Of a stretch of DNA of 64,000 nt, positions 1-64,000 are shown in pieces (the stretch's first letter is position 1; each line of letters begins with the position of its first letter). The translations under genes and the position numbers were made by a program. Below the pieces are notes generated by a model. That model was not told the DNA's origin. It was given only the letters and a program-made list of their open reading frames with translations, and did not search any database. The DNA is from Chryseobacterium indologenes (GTDB lineage: Bacteria; Bacteroidota; Bacteroidia; Flavobacteriales; Weeksellaceae): the NCBI RefSeq assembly GCF_018362995.1, contig NZ_CP074372.1, positions 1,488,001 through 1,552,000 on the forward strand, read 5' to 3'.

Positions 1-316
1 TCAGTCTCTGGGGGTCAATAGGCTTCAACAGATAATCTACTGCTTCCAATTCATAGCTCTTCAACGCATATTGAGAATAGGCTGTGGTAAAGATGATCAG
101 TGATTTTTTGGGAAATATTTCTGCAAACTCAAGGCCTGTCACCATAGGCATTTCTATATCGAGAAAAATAAGGTCTACATCATTATCTTTAAGAAAATCA
201 AGAGCAGATGGTGCATTGGAAAATTCGCCAAGGATATCAATATTGGAAATTTCAGCGATCAGTGATCTCATTTCGGACCTTGCCAAAGGTTCATCATCAA
301 CTATAATACAATTCAT
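1..316 (-). CDS. Response regulator, LytTR type (partial, N-terminal 105 residues)
   Basis: This is the receiver domain of a two-component response regulator, cut by the window edge, so the output domain is not seen. Reading from the ATG at 316, the acidic pocket is DDE at residues 7-9, the phospho-acceptor is Asp53 in FLDIEMP and the conserved Lys is residue 98 in LLKPI. The ATG shares one base with the stop of the upstream kinase gene (TGATG), which implies translational coupling. That the missing part is a LytTR DNA-binding domain is inferred from the kinase type (His_kinase, LytS-like) and from the 21-bp-spaced direct repeats upstream of the operon. Confidence 0.88.
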   Translation of the reverse strand, partial: MNCIIVDDEPLARSEMRSLIAEISNIDILGEFSNAPSALDFLKDNDVDLIFLDIEMPMVTGLEFAEIFPKKSLIIFTTAYSQYALKSYELEAVDYLLKPIDPQRL

Positions 317-1392
317 CACACGGGAATTTTTAAATTTACAATATATTCTTTTTCACCTGATTCTATTTGCAGATCAAAAGTGTTGTTATAGAGAAGCTCC
401 AGCCTTCTGGTGATATTGGCAAGCCCAAGCCCACTGTTTTTTTTGTCCGAGACAATATAACCCACACTCCTTGAATTGACACACATAAAGTGAAGTTGCT
501 TATTCTCAATATTGATCTCAATTTTCACATAAGATTCTCCCCCACTGAGATCTACACTGTGTTTGACCGCATTTTCAACGAAAGTAGTAAACAAATTCGG
601 TGGAATAAATGTACTGCTGCTGATTCTTTTATCAACATCAGTTTGAATATCAAAAGAGAAATTATCACGTCTTATTTTTTCAAGGTTTAAAAAATTGGAC
701 AGGAAATCAATTTCTGAAGCCAGTAGCGTTTTCTCTTCACTGTTTTCATACAGCTGATATCTGAGAAATTCTGAAAGCTTTACAATCACTACTGAAGCTT
801 TTGCGGGATCTGTTCTGATCAATGCTTTTACATTATTCAGCATATTAAACAGAAAATGTGGATTGATCTGATTCCGAAGCTCATTCAGTTCCATATTCAG
901 GGTAAGATTGCTCAGTTCACTGATCCTTTTATTATCACTGATCCATTTTTGGAGAAGTTTTATGGTGGTAGTCGTAAGAATAATCGGGATACACATCAGA
1001 ATACCTTCATAGATTCCTCCTCTTTCGTTATCCTTAGGAATATATTGTGTTCTGAAATCCTCAAAAAGATGTCTGAAACTATAGCCAATGAAATTAAGCC
1101 CTACAACTCCCATCAGAACAAGCAATACAAGATAGGTAAGGTATTTTGTTTTAAAGAAAAACCGGGGAACCAATACATATATATTAATGTAAACCATTGC
1201 GATCAGAATAATATACACAAAGAATAAGACATAGTATTGATATATTCCCGAATACCAATGCCAGAATCTCGCACTGTACAGCAGAAAGAAAAAGAAGATG
1301 AGAAACAGCAGATGCCTTCGGAACCCATACTTCGCTTCCACCAAAAAATCCATTACAAAGGTTTCTTCAAATTTCTGCGGACTGTATTTCAT
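316..1392 (-). CDS. LytS-type sensor histidine kinase, membrane-bound
   Basis: A 358-residue inner-membrane kinase. About four hydrophobic segments span residues 28-150, followed by a coiled stretch and the His_kinase domain: the phospho-accepting His179 lies in NQINPHFLFN, the N box is FVENAVKHS near residue 270, and the glycine box is SGLGLANITRRL. There is no recognisable extracytoplasmic sensor domain, so the signal is unknown. It is the first gene of a two-gene operon with the response regulator at 1-316. A good promoter (TTG, 17 bases, TATTTTTG) lies at 1418-1445, with a direct-repeat pair just upstream of it, consistent with autoregulation. An alternative start is Met14; the first ATG is kept. 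Confidence 0.93.
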   Translation of the reverse strand: MKYSPQKFEETFVMDFLVEAKYGFRRHLLFLIFFFFLLYSARFWHWYSGIYQYYVLFFVYIILIAMVYINIYVLVPRFFFKTKYLTYLVLLVLMGVVGLNFIGYSFRHLFEDFRTQYIPKDNERGGIYEGILMCIPIILTTTTIKLLQKWISDNKRISELSNLTLNMELNELRNQINPHFLFNMLNNVKALIRTDPAKASVVIVKLSEFLRYQLYENSEEKTLLASEIDFLSNFLNLEKIRRDNFSFDIQTDVDKRISSSTFIPPNLFTTFVENAVKHSVDLSGGESYVKIEINIENKQLHFMCVNSRSVGYIVSDKKNSGLGLANITRRLELLYNNTFDLQIESGEKEYIVNLKIPV

Positions 1393-1417
1393 ACGATAGG
1401 CTCATTTTTATCATTAA

Positions 1418-1445
1418 CAAAAATAGACAATAACGGAATTTACAA
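1418..1445 (-). promoter_or_regulatory. Promoter of the kinase/regulator operon
   Basis: On the minus strand TTG (1443-1445) is followed by 17 bases and TATTTTTG (1418-1425), an exact match to the Bacteroidota TTG/TAnnTTTG arrangement. The start codon is at 1392, giving a leader of about 20 bases. Confidence 0.65.
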
Positions 1446-1447
1446 CT

Positions 1448-1480
1448 ATTTTATTATACGAAACCTGTATTTTATTATAC
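1448..1480 (-). promoter_or_regulatory. Direct-repeat pair, probable LytTR operator (kinase side)
   Basis: ATTTTATTATAC occurs at 1448-1459 and again at 1469-1480, exactly 21 bp apart. Two short direct repeats two helical turns apart are the usual arrangement for LytTR regulators. The pair lies immediately upstream of the -33 box of the kinase promoter, where an activator would bind. Binding by the regulator at 1-316 is inference. Confidence 0.55.
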
Positions 1481-1499
1481 CAATTATTACACTCCCGGT

Positions 1500-1532
1500 T
1501 TTTGTATAAAATCCCGGCCATTTTGTATAAAA
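1500..1532 (+). promoter_or_regulatory. Direct-repeat pair, probable LytTR operator (1587-2994 side)
   Basis: TTTTGTATAAAA occurs at 1500-1511 and 1521-1532, again 21 bp apart. Read towards the gene at 1587, the core GTATAA is in the same orientation that the other pair has towards the kinase gene, so the two pairs form mirror-image operators in one divergent control region. A TATTCCTTTG box, a poor match to TAnnTTTG, follows at about 1557. Confidence 0.5.
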
Positions 1533-1586
1533 ACAAATTCACGCTCTGTTTTTCTCTATTCCTTTGTGCCTGTAAAATGAACACAT

Positions 1587-2015
1587 ATGGAATTAACAGC
1601 TTTTCACGAATTGACTCAGGAAATATCATTGGAATGTTTCTTTATGACAGAATCTCAGCAGGAAGAAAAAGTAATACAGCTTATTGATTTACACCATTTT
1701 GTAGAATGTTTTGATCCGGAAATTAAAATCCTCAGCTATCTCCACCATCCTATTAATATTATAGAACATCAGGGAGATACAATTGGAATTCTGTTTTGTG
1801 ACCTGAAACATTCTGCTGTGCCTGACAGCAATGCTTCAGAAGAATTCAGAAAGAGATATAAGCTTTCGGAACTCTGGTTTGTTTTTGTAGAGGAAACTTA
1901 TATTCCGGATGCAGCCGGCTATGCAGACGCAATTATTGAAAACAGCCTGGATATCTTCTATGAGAGGATTTTTACATTCAATTTTTTCCAATCCATCATT
2001 CAGCCTTTAAAATAA
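1587..2015 (+). CDS. Hypothetical protein, 142 aa
   Basis: Not recognised. It is a soluble, acidic protein of 142 residues without signal peptide or membrane segment, rich in aromatic residues and His. The gene is divergent from the kinase operon and 7 bases upstream of the outer-membrane barrel gene, so the two are probably co-transcribed. The 21-bp-spaced repeats at 1500-1532 lie upstream, so it may be a target of the neighbouring two-component system; this is inference from position only. Confidence 0.7.
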   Translation: MELTAFHELTQEISLECFFMTESQQEEKVIQLIDLHHFVECFDPEIKILSYLHHPINIIEHQGDTIGILFCDLKHSAVPDSNASEEFRKRYKLSELWFVFVEETYIPDAAGYADAIIENSLDIFYERIFTFNFFQSIIQPLK

Positions 2016-2022
2016 ACTGCCC

Positions 2023-2994
2023 ATGAAAACATTGAGAAGAGTACTTGTCCCATTGACAATACTTCCTTTAAAGAACATTACCTATGCCCAGAAAAAGGAT
2101 AGTATTCCTTTGAAGGTGCGCGCTTTTTTTGCTGATAAAATTCCGCAGGCACGAAACTTCAATGTCGAATACACCTTTGTCACCCCATCCTCTTTCTCTT
2201 CGCAGCTCCAGGGTCAGGATCTGCCGGATAATAAGGTAAAAAGCTTTCAGCAGATGAAGGCAGATGCCAACATTTATTTTATCAAGAAAAGAAACTGGCT
2301 TTTAAGCACTACACTGAACTACCGTTACACTTCAATCAGCAACGAAAATCCTGTCATTCCGGGAATTGAATCCGAAGAGAACTTTCACTATCATTCTGAA
2401 GCGATGAATCTGAGCTATTTTTCAAGGTTATTCAAAAAGACAGCGATATATTCGGCCAGCATTTCTACTGATGGCAGTGATCAGCATTTTGAACGGATCA
2501 GAGGATTGGCAACTGCTTCATTGATTTTAAAAGCAACTCCAAAAACAAAAATGACTCTTGGACTGGCCGGTATTATTGACCCAAGTGCCCAAATACCCAT
2601 ACTTCCTATTTTTACGTATGAAAACAGATTCAATAACGGATGGGTGCTGGATATTCTGCTTCCGAAAAAAGTGCTGATCCGAAAAGATATTTCTTCCAAC
2701 GGAAGACTTTCTCTGGGAACGGAAATGGATAATACATCATTTTATACCTACCGTAATAACAATACTTATGAATTCCGGCAGGTTGCTCTCAATTCAGGGG
2801 CAATGTATGAGCATAATCTTGGAGGAAACTTTATCGGAACTTTTAAAACAGGGCTCAGAGCAAATATCAACTCCAGGGCTTTTAATAAACAAGATTCCTT
2901 TAATGATTATATATGGAAAGGAACCTACAAACCTTCACTCTATTTCAATGTTGGAATTTCTTATAATCCATTTGAAAGAAAAAGGATAAAATAA
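2023..2994 (+). CDS. Outer-membrane beta-barrel protein (DUF6268-like)
   Basis: A 323-residue protein with an N-terminal export signal (residues 1-22, ending in TYAQ). The mature part is a run of alternating polar/hydrophobic strands with many aromatic residues, ending in a segment with the strand FNVGISYNPF, as expected for an outer-membrane barrel. The DUF6268 assignment comes from memory of the family and is not certain. It follows the 142-residue gene after 7 bases and shares its presumed promoter. Substrate or partner unknown. Confidence 0.72.
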   Translation: MKTLRRVLVPLTILPLKNITYAQKKDSIPLKVRAFFADKIPQARNFNVEYTFVTPSSFSSQLQGQDLPDNKVKSFQQMKADANIYFIKKRNWLLSTTLNYRYTSISNENPVIPGIESEENFHYHSEAMNLSYFSRLFKKTAIYSASISTDGSDQHFERIRGLATASLILKATPKTKMTLGLAGIIDPSAQIPILPIFTYENRFNNGWVLDILLPKKVLIRKDISSNGRLSLGTEMDNTSFYTYRNNNTYEFRQVALNSGAMYEHNLGGNFIGTFKTGLRANINSRAFNKQDSFNDYIWKGTYKPSLYFNVGISYNPFERKRIK

Positions 2995-3258
2995 CACCGA
3001 AAAGCCGTTCCTGTAAACACAGGATTTTGATTTTTACAATATCCGAATAGATTGCTGAAGTTTCCTAATCAAGAAGATTAAAAAAAAATTAAAATTTTCT
3101 TCTTTCAGCGTTTAACCATTCTTACAAATTACAATCAAAACTACAGAAAAAATACACGTTCGGAGATTCTCTTTCATGAAAAATCTTATTGCCTCCTATG
3201 CAAATGACTTGTGAAAATGATTTCGGGATTTTAAATATAAGAATTTACCAAAAAGAAT

Positions 3259-3915
3259 ATGCCTGTACCCAAACAAATATTTCAGACTTTTATAACTAAA
3301 AAACTTCCTCTGATTACGCGTTATCATATCTGGAATATGAAAAGAAAGAATCCGGAATATAAGTATTACTTTTATGATGATCAGGATATAGAAAATTTTC
3401 TTGAAGAAGAATTCCCCCCACACTATATTGAAACGTATCGCAAGCTGAGAATCGGTGCTGCAAAAGCTGATTTTTTCAGATATGCCGTTTTATATAAGAA
3501 AGGAGGTGTATATCTGGATATAGACAGCAGTATTATCAAGCCATTCAAAAAGTTGATAAAAGATAATGATGAAGCTGTAATCAGTGTAGAAAGACATGAA
3601 AACCTATATGTTCAATGGGCCCTTATTTTCAATAAAAATCATCCTTTTCTAAAGAAAACACTGGAATTGATGATGGATAATATAAACACTCATCGCTATC
3701 CACATGATATACATTCTACTACAGGACCTACTGTATTCAGTAATGGAATCAGACAGTCACTAGAAGAAAATCCTACTATTCCCTTTACATTATTTGAAGG
3801 TATTGAGTTCCGCGGATATTTAAAGTTTAAATATAAACTGGGAAAATTTTTCTTATACAAAACAAGATCCAAACATTGGAAACAGATGCAAAAGCATGAG
3901 GAGATTATTTTTTAA
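3259..3915 (+). CDS. Glycosyltransferase, DXD sugar-binding type (GT32-like)
   Basis: A 218-residue cytosolic or peripheral glycosyltransferase. The hallmark is the acceptor/nucleotide-sugar motif: KADFFRYAVLYKKGGVYLDID around residues 69-89, where Asp87 and Asp89 form the DXD metal site. The N-terminus (PKQIFQTFI) and the WNMKRKNPEY segment match the Gly_transf_sug/OCH1-like family, which attaches single sugars to surface glycans. It stands alone, with no other glycan genes nearby, so its acceptor cannot be named. It converges with the SMR transporter gene, overlapping it by 4 bases. Confidence 0.85.
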   Translation: MPVPKQIFQTFITKKLPLITRYHIWNMKRKNPEYKYYFYDDQDIENFLEEEFPPHYIETYRKLRIGAAKADFFRYAVLYKKGGVYLDIDSSIIKPFKKLIKDNDEAVISVERHENLYVQWALIFNKNHPFLKKTLELMMDNINTHRYPHDIHSTTGPTVFSNGIRQSLEENPTIPFTLFEGIEFRGYLKFKYKLGKFFLYKTRSKHWKQMQKHEEIIF

Positions 3916-4247
3916 TGCGTTCCCATTTTTGAAAATACGTTAATAATAATTACCCCGATTACAATCAGGGCAATACCAATAATAGCCGGAAGATCCGGAA
4001 TCTGTTTGAAGGCAATAACTCCAATCATCGTTATAAAGACAATTCCTACTCCGGACCAAATGGCGTAGGTAATCCCAACAGGAATCTGCCGAAGCGTGAG
4101 ACTTAGAAAATAAAAAGCACAGGCATATCCTATGACGGTCACTACGGATGGCCATAGTTTGGAGAACTCCTCGGATTTTTTCAGAAAACTCGTAGCGATG
4201 ATCTCAAATACAATAGCCAAAGCAAGAAAAATATAACTGCGTCCCAT
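3912..4247 (-). CDS. SMR-family small multidrug/quaternary-ammonium transporter
   Basis: A 111-residue protein with four membrane helices. The ATG at 4247 was chosen because the protein then starts MGRSYIFLALAIVFEI, with the essential Glu of helix 1 (Glu15, in FEIIATSFLK) in place; an upstream in-frame ATG would add a Cys/Phe-rich stretch not seen in the family. Later motifs YAIWSGVGIV and the closing VIGVIIIN fit the EmrE/SugE family, which exchanges protons for cationic drugs or guanidinium. Whether it is the EmrE or SugE/Gdx type cannot be settled here. Confidence 0.88.
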   Translation of the reverse strand: MGRSYIFLALAIVFEIIATSFLKKSEEFSKLWPSVVTVIGYACAFYFLSLTLRQIPVGITYAIWSGVGIVFITMIGVIAFKQIPDLPAIIGIALIVIGVIIINVFSKMGTH

Positions 4248-4861
4248 AAGTTTATTCTTTGTACAAAAGTAACAAAAGCACTCCGGTAATTCCAAAAATG
4301 AATAATGGGAAAATTCTCTGTTGTCCAAACACTGCAAGTATTTCTCTGCCCTTTATTATGGTATAAAAAAATTCTATTTTCGAATCATTAATCCTACAAC
4401 AATACTGGTATCAACCACTTAATTTATCTTAAGTGCCTTATTTTTAGGTCCATTCAATAATTTAAAAGTTTTGAAAAAGTATGCCATTGCGCAAAGATAT
4501 TTTCAGATCTGGCACAAAAAAAATATTTCTCTATGTCATGAAATCTGACAGATGACAAAAATTCCGAATGAAAAACGTGGCTAAAAATAAATTTTCTTAA
4601 CATGAAAATCCTTTTCGCGTGAAAAATTTACATTCAAAAAAAACGGTTTAAAACAATATTATGCCACGCATTATTTATTATTTGTTTTATCAACTCCAAT
4701 ATAGAAGTCGAGAAACGATTAACGTTTTCACATAATTTTACAGAGAGAATAATAAAAGTGTTAATAAATTCTCAATAATGCATTAATTTAATGTAAACAA
4801 AATCTCACTAATAAATGAACATAAACCTCGTAAAACACTGATATACATCATAAGTATTTAT
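4248..4861. other. AT-rich gap without gene
   Basis: About 600 bases of very AT-rich DNA between the SMR gene and the small gene at 4942. No reading frame with coding character and no repeat shared with the rest of the window was found. Confidence 0.5.
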
Positions 4862-4892
4862 TTTGGCACGTGATTTGAAAGTAGTAATATTG
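4862..4892 (+). promoter_or_regulatory. Promoter of the small membrane peptide gene
   Basis: TTTG (4862-4865), 19 bases, then TAATATTG (4885-4892), a near-perfect match to the Bacteroidota promoter pattern. The leader to the ATG at 4942 would be about 43 bases. Confidence 0.55.
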
Positions 4893-4941
4893 CAATTGAA
4901 AGATTGATAAAAAAAAGTCAAATAATTAAAAATAATACAAA

Positions 4942-5022
4942 ATGGTAACTTATATCGGTATCGTAACAGGTTTAGTCGTAATCACTTCATATTTCATGAC
5001 AGTAAGAAGAGAAAGAAACTAA
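4942..5022 (+). CDS. Small single-pass membrane peptide, 26 aa
   Basis: ATG at 4942 opens a 26-residue frame that begins MVTYIGIVTGLVV and ends RRERN: one hydrophobic segment (about residues 4-19) followed by a short basic tail, the layout of a positive-inside single-pass peptide. Support is a matching promoter 50 bases upstream, isolation in otherwise non-coding DNA, and a strong terminator downstream at 5182-5215. No family is recognised. It could also be the leader peptide of a longer transcript that includes the structured segment at 5069-5138. Confidence 0.5.
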   Translation: MVTYIGIVTGLVVITSYFMTVRRERN

Positions 5023-5068
5023 TTTTAAATAAAGCAAGCCTATAGAAATATCTATACTAATTATATTG

Positions 5069-5138
5069 TTTTATGTTTTTAGTCTGAGAGATCGGATTGC
5101 TCTTTTACTCATCGGGTAAAAGGGCCCAAAACATAAAC
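5069..5138 (+). ncRNA. Possible structured RNA between the 26-aa gene and its terminator
   Basis: TTTATGTTTT (5070-5079) pairs fully with AAAACATAAA (5128-5137), enclosing a second hairpin CTTTTAC/GTAAAAG (5102-5108 with 5116-5122, loop of 7). GC content rises in the enclosed part although the flanks are AT-rich. It lies on the same strand as, and just before, the intrinsic terminator at 5182-5215. It may be a small RNA or a 3' UTR structure; no Rfam family is claimed. Confidence 0.3.
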
Positions 5139-5181
5139 CACAAAATCTTAGTTTCATAACAAATTTTAATATCCAAATGAA

Positions 5182-5215
5182 TAAAGCCAGTCGCAAGTCT
5201 GGCTTTATTTTTTTA
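5182..5215 (+). terminator. Intrinsic terminator
   Basis: Stem TAAAGCCAG / CTGGCTTTA with an 8-base loop, followed by a T tract. It ends the transcript carrying the 26-residue peptide gene. Confidence 0.85.
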
Positions 5216-5405
5216 TGTCCGGAAGAACTCTTTATTTACTCACAGGTTACGTAATTTTTTTGGTATTTTATTTATAACTCATAATTTATAATTCACAATT
5301 TCTGACCTTCTTTCTTCTGGCCTATCTGTTTATTATGATTCAGGATTTCTTACGGCATTTAATAAAGCTTTATCTTTGTTTATTCAATAATCATTTACCG
5401 TCACT

Positions 5406-6125
5406 ATGAGTCTATACAATCTTATTATCCAAGATAAAGAACAAGTAAACCTTAACGGAGTATTTCTCGATAAAAATAACAAGGAGCATCTGGTTCAGCT
5501 TATCAAGGAACACCACTACATCAAAGAACTGCAGGAATATGGCCTTCCGGTTAATAATAAGATTTTACTTCAGGGAAGTTCGGGATGCGGAAAAACAATG
5601 ACTGCAAAGGCTGTTGCCAATGCTTTGGGAAAAAATATTATGATCCTTAATCTGAGTAACATCGTTTCATCCCGTATCGGCGAAACCTCCCAGAATATTA
5701 AAATGATCTTTGATAAAGCAGCAAGAGAAAGATCAGTTCTTTTTCTTGACGAGCTGGATCAGATCGGGAAAGCCAGAGGCAGTGATGATAAAGATGTAGG
5801 GGAAATGAGAAGACTGGTGAATACATTGATTCAATTAATTGATTATTATCCTGAACATTCACTTTTGCTTTGTGCCACCAATCATCCTGAGATTATTGAC
5901 ACCGCTTTGCTAAGACGTTTCCAGCTAAAGATCAATTACGAAATACCCTCTGCAGAAATCCTAGATACCTTCTACGACCAATTACTGGATCAATTCCCTG
6001 AAGATATGAGAACAGTTGACAGAAAGTACTCGGTTTCTTTTGCTGAAGCTAAGGATTATGCTTTAACATCGGTAAAAGCTGCATTGATTAAAAAACTGGA
6101 AGCCAAAGAAACCATCCCATCATGA
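5406..6125 (+). CDS. AAA-family ATPase
   Basis: A 239-residue single AAA module. Walker A is GSSGCGKT (residues 57-64), Walker B is VLFLDELD (111-118), sensor 1 is LLLCATNHP, and the arginine finger region is LLRRF. It lacks any protease, zinc or N-terminal substrate domain, so it is smaller than FtsH or other AAA unfoldases and resembles stand-alone AAA ATPases often paired with a partner encoded elsewhere. Its stop overlaps the ATG of the yggS gene (ATGA at 6122-6125), so the two are translationally coupled. The substrate is unknown. Confidence 0.85.
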   Translation: MSLYNLIIQDKEQVNLNGVFLDKNNKEHLVQLIKEHHYIKELQEYGLPVNNKILLQGSSGCGKTMTAKAVANALGKNIMILNLSNIVSSRIGETSQNIKMIFDKAARERSVLFLDELDQIGKARGSDDKDVGEMRRLVNTLIQLIDYYPEHSLLLCATNHPEIIDTALLRRFQLKINYEIPSAEILDTFYDQLLDQFPEDMRTVDRKYSVSFAEAKDYALTSVKAALIKKLEAKETIPS

Positions 6126-6868
6126 AAGAAGATATTCTCCACAATCTCACCATCATCAATAGCCGGGTAAAAAGCGCTTGTGAACAATCCGGAAGAAATA
6201 TTGATGAAGTTAAATTATTATTGGCCACTAAAACAGTTTCCGCAGAACGAATTAAAGTTGCACTGGAGCATGGGCAAACCTTAATTGCAGAAAACAAGGT
6301 GCAGGAATTGAAGGAGAAGTACGATGATTTAAAAGACATACCTCATAACAATCACTTTATAGGACATCTTCAGACCAATAAAATCAAAGATATTCTCAAA
6401 TATGATGTTACGTGCGTTCAATCCCTGGATCGCCTGGAACTGGCCGAAAAACTTCACCAAAGGCTTTTGGCCGAAAACAAAACAATAGATGTTTTAATTC
6501 AGGTGAATACTTCAAATGAGGAGAGCAAATTCGGAGTTGGTCCCAGTGAGGCAGTTGAACTTACCCGAAAAATTTCCGGTTTCTCTACATTGAAAATAAA
6601 AGGATTGATGACCATCGGTCTATTCAGTGCAGAAACAGAGAAAGTAAGAGCTTGTTTCAAAATTCTTAAAAATCTTCAGCAGGAAATCATCCATGAACAT
6701 ATTCCGAATGTGGAAATGAAAGAACTTTCCATGGGAATGAGCGGAGACCTGGAAACAGCCATTGAGGAAGGAGCCACCATTATACGGGTGGGAACTGCAG
6801 TTTTTGGAGCGAGAATCTATCCGGACAGCTATTATTGGAACGAAGGAAAAACGAATAAAAAAGCATAA
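6122..6868 (+). CDS. yggS: YggS/PLPBP family pyridoxal-phosphate homeostasis protein
   Basis: A 248-residue single-domain protein of the alanine-racemase-fold YggS family, which binds pyridoxal 5'-phosphate and buffers its level rather than catalysing racemisation. The cofactor lysine is Lys37 in LLATKT; further family motifs are HFIGHLQTNK, VQSLDRLELA, LIQVNTSNEESKFG, and the phosphate-binding end ELSMGMSGDLETAIEEGATIIRVG. The start overlaps the stop of the AAA ATPase. A small membrane-protein gene follows after 6 bases, so this is the middle gene of a three-gene operon. Confidence 0.95.
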   Translation: MKEDILHNLTIINSRVKSACEQSGRNIDEVKLLLATKTVSAERIKVALEHGQTLIAENKVQELKEKYDDLKDIPHNNHFIGHLQTNKIKDILKYDVTCVQSLDRLELAEKLHQRLLAENKTIDVLIQVNTSNEESKFGVGPSEAVELTRKISGFSTLKIKGLMTIGLFSAETEKVRACFKILKNLQQEIIHEHIPNVEMKELSMGMSGDLETAIEEGATIIRVGTAVFGARIYPDSYYWNEGKTNKKA

Positions 6869-6874
6869 AATTAT

Positions 6875-7297
6875 ATGTTCCCATTTACTTATACTTTTGA
6901 AAAAGAAATCACAAAAGATAAAACTTCTGATAACGTAATTTATACAGCATGTGATATACTTAGAGAGAAAAAAGTCCAAAACATTCTTTACGGGCCGGGA
7001 TTTGTTTCTTTTAATGAGGGTTTTCTTAAAGAAAGATCCAATTGGGATTACTTATCTTTAATTGATGACGGAAAATTTACCTATAATGAAGAAAGTAAAA
7101 TACTAACTTACAAAGTTAAGCTATGGAAATTAAACTTATTTGCTCTCGCATTTCTTATCATTACATTGATTTATTTTGAAGGTTTCTTTGGAAAGCTCCT
7201 TCCTCTTTTTGGCCTTATCATCAATCATTTGTTTTGCTACTTCGGAAGCCAGGGATTAATTGAAGAAGTTGCTCATAAAATTAATTATCTTTCATAA
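6875..7297 (+). CDS. Hypothetical membrane protein, 140 aa
   Basis: Not recognised. The first 85 residues are soluble and charged, with several Lys/Asp pairs; residues about 87-125 form one long or two short hydrophobic segments (LNLFALAFLIITLIYF and GKLLPLFGLIINHLF), then a short amphipathic tail. It starts 6 bases after yggS, so it is probably translated from the same message. Nothing in the sequence links it to vitamin B6. Confidence 0.7.
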   Translation: MFPFTYTFEKEITKDKTSDNVIYTACDILREKKVQNILYGPGFVSFNEGFLKERSNWDYLSLIDDGKFTYNEESKILTYKVKLWKLNLFALAFLIITLIYFEGFFGKLLPLFGLIINHLFCYFGSQGLIEEVAHKINYLS

Positions 7298-7425
7298 CCA
7301 CGCTCCTAATTTATTTGTCAGCAGCTTCTAAAAGTAATCAAAAGCCCTAAAACATTACGTTTTTTAAGTCTACAAATTCGGTATACTTTTTGATGTAAAA
7401 CTTTAAGAACCAAACAAATACATGT

Positions 7426-7599
7426 ATGACAAAAAAATTACTCTCGGGCTGTCTATTTATAGCAGTATTATTCTTTTTTTCATGTGAAAAAGAAAACACA
7501 CAGATGAAAAGTGGAATCTCCATTGAAACTATTTCAATTATAACCTGCGTTACTATGGGTGCAGCCATTTTACTCGCCTATAGCTTTAAAAGAAGGTAA
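7426..7599 (+). CDS. Small lipoprotein with C-terminal membrane helix, 57 aa
   Basis: A 57-residue frame from the ATG at 7426. The N-terminus MTKKLLSGCLFIAVLFFFSC is a lipoprotein signal with the lipid-accepting Cys20. Mature residues are polar (EKENTQMKSG), then a second hydrophobic segment (about residues 34-52) ends in a basic KRR tail. A strong terminator follows 14 bases after the stop. No family is recognised; the overall plan resembles entericidin-like or phage-type small lipoproteins only in general form. Confidence 0.6.
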   Translation: MTKKLLSGCLFIAVLFFFSCEKENTQMKSGISIETISIITCVTMGAAILLAYSFKRR

Positions 7600-7612
7600 A
7601 GGAATATGACAG

Positions 7613-7659
7613 AAAACAAAATAGAACACCTCTCAGTTTTGGGAGGTGGTTTTGTTTTA
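7613..7659 (+). terminator. Intrinsic terminator after the 57-aa lipoprotein gene
   Basis: A long stem: CACCTC (7627-7632) pairs with GAGGTG (7643-7648), and the outer AAAACAAAA pairs with the following TTTTGTTTT, which also forms the T-rich tail. Confidence 0.8.
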
Positions 7660-7690
7660 AAAACAAGAACATAACTGATTGCACCAACCT

Positions 7691-7714
7691 AGAGATTGCT
7701 TCGCTCGCAATGAC
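7691..7714 (+). repeat. Short dispersed hairpin repeat (GAGATTGC...GCAATGAC type)
   Basis: AGATTGCTTCGCTCGCAATG folds on itself and matches 15031-15058; the complement of the same theme occurs at 12171-12201. All lie outside genes. Confidence 0.55.
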
Positions 7715-7715
7715 A

Positions 7716-7755
7716 AAAACAAAAATCCCTCTCATTACTGAAAGGGATTTTTTTA
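7716..7755. terminator. Bidirectional terminator downstream of gcvP
   Basis: AAATCCCT (7723-7730) pairs with AGGGATTT (7743-7750). There is a T tract on the plus side and an A-rich stretch before the stem, so it can end gcvP transcription on the minus strand. Confidence 0.75.
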
Positions 7756-7772
7756 TAGTTAAAAAACTAAGA

Positions 7773-10631
7773 TTACATATAAGCTTCAATCGGCTCACAA
7801 GTACATACCAAGTTTCTGTCTCCATAAGCTTCATCTACTCTTGATACAGAAGCGAAGAATTTGTGGTCTCTTACCCACTCTAACGGATAAGCTGCCTTTT
7901 CTCTGCTGTATGGTTTATCCCAGGAATCAGAGATGACCAATTGTTCTGTGTGAGGAGCGTTTTTCAATACGTTGTTTGTTGCATCTGCTTCACCATTAGC
8001 AATTTCATCGATTTCTTTTTTGATAGAGATCAATGCTTCTGCAAAACGGTCAATTTCAGACTTACTTTCAGATTCTGTAGGCTCAATCATCAAAGTACCT
8101 GCAACCGGGAAAGAAACGGTAGGAGCATGGAAACCATAATCCATCAATCTCTTCGCCACATCAGCCACTTCAATTCCTAAAGATTTAAACTGACGGAAAT
8201 CTACGATACATTCGTGAGCTACTCTTCCGTTTTCGTTTGAATATAAAATCGGGAAATGCTCTGCTAAAATTTCTTTCAGGTAGTTAGCGTTCATGATAGC
8301 GTGACCTGTAGCCTTTTTAAGACCTTCAGTTCCCAACATCTTGATGTAAGAATAAGAAATATTAAGAATCAATCCTGAACCGTAAGGTGCAGCAGAAATA
8401 CCTTCAATAGCTTCTTTAGACCCTATTCTGATATTCGCGTTAGAAGGAAGGAAAGGTACTAGGTGTTTAGCAACACAGATTGGACCTACTCCAGGACCTC
8501 CACCTCCGTGAGGAATTGCGAAAGTTTTATGAAGATTAAGGTGGCAAACGTCAGCTCCGATGTTTCCAGGACTTGTAAATCCTACCTGAGCGTTCATGTT
8601 CGCGCCATCCATATATACTTGTCCTCCGTGCTCGTGGATAAGATTGGTAATTTCTTTAATGTTAGCATCAAAGAATCCGTAAGTTGAAGGATAAGTGATC
8701 ATTACAGCAGATAAGTTTGCTGAATGAAGTTCTGTTTTAGCTTTAAGATCTTCGAAGTCGATTTCACCGTTCTCAAGGTTTTTCACAACTACGATTTTCA
8801 TTCCTGCCATTGCAGCAGAAGCCGGGTTGGTTCCGTGTGCAGACTGAGGGATCAATACTACATTTCTGTGGTGGTCTCCTCTTGAGATATGATATTCTCT
8901 GATTACCATTAATCCTGCGTACTCACCCTGAGCTCCAGAGTTTGGCTGAAGAGAAGTTCCTGCAAAACCTGTAATTTCTGCTAGGTCTTTCTCCAGTTCG
9001 CGGATCATTTCCTGGTAACCTTCCGCCTGATTTACAGGTACAAATGGGTGAACTGCACCCCAGTTTTCCCATGAAAGTGGTAACATCTGAGTTGCTGCGT
9101 TCAGTTTCATCGTACAAGATCCTAAAGAAATCATTGAATGAGTCAATGATAAATCTTTTCTCTCAAGACGCTTAATGTAACGCATCAATTCTGTTTCCGT
9201 GTGGTATTTGTTGAATACTGATTCTGTAAGAATTTCGTCTTTTCTTAAGTTTTCTTCAGGAATGCTGTATCCTTCTTTGATTTCTAATTTGAAAGTCTGC
9301 TTGTCTTTAAACTGAGCGAAAGAAGCCATCAGATAGTTCAATTTCTCTAATGTTGTACTTTCATTGATTGCAATACTTACTACACCTTCTGTGAAATAGT
9401 TAAGGTTAAGTTTGTGATCAAGCATCAGTCTTACTAATCTTCCTTTTTCATCTTCAGCCATTGTGATTTTCACAGTATCGAAGATTGGTTCTTCCACTAC
9501 CTGATATCCTAATGCTTTAAGACCTCCTTTCAAAGCATTTGCTTTAAAGTGGATCTGATCAGCGATATAATTTAATCCTTTCGGACCGTGATAAACAGCA
9601 TACATCCCTGCCATTACTGCCAAAAGAACCTGAGCTGTACAGATATTTGAAGTAGCTTTCTCTCTTTTGATGTGCTGCTCTCTTGTCTGTAACGCCATTC
9701 TTAATGCACGTCTTCCGTACATATCCTGAGAAACTCCGATGATTCTTCCAGGGATATCTCTTTTATAATCTTCTCTACAAGCAAAGAAAGCTGCGTGAGG
9801 ACCTCCGTACCCTAATGGAATACCGAATCTCTGTGTAGTTCCTACCGCACAGTCAGCGCCCATTTCTGCCGGAGACTTTAGTTTTACCAAAGCCATAGGA
9901 TCACAAGCAACAGCTACCTGAAGGTCAAGTTTTTTGTATTCTACGATATCTTCTGTATAATCTAAAACGATTCCGTTTTTACCAGGATATTGTAATAAAA
10001 CTCCATAATAAGAACCATCAAACTGGTGTGTTTTATGATCTCCTACTACGATTTCTATTTCTAATCCTTCAGCTTTTGTTTTTAATACAGAAACTGTTTG
10101 AGGAAGAACAAGGTCAGAAATGAAGAACTTATTAGCTCCTGCTTTTTTCTGGTCTTTTGTTCTGTTGTTGAAGAACATATGCATTGCTTCAGCTGCAGCA
10201 GTAGATTCATCCAGCAAAGATGCATTAGCTAATGCAAAACCTGTAAGATCACATACTACAGTCTGGAAATTAAGAAGAGCTTCAAGTCTTCCCTGTGCAA
10301 TTTCTGCCTGATATGGAGTGTAGGCCGTATACCAGCTAGGGTTTTCAAAAATATTTCTCTGGATTGCTGAAGGCAAAAGTGTATTGTGGTATCCAAATCC
10401 GATGTAACTCGTATAATCTGTATTTTTAGATGCCAATTCTTTTGAGTGGTTCAACATTTCGTATTCAGAAAGCGGTTCCGAGATCTCAAGATCTTTCTCT
10501 AAACGGATAGAAGATGGAATGGTCTGAGAAATTAACTCTTCAATACTAGAAACGCCAAGTTTCTCCAACATCGCCTGTTTATCGGCTTCATTAAGGGAAA
10601 TGTGACGGCTCACAAACTGTTCTGTATTCAT
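7773..10631 (-). CDS. gcvP: Glycine dehydrogenase (aminomethyl-transferring), P-protein of the glycine cleavage system
   Basis: A 952-residue full-length P-protein with the two halves (GcvPA and GcvPB of some bacteria) fused. It decarboxylates glycine with pyridoxal phosphate and passes the aminomethyl group to the lipoyl arm of H-protein. The cofactor Lys lies in NLHKTFAIPHGGGGPG, about residue 700; other family landmarks are FIGFGYHNTLLP, WYTAYTPYQAEIAQGRLEALLNFQ near the N-terminus and SLGSCTMKLNA in the second half. The other gcv genes are not in the window, which is usual for Bacteroidota. A promoter is proposed at 10667-10697 and a terminator at 7716-7755. Confidence 0.98.
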   Translation of the reverse strand: MNTEQFVSRHISLNEADKQAMLEKLGVSSIEELISQTIPSSIRLEKDLEISEPLSEYEMLNHSKELASKNTDYTSYIGFGYHNTLLPSAIQRNIFENPSWYTAYTPYQAEIAQGRLEALLNFQTVVCDLTGFALANASLLDESTAAAEAMHMFFNNRTKDQKKAGANKFFISDLVLPQTVSVLKTKAEGLEIEIVVGDHKTHQFDGSYYGVLLQYPGKNGIVLDYTEDIVEYKKLDLQVAVACDPMALVKLKSPAEMGADCAVGTTQRFGIPLGYGGPHAAFFACREDYKRDIPGRIIGVSQDMYGRRALRMALQTREQHIKREKATSNICTAQVLLAVMAGMYAVYHGPKGLNYIADQIHFKANALKGGLKALGYQVVEEPIFDTVKITMAEDEKGRLVRLMLDHKLNLNYFTEGVVSIAINESTTLEKLNYLMASFAQFKDKQTFKLEIKEGYSIPEENLRKDEILTESVFNKYHTETELMRYIKRLERKDLSLTHSMISLGSCTMKLNAATQMLPLSWENWGAVHPFVPVNQAEGYQEMIRELEKDLAEITGFAGTSLQPNSGAQGEYAGLMVIREYHISRGDHHRNVVLIPQSAHGTNPASAAMAGMKIVVVKNLENGEIDFEDLKAKTELHSANLSAVMITYPSTYGFFDANIKEITNLIHEHGGQVYMDGANMNAQVGFTSPGNIGADVCHLNLHKTFAIPHGGGGPGVGPICVAKHLVPFLPSNANIRIGSKEAIEGISAAPYGSGLILNISYSYIKMLGTEGLKKATGHAIMNANYLKEILAEHFPILYSNENGRVAHECIVDFRQFKSLGIEVADVAKRLMDYGFHAPTVSFPVAGTLMIEPTESESKSEIDRFAEALISIKKEIDEIANGEADATNNVLKNAPHTEQLVISDSWDKPYSREKAAYPLEWVRDHKFFASVSRVDEAYGDRNLVCTCEPIEAYM

Positions 10632-10666
10632 TTTTATTTATTAGATTTTGTTTGTAAAAAGATGGG

Positions 10667-10697
10667 TAAAATTACAATTTTTTGGACGATTTCACAA
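10667..10697 (-). promoter_or_regulatory. Probable gcvP promoter
   Basis: On the minus strand TTG (10695-10697), 20 bases, then TAATTTTA (10667-10674), one mismatch from TAnnTTTG. The leader is about 30 bases. No glycine-riboswitch fold was seen. Confidence 0.4.
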
Positions 10698-11106
10698 GAG
10701 TACTACCGAGGTGATAATTCACACCTCTATTTGTGACTTTTTCTAATAATTCACATTTCGTAATTTATGATAAGGTTTGCAATAATTTCATTAATAATAA
10801 CCACTATTCTATACATAATATATAAGGAAAAATATTAATTAACATATAATTAAGTACATTATGTATTGCTAAAATAATGGATTTAATCAATGGATTTTAA
10901 CCTATTAATTAAACTTATATTAAAAAGAGTCGGTAAAACTTATTTTTTTCAAAGTGTAAGCTTAAACCTAGTTTATGGTGAATGTAAGAAATTATCCGGT
11001 ATGAAATTTAAGCCCATTAATCCGGAAAAAAGCACGCTATAACTGCTATACATCAGGTTTAAAGAATTTTATGAAATTTTATTAATTATATTTATTCTAA
11101 ATTAAT
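10698..11106. other. AT-rich divergent intergenic region
   Basis: Over 400 bases between gcvP and the small Cys/Lys-rich gene. It is strongly AT-rich with no reading frame of coding character and no repeat shared with the window. A TATATTTG box at 11107-11114 probably drives the small gene. Confidence 0.45.
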
Positions 11107-11117
11107 ATATTTGCAGC

Positions 11118-11267
11118 ATGAATATGATTGTCCCTTTTAAAGTTCCGCCTTTGGCACCTTACTCATTCAATAACGAAGAGATGTTCTGTGAAAAGAAATC
11201 GTGTTGTAAAAAGTTCAAGAAAGGAAAAAGATGCAAAAAATGCCCGGGAAGAAAGAAAATGGCTTAG
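11118..11267 (+). CDS. Small basic Cys-rich protein, 49 aa
   Basis: An ATG at 11118 opens a 49-residue frame. The first 22 residues are neutral and Pro-rich (VPFKVPPLAPYSF); the rest is very basic, with five Cys at 24, 29, 30, 39 and 42 and about 15 Lys/Arg. The pattern C-x4-CC-x8-C-x2-C could bind zinc or nucleic acid. A TATATTTG box ends only 3 bases before the ATG, so the message would have almost no leader; Met3 is an alternative start. It converges on the DnaJ-domain gene, with one base between the stops. Family unknown. Confidence 0.6.
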   Translation: MNMIVPFKVPPLAPYSFNNEEMFCEKKSCCKKFKKGKRCKKCPGRKKMA

Positions 11268-11268
11268 G

Positions 11269-11916
11269 CTAGGCCAACGTTTTTATCAAAAAGTATAAGG
11301 CAATTGCCAGTACGATAATTCCCCAAAACAGCATTATAATTTTAGGCTGTCCATACCTGTTCATTACCGTTCTGGGTTGTGGCTTAAACATTTCTTCTAC
11401 TGAATTTTTGAATTTTTCAGTATCATTTTCAAAAACTTCTGTGATGGTGATTCCCTGAACTACGGTTTTATGCAAAAGAGAATTCGTTGCATGAAGCAGA
11501 AGCTGGAATTTCCCATCTTTAAATTCTGTGATCTTAAAGATCCTCTCTCCATAAGGCTTTTCTAACCCGAAAGGCAATACTTTCACCACATCAGCATTAC
11601 TCGTCTGCCAGTTGATGATAATCTCCTCCCCTTTTTTCGCATGAATTTTATTCGCTGTAAAAGTTTTGATCGCAGGTGGAATATTATACCTGAAACTTTT
11701 CTGATGATTTTCTAAATTCTGATCATAAGCACGTCTTCTGACAGAATCACTCAACGTCTCATAAGCTTCCTGAATTTCGCGAAAACGGTCAGCAAAAAAG
11801 TCGTCGTTATCATTTTTATCGGGGTGATATTTTAAAGACAGTTTCCGATAGGCTTTTTTGACGTCTTCTTCTGAAGCATCCTGTGATATACCGAGAAAAT
11901 AGTAGTAATCTTTCAT
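11269..11916 (-). CDS. DnaJ-domain protein with C-terminal membrane anchor
   Basis: A 215-residue protein. The J domain fills residues about 1-62, with HPD at 31-33 (LKYHPDKND), so it should stimulate a DnaK ATPase. A middle part of about 90 residues (FTANKIHAKKGEEIIINWQT...) has a beta-rich, Ig-like look, and residues about 195-213 form one membrane helix (IIMLFWGIIVLAIALYFLI). It lacks the Gly/Phe, zinc and C-terminal domains of true DnaJ, so it is a specialised, membrane-anchored co-chaperone. The ATG at 11916 is preferred over the TTG four codons upstream. Confidence 0.88.
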   Translation of the reverse strand: MKDYYYFLGISQDASEEDVKKAYRKLSLKYHPDKNDNDDFFADRFREIQEAYETLSDSVRRRAYDQNLENHQKSFRYNIPPAIKTFTANKIHAKKGEEIIINWQTSNADVVKVLPFGLEKPYGERIFKITEFKDGKFQLLLHATNSLLHKTVVQGITITEVFENDTEKFKNSVEEMFKPQPRTVMNRYGQPKIIMLFWGIIVLAIALYFLIKTLA

Positions 11917-11928
11917 TGAGAAATACAA

Positions 11929-12293
11929 AAATAAGAATTTATTTTTCTTTGTGTTTGATGTTTATGGTAAAATTTTGATAGAAAAAAGGATCTAAAAGTC
12001 ATTGTGAATCGAAGATGAAGCAATCTCAATATCATTTATTATTTTAAGGTTGGAAAACGCAAAGACGCTAGTTCTTTTTCAAACTGCATATTTTAAGACG
12101 CAAAGATTTTATCTCCGATAAAATTGTACTTCTCAACAAATACTGCGAATTAAATGAGTTCAACAACCCCTTTGTCATTCCGAGCAAAGCGAGGAATCTC
12201 AATATCATATTAAAGGTATTTCTCGCAGATTTCACAGATCATTTCGCAGCAACTTCAATCATAAGAACTAAACGGTAATACACCGACCAGCAT
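11929..12293. repeat. Intergenic region with a composite repeat (copy 1)
   Basis: No gene is seen. Bases 12048-12130 start GGTTGGAAAACGCAAAGACG and end in the hairpin GATTTTATCTCCGATAAAAT plus TGTACT; 12171-12201 is the GTCATTCCGAGCAAAGCG hairpin. The same two modules, about 40-50 bases apart, recur at 23519-23672 and inverted at 14866-15009. Confidence 0.65.
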
Positions 12294-12938
12294 CTATTTA
12301 TGGGAAACCCAATCCTTAGCCGGAACAATCCAATCATTGAGGGCTTTGAAAAGGAAACCATGATTAAGTCCTGTATTAAGCTCTATTTCTTTAAAATCCT
12401 TAATACCGGATCTGATCAACCTTTGTTCCTTCGATAACGACACATGCCCATCATCTGACTTCTCCGTAATAGAAAGAATCCTTCCATAAAGCTTAAAGTT
12501 CTTATCTTTTTCCAGAGAATCATCTTTGAAACTCGCTCCAATGATCACAAATTTCAATTTCGGATTCTTTTCATAATAAGACACATATTGTGCAATATAA
12601 CCTCCCTGAGAAGTTCCTATCACGGTTATCCTCCCAGCCGGAATTCCTTTTTTCATAAGACTGTCAATCTGCTTTCTCACCTTTCCTGCATAAGCTACTG
12701 GATCGGTATCTGCTTTTCTTTTCTCAGAAATAACAACCGTATTTTGATCCTTTAGTTTATTAAGTATTTCTTCATATTCTGCAACCCCATATTTTGGATG
12801 TTTCTCCTCCAAAGAATGCCCTTCTAAAAATTTATTATGTAAGAAGAAAATATACTGTTTTTGTTGGGACTTTTGACCCAATATAATGATTGAGAAAAAC
12901 GAAAATACCACAAAGAAAATATTCTTACACTTCATCAT
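12294..12938 (-). CDS. Secreted alpha/beta hydrolase-fold protein
   Basis: A 214-residue protein with an N-terminal signal peptide (MMKCKNIFFVVFSFFSIIILG). The mature part has an alpha/beta-hydrolase layout: the oxyanion-side segment YIFFLHNKFLEGH, the nucleophile elbow GTSQGGYIA with the Ser in G-x-S-x-G, and a late His in GLNHGFLF. The substrate is not evident. The start is taken at the second in-frame ATG (12938), since that puts the signal sequence at the N-terminus; 12953 and 12935 are possible. It stands alone between repeat-rich gaps. Confidence 0.78.
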   Translation of the reverse strand: MMKCKNIFFVVFSFFSIIILGQKSQQKQYIFFLHNKFLEGHSLEEKHPKYGVAEYEEILNKLKDQNTVVISEKRKADTDPVAYAGKVRKQIDSLMKKGIPAGRITVIGTSQGGYIAQYVSYYEKNPKLKFVIIGASFKDDSLEKDKNFKLYGRILSITEKSDDGHVSLSKEQRLIRSGIKDFKEIELNTGLNHGFLFKALNDWIVPAKDWVSHK

Positions 12939-13009
12939 AGCCGGAAATAACATTTAGTAATAACAAATATAGTATTAAAAGCCTTTACAGGAAGTATTTT
13001 TAAATAAAA

Positions 13010-13046
13010 ATTCCGGCGCGGGAAGCTCTGCTTCCCGCGCCGGAAT
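13010..13046. terminator. GC-rich perfect palindromic terminator
   Basis: A 17-bp perfect stem (ATTCCGGCGCGGGAAGC with its complement) and a 3-base loop TCT. A T-rich tail follows on the minus strand, so it ends the sigma-factor operon 13075-14349. Confidence 0.85.
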
Positions 13047-13074
13047 GTAACAATTTCAATTTAGTCTTTGCGTA

Positions 13075-13335
13075 TTATGCTTCGAAGGTATTATCCTTTT
13101 TTTTGCAGCATCTTGAATGGAATTCTTTTTTGAATTTCCCTTTCAGTTCCTGATAGTCTTCATCATTCATTTCTCTGATCTTATCTGCCAGTCCGAAAGG
13201 TGATTTTTCCTTGATTCCATATTCATCAAAAATACCTTTGATAAATCTTTTTCTTTGTATTGCTTTTTTAGCGATTAAGGCGACACCTACAACGGCTAAT
13301 GCTCCCAGAGCTCCTTTTAATGCTGAATTTTTCAT
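13075..13335 (-). CDS. Small hypothetical protein of the sigma-factor operon, 86 aa
   Basis: An 86-residue protein. Residues about 5-22 are hydrophobic (LKGALGALAVVGVALIA), followed by a basic patch (KKAIQRKRF) and a charged helical C-terminus ending in CCKKKDNTFEA. The ATG at 13335 is chosen because the longer frame would overlap the upstream gene by 100 bases with a low-complexity basic sequence. Third gene after the sigma factor and the 110-residue membrane protein; it may belong to the sigma-factor control circuit, but no family is recognised. Confidence 0.65.
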   Translation of the reverse strand: MKNSALKGALGALAVVGVALIAKKAIQRKRFIKGIFDEYGIKEKSPFGLADKIREMNDEDYQELKGKFKKEFHSRCCKKKDNTFEA

Positions 13336-13426
13336 TTTTTTCAAAATTTTAAGTTTTACTACTTCTTGTTTTTTATAGAGACGAATGAATTTTAATTTTA
13401 CTTTACTACTTCTTAAAATTTTCAAA

Positions 13427-13759
13427 TTATTCGTTGTTTCTGTTGAAGAATCCGCCTGAACATTTATTTCTCCAGACTTCTTTGAATTTTTCCCTTTCTT
13501 CAGGAGACCAGCCTTCCATTTTTTCACTCATTTTTCTTTCCTTGAAGTCTTTCATTCCTTTCCCGAAATGGAAACCTCCGAAAAGAATTTTACTTAGGAT
13601 CAGTATTCCCATTGCCTGCCAGAATGTAATGGCTTTTACTCCTAAAATCTCCGGGAGAAGGCAATTCCAAAGCAGCATTACAATCCATGTAACAGCGGCT
13701 AAAATTAATGGCGGACATAACAATAAAAAAATCCAACCCTTTTTGTGTTTATGATTCAT
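13427..13759 (-). CDS. Membrane protein co-encoded with an ECF sigma factor, 110 aa
   Basis: A 110-residue protein with two membrane helices (residues about 9-33 and 43-62), then a charged cytoplasmic tail containing EGWSPEEREKFKEVWRNKC. The tail resembles the helical ends of small sigma-operon proteins, and position (11 bases after the sigma-factor gene) suggests an anti-sigma or sensor role. The family is not recognised with certainty. Confidence 0.75.
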   Translation of the reverse strand: MNHKHKKGWIFLLLCPPLILAAVTWIVMLLWNCLLPEILGVKAITFWQAMGILILSKILFGGFHFGKGMKDFKERKMSEKMEGWSPEEREKFKEVWRNKCSGGFFNRNNE

Positions 13760-13770
13760 AATTTCTTTTT

Positions 13771-14349
13771 CTAACTTTTTAAATCTTCGTACAGTTTTCT
13801 CAATCTGTTTCTCAAATGCTTCACAGCATAGTTTTTTCTACTGATGATGGTTTTGATGTTTTCTCCCTGTTCATCGGCAATCTCCTGGAGGGTTTTGTCG
13901 TTCAGTTCATTTTCTACGTAGACCAGTCTTTGTTTTTCGGGAAGTTCGTCCAGTGCTTCAAACAGTTTTTTCCAGATCTCATCCTGAAACATCTTCACCT
14001 CAGGACCGGCGCTGTCATCCATCAATAAGATATCCTTGATAGAAAACGTACCGTCTTCATCCTCATATACGAAATCTTCAAGATTTTCTGTTTTCTTTTT
14101 ACGGTAACGGTCTGTAATTTTATTTGCCGTTACCCTATACAACCACCCACCAACATTTACGATCTCCGAAATATTCGTAAGGCTACTGAACTGATACCAC
14201 ACCTCCTGCAGAATATCTTCCGCATCCTCCGTGTTTTTCACTTTCGGACGAATATAGGACATCAGCTTCCCTCCGTAGTTGGAAACGGTCTGTGAGATGA
14301 TGCTTTCTTTCTCCTTCTGTGGCATTGTTATTTTTTCGACAACCTCCAT
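13771..14349 (-). CDS. RNA polymerase sigma factor, ECF/sigma-70 type
   Basis: A 192-residue sigma factor. Region 2 is at residues about 25-95, with the core-binding motif DAEDILQEVWYQF; region 4 is at about 128-185 (LPEKQRLVYVENELNDKTLQEIADEQGENIKTIISRK...), a helix-turn-helix for the -35 element. It has no region 1 or 3. It heads a three-gene operon with two small proteins, the first a membrane protein that may be its regulator. The start could also be Met9 (14325). Confidence 0.92.
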   Translation of the reverse strand: MEVVEKITMPQKEKESIISQTVSNYGGKLMSYIRPKVKNTEDAEDILQEVWYQFSSLTNISEIVNVGGWLYRVTANKITDRYRKKKTENLEDFVYEDEDGTFSIKDILLMDDSAGPEVKMFQDEIWKKLFEALDELPEKQRLVYVENELNDKTLQEIADEQGENIKTIISRKNYAVKHLRNRLRKLYEDLKS

Positions 14350-14865
14350 ATTGCTATGACGGCCAGCCTTTTGGTTTTACTTTAATAAATTTAAAATATT
14401 TTTCTTACATTTCAATTTTTCTTTTATTCATCAACATTTTTATCTTCTCAATTATTACAAAATTACTCGTTGCTTATTATTCATTAATCATTTCTTTAGG
14501 AGCTTATTCCCGCTATCCGCTCATACTCCTCACGCCAAACTATCCCCCAACCTTACCCTCCGACGCTCCCATTCATGCTCCGGGGTAACCGCTGCTATCG
14601 GGGCTAAAGTAATCAATGATAAATAATAAGTAATGAATGATAAAATCTTTGTATTTCCATATATATTTTTTTTGGTTGGAAAACGCAAGGGCGCAAAGTT
14701 TTTATCATTATTATGTATAATTGTAAGGCGCAAGAAAATCAAAGATTTTCAGCAAATGAGATTCTTTTTATTTTCTTGTATATCAGTGTAAATCAAGGGT
14801 TATTAAACATTTTTTTATCAATACCTGTATAATTAACAAGAAGAGCTATTTTCAACACGAAGCCT

Positions 14866-15009
14866 GAATTTCTCGCTTCGCCCGGAATAACAAATTGCCG
14901 TTGAAATATCCGTAAAATCTTTAGGACTGTACAATTTTATCGGAGATAAAATCTTTGCGCCTTAAAGCATACCGCTTGTAAAACCTTGGCGACTTTGCGC
15001 TTTTCCAAC
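14866..15009 (-). repeat. Composite intergenic repeat (copy 2, inverted)
   Basis: Reads on the minus strand as the CGCAAAG module, the hairpin GATTTTATCTCCGATAAAAT, TGTAC, a spacer, then TTTGTTATTCCGGGCGAAGCG. Same order and similar length as 12048-12201 and 23519-23672. Confidence 0.65.
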
Positions 15010-15073
15010 TCCATTTATTAAACTTATCATGAGATTGCTTCGCTTTGCTCGCAATGACTTTGTCATAAAAAGA

Positions 15074-15097
15074 AACGGAAGACCTAAGTCCTCCGTT
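15074..15097. terminator. Terminator of the S9 peptidase gene
   Basis: Inverted repeat AACGGAAGAC / GTCCTCCGTT with one mismatch and a 4-base loop. The minus strand continues with TTTCTTTTT. Confidence 0.65.
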
Positions 15098-15115
15098 CAA
15101 ATATTATTTAATAGT

Positions 15116-17119
15116 TTATTTATTAAAATTTTCTGCAAAGAATCCTAACATTGATTTGTAAAGCTCAATTCTGTTCGGTTCTTTTCCAAATCCATGTCCT
15201 TCATCATATTTTACCAGGTAAGGAACTTCGAAACCTTTGGCACGCATTGCTTTTACAATCTGATCAGATTCATTGATGTTTACCCTTGGATCATTAGCTC
15301 CCTGAACTACAAATAGGGGCTTTTTAATCTTATCAATCTGATACACCGGTGAAACTTCCTTGGCAATCTTTGCTTCTTCAGGATTATCCAGATCATACCA
15401 GATTTGTTTTACCATTTCTTTATAAGGCTTCCAGTATTCCGGGAATGAATCAAAGAAGGTAAAGATATTGGATACTCCTACATAGTCTACCCCGCAAGTA
15501 TACAGGTCTGGAGTTTTAATCAATCCCATTAGCGTAGCATATCCACCATGGCTTCCTCCGTAAATGGCTACTTTATCCTGATCTACCCATTCCTGACTGA
15601 TCGCATATTTTACCCCGTCTTCCACATCATCCATCGCTTTTCTTCCGATCTGTTTGTAGCCTGCTTTCTGGAATGATTTTCCATAGCCTCCGGAAATCCT
15701 GAAGTTGACCTGAAGGGTGGCATATCCCCTGCTTGCAAACAACTGTGCTTCCGGATTGAATCCCCAACTGTCTCTGATTCCCTGCGGACCACCGTGAGGA
15801 TTCACTATCATTGGAACTTTTTTACCTTCGAGCGCTGCTTTAGGCAATGTGATATATCCATGAATAGTCATTCCATCCCTGCTTTTAAATTCGATAGGTC
15901 TCATTTCAGCCATCTCTTCTTCCTTCAGCTGAGGCATCAGGTTGTACAGAAGTTTGGTCTGCTTGGTTTTGGTATCGTATTCATAATAGGTTCCATAGAG
16001 CTTATCACTTCCTACAACCACCAGAAGTTTATCATTATTATCATCAGAAGAAGCAATTCCAAATTCCTTGTCTCCAAACTGAGATTTTAATTTGTCATGT
16101 ATTTCTTTATAAAATTTACTTACCGGAACTGTTTCTCCTTTTGTGCCTTCATAGCTGATATAGTCAAGTTCATAGTTTCTGTTTTTACCTGCTGTGCTTA
16201 TTGAGCTTACATCATATACCGGATTGGAATAAATTTCTTTAATCACTGCATTTTTTTTCAGATCATACAGTACAATTCTCGCTTTATCACTATCAAGATT
16301 CGTTACTACATATGCTTCATCTTTATTTTTAGAATTTTCATTAAACTCTATAATACTGAAGGTATCAGACCAGTCTGCGGATTTGATCAGGTTGAATTTT
16401 CCTGTCTGCAGATCTTTATAATAGGTCTTTGTTGTTAATCCGTTTTCAAGGACGCTATAGCCTCTCAGATTCCCATCTTTATCGAAAAGATAGTCGTCGA
16501 TAGGGCTGTTGACATCTTTATTTTCATACAGCTGGGTCATTTCCCCTGTAACGAAATTGATTTTAAAAGGTTCAAAGATCTGCTTGTTGTTTTTATTCAT
16601 AGTAACCACAACGAAATCAGTATCTTTTATAGGAATAATAGACTGCACTTTTACACCGTCAAATGGCGTTAAATCCTTCTGATTTCCACCATCTGTATCG
16701 GTAGCATACAGGTGGATGTTTTCATTTCCTCCTCTATCCTGTGTATAAAAAAGACGTTTTTTGTTCAGCCATCCGTAAGCTTTGATCAGGTCATCTTTTT
16801 CAACAATGGCTTTAGTGATCTTTCCTGTACTCAGGTCTTTAACATATACATGATTTTTTTTATCCTGATCTTTTTCTTTGTAAGAAAGGTATTTTCCGTC
16901 AGGAGAGATTTTAAATACGGAAGCTTTTGGTCTTGCAAAGTAATCTTCAACTTTGTATTTGAAATTTCCTTTATCATAAGAGATAAGTTTCTCAAGATTA
17001 GCCTTGGAAGATGGCAAAGTAGGATCTCCCGGCAGTTTGGCAGTAGAGCTTTGTGCGTTGATCATCATAGTGGATAGTACAATAATGGCTGTACCGAAAA
17101 TTTTGTGATTTAAATTCAT
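15116..17119 (-). CDS. Secreted S9-family prolyl oligopeptidase-type peptidase
   Basis: A 667-residue exported serine peptidase (signal peptide residues 1-22, ending INAQ). Residues about 60-390 form the WD/propeller-like gating domain (repeated segments such as SPDGKYLSYKEKDQDKKNHV), and the C-terminal 250 residues the alpha/beta-hydrolase domain: NPHGGPQG, the nucleophile elbow YGGSHGGYAT, GANDPRV with the Asp, and DEGHGF with the His. This matches the periplasmic acylaminoacyl/dipeptidyl peptidase group of S9, which trims oligopeptides. It stands alone with its own terminator. Confidence 0.95.
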   Translation of the reverse strand: MNLNHKIFGTAIIVLSTMMINAQSSTAKLPGDPTLPSSKANLEKLISYDKGNFKYKVEDYFARPKASVFKISPDGKYLSYKEKDQDKKNHVYVKDLSTGKITKAIVEKDDLIKAYGWLNKKRLFYTQDRGGNENIHLYATDTDGGNQKDLTPFDGVKVQSIIPIKDTDFVVVTMNKNNKQIFEPFKINFVTGEMTQLYENKDVNSPIDDYLFDKDGNLRGYSVLENGLTTKTYYKDLQTGKFNLIKSADWSDTFSIIEFNENSKNKDEAYVVTNLDSDKARIVLYDLKKNAVIKEIYSNPVYDVSSISTAGKNRNYELDYISYEGTKGETVPVSKFYKEIHDKLKSQFGDKEFGIASSDDNNDKLLVVVGSDKLYGTYYEYDTKTKQTKLLYNLMPQLKEEEMAEMRPIEFKSRDGMTIHGYITLPKAALEGKKVPMIVNPHGGPQGIRDSWGFNPEAQLFASRGYATLQVNFRISGGYGKSFQKAGYKQIGRKAMDDVEDGVKYAISQEWVDQDKVAIYGGSHGGYATLMGLIKTPDLYTCGVDYVGVSNIFTFFDSFPEYWKPYKEMVKQIWYDLDNPEEAKIAKEVSPVYQIDKIKKPLFVVQGANDPRVNINESDQIVKAMRAKGFEVPYLVKYDEGHGFGKEPNRIELYKSMLGFFAENFNK

Positions 17120-17262
17120 AACTTCTGTTTTTAGGGTTAAAGTTATAGAATGCGCTTATTTTCAAAACAATAAAAACAAATGCATTTATACAATAAGACA
17201 TACTATCCCTATAAAACGTTACACTATAGTATCAATTAATTAAAAAAAACATCAATTATATG

Positions 17263-17291
17263 AAAAAGACAGCCTCAATGACTGTCTTTTT
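17263..17291. terminator. Bidirectional terminator
   Basis: AAAAAGACAG pairs with CTGTCTTTTT across a 9-base loop. It lies just after the DoxX gene on the minus strand. Confidence 0.8.
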
Positions 17292-17293
17292 AT

Positions 17294-17752
17294 TTAGTGT
17301 AAATATATTCCGAAATACCAGGTCCAGACTATTAAAATAATCTGCATGGGAATCCTTTGCGTGTAAAGGTATTTCATTCCCGGACCGGTGTAATCTGCTT
17401 TAAAAATATTAACCCTTTTCCTGGAAGAATTGATATTGGCAATAAAAACCAATACATAAAAAATGATCAGTAAAACAGCTGTCGTTTCACGAATGCCGGG
17501 AATCATAAGTCCGATTCCTGCAGCAATTTCTAAAACTCCTGTAAAGTATACCCAAAACATTCTGGCGGGAATAAACTCGGGAATCATCATGGCCATTCCT
17601 TTCTGGAATTTAAAGTGGGAAAAGCCTGTAAATAAGACAAATACAGCCATTCCCAGGTTTCCTGAAAATATAAAATCCGGCTTTCCCTGAACTAAAAAAG
17701 TTCCCAGCAAAGCCAGAATAAATGTTGCGAAAAGTATTACGAGTAGTTTCAT
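17294..17752 (-). CDS. DoxX-like membrane protein
   Basis: A 152-residue protein with four membrane helices. The segment PEFIPARMFWVYFTGVLEIAAGIGL in the second and third helices is typical of the DoxX/DoxD-like group of small integral membrane proteins, whose members act near quinones and thiol redox or are of unknown role. It is the last gene of the minus-strand run that begins at 32189. Upstream at 17762-17810 lies a short GGTAATA tandem repeat. Confidence 0.8.
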   Translation of the reverse strand: MKLLVILFATFILALLGTFLVQGKPDFIFSGNLGMAVFVLFTGFSHFKFQKGMAMMIPEFIPARMFWVYFTGVLEIAAGIGLMIPGIRETTAVLLIIFYVLVFIANINSSRKRVNIFKADYTGPGMKYLYTQRIPMQIILIVWTWYFGIYLH

Positions 17753-17761
17753 ATTTTAGAT

Positions 17762-17810
17762 GGTAGGTAATAGGTAATAGGTAATAGGTAGCAGATGATA
17801 GGTGGCGGGG
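17762..17810. repeat. Short GGTAATA tandem repeat and derivative
   Basis: Three to four copies of a heptamer GGTAATA, then GGTAGCAGATGATAGGTGGC. A related sequence stands at 18816-18849 and inverted at 42605-42639. Confidence 0.55.
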
Positions 17811-17851
17811 ATTAGGGACCTTGAACTTGAAATTTTAAATTTTGAATTCCT

Positions 17852-18310
17852 TTACACTGAATCAAGGCTTACTCCTTCTGCGAGGCTCTTCACAACCATC
17901 AGACCTTTTGTAAAGCCTGTGTTCATGTGATCTTCCCATTGTTTTTCAACCTGAACTTCAGCATGGAGTTTTGTTTTTCCTCCAAAGTCGATCAGGAAAT
18001 ATTTTTCAAAACTTCCGTTCCATTCCATTACTTCTTTGCTTTGGGTGTCTTCTACTCCATTTTTATCTACCATTCCCAGATGTTTAAAAACAATCTGATG
18101 GGGTTCTTCCATACTGTCTATGGTTGAAACCATTCCTTCTCCCTCAGCATTAAGAAAATAGGTCTTTCCACCTATCTTCCAATCGGATTTCATGACAGAT
18201 CCCGCACCGAAAAACCGGGTCCATTCACTATATGTTTCAGGGTTCCAGAGAATGTCCCATACTTTCTGTAAAGGGGCATCAATTACTGTTTCGTATGATA
18301 AGGTTTCCAT
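17852..18310 (-). CDS. SRPBCC (AHSA1/START-like) protein, 152 aa
   Basis: A single-domain protein of the START/Bet v1 fold, AHSA1 or polyketide-cyclase type. The N-terminal YETVIDAPLQKVWDILWNPETYSEW and the central GKTYFLNAEGEGMVSTI are characteristic: the fold makes a deep pocket for hydrophobic ligands. It is a paralogue of the next gene (18381-18809), with the same LSYE..I.A...VW start. No enzyme activity can be assigned. Confidence 0.85.
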   Translation of the reverse strand: METLSYETVIDAPLQKVWDILWNPETYSEWTRFFGAGSVMKSDWKIGGKTYFLNAEGEGMVSTIDSMEEPHQIVFKHLGMVDKNGVEDTQSKEVMEWNGSFEKYFLIDFGGKTKLHAEVQVEKQWEDHMNTGFTKGLMVVKSLAEGVSLDSV

Positions 18311-18352
18311 TTTTATATTTTTTACAGTGATTTGGCTATTGAATTACTTTCA

Positions 18353-18378
18353 ATCTCAGGTATATTAACACCTGAGAT
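18353..18378. terminator. Hairpin between the two SRPBCC genes
   Basis: ATCTCAGG pairs with CCTGAGAT over a 10-base loop. The tail is weakly T-rich, so termination is uncertain. Confidence 0.45.
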
Positions 18379-18380
18379 AT

Positions 18381-18809
18381 TTACAACTGATTTTCTGAAA
18401 GGTGCTTAACGATGTTCATCGCTTTTGGAAATTTCTCTTCAAAAAATTCTTTGAATTCCGCAGGAGTCTGTATTTCTGTTTTCAGCAGTGTTCCTTCTTC
18501 ATTTTCTTCAAGGAAATAAGCTTCTGTTGCTTCTCCCCAGTCCTGAGGAACTTCAATACCTTCATAAATTTCTCCCAGATGCAGAAATCTTATTTCTTCA
18601 TTAGGAATAACCTTTTCTACCCTGCTGTACATTCCGTTGTTTTTGGGGTCAAGAAATTTAACAATATTGTTCTCTTCGAGTGTTCCTTCATAGAAAGAAC
18701 CTTCTGTAAATGCCGTTGTCCACTGCCTGTATGTGATATCTGCCCACAGGACACTCCATACTTTTTCAGGTTCGGCATTGATTTCTATTTCATATGATAA
18801 TTTTTCCAT
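18381..18809 (-). CDS. SRPBCC-family protein, 142 aa
   Basis: Single START/Bet v1-fold domain: LSYEIEINAEPEKVWSVLWADITYRQW at the start, NGMYSRVEKVIPNEEIRFLHLGE in the middle and a C-terminal helix FFEEKFPKAMNIVKHL that would line the pocket. Paralogue and upstream neighbour of the gene at 17852-18310. Ligand unknown. Confidence 0.82.
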   Translation of the reverse strand: MEKLSYEIEINAEPEKVWSVLWADITYRQWTTAFTEGSFYEGTLEENNIVKFLDPKNNGMYSRVEKVIPNEEIRFLHLGEIYEGIEVPQDWGEATEAYFLEENEEGTLLKTEIQTPAEFKEFFEEKFPKAMNIVKHLSENQL

Positions 18810-18815
18810 TTTATT

Positions 18816-18849
18816 TTAGGTATTAGGTTGTAGATAATAGGTTGCAGGT
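18816..18849. repeat. TAGGTATTAGGTTG repeat derivative
   Basis: Related to 17762-17810 and to the inverse of 42605-42639; each lies just outside a coding region. Confidence 0.4.
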
Positions 18850-18932
18850 GATTGTGTCTGAAGGTTTTAGAGTTTTAGAGTAAGAATGTATTGATCTGTG
18901 ATTTTCTAACTTCTGGCATCCAGCATTTCATT

Positions 18933-19766
18933 CTATCCTCCTACAAAGTCACCTCCATTGATATGAATGATTTCTCCTGTGATGTAACTTGCGTCTTTTG
19001 AAGCAAGAAAAACATAAGCCGGTGCTACTTCTGACGGCTGTCCCGCACGTTTCAGCGGGGTATCTTTTCCAAATTTGGAAAGATCATCAAAGGCTTCTTT
19101 CACCAGTGGAGTCCAGATAGGTCCGGGGGCAATTCCATTCACGAGAATTCCTTTTTCGGCAAGATTATCTGCCAATGAGCGAATAAAAGACAGTACGGCG
19201 CCTTTTGTGGCGGCATAGTCAAGTAAATGATCGCTTCCGCGGTATGCTGTGACAGAAGTTGTGCAGATGATTCTTCCTCCCTTCCCAATCAGCGGAAGAA
19301 AATTTCTGGTGAAAGAAATCATAGAAATGATATTGGTATCAAATGTTTCCTGAATCTGTTCATCAGAGATTTTTTCCAGACTGCTTTTGGAAGTATGAAT
19401 TCCTGCATTATTTACAAGAATATCAAGCTTCTTCCACTCTTTTTTAATCTTGTCTGCACACTTGGTCCTGAATATTTTCCGGGTAAGATCTCCTTTGATG
19501 AGAATGCATTTCTGTCCTTCTTTTTCAACCAGTTTTTGGGTCTCTCTGGCATCATCGTCACTTTCTTTGTAGATGATAGCAACATCTGCTCCTTCTCTGG
19601 CAAAATGAACGGCTACAGCCTGTCCTATGCCGCTGTCTCCGCCGGAAATAACTGCTTTTTTACCTTTCAGCTTCCGGCTTCCCTGATAATCGTTCCGGAT
19701 AATTTCCGGGAACAGCCCTTCTTTAGGGACTTTCGACTTAGAGTCTGATTTGTTCTGTGTTTTCAT
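18933..19766 (-). CDS. SDR-family oxidoreductase (glucose/ribitol dehydrogenase-like)
   Basis: A 277-residue short-chain dehydrogenase. After a polar N-terminal extension of about 40 residues come the NAD(P) site GGDSGIGQAVAVHFAREG, the NNAG motif (LVNNAGIHT), the catalytic Ser in CTTSVTAYRG, YAATKGA with the Tyr and Lys, and the closing GEIIHINGGDFVGG. The extension is the pattern of the YhdF/YghA stress-type SDR group. The ATG at 19766 is used because the codon two upstream is TTG. Confidence 0.92.
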   Translation of the reverse strand: MKTQNKSDSKSKVPKEGLFPEIIRNDYQGSRKLKGKKAVISGGDSGIGQAVAVHFAREGADVAIIYKESDDDARETQKLVEKEGQKCILIKGDLTRKIFRTKCADKIKKEWKKLDILVNNAGIHTSKSSLEKISDEQIQETFDTNIISMISFTRNFLPLIGKGGRIICTTSVTAYRGSDHLLDYAATKGAVLSFIRSLADNLAEKGILVNGIAPGPIWTPLVKEAFDDLSKFGKDTPLKRAGQPSEVAPAYVFLASKDASYITGEIIHINGGDFVGG

Positions 19767-19813
19767 ATGCAAATCTTTTCTCTAAATCATATCAAACAAT
19801 ACGCCGAAATAGA

Positions 19814-20680
19814 TTAAGAATTATAAGCATCCTCCAAATCCTGGATGATAATTTTCTGCATTTTCATCATAGCCTGAACTACTTTATAGGCTTTTTCCTG
19901 ATTGGAATCATTCATTAACTGAATAAGTCTTTTAGGCACAATCTGCCAGCTCAGCCCGTATTTATCTTTCAGCCAACCGCACATGCTTTCTCTGCCGCCG
20001 TCTGCTGTCAGCGCATTCCAGTATTTATCAGTCTGCTGCTGGTCGTCCGTCATGATCACCAATGATATTCCTTCATTGAAATCAAACGGGTGATCATAAG
20101 AATTATCCATACAGAATATACTGTAATTGTCTATCACAAAATGAGCATGCTGAACATTTTCTGCCGGTTCCGGGATATCGTGCCCTTCACTTCCTGCTCC
20201 ATAGGTCAATATGTTTCCTATGCTTGAGTTAGGGAATGTTTTGGTGTAAAGTTCCATTGCTTCTTTTGCTTTTCCATTATTTCCATGAATGAACATCAAA
20301 GTAGGAATTATTTTCTGTTCGCTTGCTTTTTCACCCAAAAACAACTGCCATGTTACTCCATATTTATCCTTAACCCATCCGTATTTCGGGCTCCATGAGT
20401 AAGATCCCAGCTCCATCAAAGCCATCCCGCCAACAAGTAACTGATCCCAATATTTTTGAACCTCATCTTCTGTTTCACAGATCACCATGAAAGAGATGGA
20501 AGCATTTTTTTTGAACTGCGGACCGCCATTCAGAAGCATCACTCTTTGTCCAAACAAATCAATATTCATCACCACAGGAGTATCTGCCGTGATCTCGCCT
20601 CCAAAAACTTTACAATAAAATTCTGCAGACTGCTTGGCATCTCCGTCATACCAGAGACATGGGAAAATATCGTTATTCAT
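19814..20680 (-). CDS. Two-domain VOC-family protein (PhnB-like)
   Basis: A 288-residue fusion of two vicinal-oxygen-chelate domains (residues about 1-125 and 135-265), each with the 3-dmu-9 / PhnB pattern: FPCLWYDGDAKQSAEFYCKVFGG and PTLMFIHGNNGKAKEAMELY, and each closing with KDKYG..WQ. Such proteins look like C-terminally extended PhnB and are often annotated as glyoxalase or demethylmenaquinone-methyltransferase-like; the true substrate is unknown. It lies in the run of SRPBCC, DinB and VOC genes. Confidence 0.88.
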   Translation of the reverse strand: MNNDIFPCLWYDGDAKQSAEFYCKVFGGEITADTPVVMNIDLFGQRVMLLNGGPQFKKNASISFMVICETEDEVQKYWDQLLVGGMALMELGSYSWSPKYGWVKDKYGVTWQLFLGEKASEQKIIPTLMFIHGNNGKAKEAMELYTKTFPNSSIGNILTYGAGSEGHDIPEPAENVQHAHFVIDNYSIFCMDNSYDHPFDFNEGISLVIMTDDQQQTDKYWNALTADGGRESMCGWLKDKYGLSWQIVPKRLIQLMNDSNQEKAYKVVQAMMKMQKIIIQDLEDAYNS

Positions 20681-20840
20681 AATTTTATATTTAAATGGAT
20701 TGATTTATCTTGTTTTACTTTTTTCTTAGGAATAGTATTCGTCTGCTGATTAATTCACAGCAAAAGAAAACCTTATGTCTTCGCATTTAAAGTAGGTTAC
20801 TTTATCTGCAATGACACTGAGAAATGTCCAGTTATACTTT

Positions 20841-21080
20841 TTATACTTCTTTAAAGCACACCTGATTTTCTTTCATATAATTCTTCAGTTTCACCATCGT
20901 ATTTTTTCCGAAACCATGAAGCTGCATAATTTCTTTCTCGGAATAATCTGAAAGTTTTTCCAAAGAATTTATTTTTTCTTTTTCTAAGGCTTTTCTTGCA
21001 GGTATTGCAATAACTCCATGAAGGAATTCTTCTTTAGAGTCATAATTAAAAGCATAAATGGAATTTAAACTCTTGGACAT
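20841..21080 (-). CDS. Helix-hairpin-helix domain protein, 79 aa
   Basis: A small protein whose C-terminal half (LEKLSDYSEKEIMQLHGFGKNTMVKLKNYM) is a helix-hairpin-helix like that of the RNA polymerase alpha C-terminal domain. The N-terminal part has GVIAIPARKALEKEKI, the first helices of the same domain. It probably binds DNA or protein without enzymatic activity. The ATG at 21080 is preferred; an upstream ATG at 21098 adds MINLVI and cannot be excluded. Confidence 0.75.
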   Translation of the reverse strand: MSKSLNSIYAFNYDSKEEFLHGVIAIPARKALEKEKINSLEKLSDYSEKEIMQLHGFGKNTMVKLKNYMKENQVCFKEV

Positions 21081-21115
21081 GATAACTAAATTGATCATGG
21101 CTACAAAAAATATTG

Positions 21116-21529
21116 TTAATGATTCTCAACATACTTGTGGAAATTGTTCAGAATAGCATACCAGCCATCCCTCTGCATTTCCACAGAATTTTGTTTTTCC
21201 GGATCGAAAATTTCAATAACTTTCGTTGTGTTTTCATCTATTTTATCGAAAACAACTTCTACTTTCCGTCCGTCTTCCATATGATATTTGATAACCTCAT
21301 GGGGAATAATTTCGTCATAAACTCCTTCAAAATCAAATCCGAAACTTTTGTCTTTAGCTTCCATTCTGTTTTTGAATCTGCCTCCTACCTTCAGGTCATT
21401 TTCAGAACTAGGACATTGCCAGCTTTCGTGGGCAAAATTCCATTTTGTGATGTGCTTTGGCTCATTGAAATAATTCCAGACTTTCTCAACAGGTGCTAAA
21501 ATTGTAATGTCTATTTTAATTGGATCCAT
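21116..21529 (-). CDS. SRPBCC-family protein (AHSA1 type), 137 aa
   Basis: A single START/Bet v1-fold domain beginning MDPIKIDITILAPVEKVWNYF, with KHITKWNFAHESWQCP and GGRFKNRMEAKD as in the AHSA1 group. The ATG at 21529 starts the domain directly; a longer frame to 21580 adds an unrelated hydrophobic stretch. Downstream of the VOC gene at 21609, with a hairpin between. Confidence 0.85.
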   Translation of the reverse strand: MDPIKIDITILAPVEKVWNYFNEPKHITKWNFAHESWQCPSSENDLKVGGRFKNRMEAKDKSFGFDFEGVYDEIIPHEVIKYHMEDGRKVEVVFDKIDENTTKVIEIFDPEKQNSVEMQRDGWYAILNNFHKYVENH

Positions 21530-21555
21530 AGTTCTAATTTTTTTATAGTTTGAAT

Positions 21556-21588
21556 AAAGAGCTGCCCAAAAAATGGGCATCTCTTTTT
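21556..21588. terminator. Terminator between VOC and SRPBCC genes
   Basis: AAAGAGCTGCCCA pairs with TGGGCATCTCTTT with one mismatch around a short A loop; a T-rich tail on both strands. Confidence 0.75.
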
Positions 21589-21608
21589 ATAATTAGTTAA
21601 ATATAGGA

Positions 21609-22040
21609 TTATTTTGCGTATTCATCATTATAGTTCACCATCCAATGAACACCATATTTATCCTGAAAGCATCCGAAATAGTCTCCCCAAAACTGATCTT
21701 CAATCGGCATTTCCACGTTTCCTCCGTCAGAAAGTTCTTTAAAGATTCTGTCGGCTTCGCTTTTGGAATCAGGGAAAATAGATACATAATTATTATTTCC
21801 TACGGTAAGAGTCTGCCCAAAACCAGGTACGATATCTGATGCCATTAAGAGGTCTCCTCCAATAGGCAAAGCAATGTGCATTACCCTGTTTTTTTCTTCT
21901 TCTGAAAGGTTTTCTGTACCGGGAGCATTTCCCATCTTATGAATTCCACCTACGAATTCACCACCAAAAACAGTTTTGTAAAAATTGAACGCTTCTTCAG
22001 CTGTTCCATCGAAATTTAGGTATGGATTTAATTTAGCCAT
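21609..22040 (-). CDS. VOC-family protein (PhnB-like), 143 aa
   Basis: One VOC domain of the PhnB/3-dmu-9 type: LNPYLNFDGTAEEAFNFYKTVFGG at the start, NRVMHIALPIGGDLLMASD in the middle and FGCFQDKYGVHWMVNY at the end. Family members bind a divalent metal in a beta-alpha-beta-beta-beta pocket, though this subgroup often lacks full ligands. Function not assignable; one of six VOC genes within 13 kb. Confidence 0.88.
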   Translation of the reverse strand: MAKLNPYLNFDGTAEEAFNFYKTVFGGEFVGGIHKMGNAPGTENLSEEEKNRVMHIALPIGGDLLMASDIVPGFGQTLTVGNNNYVSIFPDSKSEADRIFKELSDGGNVEMPIEDQFWGDYFGCFQDKYGVHWMVNYNDEYAK

Positions 22041-22187
22041 GATTTTAAATTTTAAAGTTATTATTATAAGTTATAAGGTTCTGTTATTGATCCATTAAGG
22101 AATTATTAATTGAGTATGAATAGTAAATACAGCTCTGTTTTGAATCATTACAATTCATTTAATTTAACTCACTATTTTTCAAAGTTC

Positions 22188-22964
22188 TTAATGGTTTATA
22201 AATTTTTCTACTTCTCTCACCGTAAAGTCTATTAAGTTTACATCAATACTTCCGTCAAAGTCAGGCATCATATAAACACCATGAGTTGCGGGAAGTATCA
22301 TTAACCGGGAACCTTTCACCAGCCGCCACATCGCTGCAGCGTGCTCCGGTTTCATCACATCCTGATCACCACTGATGAATAATGTAGGTGATTTGATAGA
22401 AGTCAGCACTTCATCATCCCAGTCTTCAAACGTCTGCATTCTTTTGCAGTCTTTCTCAAAAAGGTTTTCCAGTTTTGAAAAATCCGGATTGAGATTTAAA
22501 AAATTAATTTTAAAAGGTTCCGGCATCGATTCAAAAGTGGCTTCCTGCATTCCTTCAAAAAAGCCGTCTATCATTCCGCTTCTTTTATAAAATGCTGAGG
22601 CAACGACCAATTTTTCTACGATTTCGGGATGACGATGACCAATTTGCATTACCGTACTACCACCATTGCTGAATCCCCAGAAGGAAGCTTTTCCAATGTT
22701 TAGTTCTGCTAAAAGTCCGGCAATATCATCAGCATCCTGCTCAAATGTTTCAGGAATATCACGGTGTTCACTGCGTCCGTGGTTTTGCAGATCGATCCCT
22801 ATGAGCTGGAATTTATCTTCCAGCCTGGCTATGACTTCTTTAAAATCGTACAGAATGGAAGAACCTCCTCCATGAATCAGAACCAATGGTTTTCCGGATC
22901 CATAGATCTCATAATACAATTGGATTCCATTGACTTTCTTATAGCCTTTTTCTACCGGATTCAT
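22188..22964 (-). CDS. Alpha/beta hydrolase, 258 aa
   Basis: A cytosolic hydrolase of the classic alpha/beta fold. The oxyanion segment is LVLIHGGGSS, the nucleophile elbow GFSNGGSTV (Ser about residue 98), the acid lies in LFISGDQDVM and the His in LPATHGVYM. The substrate is unknown; the nearest general group is the haloperoxidase/ester-hydrolase type. The ATG follows the stop of the DinB gene by two bases, so the two are co-translated. Confidence 0.9.
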   Translation of the reverse strand: MNPVEKGYKKVNGIQLYYEIYGSGKPLVLIHGGGSSILYDFKEVIARLEDKFQLIGIDLQNHGRSEHRDIPETFEQDADDIAGLLAELNIGKASFWGFSNGGSTVMQIGHRHPEIVEKLVVASAFYKRSGMIDGFFEGMQEATFESMPEPFKINFLNLNPDFSKLENLFEKDCKRMQTFEDWDDEVLTSIKSPTLFISGDQDVMKPEHAAAMWRLVKGSRLMILPATHGVYMMPDFDGSIDVNLIDFTVREVEKFINH

Positions 22965-22966
22965 GA

Positions 22967-23491
22967 TTAGTATTTAAGATTTTCGTCTACATCATACTTC
23001 ATTCCGGGGTAATCGAGAATTCTGCGCATCAGGCCTATCTGCCCGCAGAGATAGTCTTCACGGCCGATACACATTCCTACAAAATTGAGCTTTGTTTCTT
23101 TAATAAAAGGAATATTCATTCCTATTTCAAATATCTCATCCAGTTCTTCATCAGTTACTTCATGAAGTCTTTGGAATACTTTAGAGGAAATTTTATGAAA
23201 GTTTTCTTTTAATTCAGCTAAAGTTGGATATTTAAAGCTTTCATCCAATGCTTTTCCCTGGAAAAACAGGTCACTGTAAGGGTCTTCTTCCTGTACCCCA
23301 AGCACCCAGCCCAGGCCATAGCGCATGTTGACAAAATTCCCTGCCATCCATACGATATGATTGGTTTTATTTTCAATTCTTTTCAATGCATCTTCTTCCG
23401 AAATGCCTTCCAAAACATTCATAAAGCTTTGGGAATGCATTCTGTAAGCCGGAATAACGAGTTCCATTTTTTTTGATTTTGGTGTGTCCAT
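22967..23491 (-). CDS. DinB-family protein, 174 aa
   Basis: A four-helix DinB/DfsB-like protein. Helix 1-2 hold PAYRMHSQSFMNVLEGIS and NKTNHIVWMAGNFVNMRYGLGW; the last helix has GREDYLCGQIGLMRRILDYPGM. Of the three metal-binding His usual in the family, the one in NHIVW is clear, but the final HxxxH is replaced (YLCGQ), so metal binding may be weak. DinB proteins of other bacteria include thiol transferases. Coupled to the downstream hydrolase gene. Confidence 0.85.
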   Translation of the reverse strand: MDTPKSKKMELVIPAYRMHSQSFMNVLEGISEEDALKRIENKTNHIVWMAGNFVNMRYGLGWVLGVQEEDPYSDLFFQGKALDESFKYPTLAELKENFHKISSKVFQRLHEVTDEELDEIFEIGMNIPFIKETKLNFVGMCIGREDYLCGQIGLMRRILDYPGMKYDVDENLKY

Positions 23492-23518
23492 TTTAATTAG
23501 AAATTAGAAGTTAGAATG

Positions 23519-23672
23519 TTGGAAAAAACGCAAAGTCACTAAGTATTTTATAAACTATACGTTTTTAAGGCGCGGGGATTTTATCTTCGATAAAATTGTA
23601 CTCTTTTAAAAATAATATGGAAGATTTCAACAGCTAGTTTGTCATTCCGGGCAAAGCACGGAATCTAAACTT
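23519..23672 (+). repeat. Composite intergenic repeat (copy 3)
   Basis: The GGAAAAAACGCAAAG module, the hairpin GATTTTATCTTCGATAAAAT with TGTACT, a spacer of about 40 bases, and TTTGTCATTCCGGGCAAAGC...GGAATCT. Same order as 12048-12201. No gene in 23492-23749. Confidence 0.65.
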
Positions 23673-23749
23673 CTATATTAGAGATAATTCTCTTAGATTT
23701 TGCGCCTGATTATGTCATATGATCTGCAAAATTGTGTTAAAAACCGTAA

Positions 23750-24211
23750 TTATTTTATGGCGCCCGGTTTTCCTAAAATTCTGCGGAGATAACCCAGCTG
23801 TCCGCTGTGGTAAATTTCATGAAGACTTAGGGTTGATATATCTTTAACCATTTCAGGATTAAAACTGTTCAGGGTATTGAGTTTCGCTTCCAGCCCGTCC
23901 TGAGATTGTTTCAAATAAGATTTTAAATCTTCAAAGTTGACTAATTCATCTTTCCGGTTCAAAGGAATTTCACCTCTGTTGTAGCAGGAAAACTTTTCAC
24001 TGTCCCACACGGATTCTTCACCTAAAATATTCAGAAAGGGATTCCTGATATGGATTAAATGTCCAAGAATCCAATTCATACAGTTAGCTTCACCATTAGG
24101 AAAAATCATAGACTCTTCATGGGTAATACCGTCAATATTCAAAGAAATCACCTGATAGTTGCTGACAACCTGATTCTTTATTAATTCTATATCGTTTGAT
24201 ATTGCTTCCAT
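23750..24211 (-). CDS. DinB-family protein, 153 aa
   Basis: A four-helix DinB-like protein with the full set of metal-binding residues: NWILGHLIHIRNPFL carries one His and LSLHEIYHSGQLGYLRRILG carries the HxxxH pair. The ATG at 24211 starts the first helix (MEAISNDIELIKNQV); the longer frame to 24274 overlaps the upstream VOC gene. Likely a thiol- or metal-dependent transferase by family; actual reaction unknown. Confidence 0.87.
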   Translation of the reverse strand: MEAISNDIELIKNQVVSNYQVISLNIDGITHEESMIFPNGEANCMNWILGHLIHIRNPFLNILGEESVWDSEKFSCYNRGEIPLNRKDELVNFEDLKSYLKQSQDGLEAKLNTLNSFNPEMVKDISTLSLHEIYHSGQLGYLRRILGKPGAIK

Positions 24212-24242
24212 TGGATATGTATTTAATAAGTGAATGATAATA

Positions 24243-24653
24243 TTATTCTGCAGGCATCTGGGATACATCTCCATGCATCACTTCCCACTGATGGCCATTG
24301 ATATCAGCAAAACTGCTTTGATACATCCATCCGTAATCTACAGGCTCGGCATATTTTGAACCTCCGTTTCCGATAGCTGTTTTTACCATCTGATCTACTC
24401 CTTCGCGGCTGTTTGCCCCAATGGCAAGAAGCACCTGTGTAGTATCTCCTTTAGCGAAAGGTCTGTTTGTAAAGGTCTGGAAGAACTCTTCTTTTAAGAA
24501 CATGGTGTAAATATGATTTTCCTTCATGACCACACATATTGCTTTATCGTTTGAAAACTGTTCATTGATAGAAAAACCTAACTCTGTCCAGAATTCTCTG
24601 GTTTTTTGTACGTCTTTTACGGGTAAATTGACGTAAATATCAGTAATATTCAT
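24243..24653 (-). CDS. VOC-family protein, 136 aa (tandem paralogue A)
   Basis: One VOC domain: DIYVNLPVKDVQKTREFW at the start, NGGSKYAEPVDYGWMYQ and FADINGHQWEVMHGD at the end. It matches the next gene upstream (24749-25156) almost residue for residue in these segments, so the two are a tandem duplication. Bleomycin/fosfomycin-type or lactoylglutathione-lyase-like activity is often assigned to this group without proof. Confidence 0.88.
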   Translation of the reverse strand: MNITDIYVNLPVKDVQKTREFWTELGFSINEQFSNDKAICVVMKENHIYTMFLKEEFFQTFTNRPFAKGDTTQVLLAIGANSREGVDQMVKTAIGNGGSKYAEPVDYGWMYQSSFADINGHQWEVMHGDVSQMPAE

Positions 24654-24748
24654 TTTGTAAATTTTAGTGGTGAATTTTATCCAAAATTACCAAGGTATGG
24701 TAAGAATGTGCTTGTCATAGGACAAGATTTAATTTTTATTTGGACTAA

Positions 24749-25156
24749 CTATTCTGCAGGCATTTGCGACATATCTGCAAACGTCATGTTCCAGCCGTGT
24801 CCGTCAAGATCCCAGAAAGAGTTCTGATACATCCATCCGTAATCCTGGGGTTCTTCATGCTGCGACGCGCCGTTTTTTACAGCGGTATTCACTATTTTAT
24901 CTACGTCTTCACGACTGTCCAGACCTACTGCTACAAGAACCTGACTGGTATTTTCCTTGGCAACAGGCTTATTGGTAAAGGTCATAAAGTAATCTTCCTG
25001 CAGAAACATGACATAGATGGTATCATTCAAAGCAACGCAGGCTGCTTTATCATCTGAGAACTGTTCATTAATCGAAAAACCAACCTTGGTCCAGAATTCT
25101 TTTGTTTTCTGTACATCTTTTACCGGAAGGTTCACATAAATTTGATTGACTTTCAT
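24749..25156 (-). CDS. VOC-family protein, 135 aa (tandem paralogue B)
   Basis: Paralogue of 24243-24653: QIYVNLPVKDVQKTKEFW, GLDSREDVDKIV, EPQDYGWMYQNSFWDLDGHGW. The ATG at 25156 aligns with the start of its neighbour; the longer frame adds 14 unrelated residues. The C-terminal end SQMPAE is identical in both copies. A Crp/Fnr-type regulator gene lies 77 bases upstream on the same strand and may control the pair. Confidence 0.88.
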   Translation of the reverse strand: MKVNQIYVNLPVKDVQKTKEFWTKVGFSINEQFSDDKAACVALNDTIYVMFLQEDYFMTFTNKPVAKENTSQVLVAVGLDSREDVDKIVNTAVKNGASQHEEPQDYGWMYQNSFWDLDGHGWNMTFADMSQMPAE

Positions 25157-25233
25157 TTTTTGTAATTTTAGTGTTAATCTGTTATCCAAAATTACCAAGG
25201 TGCAATGAAAATCAACTTGTCATAGGGCAAGAT

Positions 25234-25824
25234 TTAATTTTTCTTAGGATGGGAAACTATTTCTTTGCGGATACGGCTTAAAGAAGTGTCTGTAACTCCC
25301 AGATAGGAAGCAATCTGCTTCAATGGTGCAAATTGTATGACTTTAGATTTTTGTTCCAGCAGATTAAGGTATCTTCTGGTTGCTGAAAGCGTGAACATTT
25401 CTACGGAGCGCTGTTTGTAGGCAAAAAGCTCCTGAGACATCCATGATCTTCCCCATTCTCTAAGGTTTGGAATTTTATGGAATAATTCCTGAAACGTATC
25501 ATAATCCATCCTCCAGCATTCACAATCTGTAATACAAACGATATTTTCCTGAGAGGGAACCCGCTGAAACATTGACAAAACCTCAATAATAACTTCATTT
25601 TCTACGAAAAAGTGAGTGGTTACTTCATTTCCGTTAAAATCATTAACATAGGAACGCGCCAATCCGCTTTCAAGAATATAATATTCATTGGCCGTTTTTC
25701 CTTCCTCAAGGATGAAATCACCTTTCTGGAAAGATGTTTTCTCATGAGCCTGAAATATCTCAGCAAGCTCTTCGGGAAAAAAGAAAGGGAAATCATAGCA
25801 GATTTCTAAAGCTTGATTGGTCAT
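25234..25824 (-). CDS. Crp/Fnr-family transcriptional regulator
   Basis: A 196-residue regulator with an N-terminal cyclic-nucleotide-binding-type beta roll (KGDFILEEGKTANEYYILESGLARSYV, NEVIIEVLSMF) and a C-terminal winged helix whose recognition part is QIASYLGVTDTSLSRIRKEI. The conserved Arg/Ser cAMP contacts (RxS) are not seen, so the ligand is unlikely to be cAMP. The ATG at 25824 is used; upstream residues are Lys/Phe-rich and unlike the family. One of three such regulators in the window. Confidence 0.9.
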   Translation of the reverse strand: MTNQALEICYDFPFFFPEELAEIFQAHEKTSFQKGDFILEEGKTANEYYILESGLARSYVNDFNGNEVTTHFFVENEVIIEVLSMFQRVPSQENIVCITDCECWRMDYDTFQELFHKIPNLREWGRSWMSQELFAYKQRSVEMFTLSATRRYLNLLEQKSKVIQFAPLKQIASYLGVTDTSLSRIRKEIVSHPKKN

Positions 25825-25992
25825 TGGTGTCAATTTTTTTAAGTCTTTAAAAATAAAATTTTTAATTGAATTAAGAGCAAAAAACATTAAACAAAGAATT
25901 GAATGTTTTCATCAAAAGCACATACTTTATTGAAATTAAAGGTATTTTAAAATTTATTATTCTTAAACAGTTATTTAAAACATACTATCTCT

Positions 25993-26048
25993 AACCATCC
26001 CGTCAAAAATTCTTTGAATTTTTGCCACCCCTCCGGAAGGATGGGAAT
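25993..26048 (+). repeat. Solo copy of the DUF559-associated repeat (1)
   Basis: AACCATCCCGTCAAAAATTC, then TTTGAATTTTTGCCACCCCTCC and a GGAAGGATGGGAAT end. The same sequence frames the DUF559 nuclease gene at 59913-60460 and stands alone at 42509-42563. Contains two hairpins (AAAAATTC/GAATTTTT and CCCCTCC/GGAAGGATGGG). Confidence 0.7.
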
Positions 26049-26098
26049 GACTATCTGCCGGTGATAGTAATTGTAAGCTTTTTACAGGAAATATTTTT

Positions 26099-27309
26099 TT
26101 AAAACAGGGAAAGCTGTATTGATTTCGGAGTACCGGGTTTCTGGGCATCTCCGAACACGGTCTTGCCACCAAAACGCCAGGAATTTTGTATTTCTTCTTC
26201 AATCACCTGTTGAATATCAAAATCCGGAGTAAAGTCTTTTTCGGCATTGGCAACGATCTGATGAAGTTTATTTAAGGAATTTAATTTATCAGAATTTCCC
26301 AGTCTGGATTTTTCAATCCCTTTTCTGATAATGCTGATACTTTCATCATACGTATTGACAGGGACAGGGAAAGGATGTCCGTCTTTACCTCCATGAGCAA
26401 AGGAAAATCTTGCAGGATCAGCAAATATCGATGGCGCTCCATGAATGACTTCACTTACCAAAGCCAATGATTGCATGGTTCTTGGTCCTACTCCTTCCAG
26501 CATCAGTAAATCTTCAAAATTCTGAGGCTGCTGTTCTCTGGTAACATACAGAAGTGCTCCTAAACGCTTCAGATCTACATCAGAGGCCTGCACGTCATGG
26601 TGAGCAGGAAGAATCAATGTTGCAAAATCCTTCATTACTTCTGCTGAATCGGTATGGGAGATATCTAAAATTCCTTTTCTGTTCTCTGAAGCTTCGCATC
26701 GGTAAGGTTAAGTATCTTTCCTCTTGAAATTCCGTTGATCCCCGTATGAGGCTGCTCTACAAATGATGTGATATTTTCGGAATGCCAGTGATACCGCCTT
26801 GCTGTTCCATCTGACTCATGCATTCCCTGTTGAATAACGCTCCAGTTTCCATTATCTGAAAGAATGAAATTATGCAGATACAGTTGATAGCCATCCTGAA
26901 TTGCCGTATTATCCACTTTTGCAGAAAGCTTGCTCGCCCTCACCAAATCTGTTCCGTTGAGACCTGTTTTATCCGCAATTCTGATTAACTCTGATGGAGT
27001 TTCCCGTGAAAACTTTCCTTTACCACCACAGATATAAAGTCCCAGAGACTGAGAATTGGGATTAATAGATCGTTTCAGTGCTCCCATGACAGAAGTGGTA
27101 ATTCCTGAAGAATGCCAGTCCATTCCCATCACAGCTCCAAAACTCTGAAACCAGAACGGATCTGCCAATCGGCGCAATACCTCATCTTTACCGTAATCCA
27201 TAAGAATTACTTCAATAATGGAAAGTCCAAGCACAGACATACGTTCATACAGCCACGGCGGTACTTTGCCATAGTGAAGGGGTAAATCTGCTGTTCCTGA
27301 ACGTTTCAT
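26099..27309 (-). pseudogene. DUF763 protein, disrupted by a one-base frameshift
   Basis: Two adjacent frames make one DUF763 protein of about 400 residues. The N-terminal part (27309 to 26665) starts MKRSGTADLPLHYGKVPPWL and stops after LTDAKLQRTEKEF; the rest (26635 to 26099, MKDFATLILPAHHDVQASDV...) continues the family sequence, with a helix-hairpin-helix LLMLEGVGPRTMQSLALV. Adding one G in AAAAGGA near 26673 restores EKGILDISHTDSAEVMKDF with no gap. DUF763 proteins are of unknown biochemical role, likely DNA-linked. Either a real disruption or a base error. Confidence 0.85.
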
Positions 27310-27383
27310 TATTTTAAAATGTAAAGGTAAGTTTTATTACCCTTACTATTTAATGACCCGGATCATTAATTCTATTATTACGG

Positions 27384-28559
<1,176 letters not shown>

Positions 28560-28562
28560 CTA

Positions 28563-29396
28563 TCATGCTTGTACAAATGCGACAAAATCATTGCTTAAGA
28601 CTTGTTTCCTTTTTTTGGCTTCTCTTGCAAAAACGGCAGGTGTTGTGCCGCTGTACCGTTTAAATTCTCTGCTTAAATGAGATTGATCTGTATATCCGAA
28701 TTCCTGTGCGAGTGCTGCAATAGAGGTCTTGGGAGCATGCCACAGACGATTCCTTATCTGTTCAAAACGCATCACTCCGGAGACATCTTTTACGGTCTGG
28801 CCAGAGGACTGTTTAAACTTTCTTTCTAATGTCCGGACTGTTGTATAAGCTGAATCAGCCACCTGATTGACAGGAATAGTCCCATTATTTTTTCTCATGG
28901 CAGCTCCGGCTTTGAAAAGTAGGCTATCTGCTGTAATGAGTGAATGTAATTTTAGAAAATACTGTTCTACTTCAGAAACTGCTGCTTGTATTTTCTCCTT
29001 GACAATAAGATCATTTAATGTAGTTTGAAGCTTTGCAACGGGATGTTCAAAAATATGAACTCCGTTTTCAGTTTTTTCTGATGATAATCCCAGCAAATCA
29101 AAAACAACCCATGGAAAACATCTTATTCCAATAATTTCCAATTGATTTTGAGCATAAAAAAGAGCAGGCTGATTGAGCAGCCCCATGATAAACGGGGAAG
29201 GCAAAGCCTGTAAAGTTCCGTGATGAGAAATACTGCAGCCACTTCCAAAATGGAAAATAATTTCAGCATAGCCATCCGGCATCACCGTAAATCCTGACTG
29301 TTTTTCGCCATAATCCCTTTTGTTATACCAAAAACATTTTATGGTATCCTTAAGTTCTTCCGGAACCTCAAACTCCTGATGTATATTTGAAAACAT
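28563..29396 (-). CDS. AraC-family transcriptional regulator
   Basis: A 277-residue regulator. The N-terminal 150 residues are a beta-rich sensor (DUF6597-like: DTIKCFWYNKRDY, MPDGYAEIIFHFGSG); the C-terminus has the two helix-turn-helix units of AraC, the second ending SIAALAQEFGYTDQSHLSREFKRYSGTTPAVF. It lies 48 bases upstream of the Tet(X)-like gene on the same strand, so it probably controls or is co-transcribed with it. Ligand unknown. Confidence 0.92.
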   Translation of the reverse strand: MFSNIHQEFEVPEELKDTIKCFWYNKRDYGEKQSGFTVMPDGYAEIIFHFGSGCSISHHGTLQALPSPFIMGLLNQPALFYAQNQLEIIGIRCFPWVVFDLLGLSSEKTENGVHIFEHPVAKLQTTLNDLIVKEKIQAAVSEVEQYFLKLHSLITADSLLFKAGAAMRKNNGTIPVNQVADSAYTTVRTLERKFKQSSGQTVKDVSGVMRFEQIRNRLWHAPKTSIAALAQEFGYTDQSHLSREFKRYSGTTPAVFAREAKKRKQVLSNDFVAFVQA

Positions 29397-29424
29397 GACA
29401 ATAAGCTATACAGTTTTTATAGGA

Positions 29425-29828
29425 TTAATCGTGGGAATAGAATTCAAGATCTTTATGCTTTTCTTCATTATATTCTTCTTCAAATGTAATTTTATTTCCA
29501 AAAGGATCGATTACTGTAAAAGATACAGCTCCGTAAAACGTTTTTTCAAGTCCGGGACGGTTGTATTTGTATTTTTTGTCAATTAATTCTTTATGATATT
29601 GAGAAACGCCTTCTCCCCAGGCAGCAACTCTTGTTCCCGGTGTTCCGTCTCCATGGTGTTCGCTTAAATGGAAAATGACATTTTCTCTTTTTACTTCCAT
29701 ATAAACAGGAGTATTTTCATCAAAATAATGTTCCCATACGATCTCAAATCCCAGCCAGTCTACATAGAATTCTTTTGTTTTCTGTAATCAAAAATTCTTA
29801 AAATAGGAATAATACGTTCTGCTTTCAT
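29425..29828 (-). pseudogene. VOC-family (glyoxalase superfamily) gene with a one-base frameshift
   Basis: From the ATG at 29828 the frame reads MKAERIIPILRIFDY and then meets a stop 22 codons in; the other frame continues KEFYVDWLGFEIVWEHYF and MEVKRENVIFHLSEHHGDG to the stop at 29425. One extra C near 29785 (GATTACC for GATTAC) joins them into FDYQKTKEFYVDWLGF, the usual form of this glyoxalase-superfamily protein (about 134 residues, ending ITFEEEYNEE...). A restart at 29700 would lack a third of the fold. Confidence 0.8.
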
Positions 29829-29839
29829 TGTAAGGTAGT

Positions 29840-30187
29840 TTATTGGTGAGACAGTATATTGATCAGCTTTTGAAATGGATCTTTAACAAAAAATCTGCGG
29901 ACTCCCCATTCTTCATTGGTCAGCTCGTAAGTGATTTCAAAGCCTGCATTTTTCATTTTATCATAAATTTCATCTACATTATCTACTTCAATGGAAAGGT
30001 CCGGAACTTCAGTATCATTTCCTCCCTGTTTGGCAAAGCTCATCTGAATTTTTGCCTCTTCATCGTTCCCCAATGTTTTAATCCAGCCATGATCCATCAA
30101 AACATCCAGTTCCAGAATGTCCTGATAAAAATGATTGGCTTTGGAAAGATCATCCGTTTTGATATTGGCCACAATTCTTTTTACCAT
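29840..30187 (-). CDS. VOC-family protein, 115 aa
   Basis: One VOC domain: VKRIVANIKTDDLSKANHFYQDILELDVLMDHGWIKTL at the start and WGVRRFFVKDPFQKLINILSH at the end. The NIKTDD..KA.FY and FFVKDPFG-like segments match the glyoxalase/bleomycin-resistance group. 11 bases upstream of the frameshifted VOC gene on the same strand, so likely one operon. Ligand unknown. Confidence 0.87.
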   Translation of the reverse strand: MVKRIVANIKTDDLSKANHFYQDILELDVLMDHGWIKTLGNDEEAKIQMSFAKQGGNDTEVPDLSIEVDNVDEIYDKMKNAGFEITYELTNEEWGVRRFFVKDPFQKLINILSHQ

Positions 30188-30211
30188 TTTGCAGTATTTT
30201 TTTCATTAAAA

Positions 30212-30247
30212 AAGCCTTGTGAAATTACATAAAATTTCACAAGGCTT
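30212..30247. terminator. Terminator of the 30274-30963 hydrolase gene
   Basis: AAGCCTTGTGAAAT and ATTTCACAAGGCTT form a 14-bp perfect stem with an 8-base loop; minus-strand tail TTTTTTAATG. Confidence 0.85.
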
Positions 30248-30273
30248 AATAAATTATTGTATTATATCTTGTA

Positions 30274-30963
30274 TTAAACGGAAGCTGCAGCTTCTAAAAT
30301 CAGCTGAGTAACTTCTTCAGGATGTGACGCCAATGAAGCGTGCCCCGCGTCTAAAGAGATTATTTTCTTAGGTTCAAGGCGCTCTGCCATTTCTTTTTCT
30401 GTTTCTGCAGGGATCATGCGGTCCTGCAATGAGATCTGATACCAACTTGGGAGTTTTTTCCATGCCGGTTCACCCGCTACGTCACCAAAACACTGACCGT
30501 GAATAGGTTTTTGTGATAATGACATTACCAACGCTTTTTCATCATCCAAATCCTGACAGAAAGCAGATTTGAATTCATCATATTTGATCCATAAAAAGCC
30601 TTTATCATCCGGATAAATACTTGCTCCACCCGGTGATTCTCTTCTTCCCAAAAGCGATCCCAGACTGTCTCCGGCATCAGGTGCAAATGCAGCAATATAA
30701 ACAAGTCCGGCTACTTTATCATGATTTCCGGCTCCAGAGATGACAGCGCCTCCATAGGAATGCCCTACTAAAAGCACTTTCCCATCCTGTGCATCAATAA
30801 GGTCTTTTGTCTTATTAATATCATCCTGCAGCGAAGTTAATGGGTTCTGAACACTTCTTACTTTATATCCCGCTTTTGTCAATGAAGGGATAACGTACTG
30901 CCAGTGTGACCCGTCTCCCCATGCTCCGTGTACCAAAATAATGGTTAAATCTTTTTGTTCCAT
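30274..30963 (-). CDS. Alpha/beta hydrolase, 229 aa
   Basis: A cytosolic hydrolase of the type often found near stress regulators: TIILVHGAWGDGSHWQYV (oxyanion site), LVGHSYGGAVISGAG (nucleophile Ser), and a late LDAGHASLASHPEEV with the catalytic His. The pattern HGAWGDGSHW and GHSYGG is the one annotated as salicylate esterase/pimeloyl-ester-like; the real substrate is unknown. The Crp/Fnr gene at 31032 lies 68 bases upstream on the same strand and may regulate it. Confidence 0.9.
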   Translation of the reverse strand: MEQKDLTIILVHGAWGDGSHWQYVIPSLTKAGYKVRSVQNPLTSLQDDINKTKDLIDAQDGKVLLVGHSYGGAVISGAGNHDKVAGLVYIAAFAPDAGDSLGSLLGRRESPGGASIYPDDKGFLWIKYDEFKSAFCQDLDDEKALVMSLSQKPIHGQCFGDVAGEPAWKKLPSWYQISLQDRMIPAETEKEMAERLEPKKIISLDAGHASLASHPEEVTQLILEAAASV

Positions 30964-31031
30964 AATGATTGTGTTAAAATTTGATCATGGTAAAGCTACG
31001 GTATAAAACTATCTGCAGACGTTAACTTAAG

Positions 31032-31607
31032 TTAATTAACTATCCGGCTTCTTATCCGGCTGAGTGATTGTTCTGTTACGCCCAAATAACTGGCAATATG
31101 TTTCTGAGCTATTTTCTGAAAGAGTGCAGGTTGTTTTTTGACAAGATTGAGATATCTGTTTTCGGGGGAAAAACACAGCAGATCGTCGATCCGTTTTTTG
31201 GCATCCAGATAAATTTTTTCACTCATCACTCTCCCAAATTGCTGCCAGTAAGCTTCTTTTTTGTATAAAGCCCGCAGATGGTCTTTACTCAGCAGTAAAA
31301 TCTCACAGTTTTCCAGGGCCTGGATATTCATATTGGAAACGGTATCACAAAGTATACTTTCGTAATCGGTAAAAAATTCATTTTCAAAATAGAACCCAAA
31401 ATTGATTTCACGACCTTGGTCATTGATATAAAAACATCTGATAGTCCCTTTTTTAATAAAGCCCAGATATTTGCATTTTTCTCCCTGCTTCAGAAAAAAG
31501 TCAGATTTTAAAAGCTTTGTATCATGAAGGAGAGCATAAAATTCTTCAAAGTGTTCTGAGTCTACCTGAAAAAGTTCTCCGTATTTCTTGTAATTGTCTT
31601 GCATCAT
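31032..31607 (-). CDS. Crp/Fnr-family transcriptional regulator
   Basis: A 191-residue regulator: beta-roll ligand domain (LKSDFFLKQGEKCKYLGFIKKGTIRCFYI, GFYFENEFFTDYESIL) and a C-terminal winged helix ending KHIASYLGVTEQSLSRIRSRI. No cAMP signature is seen. The start is set at the first of two ATGs (31607, 31604); the longer frame overlaps the terminator downstream of tpx. Positioned to control the hydrolase at 30274. Confidence 0.9.
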   Translation of the reverse strand: MMQDNYKKYGELFQVDSEHFEEFYALLHDTKLLKSDFFLKQGEKCKYLGFIKKGTIRCFYINDQGREINFGFYFENEFFTDYESILCDTVSNMNIQALENCEILLLSKDHLRALYKKEAYWQQFGRVMSEKIYLDAKKRIDDLLCFSPENRYLNLVKKQPALFQKIAQKHIASYLGVTEQSLSRIRSRIVN

Positions 31608-31635
31608 TTGGTGTTTTTGAGGTTTTATATTCAAA

Positions 31636-31670
31636 AAAAGCCTTGCAAAAATTACATTCACAAGGCTTTT
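31636..31670. terminator. Terminator of tpx
   Basis: AAAAGCCTTG pairs with CAAGGCTTTT over a 15-base loop. The loop is AT-rich and the tail on the minus strand is TTTTTTTGA. Confidence 0.75.
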
Positions 31671-31688
31671 CTACAAAAATTATTTCTA

Positions 31689-32189
31689 TTATTTCAATGC
31701 TGCAAGAGCGGCATCGTAATTAGGTTCGTTTGCAATTTCCGGAACCTGCTCAGTATAAATTACTTTATTGTTTTCGTCTGTAACGATCACGGCACGGCTC
31801 AATAAACCTTTCATAGGAGAATCTGCGATTGTCACTTCATAATCATCTCCGAAGCTGCTTCTGAAATCTGAAAGTGTTTCCACATTATTCAAGCCTTCAG
31901 CCGCACAGAATCTTCCCAGAGCAAACGGAAGGTCTTTTGAAACGTTGATGATTACTGTATTATCAAGTTTTGAAGCCTCTTCATTGAATTTTCTGGAAGA
32001 AGCAGCACAAGTTGGGGTATCAATACTTGGGAAGATATTGAATACTTTTTTCTTTCCGTCAAACGTTTCAAGTGTTTTCACATTTAATCCTGAATCTACC
32101 AATGCAAAATCCTTTACAGTGGTTCCTACAGATGGTAATGCTCCTATTGTGTGTACTTCGTTTCCTTTTAAAGTGATTGTCGTGGACAT
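31689..32189 (-). CDS. tpx: Thiol peroxidase (cytosolic)
   Basis: A 166-residue 2-Cys atypical peroxiredoxin. The peroxidatic Cys is in FPSIDTPTCAASSRKFNE and the resolving Cys in GRFCAAEGLNNV, the standard Tpx layout; the protein reduces lipid and alkyl hydroperoxides with thioredoxin. It lacks a signal peptide, unlike its paralogue at 54635. A TAAATTTG box at 32211-32218 serves as its promoter element. Confidence 0.96.
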   Translation of the reverse strand: MSTTITLKGNEVHTIGALPSVGTTVKDFALVDSGLNVKTLETFDGKKKVFNIFPSIDTPTCAASSRKFNEEASKLDNTVIINVSKDLPFALGRFCAAEGLNNVETLSDFRSSFGDDYEVTIADSPMKGLLSRAVIVTDENNKVIYTEQVPEIANEPNYDAALAALK

Positions 32190-32210
32190 AATTTTATTTT
32201 TTTAGTTTTT

Positions 32211-32218
32211 CAAATTTA
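32211..32218 (-). promoter_or_regulatory. -7 box of tpx
   Basis: TAAATTTG on the minus strand, an exact TAnnTTTG, 22 bases before the tpx ATG. No clear -33 TTG at the usual distance. Confidence 0.45.
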
Positions 32219-34766
<2,548 letters not shown>

Positions 34767-34772
34767 GAGTTT

Positions 34773-36080
34773 ATGAAAAAAACTATAACCATATTATTTG
34801 CTTATTTATCAATATTTTCATGCAGCAGTTCAAACGATGATATTACGGAGGTGGTAACAGTAACACCTCCTGTTATTGAAAATAAGATCAATTTAACTTC
34901 AACTTACAGTGATACCACTGAAACAGTAAGCTTAAAATGGACGCTCAGTGGAGAGGCCACTTATAATCATTATAAAATTGTAAGAAGTGATTCTCAAAAC
35001 GGGGTACAATCCGAAATTGGTAATAGCTATCCGAATCAGTTTACATTTACTTCAGCCGTACCATTTAACCCTTATGTAGAATATCAGGTTATTGGTATTA
35101 AGGCTAATGGTGAAGAGGTTAAAAGTAACATTATAAAAATTGAAAGACCTGAGATTAAATTGATTAATCTTAAAACTTTTGATGCTCAATTTGATAAAAA
35201 TTCCGGAAAATTATATCTTTTAGATACAGATGGAAAAATTACTCTTTATGATGTGAATACTGGCTCAATTACCCATCAGGTCAGTACTAATGCTACTTTA
35301 GGATATTCTGATCTTGGGATTTATAATGGTAATGTAGAATTATATGTTCCCAGAAATGATGGCTGGGTAGATATTTATGACGGTAACGACTTGACATTAA
35401 AAGATCAGATAAGCTTCGGAATGCCTCTTATAAGTACTATTTATCACAATGGTAAGCTTTATGGCTCTCCGAATTCCAACAGTTCTAGTAGTTCCAACGT
35501 TATTAAATCAATAGACAGAACGACTAAGGTTCTAGTTTCTCAATCACCTAACAATTATTATTATACGGGAAGGATGAAAAAAGCTGTAGTGGGGAATTCT
35601 TTACAATTATATACCATAACACAGAATATTTCACCTGTAGATATGAACCTTTATACTTTTGATCTTAACGGTAATTATATCAGCCATCAAAGTGATTCTT
35701 ATCATGGAGACCACCCTCTTAATTATAGAATATTTGAAGCATTTCCTGATGGAAGAACTATTACTGCAAGTTCTGGTTCAGTATATAATTCGCAAATGAT
35801 TTACCAGAATGATCTGCCTTCTGGAAACTCTAAACTTTCAAGTTTTGATTTTGATAGCAACAGTATTATTGCAGGAAGTGGAAATAGAACTATTGAGTTT
35901 TACAACATCAATTCTTACACAAAAACCAAGACAATCAATACAAAGAAATACCCTTATAAAGTATTTAACTACAATAACAAGGTTGTTTGCGTAAGCTCAG
36001 TTACTCAGCTTAATCTTCAATATTATGATTATTCGGGAATCATTCCTGACAATATAATGATCGAAATTTTTGACAAATAG
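34773..36080 (+). CDS. Lipoprotein with FnIII-like and beta-propeller-like domains, 435 aa
   Basis: An exported lipoprotein (lipobox IFSC, Cys17). Residues about 40-125 resemble a fibronectin type III domain (ETVSLKWTLSGEATYNHYKIVRSD, YVEYQVIGIKANGEEV), and residues about 130-430 form repeats of about 45 residues (FDKNSGKLYLLDTDGKITLYDV, GNRTIEFYNINSYT) like a 6- or 7-bladed propeller. Probably surface-exposed or periplasmic; the ligand is unknown. It starts 6 bases after icd, but the codon use is more AT-rich, so functional linkage is doubtful. A terminator follows. Confidence 0.82.
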   Translation: MKKTITILFAYLSIFSCSSSNDDITEVVTVTPPVIENKINLTSTYSDTTETVSLKWTLSGEATYNHYKIVRSDSQNGVQSEIGNSYPNQFTFTSAVPFNPYVEYQVIGIKANGEEVKSNIIKIERPEIKLINLKTFDAQFDKNSGKLYLLDTDGKITLYDVNTGSITHQVSTNATLGYSDLGIYNGNVELYVPRNDGWVDIYDGNDLTLKDQISFGMPLISTIYHNGKLYGSPNSNSSSSSNVIKSIDRTTKVLVSQSPNNYYYTGRMKKAVVGNSLQLYTITQNISPVDMNLYTFDLNGNYISHQSDSYHGDHPLNYRIFEAFPDGRTITASSGSVYNSQMIYQNDLPSGNSKLSSFDFDSNSIIAGSGNRTIEFYNINSYTKTKTINTKKYPYKVFNYNNKVVCVSSVTQLNLQYYDYSGIIPDNIMIEIFDK

Positions 36081-36085
36081 TTATA

Positions 36086-36114
36086 AACCTCTCCTTAGTG
36101 AGAGGTTTTTTATT
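36086..36114. terminator. Terminator after the lipoprotein gene
   Basis: AACCTCTC pairs with GAGAGGTT over a 6-base loop, followed by TTTTTATTT. It may also serve the converging HxlR gene. Confidence 0.85.
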
Positions 36115-36116
36115 TA

Positions 36117-36455
36117 TTATTTTCCATCCTGCACAATTACTCTTCTATGCTCCCTACCCCATTTAATCATTTCCATAATAATGTTTCCAAAGGTTCTGCA
36201 GTATTCCGTGGGTTCATATTCTATTAAAACGGGAGTGTCGGGGTAAACGGTGCGTTTTAACAACTTGTTCAGTTCCATATCTTTCAGTTCTTTTGAAAGC
36301 ATTCTGGTGGTAATTCCGGGAATACTCCGTTCAATTTCCCTGAACCGTCTATTCCCGTTACAAAGCGAATTGATCACAGGAATTCTCCATTTTCCTCCGA
36401 TAAAGTAAAGGGTATCCTGTAAAGCTCTAAGTTCTTCTGTCTGATCTCTTTCCAT
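36117..36455 (-). CDS. HxlR-family transcriptional regulator
   Basis: A 112-residue winged-helix regulator: FIGGKWRIPVINSLCNGNRRFREIERSIPGITTRMLSKELKDME is the full MarR/HxlR DNA-binding core. The ATG at 36455 starts the family sequence MERDQTEELRALQDTL. Divergent from the SDR gene at 36556, which it most likely controls through the TGATA(C/T) repeats between the genes (36471-36525). Confidence 0.93.
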   Translation of the reverse strand: MERDQTEELRALQDTLYFIGGKWRIPVINSLCNGNRRFREIERSIPGITTRMLSKELKDMELNKLLKRTVYPDTPVLIEYEPTEYCRTFGNIIMEMIKWGREHRRVIVQDGK

Positions 36456-36470
36456 AATTGCAAAGTTAAG

Positions 36471-36525
36471 TGATATCACGAATGATACTGGTATACTCTG
36501 TGATACTGATTACAAAAGTATATCA
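36471..36525. promoter_or_regulatory. Probable HxlR operator (TGATAC/TGATAT repeats)
   Basis: TGATATCAC at 36471, TGATACTGG at 36483, TGATACTGA at 36501 and the inverse AGTATATCA ending at 36525. The two TGATACTG copies are 18 bp apart. The cluster lies between the HxlR and SDR start codons and overlaps the expected promoter region of the SDR gene. Confidence 0.45.
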
Positions 36526-36533
36526 TTTTGAAA

Positions 36534-36541
36534 TAACTTTG
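36534..36541 (+). promoter_or_regulatory. -7 box of the SDR gene
   Basis: TAACTTTG, an exact TAnnTTTG, 14 bases before the ATG at 36556. Confidence 0.5.
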
Positions 36542-36555
36542 TCAAAAATTTTACA

Positions 36556-37302
36556 ATGAAAAAATTCAGTAACAAACTGGCTATTGTGACAGGAGGAAAC
36601 AGCGGAATAGGATTCGCTGCAGCAAAAGAACTTATTTCAGAAGGAGCAACGGTCATTATCACCGGAAGACGAAAAGAAGCTGTAGAAAAAGCAGCTCAGG
36701 AGCTCGGAGCAATCCCGTTCACCGCAGACCAGGCAAACCTTAATGATATTGATCTTTTAAAAGAAAAAGTAGAAAAACAGTTCGGGAAAATAGATATCCT
36801 ATTTATCAATGCAGGAATTACAGGAACCCTGACCTCCATTGAGAATATGGATGTTGAAAATTTTGATCAGGTGATGAACATCAATTTCAGGGGTGCATAT
36901 TTTACATTAAGCAAATTCATTCCATTATTGAATGATGGTGCTTCTGTCATCTTTTTATCTTCTATTGTGGCTTCTACGTACAAACCTAACAGTTCTGCTT
37001 ATCAGGCAAGCAAAGCTGCATTGAACTCAATTGCAAAAACAGCAGCGGCAGAATTAGCTCCAAGAAAAATCAGAGTGAATATGATCAGTCCCGGTCCGAT
37101 AAAAACTGAGATTATGAGTAAGGCCGGACTTGATGAAGAGACATTGAAAAATATTCAAAACCATCTCGTTGATCAGATTCCATTGAAAAAAATGGGAACA
37201 GCTGAAGAAGTTGCCAAATTGGTTACTTATTTATCAGATGATCAGGTTTCAAGCTATGTCACCGGAACCGAAATTGTGATAGACGGCGGTATAACTTTAT
37301 AA
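36556..37302 (+). CDS. SDR-family oxidoreductase, 248 aa
   Basis: A classical short-chain dehydrogenase: TGGNSGIGFAAAKEL (NADP site, with following R-R suggesting NADP), INAGI, the catalytic Ser in SSIVAST, YQASKAA with Tyr/Lys, and SPGPIKTE. The substrate is unknown. In many bacteria such a gene is paired with an HxlR regulator and responds to quinones or aldehydes; here the HxlR gene is divergent. It ends at a strong terminator. Confidence 0.93.
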   Translation: MKKFSNKLAIVTGGNSGIGFAAAKELISEGATVIITGRRKEAVEKAAQELGAIPFTADQANLNDIDLLKEKVEKQFGKIDILFINAGITGTLTSIENMDVENFDQVMNINFRGAYFTLSKFIPLLNDGASVIFLSSIVASTYKPNSSAYQASKAALNSIAKTAAAELAPRKIRVNMISPGPIKTEIMSKAGLDEETLKNIQNHLVDQIPLKKMGTAEEVAKLVTYLSDDQVSSYVTGTEIVIDGGITL

Positions 37303-37319
37303 GCAATAGATTTGATCAG

Positions 37320-37350
37320 ATCCCGGTAACCCAATTACCGGGATTTTTCT
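37320..37350 (+). terminator. Terminator after the SDR gene
   Basis: ATCCCGGTAA and TTACCGGGAT pair perfectly over a 5-base loop, followed by TTTTTC. Confidence 0.87.
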
Positions 37351-37374
37351 TGTGTATTTTCGGGGCTCAAAATT

Positions 37375-37407
37375 CCGGATCCACCTTTTGATTTGTCCGG
37401 TTCGACC
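37375..37407 (+). promoter_or_regulatory. LytTR-type operator, copy A
   Basis: CCGGATCCACC (37375-37385) and CCGGTTCGACC (37397-37407), two 11-base direct repeats starting 22 bp apart. The same pair stands at 41036-41068. The segment TTTGATTTGTCCGGTT is identical in both. From its last base to TACTTTTG there are exactly 37 bases in both copies. Confidence 0.75.
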
Positions 37408-37439
37408 TGTTTTCCGTTTTACAGCATAGACTATCCATC

Positions 37440-37447
37440 TACTTTTG
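37440..37447 (+). promoter_or_regulatory. -7 box of the P460 cytochrome operon
   Basis: TACTTTTG, an exact TAnnTTTG, preceded by ATC and by no clear -33 TTG, as expected of an activator-dependent promoter. Identical box at 41101. Confidence 0.65.
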
Positions 37448-37473
37448 ATCTAGAAATAAAAACAATACTCATT

Positions 37474-38454
37474 ATGGATACCGTAAAGAAAAAAAGAAAC
37501 TTCGTTGCTATAGCATTTCTGGTGATATCAGGAGTCTTTGGTGGATTGCAGCTCTTCAGCAAACCATTGGAAGGAAAACCTGTTACAGGAAAGATTGAAG
37601 CGCCAAGGGAAGTGATCAGTATTCTTGAAAACTCATGTTTCAACTGCCATTCCAACCAGCAAAATCTAAGTTGGTATGATAAAATTGCTCCTGTTTCGTG
37701 GACTGTGAATAAAGACATCAAAAGAGCCAGAGAAGTTCTGAATTTCTCAGAATGGGAAAAACTCTCTCCGGCTGAACATCAGGGGAAAATGTATGCTATC
37801 CTCAATATGATGCAGAGCGGGAAAATGCCTCTTCATGAATACACCCTTCTGCATCCATCTGCTAAGATTACAGAAAAAGATATTGAAACCATCAAAAAAT
37901 ACACGCTTTCATTATCTTCAGTAAATCCGGCAGCACAGCATAAAAATGAACCTCATCCAGTTCCCGCGGCATCTGTTGCAGCTCCGGCAAAATTTCCGGT
38001 TTCTCCCAATGGAGTTCAGTATACTCCTGATTTCAAAAACTGGAAAGTGATCAGTATGAGTACTCTTTTTGACAATTCTATCCGGGTTATTTATGGAAAT
38101 GATATTGCAGTAAAAGCTGTGGAAACAGAGAACTTTCATCCATGGCCAGACGGAAGTATTGTTGTAAAATCTGTATGGAAACAGGACGAGTTTCCCGGCG
38201 GAGAGATCAGACCAGGAAAATTCATCAATGCTCAGTTCATGGTAAAAGATTCTAAACAGTATAAAGATACTGAAGGCTGGGGATTTGCAAAATTCTCCGG
38301 AGATGACCTTCATCCTACAGGAAAAACGGCATCATTCGCCAAAGAATCATGTATCGCCTGCCACAGACAGCTCGCAGAAAAAACAGGATATCTTTTTGAT
38401 GTTCCCATGAAAGTAAATACTCAAAGATTAATCCAAAATTTACAGAAAAAATGA
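37474..38454 (+). CDS. Heme-binding / cytochrome P460-type protein (two c-type heme sites)
   Basis: A 326-residue exported protein (N-terminal membrane anchor, residues 9-28). Residues about 40-150 are a heme-binding domain (Haem_bd type) with CFNCH at 55-59; residues about 175-320 are a cytochrome P460-type domain with CIACH at 293-297. Between them lies a Pro/Ala linker (about 155-175). P460 domains in other bacteria oxidise hydroxylamine or bind NO-like ligands; here the activity is not known. The ATG at 37474 follows the predicted promoter; a longer frame would start upstream of the promoter box. Its stop overlaps the next start (ATGA). Confidence 0.88.
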   Translation: MDTVKKKRNFVAIAFLVISGVFGGLQLFSKPLEGKPVTGKIEAPREVISILENSCFNCHSNQQNLSWYDKIAPVSWTVNKDIKRAREVLNFSEWEKLSPAEHQGKMYAILNMMQSGKMPLHEYTLLHPSAKITEKDIETIKKYTLSLSSVNPAAQHKNEPHPVPAASVAAPAKFPVSPNGVQYTPDFKNWKVISMSTLFDNSIRVIYGNDIAVKAVETENFHPWPDGSIVVKSVWKQDEFPGGEIRPGKFINAQFMVKDSKQYKDTEGWGFAKFSGDDLHPTGKTASFAKESCIACHRQLAEKTGYLFDVPMKVNTQRLIQNLQKK

Positions 38455-38894
38455 AAAATACAATCCTGATTTCACTGGTAAGCCTTATTGCTCTTACCGC
38501 TTGCAGTAAAGAAAATAAAGATACAGATAATGGACTTAAGAGGGTTGTTTTTGACCCTGGTCATTTAAAATTCATCTCCAATTCTTTAAATCCCAAGAAA
38601 GAAACAATGTCCGCTTTATATGGTAATGAAAAGGCTTTGGAATCTTTATCAGAGGAAAATAAGACACCGGGAGCAGGTACTATTATGAAACTGGTTACCT
38701 GGAAATATCATAATAATCCTCAATATATTGGCGGAACTATTACCGGAGAATTGGTCAGTATCGAAACGGTACAGGCTGATAATACTGGAAATATCTCTTA
38801 TGATATTAAAAATGATCTTACAAAAACAACCTCTCCCAACAAAGAAGAAAGAATACAATATTTTATGAGTTACCGCCCTGTCAGCAGACCGTAA
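38451..38894 (+). CDS. Small lipoprotein, 147 aa
   Basis: An exported lipoprotein (lipobox LTAC, Cys18). The mature part contains KRVVFDPGHLKFISNSLNPKKETMSALYGNEKALESL, a motif consistent with cytochrome P460-associated proteins of Bacteroidota, and ends in IQYFMSYRPVSRP. The ATG overlaps the cytochrome stop by 4 bases. The phrase TMSALYGNEKAL suggests a role at the heme protein, possibly as its partner; this is inference from coupling only. Confidence 0.78.
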   Translation: MKNTILISLVSLIALTACSKENKDTDNGLKRVVFDPGHLKFISNSLNPKKETMSALYGNEKALESLSEENKTPGAGTIMKLVTWKYHNNPQYIGGTITGELVSIETVQADNTGNISYDIKNDLTKTTSPNKEERIQYFMSYRPVSRP

Positions 38895-39042
38895 AAAGGC
38901 AAACTCGGTATTCCTTTTTTATAAAATGTTTAATCTGATAAATCCGGCGAATAGGGAATGAAAATAAAACTCCCATTTCACTATTTATCATAATATTTTC
39001 AATAAAAAGCATTAATTTAACCTTTTCAAACCAGCAGATTTC

Positions 39043-40056
39043 ATGCAACAGCAAAAAATAAAAATTTCACAAGCCATTATCTGGATAAGCTCCATTTTTC
39101 TGGGTATTTTATCCTCTGTTCCTCAGCTTGCTTCTCATGAATTCAACTGGAAAGAAGCGATAGTGAACGCAGCCATTACAGCAGCATTTTCCATCATCAT
39201 GTGGTATATTAATATTTATATGTTAAATCGTACCGCAAAACGAAGACAGCATATCTCCTACTCAAGATTGATGATAGTACTGGTTTTCGGGATGCTGATT
39301 ATGTTTGGACTTGCCTGGATTCAGCAGCTTATTTTATCTCATATCAATTTCGGTCCGGTAATGCTGATGGTTGAAGTAAGAGGAATTTTAATCAATCTGG
39401 TTTGTTATATGTTTTTGACACTGCTTCAGAATAATTATACGGGCCAGCAGATACAGCTTGAACTGGAGAAGGTAAAAAGTGATAATTTAGGGGCTCAATA
39501 CGAATTGCTGAAGCAACAGATCAACCCGCATTTTCTCTTCAACAGTTTGAATACATTGAAATTAATGGCAGAAACGCATGATGAAGAAACGGTTGATTTC
39601 ATTGTTAAACTTTCTGATTTTTACCGATTTACACTTGAAAGCAGAAAACTGGACCTGATCAGTGTTCAGGAAGAAATGAAGATAGTAGACGCTTATCTTT
39701 TTCTTCAGAAAGCACGTTTTGGTGAAGGGATTAAGTTTACCAACGATCTCGGAAAAGAGACGGATCAAACGCTTATTCCTCCTTTTACGCTTCAGCTTTT
39801 GGTGGAAAACTGTATCAAGCACAATATTATTTCACAAAGTAAGCCGCTGCACATTAAAATATACAGTGCTGATGGCCAAATTGTGATTGAAAATCCTATA
39901 CAGCGAAAGATGAATACCGAAGACTCTCTGGGAGTAGGGCTTGACAATATTAAAATGCGTTACAAACACTTGCTGGAAAAGGAAATTACTATTAACTCAG
40001 ATGAAAACAATTTTCAGATAAAACTACCATTAATTCATGAATATCATCATTATTGA
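39043..40056 (+). CDS. LytS-type sensor histidine kinase
   Basis: A 337-residue membrane kinase with about four membrane segments (residues 10-130), a short coiled coil, and the His_kinase domain with His163 in QQINPHFLFNSLNT, N box LLVENCIKHNI and glycine region LGVGLDNIKMRY. No extracytoplasmic domain. It overlaps the response-regulator gene by 20 bases. It lies between two operons that carry the same operator, so its signal is probably sensed for those genes. Confidence 0.94.
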   Translation: MQQQKIKISQAIIWISSIFLGILSSVPQLASHEFNWKEAIVNAAITAAFSIIMWYINIYMLNRTAKRRQHISYSRLMIVLVFGMLIMFGLAWIQQLILSHINFGPVMLMVEVRGILINLVCYMFLTLLQNNYTGQQIQLELEKVKSDNLGAQYELLKQQINPHFLFNSLNTLKLMAETHDEETVDFIVKLSDFYRFTLESRKLDLISVQEEMKIVDAYLFLQKARFGEGIKFTNDLGKETDQTLIPPFTLQLLVENCIKHNIISQSKPLHIKIYSADGQIVIENPIQRKMNTEDSLGVGLDNIKMRYKHLLEKEITINSDENNFQIKLPLIHEYHHY

Positions 40057-40801
40057 AGACGAATTCAGGGCTGCAAAATCCCTTCAGAATTTAATTTCAG
40101 ATTTAAAACCGGATTCTAAGATCCTGGGCGTTTACGACAGTATCGAAACAAGTATTGAAGGCTTGAAAGACGTGAAACCCGATCTTATTTTTATGGATAT
40201 CCACCTTTCGGACGGACTTTCATTCGAGATTTTCAAATCGGTGGACATTACATGCCCGGTGGTTTTCTGTACGGCATTTGATCAGTATATGCTGGATGCT
40301 TTTAAGAGCAAGGGCGTTGATTATGTTTTAAAACCATTTTCAAAAGAAGATATTGCTGAAGCATTGAGAAAGGTTGACGAACTGAAAAAATTCTTTCAGA
40401 AAAATGATCTTCCTGACCTGGAATTGTTGATCCAAAAAATTAACCAGCCTGCTTCTACCGGTAAGAGTAATTTTCTGGTTTTTAAAAATCAAAAATACAC
40501 TACGATTCCTACGGAAGACATTGCCTATTTTTATATTCATAATGAAATAACCCATCTGGTAACATTTGGTAAAGAGCAGTTTTCTCTTAGTCAGCCTTTG
40601 GGGCAAGTCGCGGAACAGGTCTCTGATAAACAATTCTTCAGGGTTAACAGGCAATATCTCGTGAATTTCAAAGCGATTAAGGAGATGGAACATTATTTTC
40701 AGCGTAAAATATTGGTAAAACTCACTGTTGAAACTCCCGAAAAACTTCTTATTAATAAAGAGAAAACCCATAGTTTCTTTACCTGGCTGGAAGACAGATA
40801 A
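40037..40801 (+). CDS. LytTR response regulator
   Basis: A 254-residue regulator: receiver domain with EDE at 7-9, phospho-acceptor Asp54 (LIFMDIHLSDG) and Lys99 (VLKPF), a linker, and a LytTR domain from about residue 145 (FLVFKNQKYTTIPTEDIAYFYIHNEITHLV ... FFRVNRQYLVNFKAIKEM). LytTR domains bind pairs of direct repeats one to two helical turns apart. The best candidate targets are the identical operators at 37375-37407 and 41036-41068, on either side of this gene. Confidence 0.95.
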   Translation: MNIIIIEDEFRAAKSLQNLISDLKPDSKILGVYDSIETSIEGLKDVKPDLIFMDIHLSDGLSFEIFKSVDITCPVVFCTAFDQYMLDAFKSKGVDYVLKPFSKEDIAEALRKVDELKKFFQKNDLPDLELLIQKINQPASTGKSNFLVFKNQKYTTIPTEDIAYFYIHNEITHLVTFGKEQFSLSQPLGQVAEQVSDKQFFRVNRQYLVNFKAIKEMEHYFQRKILVKLTVETPEKLLINKEKTHSFFTWLEDR

Positions 40802-40883
40802 AGAGTAAAGAAGTTGGAGGCTGGAAGCAGGAAGTACTTGCAGTCATTCTAAGATATAGAACTCTTTTTGAAATAAATCATTG

Positions 40884-40916
40884 CCCTGATTGTTATGATC
40901 AGGGTTTTCTTTTTTA
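40884..40916 (+). terminator. Terminator after the LytTR gene
   Basis: CCCTGAT pairs with ATCAGGG over a 7-base loop, followed by TTTTCTTTTTT. Confidence 0.82.
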
Positions 40917-41035
40917 TTCCTTATTTGATTGTATCAATTTCTTAAGCTTCTTGCTGCTTATATTAAAAAAATAAAACACTATTCCTTTTCACTCTCCAAA
41001 AACTCCCAGCCTTAAAATCCTTCCCCTCGTAATTT

Positions 41036-41068
41036 CCGGATTCACCCTTTGATTTGTCCGGTTGAACC
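41036..41068 (+). promoter_or_regulatory. LytTR-type operator, copy B
   Basis: CCGGATTCACC (41036-41046) and CCGGTTGAACC (41058-41068), starting 22 bp apart. Consensus with copy A: CCGG(A/T)TNNACC twice. Spacing to TACTTTTG equals that of copy A. Confidence 0.75.
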
Positions 41069-41100
41069 ATTTTTGTATTCTTTCGCCTTTCCAGAGTATC

Positions 41101-41108
41101 TACTTTTG
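41101..41108 (+). promoter_or_regulatory. -7 box of the DUF1223 operon
   Basis: TACTTTTG, an exact TAnnTTTG and the same 8 bases as at 37440; preceded by GTATC as the other is by CCATC. Confidence 0.65.
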
Positions 41109-41124
41109 AATCAAATTAAAAGAC

Positions 41125-41898
41125 ATGATACTAAAAAACTTAATCACAGTAAGCGCTTTCACCGCGTTATTATTTGCTACTTCAGCATTTATTTATCAAG
41201 ATAAAGTAGAAAAAACAGCACAACAATCAACCACAGAAAATGGTTTTGCAGTTTTGGAACTTTTCACTTCAGAAGGCTGCTCCAGCTGTCCTCCGGCAGA
41301 TGAACTGATGGGGAAAATTGAAAATGAATACAAAGATGAGCCTGTTTATCTTCTCTCCTACCATGTTGATTACTGGAACCGGCTTGGATGGAAGGACCGA
41401 TTCAGTAGTGCTGAGAACTCGCAGCGACAACAGCAATACAGCCGTATTTTGAATTCGCAGGTTTATACACCACAGTTGGTTGTCAATGGAAAAACGGAAT
41501 TTGTGGGCTCTGATGAAACCAATATCAAAAATACAATCAGGGAAGCCTTATTCTCCTCTAAGAAAGCAAATGTATCACTATCGGCAAACGTTTCTCAGAA
41601 GGAAATCAATGTACAGTATAAAACCTCTGCCACTGATCCTAAGAATATGCTTCTCGTTAATCTGGTCGAAAAACATTCTTCTACTCAGGTAGGAAAAGGT
41701 GAAAATGAAGGCCGTCATCTGCATCATTGGCAGATTGTTCACAAGCAAAATCAGATCTCATTGAATAAGCAACAGGAAGGGACAACCACATTTAAACTTC
41801 CGGAAGGTTTTTCTCCTGAAAACTGGGAAGTTATAGCTTTTATTCAAAATCCAAAAACGGGAGAGATATCAGGATCAGCAAAAACAATTTTCAAATAA
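41125..41898 (+). CDS. DUF1223 thioredoxin-like exported protein
   Basis: A 257-residue exported protein (signal about residues 1-24). The DUF1223 domain has ELFTSEGCSSCPPADEL, where Cys52 and Cys55 form a thioredoxin-like CSSC pair, TPQLVVNGKTEFVGSD as the cis-Pro loop, and HHWQIVHKQN later. DUF1223 proteins are predicted periplasmic thiol oxidoreductases. It has its own operator copy (B) and a DoxX gene 45 bases downstream, so the two form an operon of the same regulon as the cytochrome operon. Confidence 0.92.
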   Translation: MILKNLITVSAFTALLFATSAFIYQDKVEKTAQQSTTENGFAVLELFTSEGCSSCPPADELMGKIENEYKDEPVYLLSYHVDYWNRLGWKDRFSSAENSQRQQQYSRILNSQVYTPQLVVNGKTEFVGSDETNIKNTIREALFSSKKANVSLSANVSQKEINVQYKTSATDPKNMLLVNLVEKHSSTQVGKGENEGRHLHHWQIVHKQNQISLNKQQEGTTTFKLPEGFSPENWEVIAFIQNPKTGEISGSAKTIFK

Positions 41899-41943
41899 TT
41901 GTTACATAATACATTAATAATAACAACTAAAAATAATACTACA

Positions 41944-42336
41944 ATGAAAACAAAAACAACAAAAATCATCTATTGGACAGGAGCTATTTTTATGTCATTA
42001 TGGTTCGGAGCCAGCGGTTTCTTTGAGCTTACAAAAAATCCTGTCGTATGGGACATTACTCAACAACTTGGCTATCCGCCTCATTTTATTTATATACTGG
42101 GTGTCTTTAAAATTTCAGGCGTTATTGTTCTTCTCCTTCCCAACAGATTAATGAGATTGAAAGAATGGGTATTTGCAGGAATGTTTTTCGATATTATTTT
42201 TGCTTTCTTCTCAAAAATTGCGGTATTGGGTTTTCCAGCTACAATAGATGCAATAGTTGCTTTCTCTATACTTACAATGACTTATCTGATGTTCAGAAAG
42301 CTGTATTCTACCGAGCTGGTATTTGGAGAAGCTTAA
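41944..42336 (+). CDS. DoxX-family membrane protein, 130 aa
   Basis: Four membrane helices in 130 residues, with KIIYWTGAIFMSLWFGASGFFEL, YPPHFIYILGVFKISGVIVLLLP and IDAIVAFSILTMTYLMF as in the DoxX-like group. The ATG at 41944 begins the family sequence; a longer frame to 41899 overlaps the end of the DUF1223 gene. It is 45 bases after DUF1223; DoxX proteins are often found with thiol or quinone redox genes, which fits this operon. Confidence 0.85.
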   Translation: MKTKTTKIIYWTGAIFMSLWFGASGFFELTKNPVVWDITQQLGYPPHFIYILGVFKISGVIVLLLPNRLMRLKEWVFAGMFFDIIFAFFSKIAVLGFPATIDAIVAFSILTMTYLMFRKLYSTELVFGEA

Positions 42337-42370
42337 TGATTTTAAACTCTAATTTTTTCTTATGTATAAA

Positions 42371-42403
42371 AACAGATCCTCTCGTTGCCCGGGAGGATTT
42401 GTT
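42371..42403 (+). terminator. Likely terminator after the DoxX gene
   Basis: AACAGATCCTC pairs with GAGGATTTGTT (one wobble) over an 11-base loop; the tail is only moderately T-rich. Confidence 0.55.
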
Positions 42404-42427
42404 GTGTGAATTGATGATTATTAAATC

Positions 42428-42489
42428 TTGGCTAAAGCTGAATGGTAAATTTTTATTGAAAAAGCGGACTAAAGTCCGCTTCTATTGAT
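42428..42489. repeat. Dispersed element (GGCTAAAGC ... AAGCGGACTAAAGTCCGCTT)
   Basis: TTGGCTAAAGCT, a spacer, then the hairpin AAGCGGACTAAAGTCCGCTT and TCTATTGAT. The same plan recurs at 46557-46620 and 56065-56091. Confidence 0.6.
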
Positions 42490-42508
42490 TGAATTGCCTT
42501 TTATAATT

Positions 42509-42563
42509 AACCACCCCGTCAAAAATTCTTTGAATTTTGCCACCCCTCCAGAGGATGGGAATG
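42509..42563 (+). repeat. Solo copy of the DUF559-associated repeat (2)
   Basis: AACCACCCCGTCAAAAATTC, TTTGAATTTTGCCACCCCTCC, then AGAGGATGGGAAT. Same order and almost the same bases as 25993-26048 and as the right end of the element at 59913-60460. Confidence 0.7.
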
Positions 42564-42604
42564 CCAAGCACTTAAGATGACTGGTTTCTATTTTTCACCC
42601 CAAT

Positions 42605-42639
42605 CCCTGCAACCTATTATCTGCCACCTATTACCTAAT
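42605..42639. repeat. GGTAATA-type repeat, inverted copy
   Basis: CCTGCAACCTATTATCTGCC and ACCTATTACCTAA, the inverse of the sequences at 17762-17810 and 18816-18849. Confidence 0.4.
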
Positions 42640-43627
42640 TCATAAAACTTTCCGGGAACCATTGAAATGCTCCGGATGTTGTTTTTGTAAAGCCCAGACC
42701 CGGCCAGGGTAAATGACAGGCCAATGCTCTGGTTTTAGTATCTGCCAATTGCTTCAGGAGATCTTTCCTTGAAGCGGTGGCAAGATCAAGATCGGTATCA
42801 CCAAAGTAGCCCCATTCAGGATGTTGGAAAAGAATTATATCGGAATGAACCAAATCTGCAATGTAGATCAGCTTTTCATTTCCAGAAGAAATGGTTGTCA
42901 CCGTTAAACCAGGAGTATGACCGGGCGCCAGCTGAAAACCGAAATTGTCATAGAGCGGATCATTAAGGTCATAAAACTTAAGTTTCGGCTGAATTGTTTT
43001 AAGAATATTTTGAACAGCAGGAATAATCTGATTGAGTAATTCAGGTTGCTTTTTCAAAGCGCTATTATTAAAATCTTTGATAGTAGCTTTCGCCCAAAAG
43101 TCGTGTTCAATTTCTGAAATGAAAATATTGGCGTTTGGAAAAACCAGATTCTGCTTTTTGTCAACCACCCCGCCAATATGATCAGGGTGCGCATGAGAGA
43201 TAAAAACATCTGTAATATCTTTTGGTGAAAAGCCAGCTTTTTGGAGACTTTTTAATAAAAACCCGGTTCTTTCATCAGCAAAAATACCCATTCCGGTATC
43301 TAACAGGATGAGCTTATTCTTTGTTTTAACCAATAGAATATTCATCGCCAGATCAATATAATTCTCCGGTCTGAAATTATTTTTAAGGATTGATTTCAAC
43401 TCAGAAACAGTTCCTCTGGGAGCAAATGCATTGAGATTTTCTTCATGAATATATCCGTCTGTAAGAACAAACAATTCCAACTCTCCAAGCTTCAGTTTTT
43501 TAAAGCCAGAAAGATCATCACCGGTTTTTTCAGAGATTTTTGGAGTTTCTGCCAGTACACTGGAAAAAGGGATCATGCTTAATGTTCCTGCCAATAAGCC
43601 ATTCTTTAATAGTTCTCTTCTATTCAT
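42635..43627 (-). CDS. Exported metallo-beta-lactamase-fold hydrolase
   Basis: A 330-residue protein of the MBL fold with an N-terminal Tat-like signal (NRRELLKNGLLAGTLSMIPFSSVLA). The zinc site reads FISHAHPDHIGG (HxHxDH), followed by ISEIEHDFW and later APGHTPG, IADLVHSDI and ALACHLPWPG with the closing His. The pattern is close to AHL-lactonase/quercetinase-type hydrolases rather than class B beta-lactamases. Substrate unknown. Confidence 0.9.
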   Translation of the reverse strand: MNRRELLKNGLLAGTLSMIPFSSVLAETPKISEKTGDDLSGFKKLKLGELELFVLTDGYIHEENLNAFAPRGTVSELKSILKNNFRPENYIDLAMNILLVKTKNKLILLDTGMGIFADERTGFLLKSLQKAGFSPKDITDVFISHAHPDHIGGVVDKKQNLVFPNANIFISEIEHDFWAKATIKDFNNSALKKQPELLNQIIPAVQNILKTIQPKLKFYDLNDPLYDNFGFQLAPGHTPGLTVTTISSGNEKLIYIADLVHSDIILFQHPEWGYFGDTDLDLATASRKDLLKQLADTKTRALACHLPWPGLGFTKTTSGAFQWFPESFMN

Positions 43628-43675
43628 AATTTAGTTTTTTCCATTATTTATACATTCTCAGTGAGAATAATAACA

Positions 43676-43715
43676 AAAAAACTGAGCTCCCATCATAAGC
43701 AGGAACTCAGTTTTT
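43676..43715. terminator. Terminator of the aldo/keto reductase gene
   Basis: AAAAACTGAG pairs with CTCAGTTTTT across a 20-base region that can pair further (CTCC/GGAA). Suits the minus-strand gene ending at 43728. Confidence 0.8.
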
Positions 43716-43727
43716 GTAGCGTAGTTT

Positions 43728-44729
43728 TTAGTTGTTTACCAGTTTCATTGAACCTTCGGTATATCTTTCCCCTACATTCGGGTATTTTTTCAGAATGGCA
43801 TCAATGGTATCCAGATCTGATTGCGAAAGGTCTATATTGACGGCTGCAATATTTTCTTCCAGGTATTTGATTCGTTTGGTACCCGGAATCGGGATGATGT
43901 CGTCTCCCTGATTCAATACCCAGGCCAATGCAAGCTGGGTTCCTTTTACCCCTTTGGAAGCTGCAAATTCATTGATTTCATTAGCCAGTTTTGTGTTATT
44001 TTCAAGATATTCCTGCTGATAACGCGGCAGTGATTTTCTGAAGTCATCATCACCAAGATTCTGCGCATCATAAATATTGGTAAAAAGGCCTCTTGCCAGC
44101 GGTGAATAAGGCACTAAAGAAATTCCCAATTCTCTGATAGTTGGTAAAATTTCTTTTTCAACATCTTTCGTAAGGATAGAATATTCTGACTGTAAAGCTG
44201 CAATTGGGTGAATTTTATTGGCTTTTCTGATAGATTCTGCTGAAGCTTCGGATAATCCGATATATTTCACTTTTCCTGCTTTCACCAGCTCTGCCATTGC
44301 TCCTACGGTTTCTTCTACCGGAACATTAGGATCTACTCTGTGAGCGTAATACAAATCAATAGTGTCTATTTTTAATCTTTGAAGGCTTAAATCTACTGCT
44401 TTTCTGATCCATTCCGGAGAACCGTCAAAATACGTTCCCGGAGCTCCGCTGTGGCTTGCTTTACCATCTTTAAACCTGAATCCGAATTTGGTTGCAATAA
44501 AAATCTTATCCCTGTTCGGAACCAAAACCTTGGAGATCAGTTTTTCGTTTTCTCCATTGGCATACATATCTGCTGTATCCCAGAAGTTTATCCCTAAATC
44601 CAAAGCTCTGTGTAAAGTACTGATACTTTCCTGTTCATCTGCAGGGCCATAAGCAAAGCTCATTCCCATACATCCTAAACCAATTGCTGATAACTGTTCT
44701 TCTGTGTTTCCTAATTTTTTAAATTTCAT
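43728..44729 (-). CDS. Aldo/keto reductase, 333 aa
   Basis: A TIM-barrel NADPH oxidoreductase. Catalytic Asp/Tyr are in INFWDTADMYANGENEKLI, Lys in KIFIATKFGF, His in LYYAHRVDP; the C-terminal cofactor site is IIPIPGTKRIKYLEEN. It matches the general stress/quinone-type AKR12-like group, which reduces aldehydes and ketones. The AraC regulator gene 86 bases upstream (44816-45721), same strand, probably controls it. Confidence 0.94.
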   Translation of the reverse strand: MKFKKLGNTEEQLSAIGLGCMGMSFAYGPADEQESISTLHRALDLGINFWDTADMYANGENEKLISKVLVPNRDKIFIATKFGFRFKDGKASHSGAPGTYFDGSPEWIRKAVDLSLQRLKIDTIDLYYAHRVDPNVPVEETVGAMAELVKAGKVKYIGLSEASAESIRKANKIHPIAALQSEYSILTKDVEKEILPTIRELGISLVPYSPLARGLFTNIYDAQNLGDDDFRKSLPRYQQEYLENNTKLANEINEFAASKGVKGTQLALAWVLNQGDDIIPIPGTKRIKYLEENIAAVNIDLSQSDLDTIDAILKKYPNVGERYTEGSMKLVNN

Positions 44730-44815
44730 GATAGGTATGATTTAATTTTACAAGACAAAATTAGAACATGGAAAGATCAACTGCCGTATAGAATTCAAAC
44801 TAAGAATTATAAAAT

Positions 44816-45721
44816 TCAAACAAGGTTCGTTCTTAAAGCATTTGGAGTAATTCCTGTCTGCTTTTTAAAATAGTTGGTAAAATAAGCAGGTTCTTCAAAA
44901 CCCAATCCGTAAGCAATTTCAGAAATATTCCAATCTGTATAAGTGAGCAAAGCATGAGCTTCCTGAATAATTTTTGCAGTGATCTGCTGACTGGTTGTTT
45001 TTCCTGTAATTTCTTTTACCGAACGGTTTAAAGAATTCACATGTATCGAAAGACTCTGCGCATAATCGTTGGGAGTTTTTAATTTTAGAAATGCCGCAGG
45101 GCTGTCGATCGGAAATTGTCTTTCCAGCAATTCCATAAATAAGGCAGCAACTCTCTGTGAAGCATTCTGATAGGGCTCAAAACTTTCTGCCGGCTGCATT
45201 CTGATGGTTTCATGAATCATCAGATGCAGATACGCTCTCAGCATATCATATTTATGAATATATTCAGACTGAATTTCAGTCATCATTTTCGCATAAATAT
45301 CCGAAAGTATTTTCTGCTGTTCCTCATCCAAAAAGAAAACCGGAGTTCCACCAATCTTGAAAAGCGGAGAATCCTGAAGGTTTCCCATACGGCTTCCATT
45401 ATGCAGAAACTGATCGGTAAACAAACAAAACCAGCCTTTCTGATTAGCATCATCCGCTTCCCAGGAATAAGGAATGTTAGGATTTGAGAACAATAACGCA
45501 GGGCGGTCCACTTTAATCCATTTATCAGCATAATGGAGTTTTCCCTTTCCTATGATCAGTGAAACCTTATAATAATATCTCCTGCTATAAGGGGTCAGTA
45601 GAGAGCAATGTTCCCGGGAAAAAACATTGAAGTGCCCCATCTTATTGATGCCAATACATGATGACATCAGGTTGGGAGCATTTCTTTCATAAAAATCGTT
45701 GAGTGATTCGTGTAATTCCAT
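44816..45721 (-). CDS. AraC-family transcriptional regulator
   Basis: A 301-residue regulator: N-terminal cupin-like part (about residues 20-160, HYADKWIKVDRPALLFSNPNIPYSWE) and C-terminal pair of helix-turn-helix units (LLTYTDWNISEIAYGLGFEEPAYFTNYFKKQTGITPNAL). Nearest target by position is the aldo/keto reductase gene. The start ATG at 45721 is well placed. Confidence 0.93.
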   Translation of the reverse strand: MELHESLNDFYERNAPNLMSSCIGINKMGHFNVFSREHCSLLTPYSRRYYYKVSLIIGKGKLHYADKWIKVDRPALLFSNPNIPYSWEADDANQKGWFCLFTDQFLHNGSRMGNLQDSPLFKIGGTPVFFLDEEQQKILSDIYAKMMTEIQSEYIHKYDMLRAYLHLMIHETIRMQPAESFEPYQNASQRVAALFMELLERQFPIDSPAAFLKLKTPNDYAQSLSIHVNSLNRSVKEITGKTTSQQITAKIIQEAHALLTYTDWNISEIAYGLGFEEPAYFTNYFKKQTGITPNALRTNLV

Positions 45722-45777
45722 AACTCAAAGTTATAAAATTCAAACAAATTAAAATAATACTTGAAATGTAAAAAATA

Positions 45778-45805
45778 AAATGACTGACAAAGATGCCAGT
45801 CATTT
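45778..45805. terminator. Terminator of the 45832-46290 gene
   Basis: AAATGACTG pairs with CAGTCATTT over a 10-base loop. Confidence 0.78.
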
Positions 45806-45831
45806 AAGAGTGAATATATAGTTGATAATGA

Positions 45832-46290
45832 TTAATCCCAATCATCGTCGTGACCATGACCACGATGTTTGTTCTGTTTTTTATAGTATTTTTCCTGATT
45901 TTTATAATACTTCTCTTGTTCTTTACGATATTTTTTATAATCGTTTTTATTTCTGCCATAAACAATCACTGGGTTTTGACCTCTGTAATATCTCTTTTTA
46001 AAGATGATATACTTTTCTCTACCCATGATTCTTTCCAGCTCCGAGTAACGGTCATTTCTCCATCTTCCCGGCTCTACCACATACACCCTGTTCCATGTGT
46101 CGTAATCACGATACCTATCATTAAGTACATAAATCTGATTGGCCTGTGTTGTAGACAACAACAGATCGGCAACAACTCTTTGCCAGTTAACATCAGAAAT
46201 ACTCCTTCTATAATCGTTATAATAGTCTGACTGGGCATAACTCAAACTGAATGTACCAATCAAAAATGCTGTTAATAGTAACTTTTTCAT
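45832..46290 (-). CDS. Exported hypothetical protein with charged Lys/Tyr-rich tail, 152 aa
   Basis: A 152-residue exported protein (signal residues 1-20, ending SLSYAQ). The core contains DVNWQRVVADLLLSTTQANQIYVLNDRYRDYDTW, a DUF-like helical unit seen in Chryseobacterium proteins with RYRDYDTW repeats, and RWRNDRYSELERIMGREKYIIFKKRYY. The last 45 residues are Lys/Tyr/Gln-rich (YRKEQEKYYKNQEKYYKKQ) and end HRGHGHDDDWD, a possible metal-binding His/Asp patch. Function unknown. The ATG at 46290 starts the signal directly. Confidence 0.75.
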   Translation of the reverse strand: MKKLLLTAFLIGTFSLSYAQSDYYNDYRRSISDVNWQRVVADLLLSTTQANQIYVLNDRYRDYDTWNRVYVVEPGRWRNDRYSELERIMGREKYIIFKKRYYRGQNPVIVYGRNKNDYKKYRKEQEKYYKNQEKYYKKQNKHRGHGHDDDWD

Positions 46291-46862
46291 TTCATTCCAC
46301 TTTAAAATTAAACATGATGGCATACTCAATTAAAGTGCCAAATCTTAATTACAAATACTAATATTTGTTAAGAAAAACCATAAACAACTGATTATCTTTG
46401 AAATATTTAATACATTTTTATGAAATTATTGCATGTTAATCATCTTAAAATTTATAATCAGAAGACAATTAATTTTATTAAACAGAAGTTTTTAATAAGC
46501 AAATGAAAATCAGCAAATTGGGATTAAATTAGAATATTAAAGAGTAAATATTGTAAGTTTTGGCTAAAGCCAATAGATGGGAAATTTATTGTCAGGTGGG
46601 TTAAAACCCACCTCTATTGAAATTTAACAACAAGATCTTTTATCTTTTATCTTTTATCTTTTATCTTTTATCTTTTATCTTTTATCTTTTATCTTTTATC
46701 TTTTATCTTTTATCTTTTATCTTTTATCTTTTATCTTATAAATTTCGTTAAGATTCCCGAAAACTATTATTTCATATTGTTTAATTTCGTAATTTTAGTG
46801 AAGAGAATGTTTTTCGGAAAGTTCTCTAAATTATTTTTTTACCAACCAAATCTTACATTATC
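46291..46862. repeat. Intergenic region with a dispersed element and an ATCTTTT tandem array
   Basis: No gene is supported. 46557-46620 holds a GGCTAAAGCC / AGGTGGGTTAAAACCCACCT element (TCTATTGA end), and 46635-46738 is about 15 copies of the 7-mer ATCTTTT with no interruption. A 28-codon frame at 46420-46506 shows no coding character. Confidence 0.6.
46635..46738. repeat. Heptanucleotide tandem repeat (ATCTTTT)n
   Basis: 104 bases of near-perfect ATCTTTT units, about 15 copies, lying 124 bases before the ATG of the N-acetyltransferase-like gene at 46863. Seven is not a multiple of three, but no frame crosses it; effect could be on promoter spacing. Confidence 0.9.
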
Positions 46863-47150
46863 ATGGAAAATATAAAGTTTCAGGTATCGCCATATCAGGA
46901 TGAATTGCAGCTCCTTATTGATGGGAAAAAGGCTGGTTATATGTCCATAGAGGTTGACGGAAGACTGCTTATTGTGTATTATACGAAACTTGATGAAGAA
47001 CGTGAAGGAAAAGGATACGCCAAACTATTGCTGGATGAGCTGGTACGCTACGCAGAAGAAAAAGATTTGCTTGTAGACCCGGAATGTGATTTTGTTCGTC
47101 AACAGTTTGAAAACCATCCTGTAAGATATAAAGACATCTGGCATGCCTGA
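46863..47150 (+). CDS. Small GNAT-type N-acetyltransferase (YjdJ-like)
   Basis: A 95-residue protein of the short GNAT family: LQLLIDGKKAGYMSIEVDGRLLIVYYTKLDEEREGKGYAKLLLDELVRYAEEKDL, where the EGKGYAKLLL part stands for the acetyl-CoA pyrophosphate loop, then VDPECDFVRQQFENHPVRYKDIW, the family end. Substrate unknown. The stop abuts the stop of the converging MBL gene (no bases between). Confidence 0.88.
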   Translation: MENIKFQVSPYQDELQLLIDGKKAGYMSIEVDGRLLIVYYTKLDEEREGKGYAKLLLDELVRYAEEKDLLVDPECDFVRQQFENHPVRYKDIWHA

Positions 47151-48248
47151 TCAATCTTCCCACCAGGCTGTAAATTGCTGTTCATGCTGATTCATGTCTA
47201 CTACCTCTCCAATCATTGGAGTGAGGATATTCAGTTTTTTTTCTTTTCCCAAAGCAGTTATCTTTTGTAAAGGTTCATTCCATGGATGAAGAGCGAGTGC
47301 AAATTTGGCTGCATGAACAGGAATAATACGCTCCGCTTTGAGATCAATACCAACCTGAATAACATCTTCCGGCAACGTGTGAATATACCTCCATGCTTCT
47401 CCATATTGTCCGTTCTCAAGAATAGCATAATCGAAAGGGCCATATTGCTCACCAATTGTTTTAAAATGGCTGTCATAACCACTGTCTCCCCCCAAGAAAA
47501 TTTTCTTTGTTGGCGTTATCAAAACATAGGAACTCCATAGGGTATCATTCTGCCTTATTCTTCTGCCGGAAAAATGTCTGGCAGGAGTAAACACAATTTT
47601 CATATCATTTTTCAGATTCACTTCAGTTCCCCATTCTTCTTCAATAAGCGAATTTTCAGCATATCCCCATCTCTCTAAATGCGCTCCCACTCCCAAAGGC
47701 AAAATAGCCATTCCCGTTCTGTCTCTGATAGATGCTACAGTCGGGTAATCCAGATGGTCAAAATGATCGTGGGTGATTACCAGATAATCAATAGCAGGAA
47801 TATCTTCAGGTTTAAAGATATCTGACCCTTTGAATGCCTTGTTAAAATATTTAAAAGGAGAACCATATAAACTCAATACAGGATCAATCAGGAAAGAAAT
47901 ACCGTCTGTCTGCAAATAATAAGATGAATGTCCCAGCCAGATAAATATATCCTGATTTTTGGCTATGCTTTTTAAATTGGTATGAATGGATGGAATTTCT
48001 TTTAAAGGTTTCAGAAGTGGATCTTTTTTTCCTAAAAAGAAATCATAAGTCACTTTCGACATTTTATAGCCTTCTGTAATAGATGGGGTATGGCTGATAT
48101 TCTGAAACTGTCTTTTTTTATAGAGTTTTGACTGTTTGATCCGCTTCAGCCTCTTCCCTTTTGGCACCCCGCCAAACGCCTTCATATTGATCACTATAAA
48201 AAAGGTAACTGTAAGAACAGCTACTGTCGTAATAATCCAATAAATCAT
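47151..48248 (-). CDS. MBL-fold hydrolase, NAPE-PLD/UlaG-like, membrane-anchored
   Basis: A 365-residue protein with an N-terminal membrane helix (MIYWIITTVAVLTVTFFIVIN) and the long-form metallo-beta-lactamase fold of the NAPE-hydrolysing phospholipase D/UlaG group: WLGHSSYYLQTDG, LVITHDHFDHLDY (HxHxDH), FTPARHFSGR, LGGDSGYDSHFK and a closing VPVHAAKF. It probably hydrolyses a phosphodiester or lactone, unknown. The ATG at 48248 makes the helix N-terminal; an upstream ATG at 48317 adds 23 polar residues and is possible. Confidence 0.85.
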   Translation of the reverse strand: MIYWIITTVAVLTVTFFIVINMKAFGGVPKGKRLKRIKQSKLYKKRQFQNISHTPSITEGYKMSKVTYDFFLGKKDPLLKPLKEIPSIHTNLKSIAKNQDIFIWLGHSSYYLQTDGISFLIDPVLSLYGSPFKYFNKAFKGSDIFKPEDIPAIDYLVITHDHFDHLDYPTVASIRDRTGMAILPLGVGAHLERWGYAENSLIEEEWGTEVNLKNDMKIVFTPARHFSGRRIRQNDTLWSSYVLITPTKKIFLGGDSGYDSHFKTIGEQYGPFDYAILENGQYGEAWRYIHTLPEDVIQVGIDLKAERIIPVHAAKFALALHPWNEPLQKITALGKEKKLNILTPMIGEVVDMNQHEQQFTAWWED

Positions 48249-48421
48249 CTGTAGAAAATAAATATCAAATGTATTGACTTTTGTCTTTACATGAAAATTT
48301 ATTCCGTTTAAGTGCATTTTTTAACTAAATTTATCATGTATTTTGGAAAATTTATTACTCATTTGAGTCGTGATTAATTTTAAACTTTCTATATTTAGCA
48401 CCTTAAAAAAACTCAGATATC

Positions 48422-49960
48422 TTGAAAAATTATTCGGTAATATTTCTTCTCGCAATACTTTCGTCTTGTGCGTCTATAAGAAAGCACAACGAACAGCGGG
48501 CTTCATGTATTCCACCGGAGCAACTCAAAGAAGATGTGGACTTTGCTTATTCAAAATTACAGCAAATGCATCCTCAATTATACTGGTACATTCCCAAGAA
48601 GGAATTGGAACATAAATTTGACAGTCTTAAGCAGACGATCACCGAATCTCTTACTCCTCTTCAGTTTTATTTTAAACTTCAGCCAGTCATTGCGGGAATC
48701 CGTGAAGGACATCTTTCATTGAGAATTCCCAGAAAGAAATTTACCAAAAGAGAGTTTAAAAGACTGGAACATCAGAAAGGAATGTTCAGCCGTTTTGAGT
48801 ATTATATTTCAGGCGATCAAATGTATATTATTCAAAACAGAGATTCCATTGAGCATATACAACCCGGAACTGAGATTTTATCCATCAACCATGTTCCTGT
48901 CTCGGATTATATAAAGAAGTACAGAAGTCTCATCAGCAGTGATGGTGACAATACTACTTTCCATCCTTATTTTTTAAAAGATCTTTTCTTTAATTTTTAT
49001 ACAGCAGAGAACGGATTTGGGAATAAAGCAACTCTGGAAACGCTTTATCAGGGAGAAAAAAGAACTTATACTTTAAGCAGAGAAATAAAATCTGATTCTG
49101 ATCTTGAGAAGGATAAGGAAATGAAGAAAAAGACGCTTGAAAAGAAACTGAATGATTATGTAGCTTCAAGTAATTCTTATAACAGAAGTTTTAAATTCCT
49201 GGACAAGGACAGCACTATAGCTTATATAAAAGTTCAGAGTTTCTCCAGAGATTATTCTGATAAGTTTTATAAAAATACCTTTGCCAAGATCAATGAAGCC
49301 AAGGCACCTTACCTCATCATAGATGTGCGAAATAACTATGGAGGTTCTCTCTATGAGATTAATAATCTGTATTCCTATTTGGCGGAAGCTCCTTTTACCC
49401 TGATCAAACCTTCTCAGGTAACATCAAGAAATACTCCACTGCGCACCAATTATTTCAGAAAAAGCAATCCATTAGAATATGCTCTTAAAAGCATTGCTTA
49501 TCCGAGTTATTTCTTCGCACAGGCTTTCAGCACCTATAAAAAAGACGGAAAAGTTTTCTATAAAATGAAAGCTGATAAATCTACAAAACCCAATAAGCAA
49601 GCTTTCCATGGAAAAGTTTTCGTATTGATCAACGGAGGAAGCTTCTCAGCATCTTCTATTATTACTGCCAAGCTTAAAAATGATAAAAGGGCAACTCTTG
49701 TAGGTGAAGAAACAGGTGGTGCCAATGACGGAACAGTTGCAGGTTTCTATTCTTATCAGAAACTTCCTAATTCTAAAATCAGGTTCCCAATAGGATTACT
49801 TCTGGTGCAGCCTAATATCAAATTCTCAGATTCACGGAAAGGTGTTGTTCCTGACGTAGTAGTTACTGAAAGCATGCAGGATATTATTGACAAAAAAGAT
49901 CCACAACTGGATTGGATAAAAAATGAAATTGCTAAAGAAAAAGAGAATAAAGGACAATAA
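48422..49960 (+). CDS. S41-family C-terminal-processing-like peptidase, lipoprotein
   Basis: A 512-residue exported peptidase. The lipobox SSC (Cys16) makes it a lipoprotein. An N-terminal helical part (about 30-100) leads to a PDZ-like region (GTEILSINHVPVSDYIKKY) and the S41 domain with LIIDVRNNYGGSLYE, and VFVLINGGSFSASSIITAKLKNDKRATLVGEETGGANDG, where the Ser in GGSFSAS is the nucleophile. The start is TTG at 48422: no ATG lies between it and the signal. It ends before a strong palindromic terminator. Confidence 0.9.
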   Translation: MKNYSVIFLLAILSSCASIRKHNEQRASCIPPEQLKEDVDFAYSKLQQMHPQLYWYIPKKELEHKFDSLKQTITESLTPLQFYFKLQPVIAGIREGHLSLRIPRKKFTKREFKRLEHQKGMFSRFEYYISGDQMYIIQNRDSIEHIQPGTEILSINHVPVSDYIKKYRSLISSDGDNTTFHPYFLKDLFFNFYTAENGFGNKATLETLYQGEKRTYTLSREIKSDSDLEKDKEMKKKTLEKKLNDYVASSNSYNRSFKFLDKDSTIAYIKVQSFSRDYSDKFYKNTFAKINEAKAPYLIIDVRNNYGGSLYEINNLYSYLAEAPFTLIKPSQVTSRNTPLRTNYFRKSNPLEYALKSIAYPSYFFAQAFSTYKKDGKVFYKMKADKSTKPNKQAFHGKVFVLINGGSFSASSIITAKLKNDKRATLVGEETGGANDGTVAGFYSYQKLPNSKIRFPIGLLLVQPNIKFSDSRKGVVPDVVVTESMQDIIDKKDPQLDWIKNEIAKEKENKGQ

Positions 49961-49966
49961 TTTATA

Positions 49967-49999
49967 AAGTTTCGGCGGGCTTTCAGCCCGCCGAAACTT
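49967..49999. terminator. GC-rich perfect palindromic terminator
   Basis: AAGTTTCGGCGGGCT and its complement form a 15-bp perfect stem with loop TTC, between the converging S41 gene and the anti-sigma-like gene at 50004. Confidence 0.85.
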
Positions 50000-50003
50000 A
50001 TTT

Positions 50004-50594
50004 CTATCTTTTCAATTCTTCCAAAAGATTTTCAATATGCTGCATATATCTTCCGTAATAACGGTGAAACCAGAACTTTCCGGCCAGGTAGAGTAAAAAC
50101 AATCCTCCGATCACAGATCCTATTAAGATCACTGCAATTTTAAGTTCACTCAAAGGTTTTGGCCACGGGATAAATTCCAGGACAATAAGGATCTCACATA
50201 CCAGAAACGGGGCAAAACTGATATAGTATGACAGATAATATTGTTTATTCAGATTCAGCTGCATCACAAGATCTTTCAGAGAATCGTAGGTTTTGGGTGC
50301 AGGATTACTGATTTCGTTATACAGTTTAAAGAACTTACTGAAAAAGAAAACGGTAACAATAAGCATGGAAGCAATTAAAACCGTGATATATAATTGCAAT
50401 TTAAACGGTCTGCAGACTGAGCAAACCAAAAATGCAAAAACAAAAATCCCTATCACCCACCAGAATTCCACACGCATGTTTTTACGTATTTTTTCAAGGG
50501 GAAGATTCAGTTTATTTCTTTGTTCTATGCTTATTTCAGGAGTTTCCTCCATAATATCTTCATTCCAGGTATTTTTCAATTCATCGATATTCAT
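50004..50594 (-). CDS. Membrane protein partner of the ECF sigma factor (copy A)
   Basis: A 196-residue protein: cytoplasmic N-terminus MNIDELKNTWNEDIMEETPEISIEQRNKLNLPLEKIRKNM, then four membrane helices and a short C-terminal helix (WFHRYYGRYMQHIENLLEELKR). Paralogue of 51230-52045: same FKxxWN start, EFWWVIG helix and YGRYM end. It starts 13 bases after a sigma-factor gene. N-terminal pattern and operon position suggest an anti-sigma factor; not recognised as a named family. Confidence 0.78.
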   Translation of the reverse strand: MNIDELKNTWNEDIMEETPEISIEQRNKLNLPLEKIRKNMRVEFWWVIGIFVFAFLVCSVCRPFKLQLYITVLIASMLIVTVFFFSKFFKLYNEISNPAPKTYDSLKDLVMQLNLNKQYYLSYYISFAPFLVCEILIVLEFIPWPKPLSELKIAVILIGSVIGGLFLLYLAGKFWFHRYYGRYMQHIENLLEELKR

Positions 50595-50607
50595 TGGATT
50601 ACTGATT

Positions 50608-51117
50608 TTAATGTTTGTTGGTTTTTATTTGGCTTAAGATATCTTTAAGTTTGTTTTTTGCGCGGTTCATTTTCACTCTTACATTTCCTTCAGAAATTCC
50701 TATCTGCTCTGCAATCTGCTTTCCTGAAAAATCTTCCAGATAATAGAATATAAAGGCTTTATCAATAGGATTAAGTTGATGAATGGCCTTATACATTTCA
50801 GCCAGGCGCTCTTCTTTGCGATAATCATAGTCTTCCTGTACAATGATATGATTGGAAAAATCTTCATTGGCAATAAAGCTTTTTCTTTTTTCTGATTTAA
50901 GGAAAATAATAGCCGTATTCAAAGCGATCCTGTACAGCCATGTTGAAAATTCGCTTTCACCTCTGAAACCAGGAAATGCTTTCCAGAGCTGATAGGTAAT
51001 CTCCTGAAAAAGATCATCACGGTCATCCTTTTCAGTCATGTACATTTTAGAAATCTTAAATAGGATTCCTTTATGCTGTTCAATTTGACTTATAAACTCT
51101 TGTTCTAATGAGGTCAT
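50608..51117 (-). CDS. ECF sigma factor (copy A)
   Basis: A 169-residue sigma factor: region 2 with DDLFQEITYQLWKAFPGF and STWLYRIALNTAIIFLKSEKR, region 4 with LNPIDKAFIFYYLEDFSGKQIAEQIGISEGNVRVKMNRAKNKL. Paralogue of 52057-52566 (same order, same RIALNTAI and KMNRAK segments). Upstream of its own membrane protein gene. Confidence 0.93.
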   Translation of the reverse strand: MTSLEQEFISQIEQHKGILFKISKMYMTEKDDRDDLFQEITYQLWKAFPGFRGESEFSTWLYRIALNTAIIFLKSEKRKSFIANEDFSNHIIVQEDYDYRKEERLAEMYKAIHQLNPIDKAFIFYYLEDFSGKQIAEQIGISEGNVRVKMNRAKNKLKDILSQIKTNKH

Positions 51118-51184
51118 GATTTGTTACTCTATAGAGTTAGTTTTCATTTAAAAAAATTGTTACAGTTTTTACAAAAGAAATAAA

Positions 51185-51209
51185 AAAACCTGACAGCTTA
51201 TCTATCAGG
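51185..51209. terminator. Terminator between the two sigma modules
   Basis: AACCTGA pairs with TCAGGTT over an 11-base loop; minus-strand tail TTTTTTTATT. Ends the transcript of the second sigma module. Confidence 0.72.
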
Positions 51210-51229
51210 TTCTTATTTATATTAAAATT

Positions 51230-52045
51230 CTAATTCAGTTTATTTAAGGCTCTTTGCAAGGATCCTATATCAAGAAGGTTCAGCTTGGCACCGGCTATTA
51301 TGACAATCAAAAAAACGAGTGTCAAAAATAAAATGATAAAAATATACATTGAAACAAACCATATCACGGTATTCAGAATATTTCCTTTGATCCCCATTTT
51401 ATTCATGAAAAATTTCTGAGAACGCTCAAACCATGTTCTTTTCTTTTGCGGTGTGGGACTTACTTCCATTTCGTTAAGTTCATCCACCAAACGTACTACA
51501 TCATCAATATACCTTCCATACATATAATAGATCCAGTATTTTATAATAAAAGCAATCAGAAGCAAAGTGATAAGAAGGCTGCTCCCGAAGATCACCAGAT
51601 TATATTCCATTTCAAAATGGAAATTAATTCTGATTAGAGAGAGAAGAAATCCAAGAGGAATATAGGACACATAATAAGCAATATAAATTTCTTTCGATAT
51701 GAGAAGCTGGGTTTTAAGATTAAACAAATCATAATTTGTATTGATACTATTCTTTTGAAGCAGCTTATACAATTTCAGAAAACGGGAATAAAAATAGACG
51801 ATAATAACAATGGTCAGGATTGTTACAAATGCGGATATGATCTTGATATTAGCATCAGCAGAGGCAAACGGGAAATTTGTTAAAAGTAAAGGCAGCGTTA
51901 CAATCATCAGCCAGAACTCTGTTTCCATATTTACTTTCAGCATCTGTAACGGGGAATGTATTTCCTTCTGTTTTTCCAGAGAAATTTCAGGAGATTCCTG
52001 TCCTGTATCTTTATTCCAAAGTTCTTTAAAGTTTTCTAGCTCCAT
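51230..52045 (-). CDS. Membrane protein partner of the ECF sigma factor (copy B)
   Basis: A 271-residue paralogue of 50004-50594 with the same start (MELENFKELWNKDTGQESPEISLEKQKEIHSPLQMLKVNMETEFWLMI), four helices, a YGRY segment, and an extra C-terminal part of about 80 residues containing a soluble stretch (RTWFERSQKFFMNKMGIKGN) and one or two further helices. 11 bases after its sigma factor gene. Confidence 0.78.
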   Translation of the reverse strand: MELENFKELWNKDTGQESPEISLEKQKEIHSPLQMLKVNMETEFWLMIVTLPLLLTNFPFASADANIKIISAFVTILTIVIIVYFYSRFLKLYKLLQKNSINTNYDLFNLKTQLLISKEIYIAYYVSYIPLGFLLSLIRINFHFEMEYNLVIFGSSLLITLLLIAFIIKYWIYYMYGRYIDDVVRLVDELNEMEVSPTPQKKRTWFERSQKFFMNKMGIKGNILNTVIWFVSMYIFIILFLTLVFLIVIIAGAKLNLLDIGSLQRALNKLN

Positions 52046-52056
52046 TGTTTTATCTT

Positions 52057-52566
52057 TTAATGAGAACCTGCTCCCTGTTTGGTAATGATCTCTTTCAGCT
52101 TTTCTTTTGCCCTTTTCAGCTTTACTCTTGTATTCACTTCAGTAATTCCCAGCTGAACGGCAATTTCTTTTCCTGAGAAACCCTCCAAAAAGAAAAATAT
52201 AAGCGCTTTGTCAATAGGACTCAGCTGATGAATTGCTTCATACATCAGCTTCATATTCACATCATCCGTATCATTATAAGGTTCCTGCCGGGCCCCCAGC
52301 CCATCTATATTCTGGTTCTGTATAAAACTACGTTTTTTTTCACTTCGCAGGAAAACAATTGCAGTGTTTAGTGCAGTTCTGTAAAGCCATGTAGAGAAAT
52401 CACTTCTCTTTTGAAAATCGCCGTATGATTTCCAGGCCTGGTAGATGATCTCCTGATAGAGGTCATTCTGATCGTCCTTATTATCCATGTACATTTTAGA
52501 GATCTTGAAAACAACACCTTTGTGCTTTTCAATTTTCTCTAAAAATTCTTTTTCCGGTGAAGACAT
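52057..52566 (-). CDS. ECF sigma factor (copy B)
   Basis: A 169-residue paralogue of the sigma factor at 50608: DDQNDLYQEIIYQAWKSYGDF and STWLYRTALNTAIVFLRSEKK in region 2; LSPIDKALIFFFLEGFSGKEIAVQLGITEVNTRVKLKRAKEKL in region 4. Same length as copy A. Head gene of the second module. Confidence 0.93.
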   Translation of the reverse strand: MSSPEKEFLEKIEKHKGVVFKISKMYMDNKDDQNDLYQEIIYQAWKSYGDFQKRSDFSTWLYRTALNTAIVFLRSEKKRSFIQNQNIDGLGARQEPYNDTDDVNMKLMYEAIHQLSPIDKALIFFFLEGFSGKEIAVQLGITEVNTRVKLKRAKEKLKEIITKQGAGSH

Positions 52567-52652
52567 GATTTACACACTGATCCTTTAGATAATATTTATT
52601 GAAACATTATCTTATTATAACACAAAACTCCAATTTCCGGCATTAAGTTAAA

Positions 52653-52690
52653 AAAATCCTCAACAAACAAAGAAGTTTATTGAGGATTTT
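52653..52690. terminator. Terminator of the GapN-type gene
   Basis: AAAATCCTCAA pairs with TTGAGGATTTT over a 16-base loop; the minus strand continues with T-rich sequence. Confidence 0.8.
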
Positions 52691-52713
52691 TAATTATGTT
52701 AAATACAACAGGA

Positions 52714-54342
52714 TCAGAAAATATAATCTGTACTTAAAAAATTGGAATCATGTTCTCTGACAATGGTATTGAGTAATTCTTTATTGGAATCTGTAAGTTT
52801 TGCCGCTACTAGAGATCTTATTGAGAATGAACGGAGTGCATCAAAAACAGAAAGCGTACCTTCCGCACTGTCTTTTCTTCCGGTAAACGGAAATACATCC
52901 GGACCTCTTTGCGCCTGGCAGTTGATATTGACACGGCTTACAAGATTTACAAACGGGTCAATAAGCTTTGCAACTTCCTGAGGATCTTCACTGAAAATAC
53001 TCACCTGCATCCCGTGCGAAGCGTTCACCTGATACTCTATAGGCTCTTCTATGTCTTCAAACGGAACAACAGGAATCACCGGGCCAAACTGTTCTTCATG
53101 ATACAGTTTCATCTCACTGTTTACCGGATAAACTACTGCCGGAAAAACAAAAGACTCATCCGTATAGCCTCCATCTTTATTCAAAACAGCTGCTCCTTTC
53201 TGTAAGGCATCATCAATGCATTCTTTCAAATAAGGAGGTTTATTCACTTCCGGAAGCGGAGTTACTTTTACGTCTTTTTCCCACGGTAATCCTGGTTTCA
53301 GGGCAGAAACCGCTGCACTTAGTTTTTCTGTAAATTCTAAAGCAATCTCTTTCTGAACAAATATAAGCTTCAGTGCTGTACATCTTTGTCCGTTGAAAGA
53401 AAGTGCACCTAAAATACATTCGCTCACCGCTACATCAAGATTCGCATTTTTAGTCACGATGGCTGCATTCTTAGCATCAAGGCTCAGAATAGCTCTTAAA
53501 CGATTTACTTTCGGATGCAGCTTTTTCAAGCCGTTAGCTACTTTACTGGAACCGATGAAGGCCAGAACATTCACTTTTCCGCTTTCCATGATTGGAGTGA
53601 TGATTTCTGATCCTTTTCCGTATAATGTATTCACAGTTCCTTTCGGGAATGCTTCTTTAAAAGCGTTTAATAAAGGATAATGAGCCAGTACCCCATGTTT
53701 CGGAAGTTTAAACAGGATAGTATTTCCCATAATCAAAGCGGGAATCAGGGTGGTAAAAATCTCATTCAGAGGATAGTTGAATGGTCCCATACTTAAAACC
53801 ACTCCCAGCGGAGCTCTTCTGATCTGCGCAATGGTTCCTTCTGCCTGTTGAAAACGGGAAGATTCTCTGTCCAGATCTTTCAGAGCATCAATGGTCTGGT
53901 TGATATAATCTACGGTACGGTCAAATTCTTTGGTGGAGTCTGCAAGCGTTTTTCCAATTTCCCACATCAGTAATTTAATGATCAGATCTCTTTGCTGGAT
54001 CATCAGGTAGACGAATTTCTGCATGCATTTGATACGTCCTTCCACAGACATGGTAGGCCATTCACCAAGACCATTGTCATAGGCTTTTACACAAGCTTCA
54101 AGGACATCCATAGCTTCCTTCGGGCCAATATTCGGGATACTTCCCAACAGTTTTCTTTCTAACCCGTTTTCTGTAGGAATGCACACCGGGGAATAGATTT
54201 CGGTAACATCTCCGTCCCACTCTACCAGTTCGCCGTTCAGGAGATAAGTTCTCTGGTGGATGACCGGAACTTTATATTCTTCCGGAATTTCATTTTCACT
54301 CTTAAAAATGTGATGGAATGATGCAGTGTTTTCTGAACTCAT
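52714..54342 (-). CDS. NADP-dependent glyceraldehyde-3-phosphate dehydrogenase (GapN-like aldehyde dehydrogenase)
   Basis: A 542-residue aldehyde dehydrogenase of the non-phosphorylating GAPDH group: oxidises glyceraldehyde-3-phosphate to 3-phosphoglycerate with NADP. The catalytic Cys321 is in FNGQRCTALK, with PLGVVLSMGPFNYPL (substrate channel) and FIGSSKVANGL (cofactor). Unusually, the general-base motif LELGGK reads LSLDAK, so Glu is replaced by Ser. The family segment RGPDVFPFTGRKDS is present. The ATG at 54342 is used; upstream 35 residues to 54447 are unlike the family. Confidence 0.85.
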   Translation of the reverse strand: MSSENTASFHHIFKSENEIPEEYKVPVIHQRTYLLNGELVEWDGDVTEIYSPVCIPTENGLERKLLGSIPNIGPKEAMDVLEACVKAYDNGLGEWPTMSVEGRIKCMQKFVYLMIQQRDLIIKLLMWEIGKTLADSTKEFDRTVDYINQTIDALKDLDRESSRFQQAEGTIAQIRRAPLGVVLSMGPFNYPLNEIFTTLIPALIMGNTILFKLPKHGVLAHYPLLNAFKEAFPKGTVNTLYGKGSEIITPIMESGKVNVLAFIGSSKVANGLKKLHPKVNRLRAILSLDAKNAAIVTKNANLDVAVSECILGALSFNGQRCTALKLIFVQKEIALEFTEKLSAAVSALKPGLPWEKDVKVTPLPEVNKPPYLKECIDDALQKGAAVLNKDGGYTDESFVFPAVVYPVNSEMKLYHEEQFGPVIPVVPFEDIEEPIEYQVNASHGMQVSIFSEDPQEVAKLIDPFVNLVSRVNINCQAQRGPDVFPFTGRKDSAEGTLSVFDALRSFSIRSLVAAKLTDSNKELLNTIVREHDSNFLSTDYIF

Positions 54343-54390
54343 AAATCTTTCTATTTTTTTATGTGATAAGACTGAGACTATCTCAAAAGT

Positions 54391-54473
54391 GTCATTCTGA
54401 ACACAGACTAAAGGTCTGCGAATGTAGTTCTGATATCCAGACATCAATAAGATTCTTCCTTCGTCAGAATGAC
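54391..54473. repeat. GTCATTCTGA/TCAGAATGAC inverted element
   Basis: GTCATTCTGA (54391-54400) and TCAGAATGAC (54464-54473) frame 63 bases that hold CAGACTAAAGGTCTG, a hairpin. It lies just upstream of the GapN start codon and has the GTCATTC ends seen in other intergenic repeats of the window. Confidence 0.55.
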
Positions 54474-54634
54474 AAAAGCCAAACTATTTGACTCTTGAGA
54501 CGGCCTCGTTTAATAATATAAAGGTAGAAGTAAAATGTTTTGAAAAAAACAATCTGACAATAGATTTGATCTATTTGAATTAAAATTAATCTCAGCTCCT
54601 GAAAAAAGAATAATTTAGCCTAAAAATAAATTGC

Positions 54635-55204
54635 ATGTTTTCAAAATTAGTTTTCAGTACACTATTATTCTTTTCCGCAATGGGCTTTGCACAAAAATCT
54701 AAAGCAACCAATACGGTTCTGATGGGAGGAAAAGAAGTACATACCTATGCAAAATTACCGGCGCTGAATAAGCCAGCCCCAAAATTTACCCTTACAGATG
54801 TGAATATGAATGATCAGACGCTGGAATCTTACAGAGGGAAGAATGTGATCTTAAATATCTTTCCTAGTGTAGATACAGGTGTATGCTCAGCTTCTGTACA
54901 CCATTTCAATGAAGAGGCAGGAAACCTTCCCAATACGGTGGTACTTTGCATTTCCAAAGATCTTCCGTTTGCACAGAAAAGATTCTGCGGTGCTGAGGGA
55001 ATCAAAAATGTAGTAATGCTTTCAGATTTCCGTTCAGATTTTGGATGGAACTATGGGGTGGAACTGGTAGATTCTGCAATGAAAGGCCTTCTGAGCAGAG
55101 CTGTAGTGGTAATAGATCCATCAGGAAAGATTATCTACGAAGAGCAGGTTGCGGATATTTCTCACGAACCGAATTATGAAGCAGCGATTGCAGCGGTGAA
55201 ATAA
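54635..55204 (+). CDS. Exported thiol peroxidase paralogue
   Basis: A 189-residue Tpx-type peroxiredoxin with an N-terminal signal peptide (MFSKLVFSTLLFFSAMGFAQ), so it should act in the periplasm. Peroxidatic Cys in FPSVDTGVCSASVHHFNE, resolving Cys in KRFCGAEGIKNVV, GWNYGVELVDSAMKGLL as in tpx. It is a paralogue of the cytosolic copy at 31689, differing mainly by the export signal. A strong palindromic terminator follows. Confidence 0.93.
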   Translation: MFSKLVFSTLLFFSAMGFAQKSKATNTVLMGGKEVHTYAKLPALNKPAPKFTLTDVNMNDQTLESYRGKNVILNIFPSVDTGVCSASVHHFNEEAGNLPNTVVLCISKDLPFAQKRFCGAEGIKNVVMLSDFRSDFGWNYGVELVDSAMKGLLSRAVVVIDPSGKIIYEEQVADISHEPNYEAAIAAVK

Positions 55205-55229
55205 TAAGCTTTTATTTTAAAATAAATAT

Positions 55230-55265
55230 AAATTCCGGCGATCTTCGATCGCCGGAATTTTTTCA
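55230..55265. terminator. Palindromic terminator of the exported Tpx gene
   Basis: AAATTCCGGCGATC and GATCGCCGGAATTT form a 14-bp perfect stem with loop TTC; a T tract follows. Confidence 0.87.
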
Positions 55266-55313
55266 TTAATTATATAAAAAATGCAATGTTTTTTTAAAGC
55301 ACCTGATTCCGTT

Positions 55314-55980
55314 TAGATTCCTGCGGAATAACAGACTGTATGAATAATCTAAGCGGATAGCTTCTATTAAGATCTGAACAAATAAATGTTTACATAGTCT
55401 TCCTAAGCGTTCACCTTGTCATTCCGGAGGAATCTAAACTCTTATTTTTTTCATCAATCTAAAAGCTTTCACTGCATAGATTCCTACGGAATGACAGACT
55501 GTATGAATAGTCTAAGCGGGTAGTTTCTATTAATATCTGAACAAATAAATGTTTACATAGTCTTCCTACGCGTTCACCTTGTCATTCCGGAGGAATCTAA
55601 ACTCTTATTTTTTTAATCAATCTAAAAGCTTTTACTGCATAGATTCCTGCGGAATGACAGACTGTATGAATAGTCTAAGCGGGTAGTTTCTATTAAGATC
55701 TGAACAAATAAATGTCTACATAGTCTTCCTACGCGTTCACCTTGTCATTCCGTAGGAATCTAAACTCTTATTTTTTCCATCAATCTAAAAGCTTTTGCAT
55801 AGATTCCTGCGGAATGACTGACTGTATGAATAATCTAAGCGGATAGCTTCTATTAAGATCTGAACAAATAAATGTCTACATAGTCTTCCTACGCGTTCAC
55901 GTTGTCATTCCGAAGGAATCTAAACTCTTATTTTTTCATCAATCTAAAGCTCACTGCATACATTCCTGTGTAATGATAAA
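55314..55980. repeat. Tandem array, four units of about 160 bp
   Basis: Units start at TAGATTCC near 55314, 55477, 55640 and 55800, with a partial end after 55959; spacing 163, 163, 160 and about 159. Each unit holds TAGATTCCTGCGGAATGAC at one end and its inverse GTCATTCCGGAGGAATCTA near the other, separated by about 90 bases with AAGATCTGAACAAATAAATG. Units differ at few positions, so the array is recent or kept uniform by exchange. Confidence 0.9.
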
Positions 55981-56064
55981 AAGGGCACGGGAAACTCTAC
56001 TTATGGCAAAAGATCGTGGAGACAATTGAGTGTATTGACAATGAGATGCAGAAATAATCCTAAA

Positions 56065-56091
56065 AAACGGACTAAAGCCCGTTTCTATTGA
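56065..56091. repeat. AAACGGACTAAAGCCCGTTT hairpin element
   Basis: A hairpin with the ACTAAAGNCC core followed by CTATTGA, the same plan as 42462-42488 and 46600-46620. Confidence 0.5.
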
Positions 56092-56095
56092 TGTT

Positions 56096-56133
56096 GAGAT
56101 TCTTCACTACATTTCATTTCATTCAGAATGACA
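56096..56133. repeat. 38-base repeat, copy 1
   Basis: GAGATTCTTCACTACATTTC then ATTTCATTCAGAATGACA; differs at two bases from 62175-62212. Both copies lie 20 bases downstream of the stop of a minus-strand gene. Confidence 0.6.
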
Positions 56134-56153
56134 GTTGTCCTTACGAATACCAT

Positions 56154-56915
56154 TTAAGATTTTAACAACACTGCTCCATCCTTCAAAACCATATACTCCT
56201 GTCCTACTTCCTCTGAAATACGCTTCATATCATTATCATCAAACACCTGAGGGATGTAAAATTTTTCATGAGCAAACAATCCGTAGTGGATGGGCACCAG
56301 TTTTTTAGCATGTAAAAGATGGGCTGCGGCAAAGGCTTCTTTCAGACTGAGAGAAGCAGGAACAGGGCTGTATTCCAATCCGATGATTTCAAAATTAACA
56401 ACTACTCCGTTTACGGGTAAAAATGCGTAATCTATATTGGGATTTTCTTTTCCGAGCTTCCAGAACTGGTTGTGCCAGATGGTATCTCCACCGTGAAATA
56501 TCTTTGTTTCTCCGTCATCCACAATCCAGGAAGACTGTATTTCTCCCAATCCATCCATAGCAAATACGGGTTTGAAGGTGATGTTGTTTTCTGTAAAGGT
56601 TTCATCCAGGTCAAGAATAATGATCTCTGCGTCAATTACAATTTTTCTTACCACGGCTTCAAGCCCTTTATATACTAACAGTTTTCCGTCTTCCTTTAGA
56701 CATTTTCTGATGACTCCTTTATCAAAATGGTCAAGGTGCATATGGGTAAACAGGATATAATCAGCCTTTACATGGTCTGAAAATTCTATAAGATTCTCTA
56801 CAGCATTTCCCAAAACGGGTTTATAATAAGTGTAATCTTCTACAGCGTCTATTAAGATGGTTTTGTTGTGTGAAGTGAGCTGAATGCCTGCCCAGTTTAG
56901 CTTTTGTATTTCCAT
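56154..56915 (-). CDS. MBL-fold metallo-hydrolase, 253 aa
   Basis: A cytosolic metallo-beta-lactamase-fold protein of the short UlaG-like group: LNWAGIQLTSHNKTILIDAVE, ADYILFTHMHLDHFDKGVI with the HxHxDH zinc site, IFHGGDTIWHNQF and KLVPIHYGLFAH. Substrate unknown. Preceded on the same strand by a region without gene. Confidence 0.9.
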   Translation of the reverse strand: MEIQKLNWAGIQLTSHNKTILIDAVEDYTYYKPVLGNAVENLIEFSDHVKADYILFTHMHLDHFDKGVIRKCLKEDGKLLVYKGLEAVVRKIVIDAEIIILDLDETFTENNITFKPVFAMDGLGEIQSSWIVDDGETKIFHGGDTIWHNQFWKLGKENPNIDYAFLPVNGVVVNFEIIGLEYSPVPASLSLKEAFAAAHLLHAKKLVPIHYGLFAHEKFYIPQVFDDNDMKRISEEVGQEYMVLKDGAVLLKS

Positions 56916-57157
56916 ATTCTTTTTTTCAGCAAAGGAAGAGACTTAGGGAGGGCCAGTCAATAAACAAAAGATAATTAATGCCCTTGTGTGGAAGTTAAAA
57001 CGCTAGGGGCACTAAGAATTTAATAATGAAAATATTTTTTCGCTCGCAAGGGCATTTCATTCAGCAAAGAATATAACCATTGCTAAGTGATAGCAGCGGC
57101 TTTGCGGACATAAAAATAAAATTAAAATCTTTGTGAACATCGCGTTAAAAAACAATG

Positions 57158-57700
57158 CTAATGAATACGCTTTCTGATTCTGCTTAAAGAGATAGGCGTA
57201 ATGCCAATGTAAGAGGCAAGATATTTTAAAGGAATATTCTGGATGTAATGAGGTTTGTTCTTCAGAAGGTATTCATACAAATCCTGAGGTGTATTTTTCA
57301 ACAGCAGCATTTCCCTTTTCATAGCAGCATTAAGCTTTCTGCTGAGATAATAATTCTGAACGAAACGGCAGTGTGGATTTAAAACAAACATATCTTTCAC
57401 CTCATCAAGGGTGATTTCCCATGCCAGCCCGTCGTTAATAGATTCATAAACAGCATCGGATTCTTTTTCGTCAACGGTAAAAATATCTCCGGGAAAGTAA
57501 AATTCTGCACAGATTTCAGTATCAATATCAGTTGTGCTGCTGATATAATATTTACGAACAAGCCCATCTTCTAAAAGATAGGCTTTATTGTTCGTAAACA
57601 GAGTTTTTTTTGAAAATTCAACCTCAGCAAATTTCTCCCATACAGGATCACAATCCTCTACGTTCAGGTGTGAAAACAGTTTTTTGTTGATTGTTGCCAA
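57158..57700 (-). CDS. Crp/Fnr-family regulator, 180 aa
   Basis: Beta-roll ligand domain (FSKKTLFTNNKAYLLEDGLVRKYYI, EFYFPGDIFTVDEKESD) and C-terminal winged helix ending IPLKYLASYIGITPISLSRIRKRI. The start is TTG at 57700 since no ATG precedes the domain before a stop. It lies 16 bases downstream of hutU on the same strand, so hutU and this regulator share a transcript; a role in histidine use is possible but unproven. Confidence 0.85.
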   Translation of the reverse strand: MATINKKLFSHLNVEDCDPVWEKFAEVEFSKKTLFTNNKAYLLEDGLVRKYYISSTTDIDTEICAEFYFPGDIFTVDEKESDAVYESINDGLAWEITLDEVKDMFVLNPHCRFVQNYYLSRKLNAAMKREMLLLKNTPQDLYEYLLKNKPHYIQNIPLKYLASYIGITPISLSRIRKRIH

Positions 57701-57716
57701 TGCTGAATATTATATT

Positions 57717-59702
57717 TTACAGTAAATTTTCGTCTACAAGGTTCGGAAGAGTTACTTTCAGATTAGGTTCTGCTTCCATCGCTCTTTTAATAGCGAAAAC
57801 AGCGCCTTCGTTTCTTGCCCAGCTTCTTCTTGAGATTCCGTTGTTTACGTCCCAGAAAAGCATAGACTTCAATCTTCTGTCGGCATCATCGCTTCCGTCC
57901 AACAGCATTCCGAAACCACCGTTGATCACTTCGCCCCAGCCTACTCCACCACCATTGTGAATGGAAACCCAGGTAGCCCCACGGAAACTGTCACCAATCA
58001 CATTGTGAATGGCCATATCTGCGGTAAATCTTGATCCGTCATAGATATTGGAAGTCTCTCTGTAAGGAGAATCTGTTCCTGAAACATCATGATGGTCTCT
58101 TCCTAATACCACAGGCCCGATTTCTCCGTTTTTAATGGCTTTATTGAAGGCTTCTGCAATTTTCATTCTTCCTTCTGCATCTGCATATAGGATTCTCGCC
58201 TGAGAACCTACCACCAGTTTATTTTCCTGTGCTCCTTTGATCCATTGGATATTGTCTTTCATCTGCTGCTGAATCTCTTCAGGAGAGTTTTTCACCATTT
58301 CTTCTAATACAGCACACGCAATATCATCGGTTTTCTGAAGATCTTCCGGATTTCCGCTGGAACATACCCAACGGAATGGCCCGAAACCGTAATCAAAACA
58401 CATAGGTCCCATAATATCCTGTACATAACTCGGATATTTGAATTCTCTTCCTAATGTCGGATTTTCTGCCATCACATCAGCTCCGGCTCTGGAAGCTTCC
58501 AATAAAAAGGCATTTCCATAATCAAAGAAATAGGTTCCTTTTGCTGTATGTTTGTTGATAGCTGCAGCATGTCTTCTCAATGTTTCCTGAACTTTTTCTT
58601 TAAATAACTCAGGATTTTCAGCCATCATTGTATTAGATTCTTCAAACGTCTGTCCTACCGGATAGTAACCTCCAGCCCAGGGATTGTGAAGCGAAGTCTG
58701 ATCTGAACCGATATCAATCCTTAAGTCTTCCTGATCGAACTTCTCCCAGACATCAACAACATTTCCAAGGTAAGCTAAAGAAACAGTTTCTTTATTAGCC
58801 TGCGCTTCTCTTACTCTTTTTACCAGTTCGTCAAGGTTTTCATAGATCTCATTTACCCACTTCTGATCGTGACGGATCTTTGTAATCTTCGGATTTACTT
58901 CTGCACATACAGTAACGCAGCCTGCAATATTACCGGCTTTTGGCTGAGCTCCGCTCATTCCTCCTAATCCTGAAGTCACGAAAAGTCCTCCTTTCGGTTC
59001 TTTTTTTATTTTTCTGAAAGCATTTAATGCTGTAATAGTTGTTCCGTGAACAATTCCCTGCGGGCCAATATACATATAACTTCCCGCCGTCATCTGTCCG
59101 TATTGGGTAACACCTAATGCATTGAACTTTTCCCAATCATCCGGCTTTGAATAGTTCGGAATCATCATTCCGTTTGTAACAACAACTCTTGGTGCATCTT
59201 TATGAGACGGGAACAATCCCATCGGATGTCCTGAATACATCACCAATGTCTGTTCATTGTTCATTTCCGACAAATATTTCATTGTCAGCAGATACTGTGC
59301 CCAGTTGGAGAATACGGCTCCGTTTCCACCATAAGTAATCAATTCATGAGGATGCTGTGCTACTGCATAATCCAGATTATTCTGAATCATCAGCATAATA
59401 GCTTTCGCCTGCTCAGACTGTCCCGGATAATCTGTAATAGGTCTCGCTTTCATTTCGTAATCCGGACGGAAACGGTACATATAAATCCTTCCGTAATCTT
59501 CCAGTTCCTGCTTAAATTCAGGAATCAGTTCTGCGTGAAACTGAGGATCAAAATAACGTAATGCATTCTTCAATGCCAGTTTTTTCTCTTCTTCTCCTAA
59601 AATTTCTTTACGCTTCGGAGCATGATTGATATTGGTCTCGTATGGTTTTGGTTGTGGCAGCTGATCAGGAATCCCCTGCTGTATCTGTTCTTGAAATGTC
59701 AT
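57717..59702 (-). CDS. hutU: Urocanate hydratase
   Basis: A 661-residue urocanase, the long form found in Bacteroidota (the E. coli/Bacillus type is about 560). It hydrates urocanate to imidazolonepropionate, step 2 of histidine breakdown, with tightly bound NAD. Landmarks are TYGGNGAVFSNWAQYLL, MYSGHPMGLFPS, VTSGLGGMSGAQPKAGN and VSIHNGGGVGWGEVINGGFG. The ATG at 59702 starts the family sequence. The other hut genes are not in the window. Confidence 0.97.
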   Translation of the reverse strand: MTFQEQIQQGIPDQLPQPKPYETNINHAPKRKEILGEEEKKLALKNALRYFDPQFHAELIPEFKQELEDYGRIYMYRFRPDYEMKARPITDYPGQSEQAKAIMLMIQNNLDYAVAQHPHELITYGGNGAVFSNWAQYLLTMKYLSEMNNEQTLVMYSGHPMGLFPSHKDAPRVVVTNGMMIPNYSKPDDWEKFNALGVTQYGQMTAGSYMYIGPQGIVHGTTITALNAFRKIKKEPKGGLFVTSGLGGMSGAQPKAGNIAGCVTVCAEVNPKITKIRHDQKWVNEIYENLDELVKRVREAQANKETVSLAYLGNVVDVWEKFDQEDLRIDIGSDQTSLHNPWAGGYYPVGQTFEESNTMMAENPELFKEKVQETLRRHAAAINKHTAKGTYFFDYGNAFLLEASRAGADVMAENPTLGREFKYPSYVQDIMGPMCFDYGFGPFRWVCSSGNPEDLQKTDDIACAVLEEMVKNSPEEIQQQMKDNIQWIKGAQENKLVVGSQARILYADAEGRMKIAEAFNKAIKNGEIGPVVLGRDHHDVSGTDSPYRETSNIYDGSRFTADMAIHNVIGDSFRGATWVSIHNGGGVGWGEVINGGFGMLLDGSDDADRRLKSMLFWDVNNGISRRSWARNEGAVFAIKRAMEAEPNLKVTLPNLVDENLL

Positions 59703-59798
59703 ATTGCTATTTAAAGGTCTATGTTGAAACAATGTTTGAAGTTTTAAAGATATTCAAATTAGGAAATATAGGCAAGTGAAAGGATGAAAATGGCTTTG

Positions 59799-59848
59799 GG
59801 TTTAAGGTTTAAGGTTTAAGGTTTAAGGTTTAAGGTTTAAGGTTTAAG
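59799..59848. repeat. Heptanucleotide tandem repeat (GGTTTAA)n
   Basis: About seven copies of GGTTTAA upstream of hutU, between its start codon (59702) and the DUF559 element. No frame crosses it. Confidence 0.88.
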
Positions 59849-59912
59849 CAAAATTATTGAATCCGGATCTTTCACAATTTGATATTAATACTATATTTGA
59901 ATATACACACCT

Positions 59913-59972
59913 CAATTCCCCTCCCTGATGGGTGGATTTCAAAGTTATTAACTTTGAAAGACGGGGTGGTTA
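59913..59972 (-). repeat. Left inverted repeat of the DUF559 element
   Basis: Read on the minus strand: AACCACCCCGTCTTTCAAAG, then CTTTGAAATCCACCCATCA and GGGAGGGGAATTG. The outer 14 bases CAATTCCCCTCCCT (59913-59926) match AGGGAGGGGAATTG at 60447-60460 exactly as an inverted pair. Confidence 0.75.
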
Positions 59973-59987
59973 AAAATAAACACAATC

Positions 59988-60425
59988 ATGAAAGAAATTC
60001 TCACCACTATCACCGGAATTCTGATCTATAGGAATTTCGTTGAAAATCTGCCCTACAATCCCCATTTAAAAGTATTATTAAAAGAAAAACGCAAAGCCCG
60101 TATTATGGGTGAAGTAATATTCTGGAAGAAAGTTCGGGCAAAAAATTTTCATAAGATTGATTTTGACAGACAAAGGATTATTGGAAACTATATTGTTGAT
60201 TTTTATGTAAAAAATTTGGGATTAATTATAGAAATAGATGGTTCAAGTCATGATGAGAAAGAAGTTTATGATGGAATAAGACAGGAGTATCTGGAATCTT
60301 TAGGACTGTTAGTTTTCAGAATAAGTGATTTTGATGTGAGGAATAATCTGAATGTGGTGATGAGGGAGTTGGAGGATTTTATTGTATTGCATTATGGAAC
60401 CACCCCGTCTTCAAAAATTCTTTGA
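59988..60425 (+). CDS. DUF559 endonuclease-like protein, 145 aa
   Basis: A 145-residue protein of the DUF559 family, which has the Vsr/very-short-patch-type PD-(D/E)xK nuclease fold. The core reads EVIFWKKVRAKNFHKIDFDRQRIIGNYIVDFYVKNLGLIIEIDGSSHDEKEVYD with the metal-binding D and E-x-D of IVDF and IEIDGSSH, then RQEYLESLGLLVFRISDFDV. The C-terminal residues GTTPSSKIL are encoded by the AACCACCCCGTC repeat itself. The physiological substrate is unknown; DUF559 members are often found on mobile or repeat DNA. Confidence 0.87.
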   Translation: MKEILTTITGILIYRNFVENLPYNPHLKVLLKEKRKARIMGEVIFWKKVRAKNFHKIDFDRQRIIGNYIVDFYVKNLGLIIEIDGSSHDEKEVYDGIRQEYLESLGLLVFRISDFDVRNNLNVVMRELEDFIVLHYGTTPSSKIL

Positions 60426-60460
60426 TTTTTTGAATCCACCCCTCCGAGGGAGGGGAATTG
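60398..60460 (+). repeat. Right inverted repeat of the DUF559 element
   Basis: AACCACCCCGTCTTCAAAAATTC, TTTGATTTTTTGAATCCACCCC and TCCGAGGGAGGGGAATTG. The gene at 59988 ends inside it (stop at 60423-60425). Confidence 0.75.
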
Positions 60461-60497
60461 CCCTTACTAATATTAGTGGTTATTCAATATAAAAAAA

Positions 60498-60519
60498 CCT
60501 CACTGAAATACAGTAAGGT
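60498..60519. terminator. Terminator of the acidic protein gene
   Basis: ACCTCACTG pairs with CAGTAAGGT with one mismatch; TTTTTTT follows on the minus strand. Confidence 0.7.
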
Positions 60520-60540
60520 CGATTGATATATCGTTAAAGT

Positions 60541-60834
60541 TTAGGTTAAAACATCATCATTTTCCTCTTCATGGTCGTCTTCATTATCGCTGAGACTCCA
60601 GTAGTTGTTCTCTTCATCTTCTTCTCCTATTTCTTCCATTTCATCATCGTCATCGGCTCCTGGGATATCTAAGCCTTTATCTATTTTATCTTCGTCTAGG
60701 TCCTCATCTAAGATAGGATTCCCATCTCCGTCAAGTGGAATGTGTTTTTCTCTCTTAAATATATCTTCGTTTGGGTTATAATCCATCTGTTCTAACCTCT
60801 TGTTTTGTTGATTAATATTTTTCTCTGGTGCCAT
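60541..60834 (-). CDS. Very acidic small protein, 97 aa
   Basis: A 97-residue protein: N-terminal MAPEKNINQQNKRLEQMDYNPNEDIF, a middle HIPLDGDGNPILDEDL, and an acidic C-terminal half (DADDDDEMEEIGEEDEENN with a few aromatic residues at WSLS). Net charge is strongly negative, as in nucleic-acid-mimic or disordered chaperone-like proteins; no family is known to me. It stands alone with its own terminator. Confidence 0.7.
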   Translation of the reverse strand: MAPEKNINQQNKRLEQMDYNPNEDIFKREKHIPLDGDGNPILDEDLDEDKIDKGLDIPGADDDDEMEEIGEEDEENNYWSLSDNEDDHEEENDDVLT

Positions 60835-60883
60835 AATATTTAAGATTTTAGGTTTATATAATCAGAACAAAAATAATTCCAAG

Positions 60884-61870
60884 TTATGATGAGTGAGCAG
60901 AATAAACATCAGGATTTGCACAATTCGGCATTTTTTCATTTTTTGAAAAAGCGATGATATTTCCTGCTGCCAGTCTTGCCATCCCGTTCCTGGCTTCAAT
61001 AGTAGCAGAACCAATATGTGGCAGGATACAAACACTTGAAAGTTCTAGAATAGGATCGTCTGGAGACATAGGTTCCGGGTTGGTAACATCCAGACCGGCT
61101 CCCCATATTTTCTGATCAACCAATGCATGATACAAATCTTTTTGATTGTGAAATCCACCTCTGGCAGTATTGATGAAAATAGCATCAGGTTTCATCTGTT
61201 CAAAGATGGATTCATTGAACAATTCTTTTTGATCAGGGGTGAAATTGGCATGAACACTCAATACATCTGAGTTTTTGATCAGCTCTTCAAAAGAAACATA
61301 TGTTGCTCCCAATTCCTGTTCAGCTTCTTCGTTATGATGACGGTTGTGATAAATGATATTCATTCCAAAAGCCTTCCTTGATTTTTCAGCCATTTCATAA
61401 CCAATGCGCCCGAGTCCGAAAATCCCCAAGGTTTTCCCATAAAGCTCCTGCCCTAAAGCATGCAAAGGATCAAATGCACCCCAGCTTCCGTCTTTTACTT
61501 TCCGGAAATTGTAGCTCGCCCTTCTTGCCACGGACTGCATGAGTAAAAAAGCAACATCTGAAGTCGCTCTGCTCAAAACATCAGGAGTATTACCCACCGG
61601 AATATTTCTTTGGGTAGCTTCTTTGATATCTACATGATCGAATCCTACAGAATACAAAGCAATGGCTTTCACATTCGGGCAGGCTTCAAAGAAGTTTTTG
61701 TCATATTTAAATTCTGCCCCGATACTTAAAATTGCATCGGTATCTTTACAGTAATTCAGCCATTCTTCATAAGAAAGGTTTTCTTTTTCCGGAATGGTAA
61801 TTTCCAGTCCTGCTTCTTTCAGCATTTTCATTCCTGTTTCGGGAATTCTTTTATTGATAAAGACTTTCAT
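60884..61870 (-). CDS. D-2-hydroxyacid dehydrogenase (glyoxylate/hydroxypyruvate reductase-like)
   Basis: A 328-residue NAD(P) oxidoreductase. The dinucleotide motif is GIFGLGRIGYEMAEKSRKAFGMN; the catalytic Arg is in FINTARGGFHNQ, the Glu in AGLDVTNPEP and the His in LPHIGSATIEAR. The group includes GhrB and plant-type HPRs, which reduce glyoxylate or hydroxypyruvate. Upstream 61900-61924 holds a hairpin. No close metabolic neighbour. Confidence 0.94.
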   Translation of the reverse strand: MKVFINKRIPETGMKMLKEAGLEITIPEKENLSYEEWLNYCKDTDAILSIGAEFKYDKNFFEACPNVKAIALYSVGFDHVDIKEATQRNIPVGNTPDVLSRATSDVAFLLMQSVARRASYNFRKVKDGSWGAFDPLHALGQELYGKTLGIFGLGRIGYEMAEKSRKAFGMNIIYHNRHHNEEAEQELGATYVSFEELIKNSDVLSVHANFTPDQKELFNESIFEQMKPDAIFINTARGGFHNQKDLYHALVDQKIWGAGLDVTNPEPMSPDDPILELSSVCILPHIGSATIEARNGMARLAAGNIIAFSKNEKMPNCANPDVYSAHSS

Positions 61871-61899
61871 TGTTATGGATTAATGATTGTAAATAAAAA

Positions 61900-61924
61900 A
61901 CCTCACTCGCAAAAAGTAAGGTTC
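61900..61924. terminator. Possible terminator
   Basis: AACCTCACT / AGTAAGGTT stem with one mismatch and a 7-base loop. Preceded on the plus strand by TAAATAAAAA, which gives a T tract on the minus strand. Confidence 0.5.
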
Positions 61925-62174
61925 CTGAACTTTAATATTAAAAATTATTTCTTTTCATCTGAATGTTTGATTCAAAATCTATTTATTTTCTGTGATGGTG
62001 ATTTTATACTGAGGGTTTTAATTCCATCAATTTTCATTCCGAAATGGAGTAAAAATATTTTAAATTTTGGCTAAATCCAAATGAATCTTATTGATAAAAA
62101 GAGGTTCTCTAAAAGTCAAATTATCTGGCTTTTGCCGTTCTGACTGAGAAAGAATCTTATTGACGAAACTGTAT

Positions 62175-62212
62175 GAGATTCTTCACTATATTTCATTTCA
62201 TTCAGAATGATA
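62175..62212. repeat. 38-base repeat, copy 2
   Basis: GAGATTCTTCACTATATTTC then ATTTCATTCAGAATGATA; two mismatches to 56096-56133, again 20 bases past the stop of a minus-strand gene (pcm). Confidence 0.6.
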
Positions 62213-62232
62213 CACTCTTTAGAGATATGTTA

Positions 62233-62883
62233 CTATTGATTGGTATTTCCAAGCATCGGAACAAATTTATACGCTCCGAATTCCTCTTTTTCAAATTCTG
62301 TAGGACCTATTTTGGTAAATCTGAATAAAACCTGCTCATCAGTAGGTCCTAACGGAATCACCATAATTCCTCCGATGTTTAATTGTTTTAAAAGCTCTGT
62401 TGGTAAAGTAGAAGCACCACAGGTTACTATAATTTTATCAAAAGGAGCAAAAGTAGGAAGCCCGGCAAAGCCATCTCCAAAGCTCTGAAATTTTGGAAAC
62501 AGGTGAAGTTCTCTGAGTTTCTTTTTGGAAAAATCAAAAAGGTCTTTCTGTCTTTCAACCGTATATACATGAGCTTTCATTGCTATTAAGACAGCCGTCT
62601 GATATCCGCATCCGGTACCAATTTCCAGGACTTTTTCACCTGGTTTTACCTGCAGCAGCTCAGACTGTTCTGCTACCGTTGAAGGATGGGAGATAGTCTG
62701 ATGCGCTAAGATGGGGAATGCCCTGTCTTCATAGGCAAAATCTTCAAAAATACTTTCGATAAAAAGATGTCTTGGAACTTCACTCATTGCCGAAAGTACA
62801 TTTTCGTCTGAAATTCCAATTCTGTGCCGAAGGTAATCTACTAAAATCTTTCTTTTTCCTTTATGTACAAACGAATCCTGCAT
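62233..62883 (-). CDS. pcm: Protein-L-isoaspartate O-methyltransferase
   Basis: A 216-residue Rossmann-fold SAM methyltransferase that repairs isoaspartyl residues. The SAM site is VLEIGTGCGYQTAVLI (the family has GSGYQTA, here GCGYQTA); AHQTISHPSTVAEQSELLQ holds the substrate-site Ser/Thr, and VTCGAS and VIPLGPTDEQVLF close the fold. Full length for the family. Upstream gene on the other strand starts 117 bases away. Confidence 0.95.
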   Translation of the reverse strand: MQDSFVHKGKRKILVDYLRHRIGISDENVLSAMSEVPRHLFIESIFEDFAYEDRAFPILAHQTISHPSTVAEQSELLQVKPGEKVLEIGTGCGYQTAVLIAMKAHVYTVERQKDLFDFSKKKLRELHLFPKFQSFGDGFAGLPTFAPFDKIIVTCGASTLPTELLKQLNIGGIMVIPLGPTDEQVLFRFTKIGPTEFEKEEFGAYKFVPMLGNTNQ

Positions 62884-62999
62884 TTGACAAAAGTAAGAAA
62901 TTAGAAATTAGATTTCATAAATTGGAGGAAAGAATTATCCACAAAAACTGCTTCTACAATGTAACTTCTTTCTTATCTTTACAAAAATTTAATACAGCT

Positions 63000-63962
63000 A
63001 TGTTAAAAGCAGGTTTGGTAGGTGCCGGACACTTGGGGAAAATACATTTAAAACTTCTTAATCAATCAGATAGATATGAATTTGTAGGTTTCCATGATAA
63101 AGATGTTGAAAACGGAAAGAAATTAGAAGCCGAATTCGGATATAAATATTTTGAAAACTTTGATGAATTGCTTGAGCAGATTGACATGCTTGATATTGTT
63201 ACTCCTACAGTTTATCATTACGATTATGCTTTAAAAGCCATTGAAAAAGGCCTTCATTTCTTTATTGAAAAACCGGTAACCCAGACTCTTGAGCAGGCAG
63301 AAGAAATTTTACGTTTATGCCAGGAAAAAGGAATCAAAGCACAGGTAGGACACGTTGAGAGATATAATCCGGCTTTTATTGCCACTAAGGAATATATCAG
63401 CAATCCGATGTTCATTGAAATCCACAGGCTGGCAGAATTTAATCCCCGCGGGACAGATGTTTCTGTAGTATTGGACCTTATGATCCATGATTTGGATATA
63501 CTATTGAGTATGGCTAAATCTAAGGTTAAAAATATCCATGCAAGCGGTGTTTGTGTAGTAAGCAAAACTCCGGATATTGCCAATGCAAGAATAGAATTTG
63601 AAAACGGCTGTGTAGCTAACCTTACCACTTCCAGAATTTCTATGAAAGCCATGAGAAAAAGCAGATTCTTCCAGAAAGATGCTTATATTTCTGTAGACTT
63701 CCTTGAGAAAAAGGCTGAAGTGATCAGAATGAAAGATGCTCCTGAAAACCCTACTCCATTTGATATGATTATTGAAAATGCGGATGGGGAAAAGAATCAG
63801 ATCCTGTTTGAATACCCTAATATTCAGTCGAACAATGCTATTTTGGATGAGCTGAACTCTTTCGCAGATGCTATCACAGACGATAAAAATGTAGAGGTTT
63901 CTCTTGAAGACGGAACTGAAGCATTGAAAGTTGCTTTGGAAATCATGAGACTGATCAGCTAA
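63000..63962 (+). CDS. Gfo/Idh/MocA-family oxidoreductase
   Basis: A 320-residue protein with an N-terminal NAD(P) Rossmann domain (KAGLVGAGHLGKIHLKLL), HFFIEKPVTQTLEQAEEIL and GHVERYNPAF, the EKP motif of the family, then the C-terminal substrate domain (VVLDLMIHDLDILLSMAKS, ARIEFENGCVANLTTSR). Acts on a sugar or UDP-sugar derivative, not known here. The ATG at 63000 starts the Rossmann domain; a longer frame to 62772 would overlap pcm. Confidence 0.93.
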   Translation: MLKAGLVGAGHLGKIHLKLLNQSDRYEFVGFHDKDVENGKKLEAEFGYKYFENFDELLEQIDMLDIVTPTVYHYDYALKAIEKGLHFFIEKPVTQTLEQAEEILRLCQEKGIKAQVGHVERYNPAFIATKEYISNPMFIEIHRLAEFNPRGTDVSVVLDLMIHDLDILLSMAKSKVKNIHASGVCVVSKTPDIANARIEFENGCVANLTTSRISMKAMRKSRFFQKDAYISVDFLEKKAEVIRMKDAPENPTPFDMIIENADGEKNQILFEYPNIQSNNAILDELNSFADAITDDKNVEVSLEDGTEALKVALEIMRLIS

Positions 63963-64000
63963 AAATAAAAATATGCTGTTTTTATGACAGTACTACAAAA

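Follow-up and report, generated by a model that had tools for sequence, protein, structure and literature searches.

A DUF559 nuclease gene framed by inverted triplex-type repeats in Chryseobacterium indologenes: a candidate two-part element

In the chromosome of Chryseobacterium indologenes, a nuclease gene of the DUF559 family stands between inverted repeats, solo copies of which are found elsewhere without the gene. This raises the question of whether gene and repeats constitute one element and what role the nuclease plays in it. The original prediction proposed a new family of small mobile elements, in which DUF559 takes the role of TnpA-REP. In the REP/RAYT (TnpA-REP) systems, a single nuclease gene is framed by inverted hairpin repeats with many solo copies; the RAYT gene is mostly single-copy and vertically inherited, and orphan REPs are found after gene loss.

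The window, by which we mean the whole stretch of 64,000 nucleotides analysed here, is part of a complete, single-contig chromosome of 5,008,467 bases. The DUF559 nuclease gene (59988..60425, plus strand, 145 aa) lies between a left terminal repeat (59913..59971, minus strand), composed of an outer hairpin, an inner hairpin and a third G-strand adjoining the gene, and a right terminal repeat (60398..60460, plus strand), which form an inverted pair with a score of 27.7. As predicted, the outer ends are perfect over 14 bases (59913–59926 is the reverse complement of 60447–60460) within longer imperfect inverted repeats, and 60396–60425 encodes the C-terminal nine residues of the nuclease (GTTPSSKIL) together with its stop codon, indicating that the gene extends into the right repeat. 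The two gene-free copies named in the prediction, at 25993..26048 and 42509..42563 (end at 42562/63), both intergenic and on the plus strand, were likewise recovered: local alignment within the window gave them scores of 78 and 76, and 38 for the next best place. The former stands at the same place in 17/17 relatives, decayed in some, and the latter in 16/17, the other one having a partial match.

The nuclease matched PF04480 with E = 3.1e-24 (85.4 bits; gathering score 20.6), and this was the one match in the whole 5.0-Mb chromosome. The core residues E42, E82, D84, H88, D95 and R98 were invariant and D71 nearly so in an alignment of 41 rows, and the predicted fold matches those of Vsr and of the EDxHD homing endonuclease I-Bth0305I. 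Purifying selection acts on the gene, with a median dN/dS of 0.078 (285 pairs from 25 sequences of 22 genomes, three genomes being entered twice; dS about 1.1, near saturation). No intron or intein was seen around the window nuclease. A known defence gene was rejected, PADLOC giving weak matches only (E = 7e-5 and 0.003), as was a known RNA family, for which no Rfam match reached the gathering score (4 sources). Telomere-like heptamers, (GGTTTAA)n or (CCCTAAT)n, adjoin the element (window ~59805–59850) and also follow solos on the 3′ side in relatives (e.g. loci L294 and L297), their copy number differing among relatives.

How many solo copies exist, and do they move? A 60-nt consensus query against the whole chromosome gave 39 matches at E ≤ 1e-3 (1.3e-20 to 8.9e-4), of which one was the element's right repeat and another an opposite-strand duplicate of the same place; the count of copies that had been called for is thus at least 37 solo places, possibly an underestimate because 40/60 candidates were scored. 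A TTC...GAA extension present in the element's own repeats is missing from the 29 solos whose sequences were compared, which make up a separate subtype; 28/29 solos examined were intergenic by a crude ORF rule. Along 135 kb of synteny with a second species (G029), 7/8 solos were common to both species, one of them as a partial match, and the single absent one falls in a rearranged stretch. Six shared pairs were 93–98% identical with 0–3 gap positions, and the adjoining 60 nt were 63–92% identical where aligned, mostly with many gaps. No clean gain of a solo was seen at the three window sites or in the 135 kb of synteny with G029. The shared positions, together with a repeat identity above that of the flanks, indicate that the solos have long existed and been maintained; none was seen to move. 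Conservation of repeats beyond that of their flanks could also mean a host function. At window positions 34767–36125, C. indologenes has a 435-aa ORF where 13/17 relatives fetched carry a solo repeat (one has a decayed copy and three no match), indicating that this solo site was replaced or displaced.

Next, gene and repeat were compared over the genus, where some DUF559 match occurs in 116/173 genomes. The repeat was present in 33/36 genomes (C. indologenes included) and the cognate DUF559 gene, by reading of E-values, in 22/36; all 22 gene-bearing genomes have repeats. The expectation that solos would be confined to nuclease-bearing genomes failed in part, as 11/14 genomes without the cognate gene still have repeats (gene versus repeat presence, Fisher p = 0.05). 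Repeat counts were higher in genomes with the gene (median 40.5 with and 23 without, p = 0.003), counts here being first-look candidates, a loose measure.

A nuclease tree of 43 rows, for which 46 loci were given and L054, L055 and L128 dropped for want of a frame, split into two clades, of 8 and 35 rows, and all repeat-bearing rows fell in the larger one, in which the repeat type was unreadable in 4/35 rows (L037, L045, L050 and L056). The flank label (E, S or none) changed 5 times on this tree against a shuffled mean of 16.2 (singly, E 4 against 14.0 and S 2 against 5.8). Inverted flanks above 13.5 were found at 32/36 loci of the repeat-linked clade and 0/9 of the other (best 11.5), with L050 left out at a contig end, and the same 32 loci also exceeded 15.3, the 99th percentile of 272 local controls. 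The flankless clade (L032, L033 and L122–L128, with L128 outside the tree), mostly reading MKKFKPNYDDGMWKG..., provides a natural control and is perhaps a domesticated form. DUF559 matches with internal stop codons were observed in G190, G185, G159, G071, G118, G194, G153 and G169, and the gene is decaying in several genomes of the genus. Concerning RAYT-type genes, Y1_Tnp matches occur twice in the chromosome and in 31/36 genus genomes. The repeat motif lay within about 500 nt of 35/36 genus DUF559 loci scanned, and within 500 nt of 0/14 Y1/RAYT-like loci (12 of the genus and 2 of the order), one of which has a motif 1.2 kb away. In G012, an assembly of many contigs, 13 copies of a Y1 transposase score strongly and fall into two or three groups of near-identical sequence.

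The element's own site was followed through its flanks, which were found in 173/173 genus genomes. Among 30 loci listed there, 16 carry the element (C. indologenes and G169, with a broken gene, included), 13 are empty sites, and the locus of G117 contains a different insert. Empty sites, proposed as a check, were thus found, but by reading 10 of the 13 keep a single hairpin, two keep half of it and one has none. The remnant hairpin is the left outer arm joined to the right outer arm and could be read either way with regard to target-site duplication; bases of the inner left repeat survive at the empty site L101, which speaks for loss there rather than for a target before insertion. The gene has the opposite orientation at this site in at least four relatives (G004, G008, G012 and G026). 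Within the genus, inheritance of the nuclease gene is mostly tied to a single locus, and solos outlast its loss.

Beyond the genus, the best 80 DUF559 loci belonged to Bacteroidota and, in smaller numbers, to Pseudomonadota, Cyanobacteriota, Chloroflexota, Planctomycetota, Geobacter, a leptospire and Uhrbacteria. With 1732 intervals taken from these loci as controls (99th percentile 13.5), inverted flanks above that percentile were found at 51/76 scorable loci of these best 80 (25/76 without), which is no fair estimate for the whole DUF559 family because the confirmation query was itself flanked; L163, among the 51, is a T-run match of doubtful meaning. Different repeats frame DUF559 genes in different phyla. 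Element ends next to other DUF559 genes, as the original prediction envisaged, are therefore common at distant loci and in the repeat-linked clade but absent from the second genus clade; DUF559 genes without flanking repeats, like repeats without the gene, had been named in advance as observations against the idea, and both exist in part. Pairing of gene and repeat, on which novelty of the family was based, held up, but it is not confined to this group.

What kind of repeat is paired with the gene? By reading, many flanks of the distant loci have the form CCCCTCTCC-loop-GGAGAGGGG-TTGGGGGTGAGG and variants, which is the order published for intrastrand triplex motifs (Holder 2015, PMC4666352), namely a C-stem, a loop, a G-stem, a loop and a second G-stem. 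In the 102 repeat copies of the 51 flanked loci from the best 80, a hairpin was found in 84, for which the third-strand match was 0.88 in mirror order, 0.77 in direct order and 0.64 when shuffled; among 36 asymmetric copies, mirror order was favoured in 31 and direct order in 0, with 5 ties, the strand having been picked by mirror score, which somewhat favours the mirror rule. The window repeat fits this grammar by reading. An outer C-stem/G-stem hairpin is predicted within the right repeat (60439..60455, minus strand) as a fold of single-stranded DNA, and GGGGTGG at 60400..60406 (minus strand), which reads as the G-stem GGAGGGG in mirror order except for a T in place of the A, is a candidate third strand of an intrastrand triplex under the rule tested on other genomes' copies. 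Here and in the genus repeats generally, a hairpin of its own is predicted for the second loop, and the hairpin sequence varies freely while pairing is kept (7.0 consecutive pairs in 65 distinct sequences versus 2.5 shuffled).

The main text of PMC4666352 describes 3610 copies of one triplex form in 262 proteobacterial genomes, with no function reported and no association with transposons, phages or plasmids, and DUF, endonuclease and Vsr have 0 occurrences in it. According to the same text, single strands of the E. coli motif form a triplex in vitro, double-stranded TMECO gave no triplex signals, and in vivo footprinting gave no support for a stable triplex. The window repeats share with TMECO, PIT and boxC, as presented there, the stem-loop order, many intergenic copies, inverted pairs and a copy number varying among strains; they differ in the long second loop with its own predicted hairpin, loops of 1–6 nt having been searched in that work. 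By reading, the window repeat is not an exact TMECO (exact consensus CCCTCNCCC N3-6 GGGNGAGGG N3 GGGNGAGGG), its stems being CCCCTCC / GGAGGGG, and the related TM pattern gave 0 matches in the C. indologenes chromosome, indicating that the genus repeat is a divergent relative rather than TMECO. Judged by sequence, the repeats are not wholly new and belong with the published triplex motifs, which also limits the novelty claimed for the family.

Among 395 Bacteroidota genomes, a TM pattern with 20 fixed bases was present in 61, its reversed control in 0, and DUF559 in 222, weak matches included (E to 1e-3). DUF559 occurred in 51/61 genomes with the TM pattern versus 171/334 others (Fisher p = 1.3e-6, kinship ignored), leaving 10/61 TM-bearing genomes without it. 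G464 has 147 TM matches in a 5.2-Mb genome and a single DUF559 match. A similar relation was seen in E. coli, where the DUF559 gene ycjD was covered over at least 80% in 3364/5426 genomes. A query of the ycjD locus found a median of 23 matching places in 37 records with ycjD and 6 in 22 without it (range 2–23; p = 2.8e-9, kinship ignored); 60 records had been taken from across the ranking, one of plasmid size was dropped, and the locus itself was counted. In K-12, an exact TMECO match lies at 1351205–1351239, about 170 nt beyond the 3′ end of ycjD, and by reading the last codons of the gene (RSPSP, stop) are inside a decayed repeat copy, an arrangement as in the window. No long inverted pair was found at K-12 ycjD, the repeats being on one side only. 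E. coli Nissle lacks ycjD and holds other genes at the site, so that it offers no clean empty site.

DUF559 units were also found inside other genes. As many as 46/80 distant loci (best 80) lay within stop-free frames of at least 300 aa; inverted flanks were present at 29/45 scorable long-frame loci (16 without) and at 22/31 of the other loci of the best 80. In all 15 long-frame loci picked and scanned, a second family accompanied DUF559: RecG, class I tRNA synthetases (IleRS-like, LeuRS), UvrA, a UvrD-type helicase, a Lhr-type helicase, guanylate kinase, IspF (YgbB), chorismate synthase, GH31, an HMGL-like enzyme and an Eco57I-type methylase. The host families stand on one or both sides of the in-frame copies, and no intein family was among the Pfam matches. 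DUF559 copies in MetH and LeuRS occur in the genus and order as well. When compared with solved structures, the host halves ended and resumed at residues 515/519 in RecG, 236/237 in LeuRS and 752/771 in MetH. The unit of G183 lies in frame within LeuRS, which is uninterrupted in 14/14 genus relatives; about 20 nt were apparently replaced, and no target duplication was seen at this single LeuRS insertion examined. One MetH site was used by three loci of different lineages, and the MetH nucleases form two supported pairs, not one clade, in a tree in which several rows labelled 'free' lie inside genes (L150 in MetH). Six Bacteroidota records (L167, L190, L197, L200, L212 and L219), of which L167 and L197 were scanned for families, by reading have DUF559 within RecG, flanked by its motifs DEQHRFG and TATPIPRT.

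These observations can be set against known systems. As in REP/RAYT, the window nuclease gene lies between inverted repeats of which many solo copies exist; unlike there, the nuclease has a predicted PD-(D/E)XK/Vsr-EDxHD fold, not HUH (Y1), the repeats are of triplex type, and the unit is also found in frame inside genes. I-Bth0305I and Vsr differ from the DUF559 unit in that the latter is framed by triplex-type repeats and its in-frame copies resemble internal protein domains. Palindromic repeats with in-frame insertion into proteins are known as Rickettsia palindromic elements (RPE), and terminal inverted repeats from MITEs; unlike both, the DUF559 unit has its own nuclease, and it has no DDE transposase gene. 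No paper joining DUF559 with triplex-type or window repeats was found in the openly licensed literature.

We favour, with a probability of roughly 0.6, a two-part element composed of the DUF559 nuclease and inverted folding repeats, in which the nuclease would act on the folds and thereby move the unit and, rarely, the repeat alone. Since the same pairing of gene and repeat recurs across phyla, often with the nuclease in housekeeping genes, the nuclease likely spreads the repeats. The sequences thus suggest a REP-like partnership in which a nuclease of Vsr/homing fold, not RAYT, likely mobilises triplex-type repeats. The repeat, when single-stranded (for example, at the replication fork), would fold; the Vsr/EDxHD-fold nuclease would cut beside the folded repeat; and host repair or annealing would put the freed strand into another exposed site. 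With repeats lacking an in-frame stop, an insertion within a gene would stay open and might be tolerated in loops. Several observations weigh against this reading: solos keep their places, repeats persist in genomes without DUF559 or ycjD, their conservation exceeds that of the flanks, the LeuRS insertion examined has no visible target duplication, the C. indologenes solos are of another subtype than the element's own repeats, a share of the distant and long-frame loci lack inverted flanks, and a stable triplex was not supported in vivo for the E. coli motif. As to the TnpA-REP role proposed originally, partnership is well supported by the proximity of the motif to DUF559 rather than Y1 loci, by other phyla and by the gene insertions; mobility of solos is not, as they are fixed in place.

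The strongest rival, which we nevertheless regard as unlikely, is a homing endonuclease that cuts uninterrupted target genes at specific sites, whereupon break repair copies the unit in; the repeats would then serve mainly as in-frame linkers and recombination substrates, and solos would be remnants. The genus unit is, however, mostly intergenic at one inherited locus, the MetH nucleases do not form one clade, and a conserved hairpin/third-strand grammar would be unneeded. Odds lower again are given to the repeats being host elements with a function of their own (e.g. transcription ends or chromosome structure) and the nuclease a Vsr-like repair enzyme trimming folds, the framing then reflecting insertion-prone hairpins and not mobility. 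Greater conservation of repeats than of flanks, fixed positions, the largely intergenic solos and the low dN/dS agree with such a function, as does Caulobacter VsrA (CCNA_02930), a DUF559 protein with a Vsr-like predicted fold that is responsible for the SOS response in a methyltransferase mutant (PMC12907096); the available text of that paper takes it as a possible mismatch-repair enzyme and mentions no flanking repeats. What a host function leaves unexplained is why units lie inside LeuRS, MetH, RecG and others, and why lineage-specific repeats frame a DUF559 gene.

Movement of the repeats by a RAYT-type Y1 transposase, with the DUF559 gene as a passenger, is close to refuted: Y1_Tnp matches are widespread in the genus, but none of the 14 Y1 loci examined has the repeat within 500 nt, G010, G019, G023 and G035 have repeats and no Y1 match, G002 and G017 have only weak ones, and G003 and G033 have Y1 matches and no repeats. 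Chance, i.e. a common C-rich palindrome on both sides of an unrelated gene, is refuted by the controls; short two-copy inverted repeats are common in general, yet repeat E-values reach 1e-20, 51/76 loci (best 80) exceed the control 99th percentile, two clades of one genus differ by 32/36 versus 0/9, and the reversed pattern is missing from all 395 genomes.

Returning to the two-part element, a wider form of it may be put forward tentatively, at somewhat worse than even odds: a pan-bacterial selfish element whose Vsr/homing-fold PD-(D/E)XK nuclease would recognise triplex repeats, enter essential genes in frame like a non-splicing intein, and be the source of thousands of TM/PIT/boxC repeats, including those of E. 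coli via ycjD. Triplex-type repeats are common small bacterial repeats, whose maker was not found in the openly licensed literature. If the partnership is true, these repeats would, through their nuclease partner, become open to experimental test, even in E. coli K-12, and a REP-like partnership would exist that uses an unrelated nuclease fold. With its in-frame copies in LeuRS, IleRS, RecG and MetH, a selfish gene would then live in an unusual way inside essential proteins, and DUF559, so far annotated as of 'unknown function', would become a candidate nuclease of mobile elements.
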